Made by a program: the position numbers and the translations under genes
Shown: one piece after another, positions 1 through 64,000 of the stretch
Layout: the number at the start of each line of letters is the position of its first letter
Numbering within the stretch: the first letter of the stretch is position 1
Source: Eunapius fragilis
Taxonomy: Eukaryota; Porifera; Demospongiae; Spongillida; Spongillidae
Reading direction: 5' to 3'
Assembly: GCA_963681505.1 (NCBI GenBank)
Contig: OY811983.1
Span: 3,206,615 to 3,270,614, forward strand
DNA length: 64,000 nucleotides
Notes under the pieces: generated by a model
What the model was told of the DNA's origin: nothing
Seen by the model: only the letters and a program-made list of their open reading frames with translations
The model's database searches: none

Positions 1-120
1 AGCGTACAGAGGCCTTCTTCTTTATGGGATTCGCTTTATAGCGTGTTCTCTCTGATGATTTCTTACTTAAAATATAATCTCGCTTTTGGGTATTGGATCT
101 TGTGCCGCTTAGCACAATTA
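1..120 (-). repeat. Partial copy of a dispersed repeat, cut by the window start
   Basis: The first roughly 45 bases resemble the segment near 20993-21040 (shared core around TACAGAG..CCTTCTT and GGGATT). At 20.6-21.1 kb that segment is part of a minus-strand repeat with coding potential. Similarity was judged by eye and is imperfect, and the element continues off the left edge. Confidence 0.35.
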
Positions 121-1031
121 TAATTTCGAAGCGTAAGTTTATATTAGGTACTTTACAAAAAAGTTTCAAACAATCATTCACGCATTACTAAATGCATCAG
201 TTTAAAGCCCATATTGAATGGTTTTCAAAACAGTTTTTATCTTTTTTGTAGCTTAATCCTAACCGGAAAAACGGGCCTTTAAGTACCGATAAAACAATGT
301 ATAGTGATTGATGCGGAGATATAAAAACTGTGATCTCCGCAATGACTATATTCAAACAGTCATACGACTTTTTCTTTCAAAATTTCAATTCCAAATTTTA
401 AATGGAGAATGGCATGTTGTAGGCCTACACAAAGAATGTGTATTAGGGAAAAAATACTATTTCCTTATAAGTAAAATGTAGTGGAATTTCAACGTGCATT
501 TATCGATGTATTATGTATAAAACTAAGTTTTTGACGTCCGCTTGAATGTTTGAAATAAATTAAAGATCAAATTACCCCAGGTAATAAATGATCTGAAAGA
601 CATTGGAGTACATTTACAATACATAAAATCTGTAATATGTATTTAAAAATAAAAGCACATGAATAGTACACACTTACACAAGCGCAACTTAATCTTTGTG
701 AATTACATCAGTAACAAACTGCACCAAAGTTATATATTCATCTTCTCCATTATCTTCAGTTACTTCCACTGTCCAATATGAAATAATTAATTTAGTACCT
801 CGTTTTAAACTGTTCTATATAGACAGCACTTTTCCATTAAATTTTTTTGTTCATTCCAGGTGATGTGTTCCACTCCTGCTCTATTAATTTACCTAACAAC
901 TATGAAGGGTTTACAACAACTGTTTTTATACATTCCAATCTATCTGTTAAGATTTGAGGAAATGTGTTTTCTATTTTGCATTCATTAGCAAGTATAGACT
1001 GTATTTATTTTCAATTTTGCCTCTTGAAACT
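121..1031. other. No gene seen
   Basis: AT-rich sequence without an open frame, splice-like exon or clear repeat that I can support. Confidence 0.5.
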
Positions 1032-1418
1032 TTATCTTGCTTCTTTTGTTCTTCCTGAAGTCTTTTCTTTGCTGCCATTGTTCTCTTTATTGCAAACAAT
1101 ATAAGTTTTTATCAGCTTTGCCCTGAAGCCAGGATAGTGTTTGATTTTTTGTACTTTCGCCTTCCCATCAATGAAGCCTATATTAGCGTTAGGTGCACGA
1201 TGAACATGGTAATCGACAAGACCAAGGGTCTGTTCAGATAGCTTATTATGCAATGGAGCGGCTTGAATTCTTACTAGAATATCTTTTGATGTGTTACTGA
1301 GAGAATCATGCAAGTATGGCTCCAGCTGATGCTCAAGAACTTCAAGAGTGCTTCTTACAGCCAAGCTCATAACTTCATGAAATTGGGATTCCTCATCACT
1401 TGATAATTGTGCTAGCAA
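1032..1418 (-). CDS. Open segment of a mobile-element-type protein (fragment)
   Basis: A minus-strand frame of about 128 codons, open back to a stop just upstream but without an ATG at its beginning, so it is either an internal exon or a fragment. It contains the stretch SEQTLGLVDYHVHRAPNANI followed by GFIDGK and ends in a Lys-rich tail. From memory, a very similar stretch (SE..LG..D....RAPNA.IGFIDGK) recurs in proteins encoded by mobile elements of sponges and cnidarians. That resemblance is recollection, not a search result. No catalytic motif is visible and no neighbouring exon could be linked. It could instead be an exon of a host gene lying mostly left of the window. Confidence 0.35.
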   Translation of the reverse strand: MLAQLSSDEESQFHEVMSLAVRSTLEVLEHQLEPYLHDSLSNTSKDILVRIQAAPLHNKLSEQTLGLVDYHVHRAPNANIGFIDGKAKVQKIKHYPGFRAKLIKTYIVCNKENNGSKEKTSGRTKEAR

Positions 1419-4400
1419 ACTCAGTAGGGTCTCATCCTTTCACATAGCTTCTCTCCAAAGACATTTGATGTTGCAGTTAGAAAGAAAGTTGGTTTCTGTA
1501 TCAGGTCTCGCAATGTTATTGTGCACATCTTAATCATGGGAACCATTTCAAGGTTACCCTTACATCAGGTTCACTATTACTATAAAGATCTCATCCAAGG
1601 CCCAGTGATGAATTTTCCAATCAATCCTAGTACTCTTAGCTGTAGCATATTATTGATTTATTCTGTTTATCATTAATTAAGATATTATTTCTGATTAAAA
1701 GCTAGACTTCTAACTGTTTTTGCAGGAACACATATTTTGCAGATAATACAATAATCTCTCTTTGATCATATAAAACTTCCAGCTAAATAAAATAAAACAT
1801 TGAATCACATATCGAATAACAGTCCAGGTTTAATATTTTCCCAACGCAAAAAGTGCTTTTAAATGGCACTTGTGTCTCCTGTGCCCTGTTTAAATTGCAT
1901 CTTGGTTAGTCGATATATAACATTTGCCACTGCACAATCACTGCCAAATGTGCAACTTTGTATCCCATTGTCATTGTCATATACCATCCAGTGGATGAAC
2001 ATTACATTTTAACTCTAAAAGTGAGTTCTTCGAGTTTTAACCATGTACACCAACCCTATCACTCATAGTACATCTGAAAAGAGATATGGCATGCGATTGA
2101 ATCATATTAAACATTCACACTTCAGGCTGATAAAACGGTCTTTGCATGCATGGTTAGCGCATCTCCCGCAATCCTACAACTTGGTCTGTGGCGAAAATAA
2201 ATTATTGCGCACAGTCCAAAAATTCTGAAAGTTGCATATAATAGCGTTCATAGATCAATACAACGATGCAATGTGTTTATACATAGGACCCGAGTATACA
2301 CCCTCAAAAAAGGGCGTATTTATGTGGCTCGAAGGGTGATTGGATTACACAATTCTACAAAGAAGTGTATTATAAGTCCAATTACTATATCTCCTAACAG
2401 GGTATTGATTCCTTTCTATGAAAACCAAATTCTGTTTTAATACGACAAGCAATGACGTAGCTGTGACACATTCAACGGCGAGCTGAAAATGAGCTATTGC
2501 GCATAGCCAGATCGTCCTAAATGTTTCATGGTAGATAGAAATTGCTTGCCTGCAACGTTTTTTGACGTTTTTGAAGAGGACCCGTCATTGGAAGAGTACA
2601 ATAAACAACGTTGGCTTTTTACTCTAATTAGAAAGCAGTACATCCTTAATTTAGATATTGCGTACGATGTTACATACAATACTGCGTGAAAGAGCGCTCA
2701 AAGCTTCATGATCCAGGCAAATTTGAAGTTTTATCGTCTTTAAGCTATCGAGAACTAGATTTTCAAAAATACCTACCTCTCTTAACTTTCGTAAAATCCA
2801 GTCACAATTTTTACTACAGATATTTGGATATGCGGAAGTACGTTACGTGAAATGATATGAAAGTATCTATGTATATGTACGAGAAATTTTGTTTCCCAAG
2901 CCTTACATACCAAATAGGTACTACTCGCTTTTGTATTTCGTCCGATGTGTCTCTAAATATAAAATCCAGATAATGCTGAAGCGATTGGTGCTCTTCTAAA
3001 TCGTTTCAAGCTCGTGGGGAAGAAGGAGAATAATAATAGTTAGACCAGGTCCGAGACGTGGACACGAGCATGTTTGTCCTCTGACAGCGCACGCGGTGTT
3101 ACAGCACGGAACCAACGTGTTATCATTCGATACGTATCACATTCATTATACGAATCATAGCCATTGTTTTGTAGCGCGTGACCTTGTGGGCCACCATATC
3201 CAATGCTGGCCACGGCAACACTGGGTCTATACACATGCAAGACGAAAGATTTCTAAAACCGTCCGCCAACTGATTGCATTTTGGTTAGCTTGCCGGAAGA
3301 AAGTGGAATAACATATTGCCTAGAAGCAGAGGTTACTAGTTAATTTGTTGTCGGCCGATCATCGTGTCTCCGACTCTATAATAATACTCCCACAAACATG
3401 AATGGACTCAGTTCAACAGATCGATTATACCAACACTGCGAACATACCGAATCAGATGCTGATGATAAAGCCATTGCTTTGGCCCATTCAAGCCAAGAGC
3501 TCCCAATTGCAAATTCAGCGACACGCCCAAGTCATGATCATGTGCTATTGTGGCATGATTAGGCCATAGATAATAGAGTTTATGCCCGTTGCGCAATTGC
3601 GTAGCCTCGTCCCCAGGCCATCAATGGGAAAAACTTTTTTCCTAAACTTTAATTGGCGGCCTGGATCGATTGCCCACCTTCCAATGCTCAAAAATTCCAG
3701 AGCACTGCAACATGAGATCTCCTTTTTAACCATTAGATGCTGCTGCACACGTTTTGAAGCACATTTGTACTTGTCAACCAGCGAAACAAGTACACAAATG
3801 GCTACCGTTTTATTGTTTTTTAATTTTTTTAATTGTACGCTGTCAAGATGGGAACTTGTAGTGTGACGTCACGTGAGAACCTCTATATCAGGGCCTGTTC
3901 TTTTACAACAAGCCTTATATTAGGAAGCCTGGTAGTAATTCATGCATGCTAGCATTGATGTAATGTATTCATGGCTGGTGTATATGTATGTGTGTGAGTG
4001 TGTGAGTGTGTGTGTATGTGTGTGTGTTTGGGTGCACATAGATATGATGTTGACCACATGAGGTTTCTTGACCCCATCATATCAGCAGTGTGTCATGTTG
4101 TGTAAACAGATCCCAAATTAAACAGATCCCAAATTGATTTGTTAACATCTAGACAATTTTGTAGCCATGCTTTGTTTCACAGGACATTCTGCCTTACACA
4201 TGCATGCATGTGTGAATCATAATGAAAATCCCCTGCTCTGCTGAGGCATTTGATTGATACTGTTCAGAGCCATGGCTACCAACCATATTGGAGTATCTGG
4301 AAAACAGAAGAGGTCACTAATATGTGTATGAATCAAACTTTTTACACTTAATGTATGTATGTGTGTTATAGAATTTGTTTGGTAGTGTTAACATTTCAGT

Positions 4401-4440
4401 GCTCTCCACATAAACTGATTTCTGTAGCAATGAGCAAATA
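1419..4440. other. No gene seen
   Basis: Three kilobases with only short, overlapping chance frames on both strands. A GT-rich stretch lies near 3980-4030. I could not find a supported exon, RNA gene or paired repeat. Confidence 0.5.
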
Positions 4441-4441
4441 C

Positions 4442-4442
<1 letters not shown>

Positions 4443-4507
<65 letters not shown>

Positions 4508-4509
4508 CA
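4443..4509. repeat. (CA)n microsatellite
   Basis: About 30 consecutive CA dinucleotides. The Cys/Val-rich reading frames across it are artefacts of the repeat. Confidence 0.95.
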
Positions 4510-4780
4510 CCTTAATATTTGATCCTCTGTTCTTGTAAATCAATCAAGCCTCATGTGTGGGGGGAGGGGGCAATATTCACATCAAGACGGATTTCTGTCA
4601 TCAGCAGTAGCCTCCTGGGTAAGTGCCTTCATGAACCAGCATCTATTTCAAAAATTATGTAATACGCATTTTCAATGACGGATACACTCCAGTACAAACC
4701 CAGAAGCATCACTTGCCGTTGTTGCTTTGAATTAGTGCCGTTGTTGCTTTGAATTAGTTGTGACAATCTTGCCATTGCAG

Positions 4781-5868
4781 CGTACAGCAAAGGTCGTCCT
4801 GACTTCCTTGTGCAAGGCAAGACATAACTGTACTCAGCCTGGGAGTCAGGTGAGCATATGCATTATAACCATGCAGATTTAAACTGCCTGGGTGGAACTA
4901 AGCGCATGCGCTGGGAATTGCGGATGAAATGTTGACCCTATAAAACTGTGAACGTTTTCCTTCAACCCTATAAAAAACTAAACCTTGACCTAATCTCCAT
5001 ATTCCCTATAGCCAAACGCTGCACTCCATCGATACAAAACCTTGCGAGCCAGTTAAAGTACACTTATAAGTTGTCATAACTAAGTCGTGCATTTTTACAA
5101 TAGGCTTCATGATCATTCAGTACACTGCTGCTGCCCTTGGTAAGCCACAAGACCATCCTTCTAATGACCACGCAAATAATATTCCTTATTAACCTATGCA
5201 TATGTGCGGCAATAAGTATCCAACTAGACATCGCTGATCTGAGTGGCTATAAAATGTGTCAATCGTCGGCTTGGTGGATAGTGATTAATAAAATTCAGTT
5301 CATTGGAGCTGTGTCATTAAAATTAAGTACTGCATGGATTATAACTTTATCAACATAATTATAGTAATTACTGATCTGATGTATACATAACTCATCCTAT
5401 ATACAGTGTCAGAGAATAAAGTGCTGACCCACCCCTCTACCATGGATTCTATCAGCACATGTGCCGGAACCGAAGATCACGTGTCCATGGGTGGTTTCGC
5501 GGCCAGAAAGGCTCTGCAAGTAGTGAGCAACGTGGAACACGGTAGGACCAGGATGGCTATATACGAATAGAGGAATGTGCCTATATAGAAGATGTAATAC
5601 GAATCGAAATGTATATACGCTCTTGACTATTGATCATTTTGAATGCAAAAAAATTTGCGCTTAAAGTTTACATGCAGTGCTATCATTGCAGTGATGGCTA
5701 TCGAGCTTGTCAAGCGATCGACCTGAGGCTTCCCAAGAAACTATCTGGTCCTCTTCGCGATGTGTATGACATTGTCCGAAAGCATATCAGGTGACGTCAT
5801 TGTTATGCAGAATGCTTGCATTACCGAACCACACACACACACATACACACACACACAACACACAACAC

Positions 5869-5963
<95 letters not shown>

Positions 5964-6144
5964 TGTACGTGCACACACAGCACCTTGGATAAGGACAGGT
6001 TCATGGGCCCGGATATAGAAGCAGCTGTGAAAATGGTCAAAGAGGGACAGGTGGGCTCAAATAAAAGCCCTTCAATACCATTTACATTTGTATTTCTTAT
6101 AGATTTGGGATGCTGTGGTGCCACACCTTTCACGACAAGAGTAG
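4781..6144 (+). pseudogene. Decayed genomic copy of HAL exons 13-18
   Basis: Six blocks match the last six exons of the HAL gene at 24270-25526, with all introns kept: 4781-4849, 5104-5139, 5407-5541, 5692-5790, 5981-6050 and 6103-6144. The copy therefore arose by DNA duplication, not retroposition. It is broken. The exon-13 copy diverges after AYSKGRPDFLVQGKT and hits an in-frame TAA near 4831. The exon-16 copy lacks ten bases (ATTGTGGCTT of the intact gene), which shifts the frame into a TGA. The last exon ends early at TAG 6142-6144. No copies of exons 1-12 were found in the window. Intron 16 has grown a CA tract of about 140 bp. Flanking intron sequence is still very similar, so the duplication looks fairly recent. 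Confidence 0.88.
5823..5978. repeat. (CA)n microsatellite inside the HAL pseudogene
   Basis: A long, slightly interrupted CA tract occupying the intron that corresponds to HAL intron 16. The same intron of the intact gene has only a short CA-rich stretch (25261-25302), so the tract expanded in, or was lost from, one copy. The His/Thr- and Cys/Val-rich frames here are meaningless. Confidence 0.95.
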
Positions 6145-7120
6145 CATATGTAGTTAATTGACATTATAAGTGCCCTTGATCAAAACAATGTCATTGAAGT
6201 AGGGAATGCTATGCATGCATGTGATTAATTATGTCCACAATATAATATTGTTGCTTGTTTTGGTTTGTGCATGGATTTGGAGATAATACGACCTGCAACG
6301 AGGGAGGGGGGTATGTATACGTCTGTTTTGGGGTGCAAGCATGATGTTGCTTTCACTTGCATTTTGAAGTTTCATGGTGATACACCAATTAAACTATTAC
6401 ACTTATTTATGTTTGCACATATAGTGACATTTTTTAACATCAAAATTTAATGTCATGTCACATAAATCTAGACATATTTTATATACCCACTCAGTACATG
6501 CTTTTCTTCAGTGATGACTTCTACCATCCATTTCATGATTCATTTCTCCGGCTTGCAGTAAAATGTGCACATCTATACACACCATTGTCAGTAAAACATG
6601 CTCCTTGATTGTATTCACACTACACCTCCCTCAATCTTGATATACTGGAAACCCTCGATGCCCCTCCCTCATACATCACCTTCACCACTGATCACAAGGG
6701 TACCGTTACACCCTTTTTCTCTTCTACACCAACAAACTCTTCTCCCTAGCTGCAGAAACATCCTCTCCAGCAAGATGCCCTTCATCCTTCCACACGACTT
6801 TAGGACACACCCCTCCACAGCTGCAGGACCATCTCCTCATATCCCTGTCCTTCCCCGTTATGAGTTGAGACCGGAGTAGCTTTGCAACAATTTTAATTGC
6901 CATGCTAGGCCATTTTGGTTGATCTGGACATTGGGAGTTCTCCACTAAGTCAACTATGAAAGAAGAGTATTCTGGTTCATACATTCTGGAGCAGCTTGCG
7001 CTTGATTATATGTAAGTGTTCAGGATGGTATTATGGACTGGTGAGGTTGATTATCATCAGATGCACCTTTCTACAGTCAAAAGTACAAGGATCCTTGGAT
7101 TTCATTGAAATGATCACTTC
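6145..7120. other. No gene seen
   Basis: Frames such as 6598-6879 are pyrimidine-rich and without recognisable domains. No supported exon. Confidence 0.45.
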
Positions 7121-7129
7121 AGAAACCTT

Positions 7130-7620
7130 TAACAACCTGCAGACATCCGGGGACATTTTCACACACAGATTACACTGGTTTCTGAACTACAGAAACTGCA
7201 ATGTAGTTGCTGTTGAATTGTGTAGTCATGAGTGTTGCTATAGTATGTTTGCATGCATGAGAAAGTGTTAACATATTTAAAGGAATGTGTGGCTTTCAAG
7301 ATGTAGTAGTGAGTTGGAATTATCTCAGAAGAAAATGGGTGACATTGAAATGGACCACTGCCTGTGAACGTGTTTTACAGCTAACTGAATGGGCTCCTTC
7401 CTAATGAATGCAACAAATTCCTTTTCTTATTGTATGAGGTCAGAGCTATTTGGTACTTCACCAAATGAAAGCCTATTTGGTTACCATTACTAGTACCATT
7501 AGCCGTCATAACAAATGCAGAGGTAACCCTCATGTTGTCATACCATCATGCAGGCACCTCGTTGCCAATGTATGAACTTTTATGAGAGATAGCAGTACCC
7601 CTGGGGTCTACCGTTTGCAT
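7130..7620 (+). repeat. Left arm of a diverged inverted repeat (partner 11400-11880)
   Basis: The segment reads, on the opposite strand, like 11400-11880. Shared landmarks include GCAATGTAGTTGCTG, ATTGTATGAGGTCAG and the block TATTTGGTACTTCACCAAAT followed by GAAAGCCTATTTG. Short reading frames in both arms share a motif of the form NR..RN.NVVA with downstream Cys/Tyr residues, so the repeat unit once had coding potential. Divergence is substantial, with several indels. Confidence 0.7.
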
Positions 7621-8207
7621 GTATACCCTAGGGATGGACGACGTGTCACAATGAGACCATTTTGTATAAGTCTGGTTGAACAGACTTAGTGCAGCCTTTG
7701 GTAAACATCTACAACTGTGTTTTTGCCAATATCTGCACTCTCTGCTGTGTCACTTTGCCTTGCCCAGAAGTGGAGTAGCATCACCCACTTCTGCAAGATC
7801 ATATGTGACTTGACAAGAACCTTTAGTGCTCCTCTTGTTTAACTAGAGGGCACTTCCATCCCATTCCATCCTTTACATTACTTCTAACAAACCACGGGGC
7901 TGGTGGAGCCATTGGATGATGAAGCACAATAAATTCATCACTGCACCGCTATTACCTTGCATACTAGAGACAGCATAGATTAGTAAACTCTTACATCTTA
8001 AAAGCCGGACCACTGCAACATTTTCACCAAATATCATGCAGCCAAATGACAAAAGTAGCCTAGCAATACTACACTAGTCGGCACTACTACCGCTTAATAT
8101 GGAGCATGACGTTCTAGAAGACCACAGAGGGTTAAGAACAATTACTTTCCCGGTACTATTCTTTCATAACTGAATACCATCATGATTTAGAATAACCCCT
8201 TATTCCA
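7621..8207. other. No gene seen
   Basis: No open frame of note and no recognisable repeat. Confidence 0.45.
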
Positions 8208-8380
8208 AGAAGGGATCCCCAGTTTGGGGACGGGGGTCCCTAATTTTATGGTGCACGCAATTTTGCGTGACACGGGCTTTGAAAATTAAAAATAGTTCTG
8301 GGGCGGATCCAGGATCTATTGAAGAGGGGCACCAATTATTAAGAGGTATAAATAAGTGAGAAATGGGCGGGGCCACCGAA
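8208..8380 (+). repeat. Dispersed repeat, inverted copy at 40215-40395
   Basis: Starts around GGGATCCCCAGTTTGGGGAC and passes through TTTTATGGTGCACGCA, GGGGCGGATCCAGGAT and AAGTGAGAAATGGGCG. The same landmarks occur in order on the opposite strand at 40215-40395. By eye the copies are roughly 80% identical. No coding content. Confidence 0.8.
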
Positions 8381-8481
8381 AGGGGGTGGATGCAGGAGGG
8401 GATGGGTGCGCGCGAAGCGCGGAAGCTTTAATAGATATACGTAATAATAAAAACGCTATATTGCACGACTCACGGGGGGAA

Positions 8482-8505
8482 GGGGGGGGGGGGGGGGGGG
8501 GGGGG
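8482..8505. repeat. Poly-G run
   Basis: An uninterrupted run of more than 20 G, one of at least eight long G or C homopolymers in the window. Confidence 0.95.
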
Positions 8506-9446
8506 CACCCAAGCTGGAACAATTGTCCATTCAGCCGCACAATCGGTACGATGCATCCTTCATGCATGGAACATTTCCGCGGACCTCATGCATTTGTAGT
8601 AGCATTAATTTGGATAGCAATTAATATACGGCCTTTTTCATTAGTGCTGAATCAGCATAGATTGTACATACATGTACAATCTCTTACCATCTCAGTTCTA
8701 TAGATGTACACAATATGCACTATTTACTAATTACTCCATGAATGCGCCATTTTGGTTGCTAAGAAGCCAGCCGGGCTATTCGATATCACGTGCATGTGCG
8801 CAAAAGTTCTCGCGCAAGCGTGCTGCCATGGAATCATATGTTCTCCATAGAGTATAGCGTCACCGATACAATTGCAACTGAAAAAAGGCGTTTGATGAGA
8901 TGGGGAATACTTGCCGCTACAATGGAGTGAAGGTTTCATGCCCAAAGGCACCAAATAAGGTTGGTACTACCACGATGAAAGCTTATATATGTTGTGCACT
9001 AGCTGATTGTTTTGCATGGCATCTTGATCAGGACCGTAAATAAATGGGTACTCTCAACGGAAACCAAAGGGAATATGCCTGCATTGAATTTATCCGCACG
9101 CCGGTAGTTGTAATGGGGGGTGTGGTTGCATGGAACGTCGCCTGCGTATAATGTGCTGCCAATAGCTATTGAATCGCCATGAATATGACCACCGATTTTG
9201 CATACAACCACGTAAATATTGTAGGAAACGGATTACTCAAGGTCCGATCCGGTTTTGTTTTGTTTATTGCTTCGTACTCAGTTACCGTGTGGCCATAGCG
9301 ACCATCGAGTCTATTTTTGTTCCACAATATTCAGTTTTGTCCGCAAGTACAAATAGGGGATATAAGGTGGTACCCATAGATATTTGATTTATTCTTATTT
9401 TTTAACGTTTGAATCAAAGGTCATTGTTTATTAACTCTAGAGCCTA
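8506..9446. other. No supported gene
   Basis: Could hold 5' exons or the promoter of the gene whose exons begin at about 9.8 kb. A short ATG frame at 8828 ends quickly and I do not call it. Confidence 0.4.
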
Positions 9447-9449
9447 TAA

Positions 9450-9759
9450 GGGGGCTTGTCCAAACTATGTTTGGAAAAATTAGCGTCATTGTGACGTTAG
9501 GGGGGGGGGGGGCTGTGACGTTAAGAAAAATTTTATTGTCCGCAAGTATAGTTTTATAATACGGAACATCTAGTTAGCTGCAGCGTTGACTCCAGTTGCA
9601 GCAATTACGTCAATTCAGACTACACTGCACATTGAATAATGTTTCATGCTACTAGTCTAACAAAACGCTATGACGCTAAGGGGGGGGGGGGGGGGGGGGG
9701 TTAATATGTTAACGTCACAATGACGCTAATTTTTCCAAACATAGTTTGGACAAGCCCCC
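9450..9759. mobile_element. 310-bp inverted-repeat element (PIF/Harbinger-like MITE)
   Basis: Terminal inverted repeats begin GGGGGCTTGTCCAAACTATG and continue through TTTGGAAAAATTAGCGTCA for about 50 bases at both ends, almost perfectly. The element is bordered by TAA on each side (9447-9449 and 9760-9762), which fits the three-base TWA target duplication of PIF/Harbinger elements. The interior is non-coding and has two poly-G runs, at about 9500 and 9680. It is non-autonomous, and no transposase partner is visible in the window. Confidence 0.85.
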
Positions 9760-9805
9760 TAACGAGAAGTAAACCAATTTGTAATCCATTTAGGGCTATA
9801 CATGT

Positions 9806-12319
9806 ACAGAAATCAAGATCGTGTCGTCATTTTTGAAAACACAACGTGAGAATATGCAGCTTTTGGTTGATGCTACCAGAAAGTTGCATGCTTCGGAGAA
9901 GAAGGTGGAGGCCCTGATGCTAGAGTTGGCAGAGAAAAATGCACAAATGGTGGCCCGTGATAGCGAGCTATCCACTGCACAGAAGCAAATACAACTGCTG
10001 AAGACACAGCTTGAGACCATGGTAAGGATAGTCTTCAATTTTAAAATTGAGACATGACTATCCTCTCTTCCCTAAGCCCAATGAAGGTGTACTCAGCAGC
10101 AACTTCACCAAAGAGGAGGATCACAGGTATTGCTATGTGAACAGATGACAGTAACAGACATAGGATGTACCCTTCCTTACCCCCTCACCATTCTCAAACC
10201 ATACATGAAAATATTCTGACTTGAATGCAATCCATATGTTTAAATCAAATAGCGTTTATTCCACTGTTTACATCCCTCAGTTTTAGGAGCCAAAGTAATG
10301 AAATGACGGACAAAGCTCCATCTTTTGAGCATCCCTCTTTGCAATCTAACCAACCAAAGGTAATGCAACTGTTTTCCCTTGCTTTAGTGATATATAATAC
10401 CCAGTATTGGTATTATACAATTCTTACCGTTTTATACAGGTGGTTGATTCCAATACATGTGACTTCTCGGCTCAACCTGGTAAGCTAACTACTAGAGTGA
10501 AATGTCAACAATGATCATCAAGTGTTCTAAAAGTAGACTTCATGAGGCAAGATGATGAAAATGATACCATAATGGCAGAGAAGGATGTAATGTCACTATT
10601 GAATGGTGTTAGGTATGTCAGCTGTCATTGCATTCAGTATTAACCAATGCAGGCTATGATAGAAAAATCACCTGTTCCTGCAGGAATCATTCATTGGAGG
10701 CAAGAGTGTGTCAGCCAACTTACAACAATCCTAAAATGGACACATACATCTTTAATCACTATGGCGCTGACTTATATTTATAGATGAATATTGCAACCAA
10801 CTGAATAGTTAATGACTTATATGCTATTTTGACCATCTCAGTACGCTGTTGCATGATGAATTGCTTAAACCAGTTTGTTACTGTACTCTATATATGCATA
10901 TGTTTGTCTGTTATTATGCAATCAGTTCTCGCATGCCTCCAGCCAGTGGATGGTTGCTAAGGATGACATCGCCTTCATGCAAGTTGTCACCGAAATAACC
11001 AAGCAGTGAGACATGATTATGACCAATGGACAATGCTCACTCAACCACGCACTCTGGTATCAGACATCCCAGGCACAGGTAGCATCAGTCGCCATCATTC
11101 GTCCACCTGGAGGTGTGATAAGATTGCATGATGATCACATGATCACCACATGGTGGGAGGAGGGGTCCATTTGCCCTTGGAGTAGCACATGGGTCCAGGG
11201 TTGGCACCAGCAGAGTCTGATCCCACTGCTTAGAGGTCAGAGGGAGAGAAGAGCATGGACCCTACCTACTTGGCCATGTCCCCCTATGTTCACTAAACCT
11301 GCCACAGCAAACTCTACACATGACATGTACAGCTCATCAATCCGATGGAGGTCAGGTAATGGTTTAATGAAAGTGACGCATGTATAAGAATGTAGGAGAC
11401 TTGTACCAGCACTGCATCCAGCTGTTCCCAGGCTTCATGATGTAACCACATACATGCTTAACAATTGTGTGACAATGTGCCTGCATGATGGTATGACAAC
11501 AGTTATGATGGCTAATGGTACTAGTCATAGTAAACAAATAGGCTTTCATTTGGTGAAGTACCAAATAGCCCTGACCTCATACAATGAGGTAAGGAGTTCG
11601 TTGCATTAATTAGGGAGGGGCCTATTTAGTTAGCCATACAACATATCCACAGTCAGTAGTCTGATTCATGGTCACCCACTTTTATTTAAGGACAACTGCA
11701 ACTCATCTCTACATTTTACTTCACTTTCGAATTTTAAAATAAACTTATTGGTTTCCTCATACAATAAATATGCAAACGTATTATAGCAATACACAGTGAC
11801 AGCACATTTAGCAGCAACTACATTGCTGTTTCTTTGGTTCAGAAACCTGTTTCCAGCTAATAACAGTTCCGTTAATGTAAATGCAATTATGTTCAATTTC
11901 ATGCAAGCCTTTCATTTATTGTTGCTGCTGATGATAGGTGCATGACATTCAGTACAACAGACATTGAGGTACTTAAAACCTAGTTAACTGACCATCCACG
12001 TCCCACTGAGGGAGAGCATCATAAGTACCATGATGATGTTTGATACCTTGTTTTCCATTATTCGTCAAGGATTATAGGAATCTCTTGACAGGAATTATTG
12101 TATGGTACAAGTGGGTATGACGATATGGGCACGGTACCATACCACCACACACCGCAAAAACGCCATGGGTATTTAGTGGTAGGCTAAGAAACAAGCCCAC
12201 AATAGTATCATTCGAGAGGATGTTAATACACTCATTTCATGATTTACAGGACATAGCTATTGGGTGTATTGTGTATGTGTGCATGTGTGTATGCACGTGT
12301 GCATGTTCAGCTGCAGATG

Positions 12320-12377
<58 letters not shown>

Positions 12378-13636
12378 ATATCACAATGTCATGTGATGCA
12401 TGAAGGAGAGTCAGGAGAAATCTTCAGCAGGCAATGGGAGATTTAGTTCATCTATTTCCCTAAATCACTCATCATCCAACAATTATTCCCTGGGATCCTA
12501 GAGTACCTATAATATGCATGTGTGTGGTACCCACGTACTGAACCTATACCTCATTATCTAACATGGGGAATTAGGCAAAAGGTATGCTGCCAGGACCCCT
12601 ATATCGCTAAGCTTAACCATAATGACTAGCTAGTCTCTGCTCTGTAATGATGTGTGTGTGGATATAATACACCAGTAGCTCTTGTGTTGTCATGGGGTTA
12701 TGTTTGGGAGTGAGGCAACAGGATGAAGTCCATACCATATGGACTGCCTCAGTCCAAGGCTATAGTGGTGACATGGATTCCCTCAGCTATCATCCCAATG
12801 GCAGGCGGCATATGTGCCTGGAGCTTGACGAAGACTACTCAGAATGTCCAAGGTAACCTCTGCACAAATGTCATAGTCATTGAGGTATGGTCACTCCACC
12901 CACAACCATTTGGCATATTATCAACTGCATGTAAAATACATGGATGCACCATCTGTTATTTTTATGGTTGTTGACTGTGTACAAGAGAGAAAGGTATATA
13001 CCAACCACACACTTGGTCATGTAGGCGTGTCACATCCCCCAACATTTTTTTTACACACTTTACACCTAGTGCAGAAAATTTGTTCCCATTGTTTAGAAGC
13101 TTAACCCTGCATGACAAAGACACATTTTGTTATACACACTCCATAGTGTGCTTAAGGACGCTATTAGCTATGCAAACAGAACTCTGGCAGGGTGAACTTT
13201 AAGAGAGTACTACAAAGTATACATAACACTCTTAGTAAACATGGCCCCTCTCCTTTGATCGATGTGCATGGACCAGCAACAGCTGATGGACCAACAGGGG
13301 TAGAGTGTGAGGTGTTTACATTTGACAGCACAGTAATTACTAAACATAACTTAGGGTTGCCCATTTGGACATTATGGAGATTTAGTGCAAAGGTAAATGG
13401 ATGTTAATCTAGTTCCTTATAAATATGCACTTGGCACCCATAGAGTTATGCAAGTGGAGAGGAACTGCCTCTATGTGAAATTACAAGGAAAATAATTTAC
13501 CTGATATAGTATTTACCTGATATAGCATTAAGGAATTAGAACGACGCTCCAGGCCTAATGACATGCACATCTATCACTGCAGTTTGAGTTCGTCACACAT
13601 TTTTATGGCCCTAGCTGGATGGTTGAACATCAGTAG
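9806..13636 (+). CDS. Unidentified multi-exon gene with coiled-coil segment
   Basis: I do not recognise the product. Exon-like blocks with good splice sites: about 9806-10020 (open, heptad-like, Glu/Lys/Gln-rich, ending QIQLLKTQLETM before GTAAGG), about 10281-10359 (SQSNEMTDKAPSFEHPSLQS), 10441-10480 (VVDSNTCDFSAQP), 12722-12852 (starts DEVHTIWTASVQGY), 13191-13392 (starts VNFKRVLQSIHNTLSKHG, ends LPIWTLWRFSAK) and a last exon 13583-13636 (FEFVTHFYGPSWMVEHQ, then TAG). The last three join in phase. The joins between the first blocks could not all be resolved, so at least one exon is missing from the model. The first block would form a dimeric coiled coil. The C-terminal 125 residues look globular. 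The gene converges on HARS 1 kb downstream. It could be two genes (before and after 10.5 kb). Confidence 0.5.
10520..12300. other. Mostly non-coding: candidate introns of the unidentified gene
   Basis: Frame 11013-11387 is open but has no recognisable features or matching splice phase, so I leave it uncalled. The right arm of the 7.1/11.4 kb inverted repeat lies here. Confidence 0.4.
11400..11880 (-). repeat. Right arm of a diverged inverted repeat (partner 7130-7620)
   Basis: Reverse-complement counterpart of 7130-7620 with the same ordered landmarks. The minus-strand frame 11672-11902 is the better preserved version of the short shared reading frame. The spacing between arms is about 3.8 kb and includes the MITE at 9.45 kb and the first exon of the unidentified gene. 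Confidence 0.7.
12322..12376. repeat. (TG)n microsatellite
   Basis: About 27 TG units inside a probable intron of the unidentified gene. Confidence 0.95.
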
Positions 13637-14599
13637 TAAGTACTCTACATCCCACCTAGTATAAGAAATGGGTGATGCATAGCATTTATATATGTAGCTT
13701 GCATTAAATACGCACTGCAATACCATTTTATGACAGTTCTCTTGCATGGGGGGCCTTAGTATAGTGATAGATGCTACGCAAATCAGTTAGTTAAATTACT
13801 CGGTCTCATAAAAACCAACCCTGGTACTCAAAGAGTTAGCAATGCACCCCTTGTTCTGATTGATGAAAAGCATATATAAAATCATTTCCATGCAAGCCAT
13901 CCAAGAACTTCTTCAATAGCGCACGCCCAGATGATCTCCTTTATATAAATATATGCAGGTGATGGTGAAATGTGTGTGCCAAAGGTGGTAGAAGTACGTG
14001 ATGGTGGTAGATGGGTGCATTCTCTACAGCGTGGGCACTGGGCCTGGATCGACATTCAACTGTTTGCATATAAAATCGGAGCTATAGAGGGGTTTTAATA
14101 CATGCGCAGTATCTGGGTGCCATCATATGTAAGATCGTTAACCATAATTTCGTCAGAAAGACCTGAGAGATTTGTTCCCGTTGCAAATCAGCTTTCTTGA
14201 GCAATATATAAGACAAGTCATATTCCGGCCGAGGGTAAGCAAGCTGCTTAGCCGGACTCGAGCAAAATATTCTTATTCCTCCCGCGCGTGAACAATTACT
14301 TGAACGCCCCTAATTATTACAGAGGGATTGCAGAGCAAACTTACTAACATACCTTAGCCTACATATATTGCTTCGATCTCCTGTCTGCTATGCATATGTC
14401 GCGAGTGCGCCTTATATAACAGACATGCGCAGCCATATGATGTATGCGTGCCAACAGTGCATGCTGTCTGATTAAAAAACGTACAGAAACGAATGACTCA
14501 ATATAGTTCATAATCACCGCATTCGTTATGAATAAAACGCTTCTATAATGCAAACCGAAATAGAATGTTCACTTTTTTTTACTCCAAGCATCAGTCCAT

Positions 14600-18591
<3,992 letters not shown>

Positions 18592-18739
18592 CTGCCTGAA
18601 ATAGATGCCATCACACATCCACATATAGTAGTACGAGCCTATATAGCTATACGCACAGTGACACGCGCAACAAGCGAATTTACTGGTCACTCGGCAGAAA
18701 CCATATTTAAGGAGCTATAGGACTTGTGTAATTACTTAC

Positions 18740-19783
18740 GTGAACTGGAGAGCGCTTTTTTGCTTCTGTAAATTAATCTCGGCAATGCAAGGAGAGCTGG
18801 CTTTATAAATTATGCCATTTGTGCCAAAAGCACTTCCGCAATTATTTGAAAAATGGCGGTGTTAATTGTCCACTTACTGAGCCGCCAATGCACAATCCAA
18901 ATGCATTGCGTGCGCGAAAAGCATTGTGTAAGCATTGTGAGGTACATAAATTCAGCTTCTATATAATAGCGTATACGCCGAGATATTAATTAATGCTGCC
19001 CTTCTGTGCTTATGCGCGTAACCTATACATCTGACTCATGCTGAGTCATGCATATACCCAATCTAGGTCCCCGTCATGCGTTTAAACTAATTGACGATAA
19101 CAGTTTGCCCAAAAAGGGGTCAGGCGGCAACCTGGTGACAGGGTGTACCCAAGTCTGGGACCAATTCAAGGGTAGCGCTGGCTTGCCTTGGGTGCTACCA
19201 GACGTGCCACTACCATGACCACCATGACGTGGTCATGGTGAGTGTCGTGGTCATGGTGAGTGGTAGGCCCTCCCCACTGACCGACCTTGGACCAAGGTAG
19301 CGCTGGCTTGCCTGGGTGTGACCAGATGTGCCACACCATGACGTGGTCATGGGTTTGACGTGGTTGGTCAGGGTATAGAAGCCCGAAGAGTGCCGCCTGC
19401 CATTGATGCATGACAGGAAAATCAGTGTACAGGTACAAACAGTGCACAAGAGGAGTGGTGGGTGGGTCAGCAAAAGTTCAGGTCGTCGATAGCTGGCTAT
19501 GAGACTGAATGGTTGCTTTCCCAAGATCAAGAACACCATTATATCAATACAATACCTGCAAGGAACCAGACAAAGGAACAATCTAGTTTGGGATAGTATA
19601 TGTTTAGAAGGGGGAGTTGCCGCGGCTAGACCTACTTTAACCTTAGACAAAGTCCCTTTTTAATGCCCTATTGCTTTATAGAATTAGGTAATGTATGCAT
19701 GGCGTCATGCTAGCTTGCAATTTGCATGCTATATAATTAAAAGAAAAAACTTCACAAATCATAGTGCTTCAAATTGTTCTCAA
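18740..19783. promoter_or_regulatory. Divergent intergenic region between HARS and HAL
   Basis: HARS and HAL point away from each other from this interval, which should hold both promoters plus the missing HARS first exon(s). No TATA element or other motif could be assigned with confidence. It contains the tandem duplication at 19165-19350. Confidence 0.4.
19165..19350. repeat. Imperfect tandem duplication upstream of HAL
   Basis: A unit containing GGTAGCGCTGGCTTGCC, CCAGA.GTGCCAC and CCATGACGTGGTCATGG occurs twice, about 120 bp apart. The inner CCATGACGTGGTCATGG is itself palindromic and holds a TGACG half-site of CRE type. Confidence 0.7.
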
Positions 19784-22700
19784 ATGGACGAACGTATTGA
19801 GGTATATATACCTTTACTTTTGACGATTGTATATAACTTAGTGGCTGTAGCTAGCAGTCGGTTACTGCATTTGAATACCATCTTGCATGCTTTCCGAATC
19901 CGACAGGTCGTTGAACTGGACGGGGATAGCTTACAAATTGAAACCCTGATGAAAATTTATCATCGGAAATGTCGTGTGAAAGTAACTCTGTACACTTTCC
20001 TCTCTGTGCAAAGAGGCTTATTTAATTCTTTCAATGCATGTAGCTTTCCCCCGAAGCGGAAGAAAGAATCACTAAGTCTCGAGCTGTCTTGGAGAAATTA
20101 ATGACGGATCCGGAGAAAGCGTGTAAGTTGGCTCTCGTTCACCGACATATACAATCTTTATGTCAATGGATTCATTTTATTTATAGCCGTTTACGGAGCA
20201 TGCACAGGTGTCGGGAAGTTTGTGAATACCATCATTCCTCCAGAGAAAAGGCTGTAAGATTGTTGCATGTGCCCTAAAGGCGCGCTATGCCCGGGTTAAA
20301 CTAGGCAGTGTATAAGTACTCCGCGCAGCCAGCCATTATACGCGCGTCAGCTAGTTATATGCATGCATATAATCGTCGAGACTTATATATACAAGTAAAT
20401 AAAACATTCTCTAACGAGAAGGGCTCAGTGTAGATCGAACTGTAGACACTACTTGTTGAGTCACCATGCATGCTTTACATGTGTGAAGTGAATGGTTTTG
20501 TGCAGATCCGTGCTGTACATAGTCGGGCGGGCCCTACTACCGCGTTTGGTCAGGTAGTAGGGTGACAAACCCGACCAAACGCGGTAGTAGGGCGACCGAC
20601 TATGCTGCACAAATGTTGCATGCACAGCTTTTAAATGTTAATATACAACATGCCATAGCATACGTTTGGGTGATAGTGTTCTGTGACCCCTGCGGTACCG
20701 CGTCCTCTCGCTCGGAAGCACATATTTAGCCAATCGGACAGCGGGGTCATTCCAATACCAACTCCTTTTAGATGCCTTAATGGCAGCTGAATTGTCCTCG
20801 TATATCTGCCTGTTAGCAGCGCGGTTTCCCTCGAGGTCCTCTTCATATAGCTGCATTTTTGCAGCACGGTTCTCCTTGAGGTCCTCTTTATATCGCCGCC
20901 TTTTAGCAGCACGGTTCTCCTAGAGGTCCTCTTCATATCGCCGCCTGTTAGCAGATCGCTTAGATTCAATATCTGCATGCGTTGTAGTTGTCGCATACAG
21001 AGCCTTCTTTTTTCGGGATTGGCCTTAAAGAGCGCTTGGGCTTTAGCTTTGTTCTCGTCTTGCTTTTGGAGGCCTGTATTCCGCTCGTTGCTTAGATCTT
21101 ATATTTTGATTACACGAAGGCATTTTTATTCACCAAAGTAATAACAACTGAACTGCGATAGGAACACCAAATATTTTTAGTTCAGGTTAGTACTGCCTAA
21201 AATTATTAATAAAAATCTATTGTATAAATTATAAAAAAGAACTTGATAAGTATCTATATATGACATGGAAGGATAACGTGCCGGTAAATTTCGAAGCGAT
21301 TTGTACTATTCCCGTCCTGTTCCTAGCTCGAGTTATACCTTCCTAAGAAGACGACGACGGAGAATTATTTTAGGACGGGCACGAGAAACAGGAAATTGTT
21401 TCTCTATAACGACACCGTTTTATGACACGGAACCAACGTAGAACTGTAGATCGTTGTGCTCGCATTCCATCGCGATAAAGAAATGAGCGATGAAACGCTA
21501 GTGAATTTTTATAAATGACTTCATCAACCCTCAATCAATCCTATATATTGAACCTGCTGCCGCATGTTCAGATAAGCGTATATGCGCGCTTTCTGATGAC
21601 TGATGAACTTGCGTACACTGATGCATACATTATTACATGGTTTCTATACTGCTCAGTTTATATAATTGAGACGCCTGTCACAAGCCGGCTTATACGTTTA
21701 TAGATTAATATTGCAATGATTGTATGCATGTGTATTTTGTAATACACGCTGATCATGCATTATTTATTGCCGTCGGGTATATATATATATATATATACAG
21801 ATGTCACCATGCTATTCTCTTTTGCGTTACCCCGCAAAACTATTTATCTTATTGACAGTCAACTTCAGGAAAACCTTATTCTTTCGCATTCTGTCGGAGT
21901 CGGTGATCCCCTCCCACCCGAGAGGGTGCGAGCGTTGATGGCATTAAGGATCAATGTCCATGCCAAGGGTTGTAGGTAAGTCCATATGTCGCCTATCACC
22001 AAGATGGCTGACGACATTTAAATTTAACAAATCAGCGGCATCAGCTTGGACACTGTTCAGAAGTTTATCGATGCACTCAATGGTAAGTCTGAGTCTTTAT
22101 AGGGCATGCGGGTGATAATATTGCTTTCATACACTTCGTTTTACCTTCTCGACGTGCCAGCATCGTGCTTTCCAAGGGTGCCCGAGAAAGGTACTGTTGG
22201 CGCGAGTGGAGACCTGGCCCCTCTCGCTCACGTGTCACTGGGCCTGATGGGGATCGGGGAGATGTGGAGTCCCGAGACAGGGTGGGGTAAAGCAGACGAG
22301 GTGAGCTCATATCACGCATGATGACATGATTAAGTTCTTCCACTGTTCCATGAAACTGAAGGTACTGAGAGCTCACAAGCTGACTCCTATAAAATTTAAG
22401 GAAAAAGAGGTACACCTAGCTGATTCATATAGCATCTGGTAAACTATATGTCTAGTACCATTGCATTCAGGTTTTTCTCTATATAGCAATTTCGATACGG
22501 CGGGCGCGTGTGTAATCATATCTTCACAGGGGGAACAAATCAATTCTTGATTCCATATTGATTTGACACTTCCATATCTGGTAAAAATGGCATATGTAGG
22601 TGATTTGACACTTCCATATCTGGAAAAATGGCATATGTAGGTGACAAATCAATTGGAAATCAAGAATTAATTCGACGCGTTTAATCCTAGCGGTTAATCA

Positions 22701-25526
22701 TGCAGTAACAGGGCATTTTTTTGTAACACTTCATGTTGTAGGGGCTTGCGGCAATTAATGGAACACAGATGATCACAGCTTTGACTGCCGAAGCCCTTCA
22801 TCGAGCAGAGGTCGTGTCCAGGCAGGCTGACGTCATTGCCGCCCTTACTATCGAAGCGCTGCTGGGAACCAACAAGGCTTTCGACCCACGTGAGTCCTTA
22901 ATATTAACTCCCATTAATTCTGTACCGTAATGGAGTGACCTGACTCATTGCACTGTGTAGGTATTCACCAGCAAAGGTGCCATCCTGGACAGCAACATTC
23001 AGCGTCCATTATACGAGCTCTGTTGTTGAACGAATCCGAATTCAGAGGTATATGACAATTAAATGTGCCCACAATAAACGTCTAGCTTAAAATTGTCTTT
23101 AAATTTCTCTTTCAGCATGTTTTGCTGTATGAGTTTCACATTATATAATTATGCGCGGGATCGTTCTAATAGAAAGGAACCTAACAATACAAGGCCGTAT
23201 TAAGGGGGGGGGGGGGGGGGGGCTTAAGCCCCCCCAAAATTTTGGTCCAGCATATTATTTATAATAGGATACACGTTGATGTGCGTGGTATACCACAAAT
23301 TGAACACATTCCGGTATTGCAAGCCGCCCGTTAATTTAGAACGAGAAAGTGTGGTCAACCATCGATCAATCTGCGATGCATCGTATTAATTAGCCCCCCC
23401 AAATTTTTGTGATTGACTACGGCCATGAACAATACATAATAAAATATTCCAGAGAGGTGCCTCAATAGTTTGCCTTTCGAAGTTCACGATGCTCGTACCT
23501 TTATCCATCTGCCGCCTCCTTCAAATTGGCCCGTGAAATTAATATGTATGCATATTAAAAACATAGGCCACTGTTCATTATGGACAGACCAATTTCCGGT
23601 GCGTGGTTGTAGAGGACCTAGCTAGGTGTCTCTCTAGCTCTTATAAACATGCATTATAGCTGCAATGATCACATATCAGTTTGATTTGATGTGCACACTA
23701 ATTTACATCATCTCTAACGTGTAACCGAATAAACAGGGGACCAGCAGCAGGATGCCTACTCTCTTAGGTGTGTGCCCCAAGTCCATGGTGTGACGGCCGA
23801 CACCCTCAAGTTTGTGCGCGGCATTATTGAAACTGAAATGAATAGTGCCACGGACAACCCGGTAAGTTAGTCCAGCCACGACTAAGTTGAAATTTACTGT
23901 GAGACATGCACTACAAAATGGCAGATGATTTTCGTTGATGAAGGTGATAGCTGTTCAGGAGGGAATTTTCACGGGGAATATCCGGGAAAGGCCGCAGACT
24001 ATCTAGCCATCGCCATACATGAAATTGCCAACATGAGTGTCATGAGAACAGACAGACTGCTTAATGATGGTGAGTTTTAGCTCAAGTATAAGTCATTAAA
24101 GATGCTCATACAGGTATATTTGCGTACACGCGCTGCAAGCAGCCGTCAATGTAGTACGCATTTAAATGGATAAGAAGTATAGGTTTTATATCCATTCATG
24201 CATGCAGCAGGATTGTTGCATACGCGAATTTAAGATGGTACATTAGTTGTGACAATCTTACAATTGCAGCGTACAGCAAAGGTCTTCCTCTCTTTCTCGT
24301 GCCGAAAGACAATGATTGCGCAGGACTGAACTCAGGTAAATACATTAATAATCTTACGAAGGTTATTAATCTATCCATGCATTAACCTAAGATCGTTCAT
24401 TTTTACAATCTCTCAAATAGGCTTCATGATCATTCAGTACACTGCTGCTGCCCTTGGTAAGTCACAAAATCATCCTTCTAATGACCACGCAAATAATATT
24501 CCTTTGGTGCATGGGAATTCCGGTAAACAGTGTCAGAAAATAAAGTGCTGACCCACCCCTCTACCGTGGATTCTATCAGCACGTCTGCCGGGACCGAAGA
24601 TCACGTGTCCATGGGTGGTTTCGCAGCCAGAAAGGCTCTGCAAGTAGTGAGCAATGTGGAACACGGTAGGACCTGGATGCATGAACATGATGTAAAGATG
24701 TAACGTGAATGGACCACTGAAGTGTATAGGCTCTGTCATGCAACATAATTTTATCTGTGGGACTAAATGTTTTAAAATCCTTCGACAAAAAGTTTCTGAA
24801 ACATTTTATCCCTAGCTCGGATAATTAAAAACGTTTCAGAAAAATTTTCGTCCCGCTGTACAATGGTTGTGAAAACGCTACTCCGAGGGTCAAATAAATT
24901 ATTTTCTACTTATAAATCCCTGACAACTACACGATAACTTTATGTATATGCCATCCAACACTGACATAAAATGATAGGACATCAGGCGGACAAAATGTTT
25001 CGTGATAGCTCTTAACTATTGACTGTTTTGAATGTTAACTATTCACCGTTTTGAATGTGTTGCCGGCAAAATAAAGTTTACATGCAGTGCTATCATTGCA
25101 GTGATGGCTATAGAGCTTATTGTGGCTTGTCAAGCGATCGACCTGAGGCAGCCCAAGAAACTATCTGGTCCTCTTCGCGATGTGTATGACATTGTCCGAA
25201 AGCATATCAGGTGATGTCATTGATATGCAGAGTGCTCGCATTCAACCACCATCCACCGAACCAAACACACAAAAACAAACGTGCGTGTACGTGCACACAC
25301 AGCACCTTGGATAAGGACAGGTTCATGGGCCCGGATATAGAAGCAGCTGTGACAATTGTCAAAGAGGGACAGGTGGGTTCAAAAGAAAACCCTTCAATAC
25401 CATTTACATTTGTATTTCTTATAGATTTGGGATGCTGTGGTGCCACACCTTTCACGACAGGTGGGTTCAAAAGAAAACCCTTCAGCTGTGGTGCCACACC
25501 TTGCACGACAAGAGGAGCATATGTAG
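19784..25526 (+). CDS. HAL: Histidine ammonia-lyase, complete, 18 exons
   Basis: Converts histidine to urocanate and ammonia, the first step of histidine breakdown, in the cytosol. Exons: 19784-19801, 19907-19981, 20044-20122, 20187-20253, 21859-21975, 22036-22082, 22161-22300, 22362-22409, 22742-22889, 22961-23047, 23737-23861, 23925-24069, 24270-24335, 24421-24456, 24531-24665, 25102-25210, 25303-25372 and 25425-25526. All phases fit, giving 537 residues without an internal stop. The MIO-forming Ala-Ser-Gly is at 149-151 in [14 protein letters not shown]. The SHSVGVG segment is HAL-type (PAL enzymes differ here). [15 protein letters not shown] and GGNFHGEYP are further family blocks. It lacks the first roughly 110 residues and the C-terminal tail of human HAL and about 15 residues before DAYSLRC. 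A partial, dead copy lies 19 kb upstream. The last exon carries an internal duplication. Confidence 0.95.
20504..20612. mobile_element. Short palindromic element in HAL intron 4
   Basis: CCCTACTACCGCGTTTGGTC on the left pairs with GACCAAACGCGGTAGTAGGG on the right, and the match continues outward through TAGTCGG.CG. The loop is about 25 bases. The whole can fold as a stem of roughly 35 bp. Confidence 0.8.
20640..21130 (-). mobile_element. Remnant of an element encoding Arg/Lys-rich peptide repeats (in HAL intron 4)
   Basis: On the minus strand, units of about 60 bp encode variants of [14 protein letters not shown], three to four in tandem, followed by a less repetitive stretch ([19 protein letters not shown]). 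One unit is interrupted by a stop, and frame changes occur. Repeats of this style occur in N-terminal regions of element-encoded proteins in sponges, as far as I recall. The 20993-21040 part resembles the first bases of the window. No enzyme domain is present here. Confidence 0.45.
22530..22665. repeat. 39-bp tandem duplication inside a short inverted repeat (HAL intron 8)
   Basis: TTTGACACTTCCATATCTGG...GGCATATGTAGGTGA occurs twice in tandem. It is bracketed by AATCAATTCTTGATT on the left and the reversed AATCAAGAATTAATT on the right. Confidence 0.7.
23195..23425. mobile_element. Possible MITE remnant with poly-G in HAL intron 10
   Basis: GGCCGTATT plus a G run of about 20 on the left and TACGGCC on the right, with internal GCCCCCCCAAAATTTTGG and a second AGCCCCCCCAAATTTTTG. 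Ends are short and no target duplication is clear. Confidence 0.4.
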
Positions 25527-25885
25527 TTAATTGACATTATAAGTGTGTGCTTGATGAGCAATATCATTGAGTAGGCCAGGCATGCATGTGATTAACTGTA
25601 TCCACGTAATACTGAATAATACTGGTTTGTGTATGGATTATTCAACTGGCGACGAAAGGGGGGGGGGGGGGGGGGGGGTCTTATAGATCAAATACGTGGA
25701 CAACGAGACAGTTCGTGACATGTATAGAGACATTAAATCTAGTGACCCCCACCCCCTAGGCAGAAAATGAAAGGAAGAGTATTATCAGTAGCGGATACAA
25801 GGCGCCCCGCACCCGCACCCCACTTTCCCCTTTAGTTCGTCTGATTATATATTCATAGTCACGCAATATTGCGTATTAGTCTCGT
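25527..25885. other. No gene; poly-G run at about 25659-25678
   Basis: HAL 3' flank. A long G run and a C-rich segment are the only features I see. Confidence 0.5.
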
Positions 25886-25982
25886 ACCCAGACCCAGATT
25901 CCCCAACAGCTGCGGATGGATTACATCACCGCTACGTGGAAAGTGCATGGGTCTGGTGTCCTGTACAAATTTCTGTCCATCG
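25886..25982 (+). repeat. About 100-bp dispersed repeat, inverted copy at 40085-40190
   Basis: TAGTCTCGTACCCAGACCCA followed by GATTCCC, AACAGCTGCGGATGGATTAC and ATCACCGCTACG..GAAAGTG matches the reverse complement of 40085-40190 at about 95% identity by eye. The two copies lie outside, and on either side of, the 27.4-38.9 kb element. Confidence 0.85.
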
Positions 25983-26149
25983 ATTACATAATACTTACAT
26001 TCCAACGTCGGGAGGAATGCAGTTACGAACGCCAGCCTTTTGAATCATCTCTCACAAGCGAAGCTACTCCAGTCAAGGTAAATGTAAGCTATGCTGCATT
26101 CTTTTATACACAAGTGCTGGGTCACAGGCTGCGGTGAGAAGCACCCCGC

Positions 26150-26720
26150 CAAGGCCTGCCCATTTGCCTGAGACTACGTGAGCTCCAGCAACTGAAAGAT
26201 CATCCTGACAAGGACTGCGCCTCCTGGCGGTGTGTCCACCGGCTACAACTGACCTCACTTTCCTTTCACTGCAAGCAACCTAATTTCACAGTCCATTACT
26301 CCACAATTGACAATGTGGTGGGGCTCCTTAGCAGATTTGAAAAAGGAGCCATGATGGCCAAAAGGTAGACCTACAATCTGCATTCAGAATGGTTTCAATC
26401 CAGACCTCTGAATGGAATTTCAGGCCTCTGAATGGAGTTCCCATTCAGAGGCCTGGATTGGAACCATTCTGAATGCAGATTTTGAGGAGGCTCCACCACC
26501 TTATCTATCATAATTCTAAAGCCAGAGCTGACCTACGATGGTGGAACAGCTTCCTACCATCTTGGAATGGCATTTTTATGTTCATCTCCCCAGATTGGAA
26601 CTATGCAGAGTCTATGCATCCAGTTGTACAGGGATTTCTCCGGCACCTGTGGTTTAGGGGCCTACTTGGATGGGGCCTGGTTCAGAGGCAACTGCCCACA
26701 CCAGTGCCTCAAGAGCTCTG
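26150..26720 (+). pseudogene. Broken reverse transcriptase/RNase H fragment of a retroelement
   Basis: Conceptual peptides in shifting frames. NVVGLLSRFEKGAMMAK then DLQSAFRMV resembles the RT motif A region of DIRS-like or other tyrosine-recombinase retroelements. ARADLRWWNSFLPSWNG then FSGTCGLGAYLDGAWFRG resembles their connection/RNase H region. At least two frameshifts and stops separate them, and an inverted duplication has invaded the RT part (26375-26482). Family placement is from memory. DIRS, Ngaro or a related group are all possible. Confidence 0.65.
26375..26482. repeat. Hairpin: inverted repeat within the RT fragment
   Basis: AATCTGCATTCAGAATGGTT followed by .CAATCCAG.CCTCTGAATGG at the left is repeated inverted at 26441-26482, with a loop of about 27 bp. 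The arms differ at two or three positions. Confidence 0.85.
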
Positions 26721-27058
26721 AAAGGTTGCTTGAGACACCTCCTCCACAGAGCTGTGGCCCCTTCAGCGTCCACCACCTACAGGGCAGGATGAGGAACTAC
26801 TACGCCTTCTGTCACAAATTTAACCTGACCACTCTGCCACAGAATCAAGCACTCCATCAACCTTTTCTCAGTCAAACGGGGAGTGAGGAAGGATCGTCTA
26901 TGGGAGAGGGAAGTTTATCAAAGTGGGCATGCTTACCCCTCTTGACTTCGTGCCTCGAGGCGGTAGGGACATGGTAGTGAAGGCAGAAGGGGGCGTTGAG
27001 GAAGCTGCTCTCCCGCGACCTGGAGTGGTGGGTCCTCTCGCGCCGCTTGAACTTCTTC

Positions 27059-27322
27059 TTACATGCGTCGGAGTCGCTGGACCACTGCGCTGGACTCAGA
27101 CGACGAACTGCTTGAGCTGCTATCCGAAGATGAGGATCGGCTGTGGCTTTGTTTCTCGCTCTTTGACTTTTTGGCGCGATTGTGAGGAGCTTGCTTCATA
27201 CCTGATAGCTCGTCAAATTTATACCCATACAGGGCCGTAGCATCGAGGTCCGGCCACGTGAATATGTAGAAAGTCCCGGGGAGGGCCCAGGGGGTATGGG
27301 GAAGCGCTGATAGCTCTTCCAT
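27059..27322 (-). CDS. Ser-rich open frame, unidentified
   Basis: An ATG-started frame of 87 codons with a hydrophobic/aromatic N-terminal half (contains GTFYIFTWPDLDATALYGYK) and a Ser/Lys/Arg-rich tail with a run of more than 10 Ser. It lies between the RT remnant and the left inverted repeat of the 27.4 kb element. It could be a gag-type remnant. I cannot link it to either neighbour. Confidence 0.3.
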   Translation of the reverse strand: MEELSALPHTPWALPGTFYIFTWPDLDATALYGYKFDELSGMKQAPHNRAKKSKSEKQSHSRSSSSDSSSSSSSSESSAVVQRLRRM

Positions 27323-27394
27323 CGGGGTCTAGATGGGAGCCCCAGGAGCCAGCGCTTTTTTGATACGTAAAACAAAAACTACTCAGAAAGTTCG

Positions 27395-27436
27395 ACCCCG
27401 TTGAAGTTAGCCGCACATTCCTCAGCCGCACATTTT
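27395..27436 (+). repeat. Left terminal inverted repeat
   Basis: Two copies of the submotif AGCCGCACATT are spaced by a few bases behind the terminal ACCCCGTTGAAGTT. It pairs with 38811-38863. Confidence 0.8.
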
Positions 27437-28009
27437 ACAATGAATAAGTTAACATTCCACTAGCGGCGGGCGGCGGATGCGTGCGCTTGATGACTGTGTG
27501 AGGTTGGTCCACGGTTGTCGATATGACCATTCTAACGGCGATGCTTAGGACATGGTAGGTACGCAACGCATCTAAGTCTCAGCTCTCACCAAACTCAGAG
27601 AATATAATATAAAACGCCCATGACTATACACGAATTGAATCAAAAATCAAAAATGACACACCATGCATGCGACGGTACAGAACGGGTCCAAACCAATTGA
27701 TCAATTGATTTGGACCAATTGATTCATAGCTCAGGTTGTCAACCAAATCAATTTCATGATTGGGTAACATGCACCCAGCTTACATGTATATGAAAAGTGC
27801 ACGCACCACTGGTTTCCAACATTGAGGGACTGAGTTGCACCATGCTCTGAACCACCATTCATCTTATGAAATAGTGCATTGAACTGAATTCATGCAGTGC
27901 TATAGTTGTTATGACACAATCCTTTGTTTTGTCATGTACATATATAGGCAGCCTGCATGTGTGCAAATCAGTTCAAACATATTGAAGCAATACATTATTC
28001 TTCACTGGG

Positions 28010-29965
28010 GATGGATGCCACCTCTGTAAGTTCTAAAGCAGATCCAGTCATTCTGATGACAATTCCCTGTTCCCACAGGGGAGGTGTGTACATGTGAGGA
28101 TGGGGAACCCAACGCCACGCGTAGTTCCCCAATGCCTGGCCAACTTGTGAGTGACCCCCAAATGAAATTATTCACATATCATCTTAACTGAAGATGGATG
28201 CCACCTCTGTAGTTCTAAAGTGGATCCAGACATTCTGTTGACAGTTCCACGTTCCCACAGGGGAGGTGAGTACATGTGAGGATGGGGAACCCAACGCCAC
28301 GCGTAGTTCCCTAATGCCTGGCCAACTTGTGAGTGACCTCCAAATGAAATTATTCACTATCATCTTAACTGAAGATGGATGCCACCTCTGTAAGTTCTAA
28401 AGCAGATCCAGACATTCTGATGACAGTTCTATGTTCCCACAGGGGAAGTGAGTACATGTGAGGATGGGGAACCCAATGCCACGCGTAGTTCCCCAATGCC
28501 TGGCCAACTTGTGAGTGACCTCCAAATGAAATTATTCACTATCATCTTAACTGAAGATGGATGCCACCTCTGTAAGTTCTAAAGCAGATCCAGACATTCT
28601 GATGACAGTTCTATGTTCCCACAGGGGAAGTGAGTACATGTGAGGATGGGGAACCCAATGCCACGCGTAGTTCCCCAATGCCAGGCCAACTTGTGAGTGA
28701 CCCCCAAATGAAATTATTCACATATCATCATAACTGAAGATGGATGCCACCTCTGTAAGTTCTAAAGCAGATCCAGACATTCTGATGACTATTTCCTGTT
28801 CCCACAGGGGAGGTGTGTACATGTGAGGATGGGGAACCCAACGCCACGCGTAGTTCACCAATGCCTGGCCAACTTGTGAGTGACCTCCAAATGAAATTAT
28901 TCACTATCATCTTAACTGAAGATGGATGCCACCTCTGTAAGTTCTAAAGTGGATCCAGACATTCTGATGACAGTTCCACGTTCCCACAGGAGAGGTGAGT
29001 ACATGTGAGGATGGGGAACCCAACGCCATGCGTAGTTTCCCTATGCCTGGCCAACTTGTGAGTGACCTCCAAATGAAATTATTCACTATCATCTTAACTG
29101 AGGATGGATGCCACCTCTGTAAGTTCTAAAGCAGATCCAGACATTCTGATGACAATTCCCTGTTCCCACAGGGGAGGTGAGTACATGTGAGGATGGGGAA
29201 CCCAATGCCACGCGTAGTTCCCCAATGCCAGGCCAACTTGTGAGTGACCCCCAAATGAAATTATTCACATATCATAACTGAAGATGGATGCCACCTCTGT
29301 ATGTTCTAAAGCAGATCCAGTCATTCTGATGACAATTCCCTGTTCCCACAGAGTAGATGTGTACATGTGAGGATGGGGAACCCAACACCACACGTAGTTC
29401 CCCAATGCCAGGCCAACTTGTGAGTGACCCCCAAATGAAATTATTCACTATCATCTTAACTGAAGATGGATGCCAGCTCTGTAAGTTCTAAAGCAGATCC
29501 AGACATTCTGATGATAATTCCCTGTTTCCACAGGGGAGGTGTGTACATGTGAGGATGGGGAACCCAACGCCACGCGTAGTTTCCCTATGCCCGGCCAACT
29601 TGCGAATGACCCCCAAATGAAATTATTTAGATTTCATCTTAACTGAAGATGGATGCCACCTCTGTAAGTTCTAAAGCAGATCCAGACATTCTGATGACAG
29701 TTCTATGTTCCCACAGGGGAAGTGAGTACATGTGAGGATGGGGAACCCAACGCCACGCGTAGTTCCCCAATGCCTGGCCAACTTGTGAGTGACCCCCAAA
29801 TGAAATTATTCACTATCATCTTAACTGAAGATGGATGCCACCTCTGTAAGTTCTAAAGCAGATCCAAACATTCTGATGACAGTTCCATGTTCCCACAGGG
29901 TAGCTGTGTACATGTGACGATGATGGGTGACAATGCCATGGCTAGTTCCTGGATGCTGTCTCCTT
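28010..29965 (+). repeat. Eleven-copy 182-bp tandem repeat array
   Basis: Units start at 28010, 28193, 28374, 28556, 28739, 28921, 29103, 29283, 29465, 29648 and 29830, so the period is 180-183 bp. The last unit degenerates. Each unit has GATGGATGCCACCTCTGTAA, then GTTCCCACAGGGGAGGTGAG, then CACGCGTAGTTCCC and CCAACTTGTGAGTGACC. Divergence between units is small. Each contains splice-like signals: a GTAAGT donor, a pyrimidine-AG acceptor (CCCACAG) and two GTGAGT donors. The 60-codon minus-strand frames inside are by-products of the repeat. The array lies between the left inverted repeat and the element gene, where subterminal transposase-binding repeats are often found. Confidence 0.95.
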
Positions 29966-30377
29966 CCTGGGACCATCTTAACAGTGGCCTACTGTGACGA
30001 CACTTTTAAGGATAATCATGTGATCTGAATGGTGCTGCAAGATCGATGTATATATTTGGAAGATGCAAAACTATGATACATTTCAGTACATTTTTATTTA
30101 TTTAGTTTTAAACCTGAATTCGCGTTGGTGTGGAGCATGTGTTAGTTGAAAGGTTTTGTGTGCAGATATGAACAGATGAAACCTGAGGAGTGGCTAAGAT
30201 CAATTGCAGAAGTGTTGTCAGTAATTTTATAATTAGATATATAGACTTCATCTAAACAGATTTGTGAAGTATTCTAATCCATTCGTATTGTGTTTTTGAT
30301 AGGGTTGAGGAGGGGCCTTCACATCCTCTTGTGAGTTTTGGATTGAGTTAGGAGTGGCCTTCACATGCTCTAGAACT

Positions 30378-33300
30378 ATGGTCGGGGTATATTTTCCCTG
30401 GGTGCATATCTATGACCCAGTGCATGAGAAGGATGTATTGGGTGGGGCCAATCATTTGTATATAAAGGGAATTTATCATCCCAGCACATTTGTACACTAC
30501 TGCAGTAACCTTGGGATGGTAAGTTATCTTTCATTTGCATGATATATGTATGTATTTTATACAATGTGTTGGGGATGCCAATAGCCACCAGTGAGAAGAA
30601 AGTACAACATTGAACCTAGAGCATTTGTAAAGTACATAACAGATACAGGGGAGATACCTCCTAAGAATGCATCATGTGTTGGACCAAATGGCTACTGGTA
30701 TCTTGCTGCACAAGCGTTATCAGGGAAATCACATCCATCATTCAAATTCGTGACTGCAGTTGCTTCATACTGGTACCACAATCGAGCTGATGTTTGCTCC
30801 TCTGTATACAAAATAATTGGTTTGGGTCATTATCAGGTAGGATTGTGTTCATCAAGTACAGGATCACTGCATGGTGCTAACTGCATGCCAATTCTGCTGT
30901 TTGTACATATACCAAAAGGGATTTTATTTTCAACTTATCAGAACTAGCACAGATATTTAAAAAAAAATACTAACACTAGTTTAATCCAGTTTGTGATGTT
31001 ATTTTTTCCCATGCATGTAGACTTGCGCAACGGATGGAGCTGATGAATCTGAAACAGTTCTTGTTAGAAACGTGTCTGACTGTGTGCAAGTAAATATCAT
31101 GGAAGGAGAGAGTAACGATGACATGAAGGAAAGTGATAATGGCAGGGCTGTAATCGATGTTGAGTGTGTCAAACAATCAGTTGGTGTTGGTTTGGAAGAA
31201 GGGGCCAGTGATGAAGAAGGGGCCAGTGATGGTATGGAAGAAGGGGTAAGAGATGGCGTGAAAGAAGGGGTTTGTGATGGTGTGGTAGAAAGGGCTAGTG
31301 ATGAAGAAGGGGCCAGTGGTGGTAAGAAAGAAGTGGTAAGAGATGGTGTGGAAGTAATGGCTAATGATTGTGTGCAAGAAGTGGCGAGTGATGGTATGGA
31401 TGAAGGGATCAGTGTTGGGGCCTGTGATGATGGGGTTGAATTGGGCTGTAGAGATGAATGCAATATTGAGGATGGGAGAGTGGAGCATGTGGAAAGGGTA
31501 AAAGAACTTGATTTGCATTGCATATGCAAGCAGCCATACAGTTCCAAGAGGTAATTACTGTTATAAATACTATTTGTAGAATTTTACATCTCTTTCCAAG
31601 GTTTATGATAGGATGTGACTATTGTAGTGAGTGGTTCCATGGTAACTGTGTAGGAGTAACAGAAATGGAATCAACACACATCAGTTCATTCAAATGCCCT
31701 ATGTGTACCTCAAAATGTGCTATGGTACCTTTCTATAATGAAGGTAAAGTACACGGACCCAGTGTACTTTACATGAATAACACCAATTATCAATAGATAC
31801 ATCCCTGAATGAAGAAGTCAGTGATCCAAGAATCGAATCACATCAATATCAGGTACAGATGGGTTTAAGTGAATTTCAGCTTATTTTGAATGCTAATCAA
31901 TATATTGTATAGGGCAACAGTAAACAATATGTTATTCATGTACATGTGCCATTTAAATGGCCCAAATATATGTCTTGCTTACAGGGAATGGTTGTATCAA
32001 AAACTACAGCAGAGTGCTCAACACGCTTTGTACCCATGGAGGAAGTTGTACAATTGCACATTCCTAGTTATGGATGCTTCAATATAGCCAAATCGCTATG
32101 GAGCGTGATGTTTGGTGGGGGTAAAAGTGATCCATCATGGGTACATATAATGGCAGAAGGGCTCTCAAATTTGAATAGCTGTTGCTGCTTTGCCTTTAAA
32201 AGGCACTGGATCAAGAATACTGTGTCGCAAAAGAAAACATCAGCATTATTTAAAGCAAATGCATATTGTACATTTGAAACATGCAACATAGTTGCTGTTT
32301 TATCTGTGAATAATTTAAGATTGCAAGATGACCAAATCACTGTGCATGTCCACTTCAATGGTACGCTTCAGCACAGGAATGACGAGATACATGCTCGACG
32401 CATCAGCTATTCAGCAAGGCAAAAGATTTGTGAGAGGTTTCAAGAAACAAATGTTGCTCCAGCAAAAGAATACCACACCAGGTTAATGCAGTTGGGACCA
32501 GAGCAGTATGCATTTGGCAATCGAGATGGAGTTGGGTGTTCTTTGTCTGTACTGCAAAAGGTCTCTTCTGATGCGCGACTTCAGCTGCAAGAAGATAGAG
32601 ACCTTATCATGTCACTGCTACTTCTTAAAAAGAAGCTTATTGCTCTGGAAAGTGCCAATGTAGCTGGTAATATAAAACGAAAGAAATCCCCAGTTAAAGG
32701 CTTCATACAGCATGTACATGCATCACCATTTTCTGTGATCTGTTTTAATGAAGCGGCTGTTCGGCTATACCATGAGATTGCTAAACAGGGAGCTGTATTT
32801 TGTGATGCTACAGGTACTATTGTCTCGCTACCAAAAGATGAAGGAAAGGTCCCAACTGTGTACTACTATGCTATAGTATTAAAACATCCAACCAAAGATA
32901 AACCACCCATTGCTGTTGCAGAGCTGATCACAAGTGATCACACTGTGCTTTCAATCTCATACTTCCTTGAGTCTTTTCGGAGAGCAGAAGGGATTTTGTT
33001 TTCACAACCATCTAAGCCGCAGCAAATCATTATTGATAGAAGCCAAGTGCTTCTTTTAAGTTTCTTGCATGTATATAATGCAGAAACATTGCAGGAATAT
33101 TTGCTCAGGGCATTTCGAATTGTTACAGGGACGGCCAAACCACAGGATGCTGGAAAAATATCCCCACATGCATGCAAAAGCCATGTGATGAACTCTGCTA
33201 AGAGAGAATGCAAGAAATGGTGAGTGTTTATTATGTCAAGAAGACTCTGTAAGTAATAATTTTTATTTTCTTTTTTGATGCATCACATGTAGGTCTCAAA

Positions 33301-36300
33301 ATCAGCAGTACAGATTTATCATGTATTCTTTTGCAATCATGGTTAATTCCCGCACCCTTTCTGACCTTGTTAAAATAGTATGACTTCTAAAACTCCTGCT
33401 GTGTTCAAGAGTTAAATCTCTGTCTATGATTGAATCACATGATGCCTTAGTAGACATAATCAATGGTTTTAATGATGTATTAGATGAGAACCAGCACAAT
33501 GATGGAGAAACGTCATATGAGGAAATTTTTGATGATGATAAAATTGGGATTTGCAAACAGCCCTTTGGTAGCTTTTTTCAACTTCAGTTGGAGAAGGTGG
33601 AAGTTAGTAATGCAGGAGAAGAGGATAATTTGTACTATAAGCCAGAGTTCTTTGCAGCAATAGTTAGCAATTGGTTATACATGGCACCTTTTTGGACAGC
33701 TCTGTTGTTAGGTATGATATATAAATGTAACTATAATTACATCATTAAGAATCTGTTTAATAGGAGACCCTGCTTGCCACCGAGAGGAATACAAAGGAAA
33801 TGGCTCCGTGCAAGTATGTTTTTCACTCATTCACATGCAAGTACATGTCATGTAGAGATGTTCTTAACCAGTGCTTTATATATATATAATTTATATAGAT
33901 ATAATATATATATATATATCAATGCAGTATGTTGAACATACTACAGCTGGTACTATAGAAGGCTGGAATTACATCTTAAAACACATAGATCATAAAGAGA
34001 AACATATGAGACCAGATGTGTTCATTCAGAAGCACTATCCTGTAATGGTGGGAAGACAGCGTCAATTCTATGATGATTTTAAAAAGCCATACAGGAAATG
34101 TGTTAAGGTTTGAAACTGCTGTATAATCATAGTGCCATGAGATTCATGCATTATTGTGCAGCGATGTGTCAAAGTAAAACCATCTAATCTTTTACGTGAG
34201 AAGTGGACTAAAAGGAATAAGGATAATCCAGCTCCAAATCCATTACGTGGTTACTTTCAGCAGAAACCATCTAAGCCACTGACCCATCTTCCCACCCTTC
34301 CAAGGTACATACTAATGTCATTTATATTTAATTCATTATTTTAAAAACAGCACTAGCTCTCAAATGAAGGCACCAGCAGACATCACCCAAATGAACACAG
34401 AAGAGAGGTATAATCAAATAATATAGCATTGAGTATTTGCAACAAACATCTAATGTTCTGAAATGATTTTTTATAATCATAGAGGCTCATATATGCTGAT
34501 TCAAAACAGTGTACCTACTCCATCCACCACGTAAGCTGACTAGCAAAGCAATAATTATGATATTATAATTATATTATATTATACATATTGTTTTATTAAT
34601 TATATTGTGATGGTAATGTCAAGCTGTAATCTATTTCTATTCCAGAGACAGTGATTCATTGGTCATCCCTGAGAATGTATCATCAATTTCTACTTCATCC
34701 ATCCTGTAAGCTTTTTGTGCTCTTCTACTGAAAGTAATGTTTTTTGTCTTTGTTTATTAAGTGAGCCTGTTTCAAAGACACCAGTGAGTAGATATACTCA
34801 TCTATATGGTTCATAAATCATATATTTACCTTTCCATTAAGGGTATTAAGGTTTATACAGGAGAAGTGCTGCAAGTAGCCAGGAATATTAACAGAGGCCT
34901 AAGTAACGCATCCAGATTTTGTTGGCTAAATGCAGCCCTACAAGCTCTCTGTGCCTGCACACAATTGCAACTTATGTTAAAAAGTAAAAGTTGCAATATT
35001 TTTCGTGTATTTATCTTGATACATTGCTATAGCTTTGAAGAAAGAATACCTCACACCACTTCAGGAAGAATACATTGATATAACTGATGAACTTCAAGGT
35101 AGTTCCAGTCAACCTTGCGATCCTTCAATACTTGCTGTAAGATGAATTGATGCTTTATGGTAATATAATTTAAATTATATTATTTACCTGTTATGTAATA
35201 GCATATACTTAGCATGTCAAAGAAAGCCAATCATTTACAAAAGGATATTGAAAATGACTGTTGTGAGGGAATAACTGTGTTGCTTGATGAGCTTTTATCA
35301 GTTCATGAGGTATGTAATTTGGATGTTATATATTGGTACAAGTTACATAATTTGTTTAAATGCAGGCCTCTGGAAATGACTACACGAGCCACTTTGCTAC
35401 AAGGATAGTTAAACAGGCATCATGCTGCACAAAGGTTTATATTAATAAGTTACATATGTTTGTTACAAATGGCTTCCTTAGACCATTCATGAGGCTTCAA
35501 TGTGGACAGTGCTATCATGTGGTGTTTCCACTGAGCAGCATAAAGGAAACAGCATAACTGAGTTGATAAAAGTTTGGCTTGATGAGTACATAGTACAATT
35601 ACATCAAGTACTGTAAACATGTCTCATGCTGCCTAGGAAGATGCATTTAATCGGAAATGATTGATTAGATTCTGCGAAGCCTGTGATAAGCGGCTGTCTA
35701 TAGACAATGTGCAAGTGACATTCCCTAGTGTTTTAATCCTTCATTATGAGAGATCAAGGGTGGCAGATTTGCAGAAAGCACAGAATAGTGTAATTGTACC
35801 AAGGTAAATGAATACGTGTAGCATTGGGTTCAATCATGGCCACATTATCTTGCAGGCAGTTCAAGCTCTGTCATGCAAGTGCCACAGGGTGTCCTACTTA
35901 TGAACTTTGTGCTTTAGTGGTATGAGAAAACACACATAGCCCATATAACTATAATTTATTTTCAGCTTCATCACGGAAAATATGCAAATGAAGGTCACTG
36001 TAAGAGTATACTGAAATTAATTATTACACATAACATAGTGCACCTGCTTTCTCAGATTCATGTGTAGCCAAAAGTAGTGATGAATGGATAAGTTACAGTG
36101 ACTGTATTGTCAGGAAGATATCAGCAACTGATTACAACTCATCCAGATATGTTCAGGTATACATATATTTACTGTATAACTTATGATTCATAAATCTGTG
36201 ACCTCTGCAGAATAATGTCTGTGTTGCAATATACATAGCCCCTATGAGCAATGTAAGTAAATGTAATTGGTGAAATCATTATATAGTACTGATATGGTTA

Positions 36301-38508
36301 TGCAGGCCATTATTGACAAAAGTAGTTCATTTTGTCTTGAAGCTCATGCAAAATTGGCAAGTTACAATTGATCTCATTATATGCATTCATGTAATGCATA
36401 CATACATGGCTACAGGTTAACTGTGGTTTATCTCCACAACTGGAATTTGAGGTTCTGCTCACTTGCAACTATTTCTTATACAATGAACTAATGTTCACAC
36501 TTGTAATTTTTTAAAGGTTAAACAGAAAGTACCAATCCCACATACAATGCTTCAGTTGGAGAGACAAGATCTTATAAGCTTAGCTTCTGGGATGTGGATG
36601 GATGCCAAAGTGGGGGTTTGGTATATATTTAAATAGCTTATAATTTATGTAATTATACTTGCAGGGAATTTCCTCATACATGAAGTTACTAATGCACACT
36701 TCCCATAAGGTAGCCATCGTTATATGTGCAGTGCATTTACAAACATTTGGCTTCCACAGAAAGGGAAGCATATATAGTATGCTTTGATCCATCATTCTTG
36801 CCTTCACTAAAATCTAAGGGTCACCAAGGTGTTGTAAGGCATTCCAAAGTGAGTTGCATAATTATGTGTATAGCATTTAGGATACTTATTGTCAAATTGT
36901 AGGGGCAGAGTTTATTGGATTGTGATGTTCTCATTTTCCCAATACATAAACCTTTTCATTGGAGCTTAGTGGTAGGTAAAAGGTCTTAATGAAGATGATT
37001 TATATCCTGTATGCTTGGGTTTTCATGTTATAGGTTGTGTACCCACAAACCTGTACCATTTTTGGTATTGACTCACTCCACAACAGTGATGAGGATGCTG
37101 TGAACTGGATATGGTATAAATATAAACAATAGATTTAAACTTGTATAAATTTTGATGGAACTGTTTCACTCAGGTTATATCTCAATTGTGAAGTGCACTG
37201 CCGCACTAACACTACAATATCATGCTCAGAGTGGAGTTACAGTGATTCTTTGGTGTGTTTCCATCCTATGGAAACATAATTCAATAAACATGTTATATAA
37301 ATATTGATATTAAATGTATCACCTTCTGCTTGTCACATTTCAGAACAGCAAATTGCCCAGGCAGGAAAACACAAGTGACTGTGGTGTGTATACATGTCTA
37401 GTAAGTTAATTTTATACATCATTATTTATGTATAATGCAATAATATTGCACAACAGGCTGCTAGGCTTGTGTTGGAAAATGTTACAATTGAATACAGCCA
37501 AGTACACTGCTAAAGTGTCCAGCCCTTTTAAAAGTATTTCACTTTCAGGATATGGTGGAAAGGTTTCGTCTCCAAATGGTGCATGAGCTCTCAGTTGGTG
37601 ATTTGTTCCTTATGAAGATATCAACAGGTCAATAACTATTCAGGATAAAATAGCATGCATTACTGTCTTTTTTTTTTACTTGGTTTCATAAGAGAATGCT
37701 GTGGATAAGGTATGGATTTGGTAGTGACATTAGCTTATTATCCTTTCTTGTTTACTTGGATAGGAAAACACTACTTCATTGCCCATCAATACTCATCATA
37801 AAGCTGTTATTTTACCTGAAGACAGTAGGATATGCTACATATGAAATAAACGGTGATGCATATATTTTACGCTTTTTTTACCCCGCTCCAGTGCATTGCA
37901 ATGACAATATAAGTGAAACCGTTTCGAATCAAAGTACCTCTGACCACAATGATAGCAGTAATGACAGCATTCCGAGTAGTTATGAAAGAGGCTGTGTTGG
38001 CTCTAAGGATGTGGAGAACTTCCTGATCCCATCTTACTACAACAAGCCAGATGTGGATGATATATGTGCTCTGAAGTGGGGTTTACATCATTACATTAAG
38101 TTCTTTCCCTCATTGAGAAGACCTCCTTACACGTAAGATCACCTACAGCTTTCTAATTTTCATATTAATAATCCTTGAAATATATAGTGAACACCAGTGC
38201 CCTTTCAGTAGAAACTTCATAAGGAAAGTTGTGAAGGACATGGAGGTAAATATATATGTGATGTGAGTTCTATGCCTTAAGCATCATATCGTAGCCAAAG
38301 ATAAGAAATTTGCTGATGGGACTAACACAATCTGAATATCGCACCCAACATCATGCACGAGCTATCCAACAACTCAACAGAGTTGATAGAGACTGGCCAT
38401 TACAGAAGTGCCTGGATATGGTATGTGTATATCAGAATGATGGTCTTACAATAACAATATGATTTAATAAACAAGTATCAGAAATATCCCTTTTCATAAT
38501 AGAGGTAG
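30378..38508 (+). CDS. PHD-transposase-USP-Ulp1 multidomain element protein (one in-frame stop)
   Basis: One phase-consistent chain of about 40 small exons, roughly 1,800 codons. The first exons are 30378-30518, 30585-30836, 31021-31550, 31601-31743, 31797-31852, 31985-33219, 33293-33711, 33764-33813, 33928-34107, 34162-34304, 34351-34407, 34483-34530, 34646-34705, 34762-34783, 34842-34983, 35033-35136, 35202-35309, 35366-35434, 35482-35585, 35669-35803, 35856-35919, 35966-35999 and 36056-36156. Further short exons run to about 38419. The stop could be the TAG at 38506-38508. Domain order: N-terminal globular region, acidic Gly/Glu/Asp repeats, PHD finger, DDE-like core, linker, USP, Ulp1, C-terminal region. 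The only lesion found is TGA at 33381-33383. No ATG-supported upstream exon was found, so the true start may lie further left. It is not a host gene I recognise. Confidence 0.72.
30585..30836 (+). other. N-terminal region of the element protein, weakly OTU-like
   Basis: The segment around GPNGYWYLAAQALSGK has the general shape of the OTU-protease start (a Gly-Asn-Cys-Leu-Phe box followed by a helix ending in Gly). The catalytic Cys position is occupied by Trp. If related, it is a dead OTU fold. This is a weak resemblance only. Confidence 0.2.
31021..31500 (+). other. Acidic degenerate peptide repeats of the element protein
   Basis: About ten imperfect repeats of the form EEGVRDGV / EEGASDEEGAS, Glu/Asp/Gly/Val-rich and strongly negatively charged, encoded by units of 24-36 bp. 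Probably disordered. The Ser/Pro- and Phe-rich frames on the opposite strand are mirror artefacts. Confidence 0.8.
31515..31735 (+). other. PHD finger
   Basis: Across the exon 3/4 junction: HCICKQPY, then MIGCDYCSEWFHGNCVG, then FKCPMC. This is the Cys4-His-Cys3 zinc pattern with the WFH signature of chromatin-reading PHD fingers. Confidence 0.9.
32700..34107 (+). other. DDE transposase-like core
   Basis: VFCDATGTIV (first Asp), QQIIIDRSQVLLLSFLHVYN (second Asp), HACKSHVMNSAKRECKKW (Cys/His cluster) and YVEHTTAGTIEGWNYILKHI (candidate Glu) occur in the order and spacing expected of an RNase H-fold transposase. From memory, proteins with CDATG...VYYYA....P.AVAE and a following D are frequent in sponge, coral and lancelet genomes. 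I cannot name the superfamily. The TGA at 33381 falls between the second Asp and the Glu. Confidence 0.6.
33381..33383 (+). other. In-frame TGA in the transposase region
   Basis: The frame reads VNSRTLSDLVKIV, TGA, LLKLLLCSRVKSLSMIESHD without loss of phase. Treating the segment as an intron breaks the phase, because the donor at 33378 is phase 0 and no matching acceptor exists. One substitution from TGG or CGA would explain it. Confidence 0.7.
34842..36252 (+). other. USP-type deubiquitinase domain (C19)
   Basis: Cys box NRGLSNASRFCWLNAALQAL (catalytic Cys codon 34920-34922), a zinc-finger-like FCEACDKRL with FPSVLILHYERSR, and the His/Asp box split across an intron: HGKYANEGHYSCV then EWISYSD (His codon 35996-35998). 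This matches the Cys-His-Asp order of ubiquitin-specific proteases. The domain is shorter than most host USPs. Confidence 0.8.
36500..37630 (+). other. Ulp1-type SUMO protease domain (C48)
   Basis: The region contains IFPIHKPFHWSLVVVYP (His codon 36957-36959), IFGIDSL (Asp 37070-37072) and PRQENTSDCGVYTC (Gln and catalytic Cys, Cys codon 37380-37382). Spacing and order are those of Ulp1/SENP peptidases. An upstream LISLASGMWMDA then ISSYMKLL fits the usual start of the domain. All triad residues are intact. Confidence 0.88.
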
Positions 38509-38810
38509 AAAGCGATATTAACGCTACTGCGTCAGTTTCTGAATCACAAACAAATCAATTCATCGTTTGGCCTGAAGTAACCTACATTCTTCAGTACTAG
38601 TACTTATTCAGTGATTCCCTTTTCAGATTATCACTGCTCTTATAATGACGCAGTTTAATACAACCCGAGAAGCGGCTATTTCGCATGTCCTTACCCACAC
38701 ATTGCCATAATAACTGCAAATACAAACCTATACATTACACAATCAATGAATATTCAAAACGAAATGATTATCATTAGCCGTACGGCCTAATTGTACGTGA
38801 TAATTGCTTG

Positions 38811-38863
38811 GAATGTGCGGCCGAAGAATGTGCGGCTGAATGTGCGGCTAACTTCAACGGGGT
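38811..38863 (-). repeat. Right terminal inverted repeat
   Basis: Reverse complement of the left end, here with three copies of the GCCGCACATTC submotif instead of two. Confidence 0.8.
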
Positions 38864-39134
38864 GTCACTATGTTACACGTTAAGCATGTGTGTTACGCGC
38901 ATGGTATACATATATTGTGGGCGATAAATATTCGTTACATTGTATTATTGCTACCAGTCGCAGGAAACGAATAACGCCCACGTGAATAATTAACTTGGCT
39001 CTGGATGGTACTTTAACGTGTACTGTACGTTCTCGTGAGCTGCCAAAGTCATTCCAGCATGAGACGATTGCAGGTTCATCGTTATCGATCATTTCATAAT
39101 TATAATAATCATTAATGTTCTGGCTAAAACCGGT

Positions 39135-39817
39135 CCGGCCATGGCCTGACCTAGTCTGGGGACCCGACTGATGGCTGTACTATCAGTCTGGTGACTTGAT
39201 CGCATCCGTTTTGTGCACTAGTTGGTATCATGAAATCTCATGAATATAATAATGTGGATAACGGTTTACCTACATGTATCACTGCACAAGGAGTACTAGT
39301 CCCCAGACTATTTAGCATTAGTATGGCGGCTAATCTTTCTGTCCTTTGTGGATATGACCTTACCAACCTTCCACTCGAAAGGCGGAGCCTTAACGGAACA
39401 TCTTCAACTAGCGTTGTACGTTTATGGCGGATGTTCGCGCAATATAGGAAGGCAGACATAACAAAGACTCTTGCCATATCCAGTTGGTAACACTTCAAAA
39501 ACGTCCTGCCCAGTGGCTATAGCTAAAACTACTTCCAACTGAAGGCTCTTTATCTCGGTAAACCTAAGTCTTTCCACAGCGTAATGGATAACATCCGTAT
39601 ATCGGCCATTACAAAAAACACGTGGTATAGATTTATATTATTCATATCGTTATGGCTTGTAGTTAATGACATACATGCTCGTAGGTGGGGCATAAATTAG
39701 ATTCATGCTACTGCACGAATTCGTGCAGTAGTGCACAAAACGGATGCGAGCTAGTCACCAGACTGATAGTACAGCCATCAGTCGGGTCCCCAGACTAGGC
39801 CTGACCGGCCGGACTGG
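39135..39817. mobile_element. 0.68-kb element with inverted repeats of about 85 bp
   Basis: The left arm 39135-39222 has CTAGTCTGGGGACCCGACTG, ATGGCTGTACTATCAGTCTG and CGCATCCGTTTTGTGCACTA. The right arm 39725-39817 is its reverse complement with few differences. The interior carries only a chance 86-codon frame on each strand. A 24-bp perfect palindrome abuts the right arm. Confidence 0.85.
39709..39732. repeat. Perfect 24-bp palindrome
   Basis: The left half CTACTGCACGAA is followed exactly by its reverse complement TTCGTGCAGTAG. It sits at the inner edge of the right arm of the 39.1-39.8 kb element. Confidence 0.95.
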
Positions 39818-40084
39818 ATGCTACGGCCCTGCCATAGCAGAAAGCCGTGTCCCATAACCTGTTGGTAAGCTTACGAACGTGTCCCGACCACGGACCACGT
39901 CTTCGACGACTCGGAACTGTTCGTCCTTAACTTTGGCATACCCCATACGTTCACCCGCCGACTGAATCCCTTGTACATCATCTATCTCTTAGTCTAGCCT
40001 TGCCGCCATAACCAATAACTTCGATCGATAACTAGAGTATGCAATTAATGCATATCTGATTGGTCGCCCCAACATTCCGGGGGA

Positions 40085-40190
40085 GCTGGACAGAAATTTG
40101 TACAGGACACCAGACCCACTTTCCCCGTAGCGGTGATGTAATCCATCCGCAGCTGTTGGGAATCTGGGTCTGGGTACGAGACTACTGCAG
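40085..40190 (-). repeat. Inverted copy of the 25886-25982 repeat
   Basis: About 95% identical to the reverse complement of 25886-25982. Similarity stops sharply on both sides. Confidence 0.85.
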
Positions 40191-40214
40191 TATCAAAGCC
40201 CACCCTCATTCGGT

Positions 40215-40395
40215 GATCCACGCCCATTTCTCACTTAATTAAAACTTTTAATAATTGGTCTCCTCCCCCCACCCCTTGAAAAAAATCCTGGATCCGCCCC
40301 TGGACTATTTTTAATGCGAAGCCTGTCAAGCAAAATCGGGTGCATGCACCATAAAATTTGGGACCCCGTCCCCAAATTGGGGATCCCTTCGTGAA
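40215..40395 (-). repeat. Inverted copy of the 8208-8380 repeat
   Basis: Reverse-complement counterpart of 8208-8380. It directly adjoins the 40085-40190 repeat, so the two repeats may be parts of one composite. Confidence 0.8.
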
Positions 40396-40399
40396 AAAA

Positions 40400-40646
40400 G
40401 GGAATAGTTTATTTTTATTTTGTTTGTTTTTGTTTTTGAAACATAGTGGTCACATTTCAAATGAAACCATTCCTGACAATTGCAGCATTGAATCATGTTT
40501 CCCACTGTCTTCGTCTGCAATAACAGTAAACAATGATATACAGCTTCTTTGCCTTGGATATCCACTTTTTCTTTGTTTTCTTGGAAATGGAGCCATAATA
40601 CCTCAGAGATCTGTTCCCTACTTGATACCGTCATCTGCTGTCCCAT
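40400..40646 (-). pseudogene. PHD-finger remnant of a second element
   Basis: On the minus strand VYCYCR lies in one frame and GNMIQCCNCQEWFHLKCDHY in another. Together they give most of the Cys/His pattern of a PHD finger, separated by a frameshift. The upstream ISKKTKKKWISKAKK is basic. It resembles the PHD of the 27.4-38.9 kb element protein in type but not in detail, so it is probably the tail of a different element. Confidence 0.55.
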
Positions 40647-40904
40647 GACCTTGACATCATGGCAATCCTATAAGGTCCTTTCCTAAATTGACGGCTGTGG
40701 CATGAGTGTTCAACATATTTTAGTTGTGACCACAATCACGTTGCCTATATTTTCATATATTCATCCTTGCAGCATGTTGTTAATCTTCTTGCTGCTGGCA
40801 GGGCCCCAAAAGAATTGTGTTTATCTTCTTTAAAAGCCCTATCCAAGAAAAAAAAAAGAATTGTCCTCCTTCAGCATAGCATGGATGCAGTTGTCCCTTC
40901 CTCA

Positions 40905-41290
40905 ACTTGAGACTGCACCTTGACCCAAATGAGTTACAAACAGCAGTGAGATGGTGGTTGAGAATCGATCCCTCATTGAGTTTGGATGGAAATCGAATGG
41001 TTTGTCTTCAATGTCCCAACTGTACACTTGATTTCCTGGGTTACCACTGTGTCACATGCAAAAAAGGAGGTATTGGCACAACACCTTCACAATGTGGTTT
41101 ACAGCACATTTCAGCGAGCTGGTTTGTCAGCACACCCAGAAGTCGGCAATAATGGGGACAAGAGTATTCATTACATGGTGCCATGGTGTGAGGTAGGAGT
41201 GTCGGCACAACCGTTACTTCATTCAGTTGCTGCCACAGATGGGCCCTCCTGGCATCCTTCCAAATATCAATCCAAATTGAGACAGTAAGT
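40905..41290 (+). pseudogene. Zinc-binding C-terminal fragment of a retroelement-type protein
   Basis: One frame gives LDPNELQTAVRWWLRIDPSL and then CPNC..LDFLGYHCVTCKKGG. After a frameshift the next gives VVYSTFQRAGLSAHPEVGNN. From memory this C-x-x-C...GYH..TCK.GGD layout is the tail of a protein found in retroelement-like loci of sponges and cnidarians. Broken and incomplete. Confidence 0.5.
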
Positions 41291-41299
41291 TCACTGCAT

Positions 41300-43969
41300 T
41301 CATGGCACTTTTGTTGTTTTTGACAATCGTCCTCGCCGAGACATGTCCTAATTAAATTGTCAGATATGCAGGGCTGTAAGTACGCTTCTATAAGTACAGA
41401 AAGCTTTAAACCCCCCCTACGCCACCTATTGGCCTTTGTTCTTCTCGTAAAACTAACTTTGAAGCCACGTCCATCCACCATGGTGATACAACAATTTGAC
41501 TGGCGCGGAAGGTATTTTAGTCATATTTTTGTGTTTGAAGCTATATATCTTTACAACGATAGTACTTGTTCTCTTCAAACTAGCACTACGCCACGCTTCA
41601 CTCATTGAGCGTTCTCGTAAGGCATGCTTTGTCGCTTGAACATGCTGCATGTTGCCACGGCAATTCGCCCCAAAATCTCACTTTGCTTTGGCAACGCTTG
41701 ATCGGCTAGTTTTGTGATCACACGCATTCTAAAGCTTTAGATATATTTTTTGTGAACGAACCAAAAGAGTTAGAAACCATCTCAAGACTTCAGGGAATCG
41801 TGATCTGTCTCTTTTACCTTCTGATGTCTTCGTCTTGCCCGATTCTACAGTGTCACACCAAGAAAGCCCGCCCGAACTTAATTAGATTCATGCGAAACGA
41901 TGATAGAACACGCGGATGCGTAAGGACTATTTGATAGAAGCTCTTTGGGAAAATCAAAAACTTGAAAAACTATCCAGAAGGGTGATTTGCTGGACACTGT
42001 CCCATATCCTTATGCACAAACAATGAATCTCATTTTAATGCGCTCAATTGGATTAACGGTATTTCTCCAATGCTTCATCGGGTCATGCCTACAATACACA
42101 AGTACTGGAGGAATACCGTTAATCCTATTCCAATTTAAATGAAATAGGTTGTTTTCTAGAGTACAGGTTTTTTTAATGTGATAAAGTCTTGATCAACACC
42201 TGTGTAGATTGATCTAATCGATATGAGGCATTTGTCTCCATGGATTTAAGTGGATACTGAATGTAGTTATGGTGTGTTGTCCGTTTATCTTTCAGGGCAA
42301 CTTTTAACAGCCCTATCCCAGAATAAACCGAATTGCCCTTTGACCAATCGAAGCAGTTGAAGTGCTTTGAAAATTTACAGTGTACTAGTAAATGCACGTT
42401 TCATCAAAGAAAATGAACTGTACACGTAGTTGTTTTGTGTTAAGTTGAAATTTAATTACAAATCTATTACATCACACATCGGTGTAAATAAATATAGGTA
42501 CGCAAACCATGAATTAAAACCAATAATTAACAGCTAAGCAGGTACACATAAGTAACCAAGTGGAGATACTTCCCTCAATTCTTATTCATCCATCTTGCGA
42601 GTCTTGATCTTTTGCCTCTACCATGGCGCGTGCGATATTGATAATTTTTATGCACCCACGTAAGTGGGTGGAGCCGCTACTGTACGTGATCAAAAATAGC
42701 TCAAAATCGATAATATAGTGGGAATAAATAGAACAAAATATATCAATGAGCAAATTTATTACTAAGGTTCCCGCAGCAATTATTTGACCAATCTGCAGCA
42801 CTGGACGGCTACACCACCAGCAAAGGGACTTCAGATATTGCAGTACCAGGGTTAGAGACACGTGTATGTCAAGTTTCAACAGCATCACAATGATGCCAAT
42901 TTCACGCACAACAAAATACACGATTTTCATGCCTATTGGTGTGCTTTGAAAATTATTCTGAATATAAAAACTTGTTACTTAGTTTCCATCCAAAATGCAA
43001 TCCTTCAGAAATGTTTTCAAACTAGACATTATGTATCAGTATGCACCACAACGTAAGGCGTGATGATGTGTTTACCTTTGTAGAGCCAGCAGGCCCCCCA
43101 CTGCCACCTCATATCTGTAAAAACCATGGCGATAACATATAGTTATTAAGTTGGACAACAGATCAAAAAATGCTCAATCAAAAAAGCAACAGCCAGCATT
43201 AAAAAGAACACGCCTTCAAAGACAGGGGAAAAAAATCCGAAGCACGCTGTTTCGAACAAACAACAAGCAAAATGGCACGCATGTGAAGATTAAATTGAAA
43301 CGATGCACACAGTGTAGCATGGTCAAATGAATGCAAACTTCCAAAATATCAATGCTGATGATAAATCACCTTGACATTTGGCAGGTTGTGCCATATTAAA
43401 CGCCACAAGCCACAGGACCTTTTGTGTGCACCTTTTTCTATGGGCCATGCCAAACTGATAAAGACAAAACCCAAGTCAACGCAACGAACATAACTATAAC
43501 TACACAGTATCCAAGAGAAATGAGCAAAGCAGCAATGGTAACTAACGAAATGCATTAAAACAGATGATTAGGTGTACAGCTTTTTAAATCATTTAACATG
43601 CACATTGCCCCTTCCTTCCACAACACCAGAGCTACAAATAAGAAGGGGGGGGGGGGAAAAAATACATGGGTGATGTGTACATAAAAGAATGCATTACAAA
43701 TACATTTGGATCTGAAGAGGACAACAACAAAAAATAATGCACACGTCATAGCAGATGTGATGGAAGAGGTTAAAGTCCCAACAGTGTAACAGCAAAGGAT
43801 CATACAGCAAATAAGATATGCCCAGCAGAATTTATGAGGTCACTACAACAGGAAAGAATGGCAAAAAGTACAGTGAAAAATAAAAATAAAAATAAATCGA
43901 GCCTGCCCTACTTGCGAAATGTACAATACCAAATAACCTTACCGTAACAGTTTTTTTTTTTCTCCTTAC
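41300..43969. other. No supported gene; possible FUBP 3' region
   Basis: Only short frames on both strands. Because the FUBP stop codon is followed at once by a donor-like GTAAGG, 3' untranslated exons of FUBP may lie here, but I cannot place them. A poly-G run is at about 43646. Confidence 0.4.
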
Positions 43970-46900
43970 CTATTGTTCCCCACCTCCTCCTGGGGCACCA
44001 GGCTGTTGTCCTGCACCAGGTTGCTGTCCATAGTAGGCGTAGCCCAGCTGACGATAGTACTCCGCCCACTGTGCTTGGTAGTCCTGGGCTGATGCCTGCG
44101 CGGGCTGCCCGGCACCATGACCGGCAGGTTGGCCTGGGGAAGAGGCACAAGTAAAAGTTGTTAGTAGTTGGGCAAAAAAGTAGTGTCCCGTTAATAGTTA
44201 CAAAGATACACTCGTTTCAATTTCAATTCATAGAATATATTATGCAATATACTGATGGCCTCAGAAATTCGACTCTTAGATTCAGTCAGTCATAAGTAAT
44301 ATCAGATAGGATTTAAACTGGTTTCATCACAGACCATTACCATTGGAAGAGGAATATATATATATAAAAAAGGAAAAAAAACTATTTGCATATGTGGCCA
44401 CGCCCAAACCCCACCCACCCTTATCATACCTGGTTGGCCTGGTGCTGGCTGTGGCTGTCCCTGTGCCTGGGTCTGTGCTGCCTGAGCCTGTGCTGCCTGG
44501 GCTGCATACAGCTGCTGGTACTGCTGGTAATAAGCCGCCCACGCAGCCTGGTGAGCTGTCAGGTACACAAGGGACAGGTGAATAGACCACAAACACAGAA
44601 GGGGCTGAGTTTCAATACACAATAAGTGTCCTTCATTACCATGAAGAGACTTAACACCATATCCGCGAGTGAAAATTTGGGTGAAGTTCAATATACGTAA
44701 GGCTTGCTGACGATTCTATTTTTGTTTTTGACATACATTGATTCGCCTATATCACTGGTGTGAATAGATGCACTCACTTAGCACAGCTATATCTCCGTAC
44801 CCTAGCCCACCTAAAAACCAAATTTGAAGCAATTTGATTGCTCCTGCCAAAAGTTATGGTGGGCTCAACCCAGTGGGGCACCACAATACTGGCATGGAGC
44901 AAGTGCAAGACCCCAATTTGTATTTTACTATAGAGAAACAGTGTAGTACGAAGTCTTGAAATATAGGATGTCGATAGTGTTTACCATTTGGACATTGTAA
45001 CAATTCAAACACAATGAATTTGTATAACAATTGGTTGTCATGAGCTATCCCCATATGCAATATATTCTGATGGCCTCAGAAATTCGACTCTTAGATTCAA
45101 TTAATCACAAGTATCTCAGACTGAATTAAAACTGGTTTCATCACTGACCATCAAAAGGGGAAAATGTAAATAAATAAAAAAACAAATATTTGCATATGGA
45201 ACCACGCCCAAATCCCGCCCACGTTTTTAAAAATTTTTATCAACTACATCATTAGTTTTAACAGCATGTTAAATTGGAGTAAACTCTAAACACTTTTGTT
45301 CATCACATATTAACTTTAACTTCTTAACAAGGTTAGGAGAGACTGCCTTTCGATTTAAGACCTTAATAGCTTGTACAGTAGACAATCAATTCAACAAGAC
45401 TACAATGGTTTCATTCAGACAACTCACATGGATCCACACCCTGTTGTTGCTGCAGTGGATATGGGAGGAAATGCCAGAGATAAGAGTAAAACTTTTAACA
45501 AATCATTACATCATCCATTCTACATACCTGTGCTGCAGCAGCTGCTGCTGCTCCATAGGCTTGCTGGTAAGGGTACTGGGCCCAAGGATTAGCCCCACCA
45601 GGAGAACCTTGGCCATAACCTTGCTGTGGTCCAGCAAACATGGCTTGATAGGGCATACTGCAATAGATGTGTACAAAATGTTAATGCATACAGTGGTGGG
45701 TGGCAGTAATGCACACAGTGAAAGTGTAGAGTGGGTGGGAATGCGTACTCAGTCGTCTAAAGCAGATTTACTACCCAAAAAAGGTGGTGATACAGTCGTG
45801 AGGCAGATTTAATTTGCTAAGGTATCTAACTAATTAACTCTGGCTGAATCACCTCCTTACTTAAAATCTGCTGAAAACAAGCTGTGTACTCTGCTCAAGC
45901 AATATCACATGCATAAACCATACCCAGGTGATACTTGGCCACCAAATCCTGGTCCCTGCATGGAAAAAATAATTGAATTCACAGACCAAGCATGAAGTAA
46001 ATGGACATACAAGGTCACACTTCTGTCTGATCAGTTGCTGGGCAACAGCAACTTGCTGTGAGGTACCTAGAAGGTTGCAATGTGTTGGGGAACAAGGTAA
46101 GACTAGCTTGTGTGTGACAAGTGGTGCAAAATACCATCACTGTATGAAATGCACTACAGAGAATATTATCCACTACAATAATAGGCCATAAAATGTCCGG
46201 ACAAAAACAATTACTTTTTCTATTTAATTTAATACTTCCCCCCCCCCCACCCCCAACCAACACAGCTCAAAGATTGATTGGTTGTTTTTTTGTTGTCACT
46301 TTTCTGCATATGTTATTTACACAATCCTTTTGGGAGTATATTTGTCACTCCCAGCCAATCCCTCCTCCCCCCCCCCCCCCCTCCATTCTGCCACTTACGG
46401 ACAGTTGTGTCACTAGCTATTTTCAAGTGACCTTACCCCTGAGATTGAAAAGCTTCTCATGGGGATTGGGTTGGGTTCCGCGAAACAGCTCTATGTGAGC
46501 TCCAGACTGGACCTGCAGCTGCCGAATAGTTTCGCCACCTATAATCAAAAAGCAACAGCACTTTGAACAGTAGTTGGCTTCCCACTTACTGGCTCAAAGC
46601 TTATTAAACAGATCCTTTATGTCTAATATACAGTTCTTGCTTTTTCCACCCACCCTTCTTTTCCTTTATTTATTTGTTTTATTTTTTTTCGTGCTGATAT
46701 AAACACTTCCCTTCCTTGCATGTGTAGTTGAGATGAGGTGAGTATCCACGAGTAGTTGGACAGTGGATGGGACATTGCTGGCATTTTATGCTTGTTACTA
46801 ATGAGCAGATTTACTCGCAGTACTTAAAATACAAATAGTAATTAAACCCAAAATTAAGAAATCAAGAGGATATGCGAATCAGGTAACAGCTGCGTTTCAC

Positions 46901-49900
46901 ATAGCTCCGATGTGTGTGCATGTGTTAGCGTATGCACACTTCTGCACTTTGAGCTGTGTGGCAGGAGGTCAGCAGGTCACTTAACGTTGATCCCATACAG
47001 CATTCCGTCTACATGAATACTACTAAACCCAAACATATACTTTTACATTTATGCTGTAGCTCATGAACAGGAAACCTTGTCATAAAGGTTTGCAAATAGA
47101 TCTGAACTATAATACATCAGTTCCCATATAGGATATCAAATAATAAATGAAGTGATTTAAAAATAACATGGATTTGTACTAAAACATTACGCACATACCT
47201 TATTAAATATTATGCACATACCTTTTCCAATTACCAGTCCACACTTATTTCCCGGAACAGACATTTGAACTGTTTGCACCCCAGGACCATTCGGATTGGG
47301 TAGTTCCAGGCGAGGTTTATAACCCATTTGTTGACGCTGCTTGAAGTACAAAAATAGCAGAAGTTAGGAAGTTTATACAGACACAATTGCAATCATACTT
47401 ACAAAGTTTAAACAAAGCTAAATGTAACAAATGAATGCACACTACTGGGCCACACGTGTACTGATTTCCATGGAGGAATTCCACCTTCGACAAAATAGAT
47501 ATTTCTTAATGCCAACAAGCAGATGATCTGCAAGCATTCAACAATGTCTAAGCCAGCCACAACGGTACAATAGAAGGCAGGTTTTAGGAAAGCCAAATGT
47601 AAAAATGCCAGGCTTAAACAAATATAATAGATTCCGAATCAAAAATATGCTACAAGGAATTTTTGCTACAGCAATTTTTTTTTACTGCCAAAAACAGATT
47701 CCTCAAACAAAACCAATACAGAAATCACTATTCACCATCAAGAACAATCTACAGCTTCCAACTTATTTTGCACTTATGTCTCATAATGGAATGAAAATGC
47801 AATAAAACTTCAAAGCGATTCAAGAAATGCACAACTACTTCAAATGCACTCATTTAAATATGGAAGCGTAGAATGATGCTTGATGGTGAGAGCATTGCAA
47901 ATTATATATAATCAAAATAATAAAAATGCAGCTAGAAATGGGAAGTAACATTGCCTTCATGTTATCACGTTCTCCAACCTCTGCTACAATATCCTCCACC
48001 ATCTTCTTTGCACGCTGACATGCATCAGGTGGGCCAGAAATGGTGGCCGCACGGAACTCAGTGCCAGGGATGTCTGAGGAAGTGGAGGGGAAGTGAAGGT
48101 AAAGAGACAAGTGAAGGTAAAGAGACAAGTGAAGGTAAAGAGACAAGTGAAGGTAAAGGACAAGTGAAGATAAAGAGTCAAGTGAAGGTAAAGAGACAAG
48201 TGAAGGTAAAGAGACAAGTGAAGGTAAAGGACAAGTGAAGGTAAAGAGTCAAGTGAAGGTAAAGAGACAAGTGAAGGTAAAGGGACAAGTGAAGGTAAAG
48301 AGACAAGTGAAGGTAAAGAAAAGTGAAGGTAAAGAGAGAGATAAGGAAAAGCAGCTTCTAGAACCATAATACCCACCCCCTATATGAATTTTTATATAGG
48401 CATCCTATTATTGATTGTCTATGATATACCTATACCATTTAGACCAGAACAACTACAAAAACTCACCATTTTGAAACTGTAGACGAACTGAACACGTGTT
48501 CTGAATATTATTTATATGTTCTCCATTTCTTCCTATAACAAATCCAACCAATCCCTTGGGCACTTGGACCTTTTTGGAACAGAGAACATGCTAATGACAA
48601 CTTATAACTCGTCGCCCATCTAACCTCTATCGTCTGTGGAAATCCATAAGAGTTATAACTCACCTCTATGGTTTGAGGGACTCCGTTTTGGAAGCCACCC
48701 ACCAAACCTCTTGCCTGAGCCAGAAATTGATTTATCAAATGAGATTAAGTTACAATGAAATCGTAATGTGTCTTTCAAAATGGTCAGTGGCTAATATAAG
48801 CCTGAGTAGAACACCAACCACTCATAACGTTTTAAGAAACTAACCTCCAGCTCTTTCTGCTCAATTAGTTCCATCACCAGATCACGAGCTCTCTGCAGAC
48901 AGGTAAGCAAGGTGATAAATACAGGGAGAAGGGAGTTGTGTCAACACAAAATAACACATGCAGCCATGGCCTCAGCAGTTCGAGGTCTGATGGGATATCC
49001 ATCACCACCGTCAGATGGGGTTGAAACTGTCTTCGTCATCAGCCACATAGACAAAGTTCCAAATTTCAAAAACTTGTACTAGATAAAATTTAACCCACCA
49101 TACAAACAGTAATGCTACCTTTAATCACATCAGTAACACTTTGAAGGTCACATTTCCCTCAACACATCTGTTAAACATCTGAAGTCACACATCCAATAAT
49201 ACATGTCGCACATACTAAGTGACATTGAAAGACACAGATCCGAAAACACATTTAACTAAGTCACAATTCCTACAGCAAGGGCCAAGTGCTTTAACATGTT
49301 GCCGTGCAAACCAAACTCACTTGGCATGCCATTCTAGAACCAGTCATTCTTAGAGGCTTCTCTGGCGCACTGGCAAACTGCCCATCTTGGATCATCTGCA
49401 TCTTGCAACCTGCACGTTCCTGGTAACATTGGGAAATGGCACATAATGTATCTGCATAATGCAATATTATCACTGATTTAATACCTAACCCAAAAATGTC
49501 ACCCAAAGTAGGTGAAACATGCAACCCTTTTGGCTTTTACCCTTAATTGTAATGCTGCAATATAACACACAGCTATCAAGTGTGGCCTCAGCAGTTCGAG
49601 GTCTGATGGGATATCCATCATGATCGTCAGATGGGGTTGAAACTGTCTTCGTCATCAGCCACACTGCAACCACACTCCCCAACACAGTAAGCATTGTACA
49701 TCGCAGGATGCTATTTACACATTGTATTGTTAGTGCACATACCTGCAGCATTTTGATCATCTCTCCTCCTTTTCCTGAAGGGTACAGTAACATTTTAAAG
49801 ACACACCTAGACCAATTGTCCTTTCGTGCACACCGCATACAAAACAATGGACTTCAACAACACACACCAGTGGCATACGCAAGTGATTCATGACGTAGCT

Positions 49901-52900
49901 ACATTATGGACAGACTTATTTCTGAAGTAGATGTAGATAGGACCTAGTTACCACAATATATTAAATAATCTATAACTTGAATTAACACGCATTAAGTCCT
50001 TTTGTGGGCAAACACTCCCCCACACAGGTCAGATTTCTAGAAGTAATTATTCATAAACCTTGGTACATGTAAATGTTTGGAACAGACTAAGTCAGGGTCA
50101 TACTGCACATCATATGATCAGCACATGGTATCTTTACCCCATACATAGCAGCATACATTTTGATTCACACAAAAGGAACAATCTAATTCTGTTTTTTATT
50201 ATTAAAATGTCACATAATGACTCACCAATCACAAGCCCAACCTTGTTGGCTGGGATCATGAGCTCAATGCATTCTTGTCCACCATCGCCACCTCCACCCA
50301 TACCACCTCCACCCATGTTGCCACCACCACCTCCGCCAATGCCACCACCACCACCACCACCACCTCCTCCTCCTCCTCCTCCCATACCCTGCATGAAGGC
50401 AAAGAAAACAAAATACATAGTAGAAACTGTGACATACAAAATGCCCCACCCATCACTTTTAAAGCCCCACCAATCCCTTCTAAAGCCCACCCATCACTTC
50501 TAAAGCCCACCCATCACTTCTAAAGCCCCACCCATCACTTCTAAATCTCTACCCATCACTTCTAAATCTCTACCCATCACTTCTATAGCCACACCCATCA
50601 CTTCAAAAGTAAACACCCATCACTTCTAAAGCCCCATCCATTACCTTTTAAAGCCCTACCAATCACTTCTAAAGCCCACCCATCACTTCTAAAGCCCACC
50701 CATCACTTCTAAAGCCCACCCATCACTTCTAAAGCCCACCCATCACTTCTAAAGCCCCACCATCACTTCTAAATCTCTTCCCATCACTTCTATAGCCACA
50801 CCCATCACTTCAAAAGTAAATACTCATCACTTCTAAAGCCCCATCCATTACCTTTTAAAGCCCCACCCATCACTTCTAAAGCCCACCCATCACTTCTAAA
50901 GCCCCACCCATCACTTCTAAATCTCTACCCATCACTTCTATAGCCACACCCATCACTTCAAAAGTAAATACCCATCACTTCAAAAGCCCCATTCATTACC
51001 TTCTAAAGCCCCATCTATCAGTTCTAAAGCCCCACCCATTACCTTCCCAAGCTGCATCAAGCAATTGTTTACTTACCGACATTATGGTGGTCACACCTCC
51101 AGCATCTTCGACAACCTTGTTAACCAAACCTTTGGCTTTTCTGCAAACACAAATCAATGTAACAATAGTTTGGCATAGCACTAAATATATTGCGGTCTTA
51201 CTCTACTGCGTCTGTGTTTCCATATATGGTCACCTGTCTCTCTCCACTGACTTCAGATCCGTCTGGACATAAGCAATTGATTATCAGACAACCTTAAGCT
51301 TGTACAACACAAATGACTGACCAGGGGCTACTTGTAATCTTGCACCTGATTCAGATTGTAATCTGTTGATCATCTCCCCTCCTCTTCCAATAACTGTAGC
51401 AAGAGGGAACCATAACACACTGATTGTGGGCAAATAAAAATATCCCACACAATATAGAAAACCATAATTGAAATTAGCCAACTTACTATGATATGCTGTA
51501 TTTAGATTGTACTACATTCCTAAGCAATTCACAGATGTCTATATAATGCTTTTAGTGTTTCCTATCAATGACAACGACATATGGTAATTATAATTACATC
51601 ACTAATTTTTGCAGTTGTTGATGGTGTTGATACATTTATTTATTTTTCATGTCACTAGACTAACAAATTTTCAGAGACCATCACCGTTACTTTACACTGA
51701 GCTGTAAACCCCCTTCATAGCAAAAGTTTAACATTGTGTGGCACAACGCAAGCAGTCAAAACTTACTTAGCCCAACCATTCTGTTTGGCACCTTGATGTC
51801 AATGGTGATCATCTGCTGCAGTCCAAGCTGAGCACCAACCCTAACAAGAAGGCACACACCTGATGAGCTGACTAGCACCAAGCCAAAAACGCTGAGCACC
51901 AACCCTAACACGAAGGCACACACCTGATGACCTGACTAGCACCAACCCTAACACGAAGGCACACACCTGATGACCTGACTAGCACCAACCCTAACACGAA
52001 GGCACACACCTGATGACCTGACTAGCACCAACCCTAACACGAAGGCACACACCTGATGACCTTACTAGCACCAACCCTAACAAGCTGAGCACATACCCTA
52101 ACAAGAAGGCACACACCTGATGACCTGACTACCCTCACATATAAGTATAGCATGTTATATATTCAAACAAACACGCACAGAATTTCCGTGTGTATAATAC
52201 ATAAGAGCAACACAATAGCACAAATCTAATGAGTTACTGTAATACCAAAATTCCCAATGGTAAGCAATGACTTTCAGATTGCCAATAACACCCGCGCACT
52301 GAAACAGAAGGACTGAGAGAGATCTCGTTTGCATAGCCTTGTTAATAAACGTGCCAAACTCCAAGCCCCGAAGTCTCTTCGAACATAACGCAGGTCCCTT
52401 ACACTGACACGTCCACCTCCCACCCCCGCTTTCTTCTCAATAACATGGCGAGACCCTACTTGCTAAATATAACAAATCCTTACTTCGCAATGGCCGCTTG
52501 TGCTATTGATTGAGGATCGGTAGCGGAGAGGGCAGTTCCATCTACAGTTGGTTTCTTCTGTGTCGGCGGCGTCGTTTCCTCGAAACCTTTTTTTCGCGTG
52601 TACAAAAAATGGGTCGTAGTATGTTGTTTCTCTTTAGACCGTGGAACTAAATACCTTCATCCAACTGTCTCTTTCTCGGATTTGAATCTGTTTAGATAAC
52701 GGAATAGGTAATGACTCCAATAAATGCCCATGTATCATTTAAAACCATTCCCCTTCTACTGGAATTGTTATCCTCGTCCTAATTGTCCCCGATCACGATT
52801 CCCTCAGTACCTTGAGCACCCGTTGTAGCTGGCAACATCTTTGCTGCTATCTACAAAATTGAATAGTGAGACAAACTACCGGTAGTAGCATAATCCTTTT

Positions 52901-52959
52901 CGCGGTATTAAAACATTTACCTCTCTAGCTCTCTTTACCGCCTCTGCAAGTTCTGCCAT
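43970..52959 (-). CDS. Far-upstream-element-binding / KSRP-type four-KH protein, 21 exons
   Basis: Single-stranded nucleic-acid-binding regulator of transcription, splicing and mRNA decay. Exons 5' to 3': 52959-52921, 52850-52811, 52586-52484, 51840-51767, 51393-51322, 51262-51202, 51140-51077, 50388-50226, 49774-49743, 49419-49321, 48892-48845, 48714-48664, 48569-48467, 48073-47979, 47339-47222, 46538-46437, 46066-46011, 45955-45924, 45657-45528, 44547-44430 and 44133-43970 (TAG). This gives 587 residues, all in phase. KH GXXG loops: GRGG (exon 5), GKGG (exons 8/9), GRNG (exon 13) and GKGG (exons 15/16). The C-terminus has the family tyrosine motifs AAWAAYYQQYQQLY and QAQWAEYYRQLGYAYYG in Gln/Gly/Pro-rich sequence. 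A long Gly run precedes KH2 (exon 8). FUBP1, FUBP3 and KHSRP cannot be told apart here, so no symbol is given. The start is divergent from ACTR6. Confidence 0.95.
44230..44420. repeat. Direct repeat in FUBP introns (copy at 45053-45225)
   Basis: CTGATGGCCTCAGAAATTCG, ACTCTTAGATTCA, ACTGGTTTCATCAC and CATATG..CCACGCCCAAA are shared in order with 45053-45225, so a block of about 175 bp was duplicated around exon 20. Confidence 0.8.
46238..46382. repeat. Poly-C rich segments in a FUBP intron
   Basis: Two C runs (about 46240 and 46368) with CCACCCCC-type interruptions. Confidence 0.9.
48080..48345. repeat. 17-18-bp minisatellite next to FUBP exon 14
   Basis: GTGAAGGTAAAGAGACAA and close variants in about 15 copies, starting seven bases from the exon 14 acceptor. 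It is purine-rich on the plus strand, so the transcript strand carries a long pyrimidine tract leading into the exon. The LYLHLS-type frames are artefacts. Confidence 0.9.
48957..49056. repeat. Direct repeat flanking FUBP exon 10 (copy at 49577-49670)
   Basis: CCTCAGCAGTTCGAGGTCTG, ATGGGATATCCATCA and GTCAGATGGGGTTGAAACTG, then TCTTCGTCATCAGCCACA, occur at both places in the same orientation. Confidence 0.85.
50440..51045. repeat. 20-22-bp minisatellite in FUBP intron 7
   Basis: About 28 copies of CACCCATCACTTCTAAAGCC with variants, plus a higher-order unit (about 200 bp, marked by CTTCAAAAGTAAA and CCATCCATTACC) repeated two to three times. Confidence 0.9.
51832..52130. repeat. Minisatellite that repeats a FUBP splice acceptor
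   Basis: Five to six copies of a unit containing AGCACCAACCCTAACACGAA and GGCACACACCTGATGACCTG. The first copy overlaps the start of exon 4, so the acceptor (read on the minus strand as TTAG before GGTTGGTGCT) is present in each copy. Confidence 0.85.
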
Positions 52960-53283
52960 TCTGTCTAATTAAATGGCCAGTAGAACGTTCGAAAGGAAGA
53001 GTACGAAATGTTCCTCCCTAAAATTACCAAAAACGTGCTATACAAAATACCGCCCACGAGAAGTAGTGCGCATGCGTACAGTTTAAAAGATGGCGGGCAA
53101 CTGTAAATATTAAATAGTCTATCGCGGGCAAGATTCGCTAAGGTTTCTCTTTCTGCTTCATCTCTATATCACTCTGTATTACTGCACCCTGCTCTCCTCA
53201 TACACTACATGCGCGGGAAAGAAAAGAAGACAACACGACTTTAGAAAATAAATATTTAAAAATAAGTCAATTAATTTTATAAA
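52960..53283. promoter_or_regulatory. Shared divergent promoter region, FUBP and ACTR6
   Basis: Only 324 bp separate the two start codons, which face away from each other. The middle is moderately GC-rich (GCCCACGAGAAG, GCGCATGCG, GATGGCGGGC) and has no TATA box at a sensible distance, as expected of housekeeping bidirectional promoters. GCGCATGCG resembles an NRF1 site and AAGATGGCGGGC a YY1-type site. Confidence 0.6.
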
Positions 53284-54560
53284 ATGACTAGCATAGTGCT
53301 TGATAACGGTGCATACACGCTGAAGGTCGGACGAAGAGATGATGATGTCCCACGAATAATTCCGAACTGTATATCAAGGTAAATGGGCTCACTATAATAG
53401 ATGACGTTTTCCCTCTGCCTTGTGTGTATAATTTCTGCCCTCGTCGACTGGTTAGATGCAAGTCCGAACGACGTCGAAATTTCATTGGCGATCAAATAGA
53501 GGAATGCAAGGACTTATCAGGTGTGTATTATCTTCTGCCGTTCCAAAAAGGCTACCTGGTGAACTGGGACACGCAGAGACAGCTCTGGGACTACGTGTTT
53601 GGCACAGAAGTCCTCAAGATACGCCCCGACGAGTGCAACCTCATCTTCACCGAACCCGTCTTCAACTTCCCTTCCATCCAAGAAGCCCTCAGCGAAATCT
53701 TCTTCGAGGAGTACTCTTTCTCGTCCCTGGTGTGCACCACCTCCCCGACCCTCGCTGCCCTCAACCACTCCTCCACAAACCCCTCTTCCCTCTGCACGCT
53801 GGTGGTGGACACGGGTTACTCCTTCACCCACGTCGTGCCCTACTACAGGGGCAGGGTCGTCCCCGGGGCCGTGGTGAGGGTGGACGTGGGCGGCAAGCTG
53901 CTCACCAACCACCTCAAGGAGATCGTGTCCTACAGACAGCTCCAGGTCATGGACGAGACGCACGTGGTGAACCAGGTTAAGGAGGACACCTGCTACGTCA
54001 CGCGAGACTTCTACGGCGACATGGAGGTGGCCAGACAGAAAGGGGAAGGCAACACAATCGCGCTGGAATACGTGCTGCCCGACTATAACACGCGCCGGAG
54101 GGGTTTCGTCAGGCAGGCGGGCGGCTCTGTTGCCAGGGGCAACCCTTCGAACGACGAGCAGTGTCTGCGCCTCGCGAATGAGCGCTTCACCATCCCAGAG
54201 ATACTCTTCCACCCCTCGGACATAGGGCTTTGCCAAATGGGCATCGCTGAAGCCGTTGTGCATTGCGTTTCGCAGACGCCCAAAGAGATGCACCCTCACC
54301 TGTACGGTAACATTCTGGTTGTCGGGGGCAACACCTTGTTCCCGGGGTTCTACGAGCGATTTGTTGCCGATGTCAGGAAGCTGGTACCTGATGACTATGA
54401 CGTTGGAGTGTGTATTCCAAACAATGCAGTCGTTTACCCGTGGTTGGGTGGAAGGTTTGCATCAGACAGTCTGCCACAGGTGAGCCAGGCTGAATACAAA
54501 GAGCACGGACATTCCATCTGCCACACGAAGTTCACCACGTCGCAAGCGTGGGAGCCCTAA
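53284..54560 (+). CDS. ACTR6: Actin-related protein 6
   Basis: Nuclear actin-related subunit of the SRCAP/SWR1 chromatin remodeller that exchanges H2A for H2A.Z. Exons 53284-53378 and 53456-54560 join as CISR-CKSERRR and give 399 residues, against 396 in human. Family blocks: IVLDNGAYTLKVG at the N-terminus, LPFQKGYLVNWD, IVSYRQLQVMDETHVVNQVK (ARP6-specific), VCYV/TCYVTRDFY, LRLANERFTIPEILFHPSDI and the C-terminal GHSICHTKF. Only one intron, near the 5' end, and a GC-rich third codon position contrast with the AT-rich surroundings. The antisense 260-codon frame is a by-product of that composition. Confidence 0.97.
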
Positions 54561-54699
54561 GTGTGTTGTGTATATATACATTGTGACCCACCCTACATAA
54601 TACTGTTGTGCAAGACATTATATTTGGCACCTGACAGGGAATGCAGGACGGTAATAACGCAAGAATAACAAAGAATAAGTATGAGATAGTTCCAAATTA

Positions 54700-54885
54700 T
54701 CATAGCGGCTTAGCGTAGTCAAGTTGCTGTAATTCTTCGAGAAGTTTCAAACCTCGCCAGTAACACCAGCACAACACCACGACAGTAATTCCCAAGGCGG
54801 CAGCAAAGAGGGGTTTAGCAGCCATCATTAGTGGAGACTCTAACGTATTGGAGTATACTAGTAGACGTTCATGTCCCTCGTCCAA
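54700..54885 (-). CDS. Possible small single-pass membrane protein, 61 aa
   Basis: ATG-started frame with a hydrophobic helix (AAALGITVVVLCWCYW) flanked by acidic N-terminal residues and a charged tail ending LDYAKPL. It lies in the 420 bp between ACTR6 and EXOSC4 and points away from EXOSC4, whose putative start is 95 bp off, so the two would share a promoter. Such tiny membrane proteins (SMIM type) are common but I cannot match it to a known one. Chance is possible at this length. Confidence 0.45.
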   Translation of the reverse strand: MDEGHERLLVYSNTLESPLMMAAKPLFAAALGITVVVLCWCYWRGLKLLEELQQLDYAKPL

Positions 54886-54980
54886 CGTTCATTCCAATAC
54901 TCTAATAATAGCGCGCTGTATTGCTTGTTTGTTTATGTGCTCTATTTAGAAACTTAATAGAAACGCACGTGTCTCATCGT

Positions 54981-56251
54981 ATGGTCGGTAAGCCAGAGGA
55001 ATCTCGAATGTTTGTTAAATATTTTTACACAGGCAGGAATAGAATACCTTTCGCCAGAAGGTTAGGGACTATCCTTCCTCGTACCCAGACCAATGAGCAT
55101 TATGATGCCCAGGGCTTAGAGTGGACGGCAGGAGACCTCCAGAACTGAGGAAATTGAAATGCAAGTTAGGAGTGTTCGAACAAGCAGATGGCTCAGCATC
55201 TATAGAGCAAGGCAACACCAAAGTGTTAGCTACAGTGTATGGACCACATGATGTAAGCTAAGATCATGATTGTGCACATACATAACTTGTTAATTTTTTT
55301 TTTTTCATTTGCGCGTTTGTCCACGTAGGTGAGCCTCAGGTCTCAGGCACTCCATGACCGGGCAACCATCAACTGCCAATTCAGCATGGCACCATTTAGC
55401 ACCTCCGAGAGGCACAGGAGGAACAAAGGGGACAGACGCTCAGAAGAGATCTCCCTTGCCCTGAGGCAGACCTTTGAGGCTGCGCTGTTGACAGAGCTGT
55501 TCCCCCATTCAAAGATCGATGTTTACATCCAGTTACTGCAGTCTGATGGAGGTGGGTATCGTTTGGTAACTTCATATGTGTATTTGATGGGGGTGGGTAT
55601 CGTTTGGTAACTTCGTATGTGTATTTGATGGAGGTGGGTATCATTTTTGTAACTTTGTATGTGTATTTGATGGAGGTGGGTATCATTTGGTAACTTCATA
55701 TGGAGGTGTGTATTGTTTGGTAACTTCATATGCAACTAATTTGTGCTCATTTTTAAAAGGTTGACATTGGTCAATGATCCATTTATAAGTAACTACGCCA
55801 GCAATTATACACGGTCATAATGTGAAGCTGCAAACCAGTGGCAACAGTTTTTGCATTTTCAAATATGGATAATGTTAGCAACAATCTACTCAAGTTTACT
55901 GACAGCCAAGACAACTGTTGTTTTGGGCTCCTAACGTACTTCATTATGGCGTCACACTAGAAAAACACATGCATTAAAAATGCATCCCCACCCCCTCCAC
56001 CCTTTCCTCACCAAAATGTTCCTCTTATGTAACATTATGCGGGGTGGGGGGGGGGGGGTGCTTGATTGGATTGGCTGTGCGCTTATAATTCTATCTTTTG
56101 AAATTGTCCAGGAAACTGCAGTGTGTGTGTTAATGCAGCTACCATGGCTCTCATTGATGCCGGCATTCCTATGAAAGACTATGTGTGTGCTAGCACAGCT
56201 GGCTACATCCAGGACACACCAATGCTTGGTGCGATGTAATTGGTGGTGATG

Positions 56252-56314
<63 letters not shown>

Positions 56315-56705
56315 AGTGTGTGTGTGTGATCAGTAGTACGTAGATGATGCACTGGGGACCTGAATGCAAGAAGTATATGACATTTGCTTATGTGCAGATC
56401 TGAACTACCTTGAAGAGACTGCTGGCGGGCCTAGGTTGACCGTAGCAACGCTTCCCAAGTCGGGTAAAATTGTCTTCCTCCAGGTATTGCTGCCACACAC
56501 TGTGCACACAGAATTGGGTGTGATTAATATGATGTCACAACCACACACACACCCTTTCCTCTCTTAGATGGACTCCAGGCTCCACCAAGACCACTTGGAG
56601 AAGGTGTTGGACACAGCTGTTCAGGGCTGTCGCAAGACATACACAGTCTTGGACTCCATTGTCAAGGACAACTTACAAAAACTACAGACCTCTTTTGCAT
56701 TTTGA
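54981..56705 (+). CDS. EXOSC4: Exosome core subunit RRP41
   Basis: RNase PH-fold ring subunit of the RNA exosome, which degrades and trims RNA in nucleus and cytosol. Exons: 54981-54987 (tentative, ATG GTC G), 55113-55252, 55329-55551, 56112-56228, 56398-56483 and 56568-56705, giving 236 residues (human 245). Landmarks: LRVDGRRPPELRKLK, EQGNTKVLATVYGPH, RQTFEAALLTELFPHSKIDV, CVNAATMALIDAGIPM and MDSRLHQDHLEKVL. The first exon is inferred from phase and a GTAAGC donor. Without it there is a stop directly upstream of exon 2. The donor of exon 3 lies inside a tandem repeat. It ends 124 bp from the ETF1 stop on the other strand. Confidence 0.93.
55545..55735 (+). repeat. 41-42-bp tandem repeat spanning the EXOSC4 exon 3 donor
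   Basis: Four copies of GATGGAGGTGGGTATC...TTTGGTAACTTC...TATGTGTATTT, with GTGGGT at 55552, 55593, 55634 and 55676, and a partial fifth copy. Each copy contains the last seven exon bases and the donor. Confidence 0.92.
56040..56330. repeat. Poly-G run and (TG)n in EXOSC4 introns
   Basis: A G run at about 56047-56058 in intron 3 and about 35 TG units at 56254-56330 in intron 4. Confidence 0.9.
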
Positions 56706-56829
56706 AATTATATATTGATCAACTGTTTGCACCAACCATGATGAGAAAAAAAAAGTAAAATTTAAATTAGTACAGTGTGTACACTTTCCCAAAAAAAATT
56801 CCTCCGTTTGCACAAAAAGAGCAGTGTGT

Positions 56830-58152
56830 CTAGTATGCATCGTCATAATACTCTTGATCTTCAGGTTGGTTACCGATGGATTGAAAGTCAACCTTGTAGC
56901 GAAGGAGTCCCCCAACCCCTCCGAACCCTTTGCAAAACTGAGAGCCTTCTTGCGACCTATCAGTCACTATCTCCAGGGCAGCACCAAAACTTCTGTAGTT
57001 GTCTGCAAGCCACTCCAACATCGACAGCTTGGAGACTGGCTCTAGTTCCAGGCCCGTCTCCTTGTCAATAAACAAGTTCTTGTCCTTCTCTTGGTCAGGG
57101 TTCAGAAGTAGAACAATCTGCTCCTCTGTCCGCTGGTTCTTCAGGACGTACCTTGTTATGTTTAGGTTCTCCCATACTATCAGTGTCTCAACAGCTCCCA
57201 TTTCCAATGCCTTCAGAGTGTCGTCCACACCAAAGCATATCTTGCCGGTGTCTTGCGATATCTCATCAAAGTAGTGACCAATCAGCTTCTTCTCCTGAAT
57301 GAATTTCACATTCCCTAGTACCTCCGACGACAGCTCTATTGCTTGGTTGAAGCCGTTCTCGCCACCATACGACACGTCGACAATCTTCAGAATCTTTGCC
57401 TGTAATCTCGGATCAAACATGTCCGACTGACTCAGTTCAGTCTTGAAATCAGCCGACCCGGCTATCACCAGTCCGCTGACGTTCACCTTGTCCGCGGCTA
57501 TGTACATCTGTACGGCCGTCTCGGCCACCTTCCTCACGTAGTTGTGCCTCTTCTCCATCCTGAGGCGAGCGAAACGCAGCGCAGACTGGCCCCCGCGACC
57601 GTGCTTCTTGGGGAGGTCCACCATGAACTTGTGCAGGACCTCCCTGGTGTTGCCGCACAGGGTACCAAACAGAGCGCCGTTGCCGTCCATCACGATGAAA
57701 CCAAACTTGTTGTCGTCCTCAAGCAGGGCTTGGAGGGCCTCGGTGTGGAACTTGTTGTCGCAGAGGTACAGGGACGTGTTGACGGCCTTGAAGGGCTCAA
57801 AGTCAATGTTCACCTTCTTCTCCTTACCCTCGTCCGTCACAATGGTGCCGCAGTAAATCACAAGACCGTTCGTCGGCACTTTGGAGTATAGTTTGAGCCG
57901 TTGTTGGACGGAGGTAATGGCGCCTAGGACAGAGAGCCTGTTCACCCTGCTCTTGATGTTTGAGGCCGTCCCGAACTCGTCAGCCAACATCTTGGCCACC
58001 CGAGAGATCTGGTCCTTGGGCGGAATGATGAGGGAGATCATACTGGTCCCGTTCCCGCGTGCCGCTTCCAAGCTCTTGATAAGCTTCTTGATCTTCCACA
58101 TCTCCACGTTCTTGTCGAGGGTACCGTCGTCTGCTGTCCCTGCCATAGCCAT
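56830..58152 (-). CDS. ETF1: Eukaryotic peptide chain release factor 1
   Basis: Recognises all three stop codons in the ribosomal A site and triggers peptide release. 440 residues in a single uninterrupted coding exon (human 437). NIKS at 65-68 and YLCDNKF at 129-135 (the YxCxxxF motif) form the stop-codon pocket. GGQ at 187-189 in [12 protein letters not shown] is the catalytic motif. The C-terminus is acidic ([10 protein letters not shown]), as usual for eRF3 binding. The start is taken as the [10 protein letters not shown] methionine. Upstream of it a good acceptor (CCCTCTCCTACACAG) suggests an intron in the 5' untranslated region, so the longer 455-codon frame starting MWIPPLSY is not used. 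GC-rich, like ACTR6. Confidence 0.98.
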
Positions 58153-58214
58153 CCCTCTTACTGACAGGCCTGTGTAGGAGAGGGGGGGGATCCACACAAT
58201 ACTAACAACTTGAA

Positions 58215-58495
58215 CGAATCATCCCCTATCACCTTTCCCTCATCCCCTATCACCTTCCCCTCACCCCATCACCTCCCCCATCACCTCCCCCTCACCCCTA
58301 TCACCTTCCCCTCATCCCCTATCACCTCCCCTCATCCCCTATCACCTCCCCCTCACCCCTATCACCTTCCCCTCATCCCCTATCACCTCCCCCTCACCCC
58401 ATCACCTCCCCTCATCCCCTATCACCTCCCCTCATCCCATATCTCCTTCCCCTCATCCCTCATCCCCTATCACCTTTCGCTCATCCCCTTCCTGG
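58215..58495. repeat. C-rich minisatellite in the ETF1 5' region
   Basis: About 15 copies of CATCCCCTATCACCTCCCC with length variants, immediately upstream of the putative ETF1 acceptor. It probably lies in the 5' untranslated intron. Confidence 0.9.
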
Positions 58496-58499
58496 TGGC

Positions 58500-59594
58500 T
58501 TCAGCTTCTAATTCTATTAAATTTACAAGCTGCACAAAAACGGCGAACGGAAGTAGTAGGCGTGTCAGATAACACGTCGGGGTCAACCGCACAGGGCACC
58601 CAAACAGTGTTTGAATGCAAGGTATATTCCACTAGCATACAATGATAACGCACCAGTTTTATATCCGCCCCGATGCACATAGAAGTAAAACACGTCAGAT
58701 GTGAATGCCAGCAATTTATGATGACAATTTTATTTTTGTGCTGGAAACTTTGAACCAGCTGGTGTGGGTAACAACGATGTTAGTGTGGGCCAAAATGCGC
58801 GTGCATCGGGCACTGGATTTTTTTTTAAACCATAGGCTTTAATTGGAATAAAATAGTGCGGCCAGGTTTAAGCTGGTCGCGTAAACCGCACCAACATCGC
58901 ATGCATGGAATGAGAATAGTGTAGTCCCCTCTTATAACCTACCTTAAAGAGCAGTCGAACAAGCCTGGGAGAAAGAATACAAATGATCCGTTCTGACGTA
59001 GGATGCGCGGGACCAAAGTGGGAGGACACGTGGACTTTATTAAAGTTAATGAATATTTATACAGTAGCACAGCTAGCTGTGTGATATCCGGACCAATACA
59101 GGGCTGTAATACTGATATACGCGTTGGTAGTCATGGCATATACTAATAGGACAATACCGAATCCGGGCCAGAGGACACCGGAATCATTCCTCGTGTAGTA
59201 CACGCACTCACCTGAAGGATCGGAGTTCATTTATATGTAACCCAAGGAGTGACCGGGGTGCACTTATATATTTATTTATGTATTTATTTATTTGTATTGC
59301 AGCCTTGTTGTGAAATCGTTGCTTGTGCTTGTGCAATTTCCCACTATGGTAGTGGCGTGTCGTAGCCAGCACGTGCTTAACGTATATGCAATGTCAAATC
59401 TCAGCAAAAATGAAATTACGCAACACGCTATCTCCCTAACGCTTTACCACACACCACAGGCCGGGTCTACCACGCACGCGTCGTTAATATACACGTACGT
59501 ATGATCGCTCGTTGTGTTCAGCTTGCTCCTTGACTCACGCGTGATCTGCAGCGTGTTAGGGTTGAACGTTTGCCAAGAAATAAAAATAAAAGAG
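58500..59594. promoter_or_regulatory. Divergent interval between ETF1 and QTMAN
   Basis: About 1.1 kb that should contain both promoters and the ETF1 leader exon. No specific motif could be assigned. No gene seen inside. Confidence 0.4.
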
Positions 59595-59969
59595 ATGGCT
59601 CAAACCGAAGGGGAAGTGCTTTTCATCGAACCGTATTACGGCGGTTCGCACAGGCAGCTGGTGGACCTCCTCGTGAGGGAGTTTGGCGGGTTCCTCGTCA
59701 CCCTGCCACCGACTAAGTGGCACTGGAGAACGAGGGTATCGGCCCTCCATTTTGCTAATACGATACCGGAATCTGATTCTCCCAGAAGGTGCAAGTTTGA
59801 TTGGATACGGCTTTATTATGTGCTAGTGTGGTTCTTAGAATTACATGGACCCATTGTAGTCGAACCATTTCCAAGAATGGACTTTTTATCGTGTTCATGC
59901 AATTCTGGGAAATTATAGTAATCGTATTCACAGTATTTACCAACACTTCATCATGCCATCTCCCCCCCC

Positions 59970-60000
<31 letters not shown>

Positions 60001-63000
60001 ACACAAACACACAGGGCACTATTTGCCAGCAGTGTATTAAACCTGTGCGAGTTGGTAGCACTAAGACCAGACCTAGGAAGGCTCCACAAAGTGCTGTACT
60101 TCCACGAGAACCAGCTGGTATACCCTGTGAGGAAGCAGCTGGAACGTGACTTCCAGTATGGCTACAATCAAATCCTGTCCTGGTAAGGACTGTCTGTCAG
60201 AATGTCATGTCTCTTTACAAAGTAAATAAAGATTAAAAATTTAAATTTTCTATTGTGTTGTTACTCTAATTAAACATCTTAACTCATTATTGCCTTCTAA
60301 GTCATGCAGTGTCTTGGAGTTTGGGACGTGCTGCTTGTTCAGAGGCAGATCCTGAGGGGGGGGGGGGGGGGGGGGGGGTGGAGGAGGCAACTGTTCCCCC
60401 CACTCCTCTTTTGCTGAGCTTAATATAATGATTTCATAGCCTCAGCCTATTAACTACTTATACTTATGCATTAATAATGCAGTTGGCTGGGGAATATCAG
60501 TGCAAGAATACATCAAGTGAAAAGTACCTTTTTAATAAGGTCCCCCCCCCCCCCCCAGCTATATAATACAATTGTGGGAGGAGTATTGATGACATCAGTA
60601 AATTCTTAATATGAGTTCACGTGCCAACAGCCTGGTGGCAGATACCATTCTGTTTAACTCACACTTCAATATGACATCATTCTTGGACTCCATCCCATCG
60701 TTCCTGAAGCTCATCCCTGATCACAGACCAGTAGGTGTTGTGGAGAAGATCAGACACAGATGCAAAGTAGTGTATTTCCCATTGGAACCAAACCTTGACG
60801 GACTTATCCAGACCTCAGAACGGGCCAAAAAGAGTGAGGAGGGAAGATAGTACTTGGTAGGGGAAGATGGTACTTGGAGAGGAGAGAGGGAGGAAGGGGA
60901 GGGGAGATGGTACCTAAGGAAAGAACCTGTGAGTGAGTTGTGGATTGAATGCAGTACATAATTGGTGTTCTACATGGTAGAAATGTCATCTATGTGAAAC
61001 AGCTACTGCTAATGCAGTGTTTCACCAATTAATCCCCAATAGAATTGTCTCCATAGCGTTGTTTTATGTAATATCCCTGTTGTGATCGTATCTGCACTTC
61101 CTTCAATATTCAGCTTTCAATAATGGCAATACTGCAACCTCTGATGGTCCGATACTTAACACCTCTGATGGTCCACAACTTAACAACTCTGATGGTCCAA
61201 TACTTAACACCTCTGATGGTCCCCAACTTAACACCTCTGATGGTCCACAACTTAACACCTCTGATGGTCCCCAACTTAACACCTCTGATGGTCCACAACT
61301 TAACACCTCTGATGGTCCAATACTTAACACCTCTGATGGTCCACAACTTAACACCTCTGATGGTCCACAACTTAACACCTCTGATGGTCCAATACTTAAC
61401 ACCTCTGATGGTCCACAACTTAACACCTCTGATGGTCCACAACTTAACACCTCTGATGGTTCACAACTTAACACCTCTGATGGTTCACAACTTAACACCT
61501 GTGATGGTCCACAACTTAACACCTCTGATGGTCCACAACTTAACACCTGTGATGGTCCACAACTTAACACCTCTGATGGTCCATGTCTGAATGGCTCCAC
61601 CTCAATGGTATACTGGCAACCAGTTAACTTCCGAGTTATGCCATGCCTCCATATAGTGTGGCCACATCGTTGGTACGTTATCTGACACATCTTCATGTGT
61701 GTACCCTACCACCAGCCATCTTCATGTGTGTACCCTACCACCAGCCATCTTCATGTGTGTACCCTACCACCAGCCATCTTCATGTGTGTACCCCACCACC
61801 AGCCATCTTCATGTGTGTACCCTACCACCAGCCATCTTCATGTGTGTACCCTACCACCAGCCATCTTCATGTGTGTACCCTACCACCAGCCATCTTCATG
61901 TGTGTACCCTACCACCAGCCATCTTCATATGTGCACCCTACCACCAGCCATCTTCATGTGTGCACCCTACCACCAGCCATCTTCATGTGTGTACCCTACC
62001 ACCAGCCATCTTCATGTGTGCACCCTACAAAGGGTGCACACATGAAGATGGCTGGTGGTAGGGTACACACATGAAGATGGCTGGTCGTAGTTCTGCCATC
62101 CAAAGTGCTGTGTTTCACAATGCATAACTGCACATGTATACATATCGTACACGCACACTTACACACACATGTACACACACCACAAATGTACATATGCACA
62201 TGTACCACACATGTACACACACTACACATGTACACACACCACAAATGTACACACACATGTACACACACCACAAATGTACACGCCACACTTACACACACAC
62301 TACACACACATGTACACACACATACACACTGCACACACAGGGAACATGACAAAGGACCCGATGAATTTTGCTCTGTACTGACCAAGCTGTGTGATGCACA
62401 GCTTGATTTTGTGGTCTCAATTTTGGGCTCACACACAAATGATATTCCAGGTACGATGCATGAGTGAGGTGTGTGAGGGTGGTGTGACATGTGATGATGA
62501 GGGTGTAATGAACTGGCAGTGTGGTTGTCAGATTGTGATGAAAGCAGGTTATAGTAATGGTGACGGTGTTTGGGGAGGTGATGTTATGTGATGGTGTTAT
62601 GTGATATGGCGGTGATATAATGGGTAGCATGTATGAACTATCAGTCACATGTCTAATTACATTATGGATTGTGCTAAATAACTGACCACTGCTATCAGTG
62701 GGCTCTCCACTACAGTATTAGCAAACGGTAGGCCCTGGTGTATGGATAGTGTCCCTGTGCCCTACACTGTTGATGCTCCACACACCTACCCGTTTTAACA
62801 CTAATAGCTTTAGTCCAAAGATATGCCCATGGCTCTGCATGCTGCTGCTATGGGGACACATTGCAATTAGGTTCCCATGAGAGAGGCATTGTTCTGATAT
62901 GCTGGGTACTGTGTGTCTGTTGGATATTACCGCAATGTATTGTACCCCTCCCCCCCCCCCCCCCCCCCCCTTCCATGCCCCCTCCCTCCACTCCAAACAT

Positions 63001-63327
63001 TTCATGAAATAAAAACTACTCCTACATGATTTAGAAAAAAGTACGCAAATTTAAAGTATTCACGGTTACAGATACGTGCGTTTAAACACAATCCTTTTTT
63101 TTTCGATGGGGGAAGGAGTGGGGGGAGGGGGAGGGGGGTAACAGGTAGACATATCTTGAACACTCATCAGACTTCAACAACCATTACCTTAAGGCTTATG
63201 ATGAGGATCAGAGGAGCTCAGTCCATTTTTTTTACTTGTCAAAATTGGGTGCTTCCCACATCCGTCTTATGACCCACTCAAATTTACCTCTCCTCCTCAA
63301 TGCACACACACACACACACACATGCAT

Positions 63328-63385
<58 letters not shown>

Positions 63386-64000
63386 TAGCCTCCTTCCAGG
63401 CTACCATTCCTCTCCTAGGCTCTCGTGTACTACACCAAGGTTCAGTGACACAACAAGATTACTGGAGAATACTGAATAGAGCTGACGTTGTGGTCTCCAC
63501 AGCTAAGCATGAGTTCTTTGGAGTTGCCATGTATGTAGGCACCTAGAGTGGGTACTTGTACGAGTGCCTGATTATGACTTCTGTGGTCCCACACACCAAG
63601 GGTATCCTGTTGGCTATATGAGAAGGGGAAATATTGCCTAGTGGGAACGACCAATTACTCAAAGCATTTGAGTATAGAATTACCATTGCCGTACCGCATA
63701 TGACTTTTACCATTGCCGTACCGCATATGACTTGTCAGGCCAGGTATCCCCTCACCCTAGCTACGCCCCCTTTGTACTACCACCATGTAACCTCTTGTCA
63801 TCACCACCCAAGGCTATTTACCTTCTACATGCACACACTTTTGATTTGTAATTCAAGAAGGTAATTTGCTGTGGTGATACATTATCAGATTAAATTCCCC
63901 AGTAATTGATGGTGGGAGGGGTGGTGTAGATGGGATACAAGTTACAGCGTACTCTTAAAGGAAACAGAGGGATGCATGGCACAGAAACTGTAATTCAACC
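59595..64000 (+). CDS. QTMAN: tRNA-queuosine mannosyltransferase (GTDC1), 3' end beyond window
   Basis: GT-B glycosyltransferase that adds mannose to queuosine in tRNA-Asp, formerly GTDC1. Exons: 59595-59788, 60015-60182, 60631-60833, 61624-61672, 62341-62450 and one ending 63530 (starting at 63400 or 63419). Landmarks: [81 protein letters not shown] and [17 protein letters not shown]. The join 60833/61624 is phase-correct and directly links the two Rossmann halves, without the roughly 100-residue low-complexity linker of the human protein. An exon corresponding to human DIFSEAKKA may be missing between 62450 and 63400. The C-terminal exons are not in the window. Confidence 0.92.
59961..60012. 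repeat. Poly-C followed by (CA)n in QTMAN intron 1
   Basis: A C run of more than 20 followed by CA units up to the exon 2 acceptor, of which the CA tract forms part. Confidence 0.92.
60356..60555. repeat. Poly-G (60356-60378) and poly-C (60541-60556) in QTMAN intron 2
   Basis: A long G run and a C run about 170 bp apart in the same intron. The transcript could pair them, perhaps as the decayed ends of a MITE. Confidence 0.85.
61130..61585 (+). repeat. 24-bp minisatellite, about 19 copies, QTMAN intron 3
   Basis: Unit ACTTAACACCTCTGATGGTC plus CACA, with alternating variants (CACA, CCCA, AATA). Being a multiple of three without stops it gives long frames on both strands (LTPLMVHN repeats and their mirror), which I regard as non-coding. 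Confidence 0.95.
61687..62090 (+). repeat. 29-bp minisatellite ending in its own inverted copies
   Basis: About 12 direct copies of CCATCTTCATGTGTGTACCC TACCACCAG run to about 62028, then after CAAA two copies follow in inverted orientation (GGGTGCACACATGAAGATGG, and GGTAGGGTACACACATGAAG). The end of the array can fold into a hairpin of more than 25 bp. Confidence 0.93.
62110..62340. repeat. CA-rich ACATGTACAC repeats
   Basis: Irregular tandem ACACACATGTACACACACCAC-type units that end at the acceptor of the QTMAN exon at 62341. Confidence 0.85.
62451..63399. other. QTMAN intron; poly-C and (CA)n tracts
   Basis: A poly-C run is at 62948-62970 and a CA tract at 63301-63383. The tract ends shortly before the last QTMAN exon in the window. 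No other exon could be confirmed. Confidence 0.6.
63531..64000. other. QTMAN intron continuing past the window end
   Basis: No exon corresponding to the next conserved block of the family (the segment after FFGVAM) is present. Contains a short direct repeat of ATTGCCGTACCGCATATGAC at 63686 and 63712. Confidence 0.6.

Follow-up and report, generated by a model that had tools for sequence, protein, structure and literature searches.

An 11.5-kb locus in the window (the whole 64,000-nucleotide stretch of Eunapius fragilis DNA analyzed here) is best explained, with a probability of about two in three, as a cut-and-paste transposon of the Rehavkus type that would encode one large predicted transposase, in which an N-terminal PHD finger and a DDE core are followed by a ubiquitin-specific protease (USP) and a SENP-like SUMO protease (Ulp1), suggesting that the element may edit host protein tags while it moves. 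We observed the ends of the element, its 9-bp target-site duplications, the co-occurrence of its domains throughout the family and the conservation of their catalytic residues.

The locus is enclosed by 26-bp terminal inverted repeats (27395-27420 and 38838-38863) that are 100% complementary. A search of the whole genome (219 Mb, 24 contigs) with a 25-base end sequence, allowing at most 3 mismatches, found 85 forward and 80 reverse matches, i.e., 165 places, and none in either orientation with the reversed-pattern control. A second end pattern, which included free positions and allowed at most 1 mismatch, found 102 and 92 places, with a control count of 0. Because the end sequence is repeated genome-wide and its controls gave zero, it marks a family of transposons rather than a palindrome that arose by chance, confirming that the locus is a real multi-copy eukaryotic DNA transposon. 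A short GCCGCACATT motif occurs twice at the left end (27395-27434) and three times at the right end (38812-38863), and these end motifs are possible transposase binding repeats.

For comparison with the window, 20 copies were taken from pairs of facing ends. The coding region was present in one of them (L036), at about 97-99% identity to the window. The remaining 19 shared the left end, to about position 30237 at most, plus extra minisatellite, and the right 1.5 kb was common to them where that region was covered. The 182-bp minisatellite lies on one side only in the window, and most other copies also carry it inverted on the opposite side. One non-autonomous copy, L041, contains ORFs at 4447-8022 that appeared Gypsy-like by eye; we therefore rejected them as passengers of the element and regard them as resembling a Gypsy retrotransposon insert.

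Target-site duplications were initially scored in 17 pairs of ends (16 copies and the window), leaving out L036, L039, L041 and L044, whose sequence was covered for 10 kb and therefore did not reach one end. An exact 9-bp duplication accompanied eleven of these pairs (in one case it lay in poly-G), and a control of mismatched pairs gave 2 matches in 272 at no more than 1 mismatch, both presumably from pairing L045 with L046, which have flanks in common. In these two copies the 9-bp duplication is identical and so are the flanks (TTACGGCCCCGGTT / GCCCCGGTTACGGG), as would be expected from a repeated target or from segmental duplication. Exact 8-bp matches next to the ends were limited to 1 of the 17, the poly-G case. 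Ten further elements brought the total to 27 bracketed elements, 17 of which had exact 9-bp duplications (including the uninformative poly-G), while 2 had a duplication off by 1 base, L035 and the C1 11.1-Mb element had a partial duplication with two mismatches and 6 had no 9-bp duplication (the window, L029, L032, L038, L043 and C2). In the C2 element (core at 5294576), both ends were present and the duplication was absent.

A preliminary description of this DNA had proposed that one phase-consistent exon chain encodes an acidic region, PHD finger, DDE core, USP and Ulp1, in that order, between the inverted repeats, and our results bear this out. The spliced gene model (30378-38601) has 41 phase-consistent exons, with GT at 39 of 40 donor sites (the other being GC), AG at all 40 acceptors and introns of 46-184 bp (median 56). 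The acidic repeat region lies at 31180-31418, the domains follow in the proposed order (Table 1), and all of them are found between the perfect repeats. As a prediction, the spliced model is compatible with one gene running through the linker that separates the transposase and protease parts. An earlier 40-exon model was dropped when comparison with the paralog L050 showed that its apparent stop and frame break within the USP were artifacts of an overlooked intron and an incorrectly placed acceptor; a CxxC motif taken as part of the USP was likewise dropped, as it was in the wrong reading frame.

Spliced alignment to the window of the proteins of two paralogs, both taken from a superseded first gene model, reproduced 23 of 41 exons exactly for L049 (29 starts and 28 ends; 2 frame breaks, 3 stops) and 18 of 41 for L051 (24 starts and 26 ends; 3 frame breaks, 4 stops). 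The disagreements were mostly in the acidic region, the linker, the middle of the USP and the C-terminal linker. In the window copy, exon 7 contains an in-frame TGA, the frame is broken in exon 29 and there is no target duplication, so this copy looks dead. L036 is open at both of these places but has lost 380 bp of the USP and carries other small changes; both copies look dead and decayed.

Table 1. Positions of the element's features in the window.
Feature	Position	Strand	Remarks
Left terminal inverted repeat	27395..27434	+	26 bp perfect; repeated AGCCGCACATT motif
Subterminal minisatellite	27999..29922	.	182-bp unit, 10.6 copies
Exons 1-2	30378..30836	+	conserved N-terminal domain, no Pfam match
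Exon 3	31021..31550	+	acidic repeat region and first half of PHD finger
Exon 4	31601..31743	+	remainder of PHD finger; nearest solved BPTF, PHF2, PHF8, CXXC1
Exon 5	31797..31852	+	
Exon 6	31913..33219	+	DDE-type core with D1 (CDATG), D2 (IDRS) and C..H motif
Exons 7-9	33293..34107	+	remainder of DDE core, E (TAGTIEGWN); TGA in exon 7
Exons 10-14	34162..34783	+	linker, little conservation beyond exon 10
Exons 15-24	34842..36252	+	USP (Pfam UCH), Cys and His boxes
Exons 25-35	36306..37627	+	Ulp1/SENP-like protease (Pfam Peptidase_C48), H, D, Q, C; frame break in exon 29
Exons 36-41	37693..38601	+	conserved C-terminal domain of unknown function; stop codon ends at 38601
Right terminal inverted repeat	38812..38863	-	three GCCGCACATT-type motif copies

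The preliminary description also called for Pfam profile searches of the predicted protein, and these placed the PHD finger, UCH and C48 above their cut-offs, while the transposase core was left without a Pfam family. The PHD finger matched at 4.3e-8 in the window and was above the cut-off in L049, L050 and L051 as well, although its first half is unresolved in the L049 model. Its nearest solved relatives are fingers that we take to be H3K4me3 readers, and at the positions that we assume from BPTF and PHF8 to form the binding cage, the residues are Y-Y-M-W in L050, Y-F-M-W in L051 and H-Y-M-W in the window. For the DDE core, neither window exon 6 nor the L049 core had a Pfam match at E<=1, and no PDB sequence match was found. 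D1 and D2 are separated by 76 residues, E lies 227 residues after D2, and the D, D, C..H and E are kept across the aligned paralogs; thus, catalysis by this core is predicted from its motifs and their conservation.

The USP of the window matched UCH at 4.2e-26 across profile positions 1-246 of 254, and pieces from the first gene model gave 1.4e-28 for L049 and 9.4e-27 for L050; its nearest solved relatives are USP21, USP12 and USP46. The Cys and His boxes are present, and the Cys and His themselves are identical in all four aligned copies (window, L049, L050, L051). In known USPs the third catalytic residue is Asn or Asp; here, L049 and L051 have N, L050 has D and the window has S. The Ulp1 domain matched C48 at 5.2e-20 in the window (profile positions 32-206 of 217) and at 1.4e-20 in L049, with its H, D, Q and C identical in the same four copies; SENP1/2 are its nearest solved relatives (L049 vs SENP1, 1.5e-23). 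Both proteases look able to strip their tags, ubiquitin and SUMO. The conserved N-terminal (67 aa) and C-terminal (117 aa) domains had no Pfam match above the cut-off in the window (30585-30836 and 37892-38601), L049 or L051. The window USP region (34842-36252) also gave a weak match, below the cut-off, to Peptidase_C98 (USPL1-type SUMO isopeptidase; 2.4e-4).

To be more than a peculiarity of one decayed copy, the domains should occur together elsewhere, as the preliminary description anticipated, and a genome search upheld this. In addition to the 165 end places, the DDE core gave 105 genomic matches that fall into 64 loci, including fragments. On the same strand downstream, a USP (within 9 kb) was found at 47 of the 64, an Ulp1 (within 16 kb) at 42 and both at 41, the Ulp1 counts being lower bounds. 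For the three wrong placements (same strand upstream, opposite strand upstream and opposite strand downstream), the counts were 0, 0 and 1 for USP and 0, 0 and 0 for Ulp1. The one opposite-strand downstream pairing joins the core at C7:2441232 (+) with a USP at C7:2443059 (-); this core is in pieces with stops, so it is likely a rearranged fragment. From the other direction, 18 of 65 USP clusters were without a core within 9 kb upstream, and some of these may be fragments or host genes.

The domain order of the window recurs exon by exon in three paralogs (L049, L050 and L051), at core identities of 61, 57 and 53%, including the N- and C-terminal domains where these were covered, and L036 has the same order. 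The recurrence of this order in other copies shows that the architecture is no accident of the window copy. In the L049 model there is no stop, and its 4 frame breaks all fall upstream of base 1400 (the end of the N-terminal domain and the acidic region); from its core to its C-terminal domain, 1448 codons are open without a stop or frame break. The L050 model has 2 frame breaks and 3 stops, and the L051 model has no breaks and 1 stop. The L049 domains lie in a 17,753-bp element (C1:17034381-17052133) flanked by an exact 9-bp duplication; its matching ends (ACCGCTTAGAAGTTAGCCGTACATTC) show a clear relationship to those of the window. A 165-bp unit, arrayed in inverted orientation in 26.7 and 30.2 copies, accounts for about 9 kb of the 17.8 kb. 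The element (L049 with L052-L055) is inserted into an ORF that, judging by a motif, resembles an aldo-keto reductase. For L051, the right end was found and the left end was not found within 2.2 kb upstream; for L050, there was no element end in the 9.2 kb covered. Two C3 elements bracketing core matches both measure 13,323 bp from end to end, and their exact duplications differ, which, as read from the ends alone, suggests recent movement.

We also compared L049 with its close relative L071, from which it differs by 1.2% in exons and 2.0% in introns, using revised exons. The two proteases together had 8 synonymous changes at 308 sites and 9 nonsynonymous changes at 1156 sites (Fisher p=0.014). 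Separately, the counts of synonymous and nonsynonymous changes were 6 and 6 for the USP (ratio 0.27, p=0.026), 2 and 3 for Ulp1 (ratio 0.39, p=0.27), 8 and 12 for the DDE core (ratio 0.40, p=0.049) and 3 and 3 for the C-terminal domain (p=0.09). A previous protease count on the old exons (10 and 9 changes, p=0.002) was withdrawn in favor of the revised value. With a stop in the core and another in the USP, L071 is probably dead as well. Although the changes are few, this comparison suggests purifying selection on the protease codons; conservation across the paralogs is the stronger argument.

With respect to classification, Rehavkus elements are described as having 9-bp duplications, terminal inverted repeats of 26-400 bp, a PHD finger and a minisatellite, and arthropods and annelids are their reported hosts in the accessible portions of PMC6446971. 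The family described here resembles them in its 9-bp duplications (absent from the window copy), in its 26-bp repeats, which fall within that range (PMC6446971), and in its inverted ends and the PHD finger within the transposase protein (PMC6446971, PMC10218199). It also has inverted terminal tandem repeats, with unit lengths of 165 bp in L049 and 182 bp in the window compared to 164 bp in the 9.5-kb Rehavkus-1_TC (PMC6446971, PMC10218199). We therefore regard the element as probably Rehavkus-type and MULE-allied, a membership that rests on structural features. It differs in possessing a USP and an Ulp1, which are not mentioned for Rehavkus in the accessible portions of PMC6446971 and PMC10218199; the words ubiquitin, Ulp1 and peptidase do not occur in what was available of the main text of PMC6446971, nor do ubiquitin, PHD and Ulp1 in that of PMC13359780, where Rehavkus serves as an outgroup.

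Other transposons share parts of this composition. Ginger1-9_HM, like the present element, has Ulp1 and PHD together with the transposase in one protein, but the Ginger1 core is integrase-type with GPY/F, its Ulp1/OTU and PHD are C-terminal, and USP is not listed in the portions available (PMC2836005). No Pfam match to a core of this Gypsy-integrase type was found here at E<=1. Ginger1 target duplications are 4 bp in length. A Trichomonas vaginalis protein combines transposase_11 with Peptidase C19 and is thus similar in joining a USP-type domain to a transposase, but the transposase is of another family and the available text mentions neither Ulp1 nor PHD (PMC2836005). KDZ (Kyakuja-Dileera-Zisupton) elements likewise have eukaryotic DDE-type transposases, with 8-bp duplications in Zisupton (PMC12730594, as far as accessible) vs 9 bp here. 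The preliminary description knew of no earlier account of the combination. In the literature searched, we found no transposase gene with both USP and Ulp1, which Repbase and most subscription papers, outside this scope, may record; the pairwise precedents (Ulp1 with PHD, transposase with C19) were already published in PMC2836005. The novelty would accordingly lie in the fusion of USP and Ulp1 within a putative Rehavkus-type element.

Could the element instead be an ordinary Ulp1-bearing MULE of the kind reported from hydra, lancelet and plants (PMC2836005, in part), with the USP as a minor addition? Its Ulp1 passenger, its C..H motif and its 9-bp duplications, which fall within the 8-11 bp of MULEs (PMC6446971, in part), agree with this, and canonical MULE hits do lie 2-3 kb from C48 hits elsewhere (C9:2294561/C9:2297524, C9:7429911/7432121 and C9:9767317/9769541); MULEs of the ordinary Ulp1-bearing kind thus seem to be present in this genome as well. 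However, none of the 45 genomic hits of Pfam MULE (PF10551) was closer than 7.9 kb to any core match, and the L049 core had no Pfam match at E up to 1; we consider this reading improbable. Compared with Ulp1-bearing MULEs, the protein also carries a USP, and its finger is a PHD rather than the SWIM/FLYWCH type that the accessible literature gives for many MULEs. Chance trapping of host USP and SUMO protease genes between the ends, with no role in the element, is more improbable still. MULE-type elements are known for host-gene capture, and the window and L036 copies are decayed, but the order, spacing and catalytic residues are equal in paralogs of 53-61% identity and the order recurs at 41 of 64 loci, and the selection suggested on the protease codons (p=0.014) also argues against it.

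A more substantial, though still unlikely, alternative is that two adjacent, unfused genes are mobilized together, one for a PHD-DDE transposase and the other for a USP-Ulp1 protease. The weak conservation of linker exons 11-14 would fit two genes, as would an AATAAA and an ATTAAA found in the linker of L049 and a further ATTAAA in that of L050. Against this, canonical phase-consistent splicing continues through the linker in the window, and in L051 one open 277-base exon (older model) joins the Ser/Pro-rich linker with the USP Cys box. Neither signal occurs in the window and L051 linkers, a weak test since none was found at the gene's 3' end either in the window, L049 or L051. The single-transposase reading is preferred at the probability given above; counting against it are the barely conserved linker exons, the AATAAA in the L049 linker, the failure of the DDE core to match any Pfam or PDB entry, the Ser at the third USP residue of the window, the small selection counts, the stops in L071, the six elements without duplications and the 17 of 64 core loci at which no USP was detected.

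If one protein does carry all of these domains, the PHD finger would tether the transposase to H3K4me3-marked active chromatin, and the DDE core would cut at the ends and make a 9-bp staggered insertion. The proteases might remove ubiquitin and SUMO from the transposase, or from chromatin or repair proteins at donor or target sites, and thereby stabilize the transposase or blunt SUMO-dependent silencing, by which transposons are repressed in animals. A dual ubiquitin/SUMO eraser with an H3K4me3 reader that strips both tags at active chromatin and counters such silencing is a speculative extension, and we consider it rather unlikely as a whole; if true, it would mean that a eukaryotic DNA transposon brings along its own two anti-silencing enzymes. 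Reports of Ulp1 and OTU proteases in transposons, with suggested roles, go back at least to 2010, and for Ginger1 the accessible text proposes that they act in transposition (PMC2836005). A corresponding role here, in which the proteases serve transposition chemistry or repair by deconjugating the transposase or repair factors, unrelated to host silencing, is a tentative but real possibility; it is a sub-case of the single-transposase reading that sequence cannot separate from counter-defense. We know of no experimental test of the roles proposed for such proteases. A conserved deubiquitinase and deSUMOylase in a family of 64 loci (some fragments) permits a direct genetic test, in which protease-dead and wild type versions could separate transposition chemistry from silencing escape, and the finding adds detail to the little-studied Rehavkus group.

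To the right of the element, a second inverted pair (39143-39220 and 39729-39806) has arms of 78 nt that are 94% complementary and 508 nt apart. Between these arms, an ORF on the minus strand (39425-39637) gave a weak DEAD helicase match (9.5e-5, below the cut-off) and is reminiscent of RecQ-like helicases.
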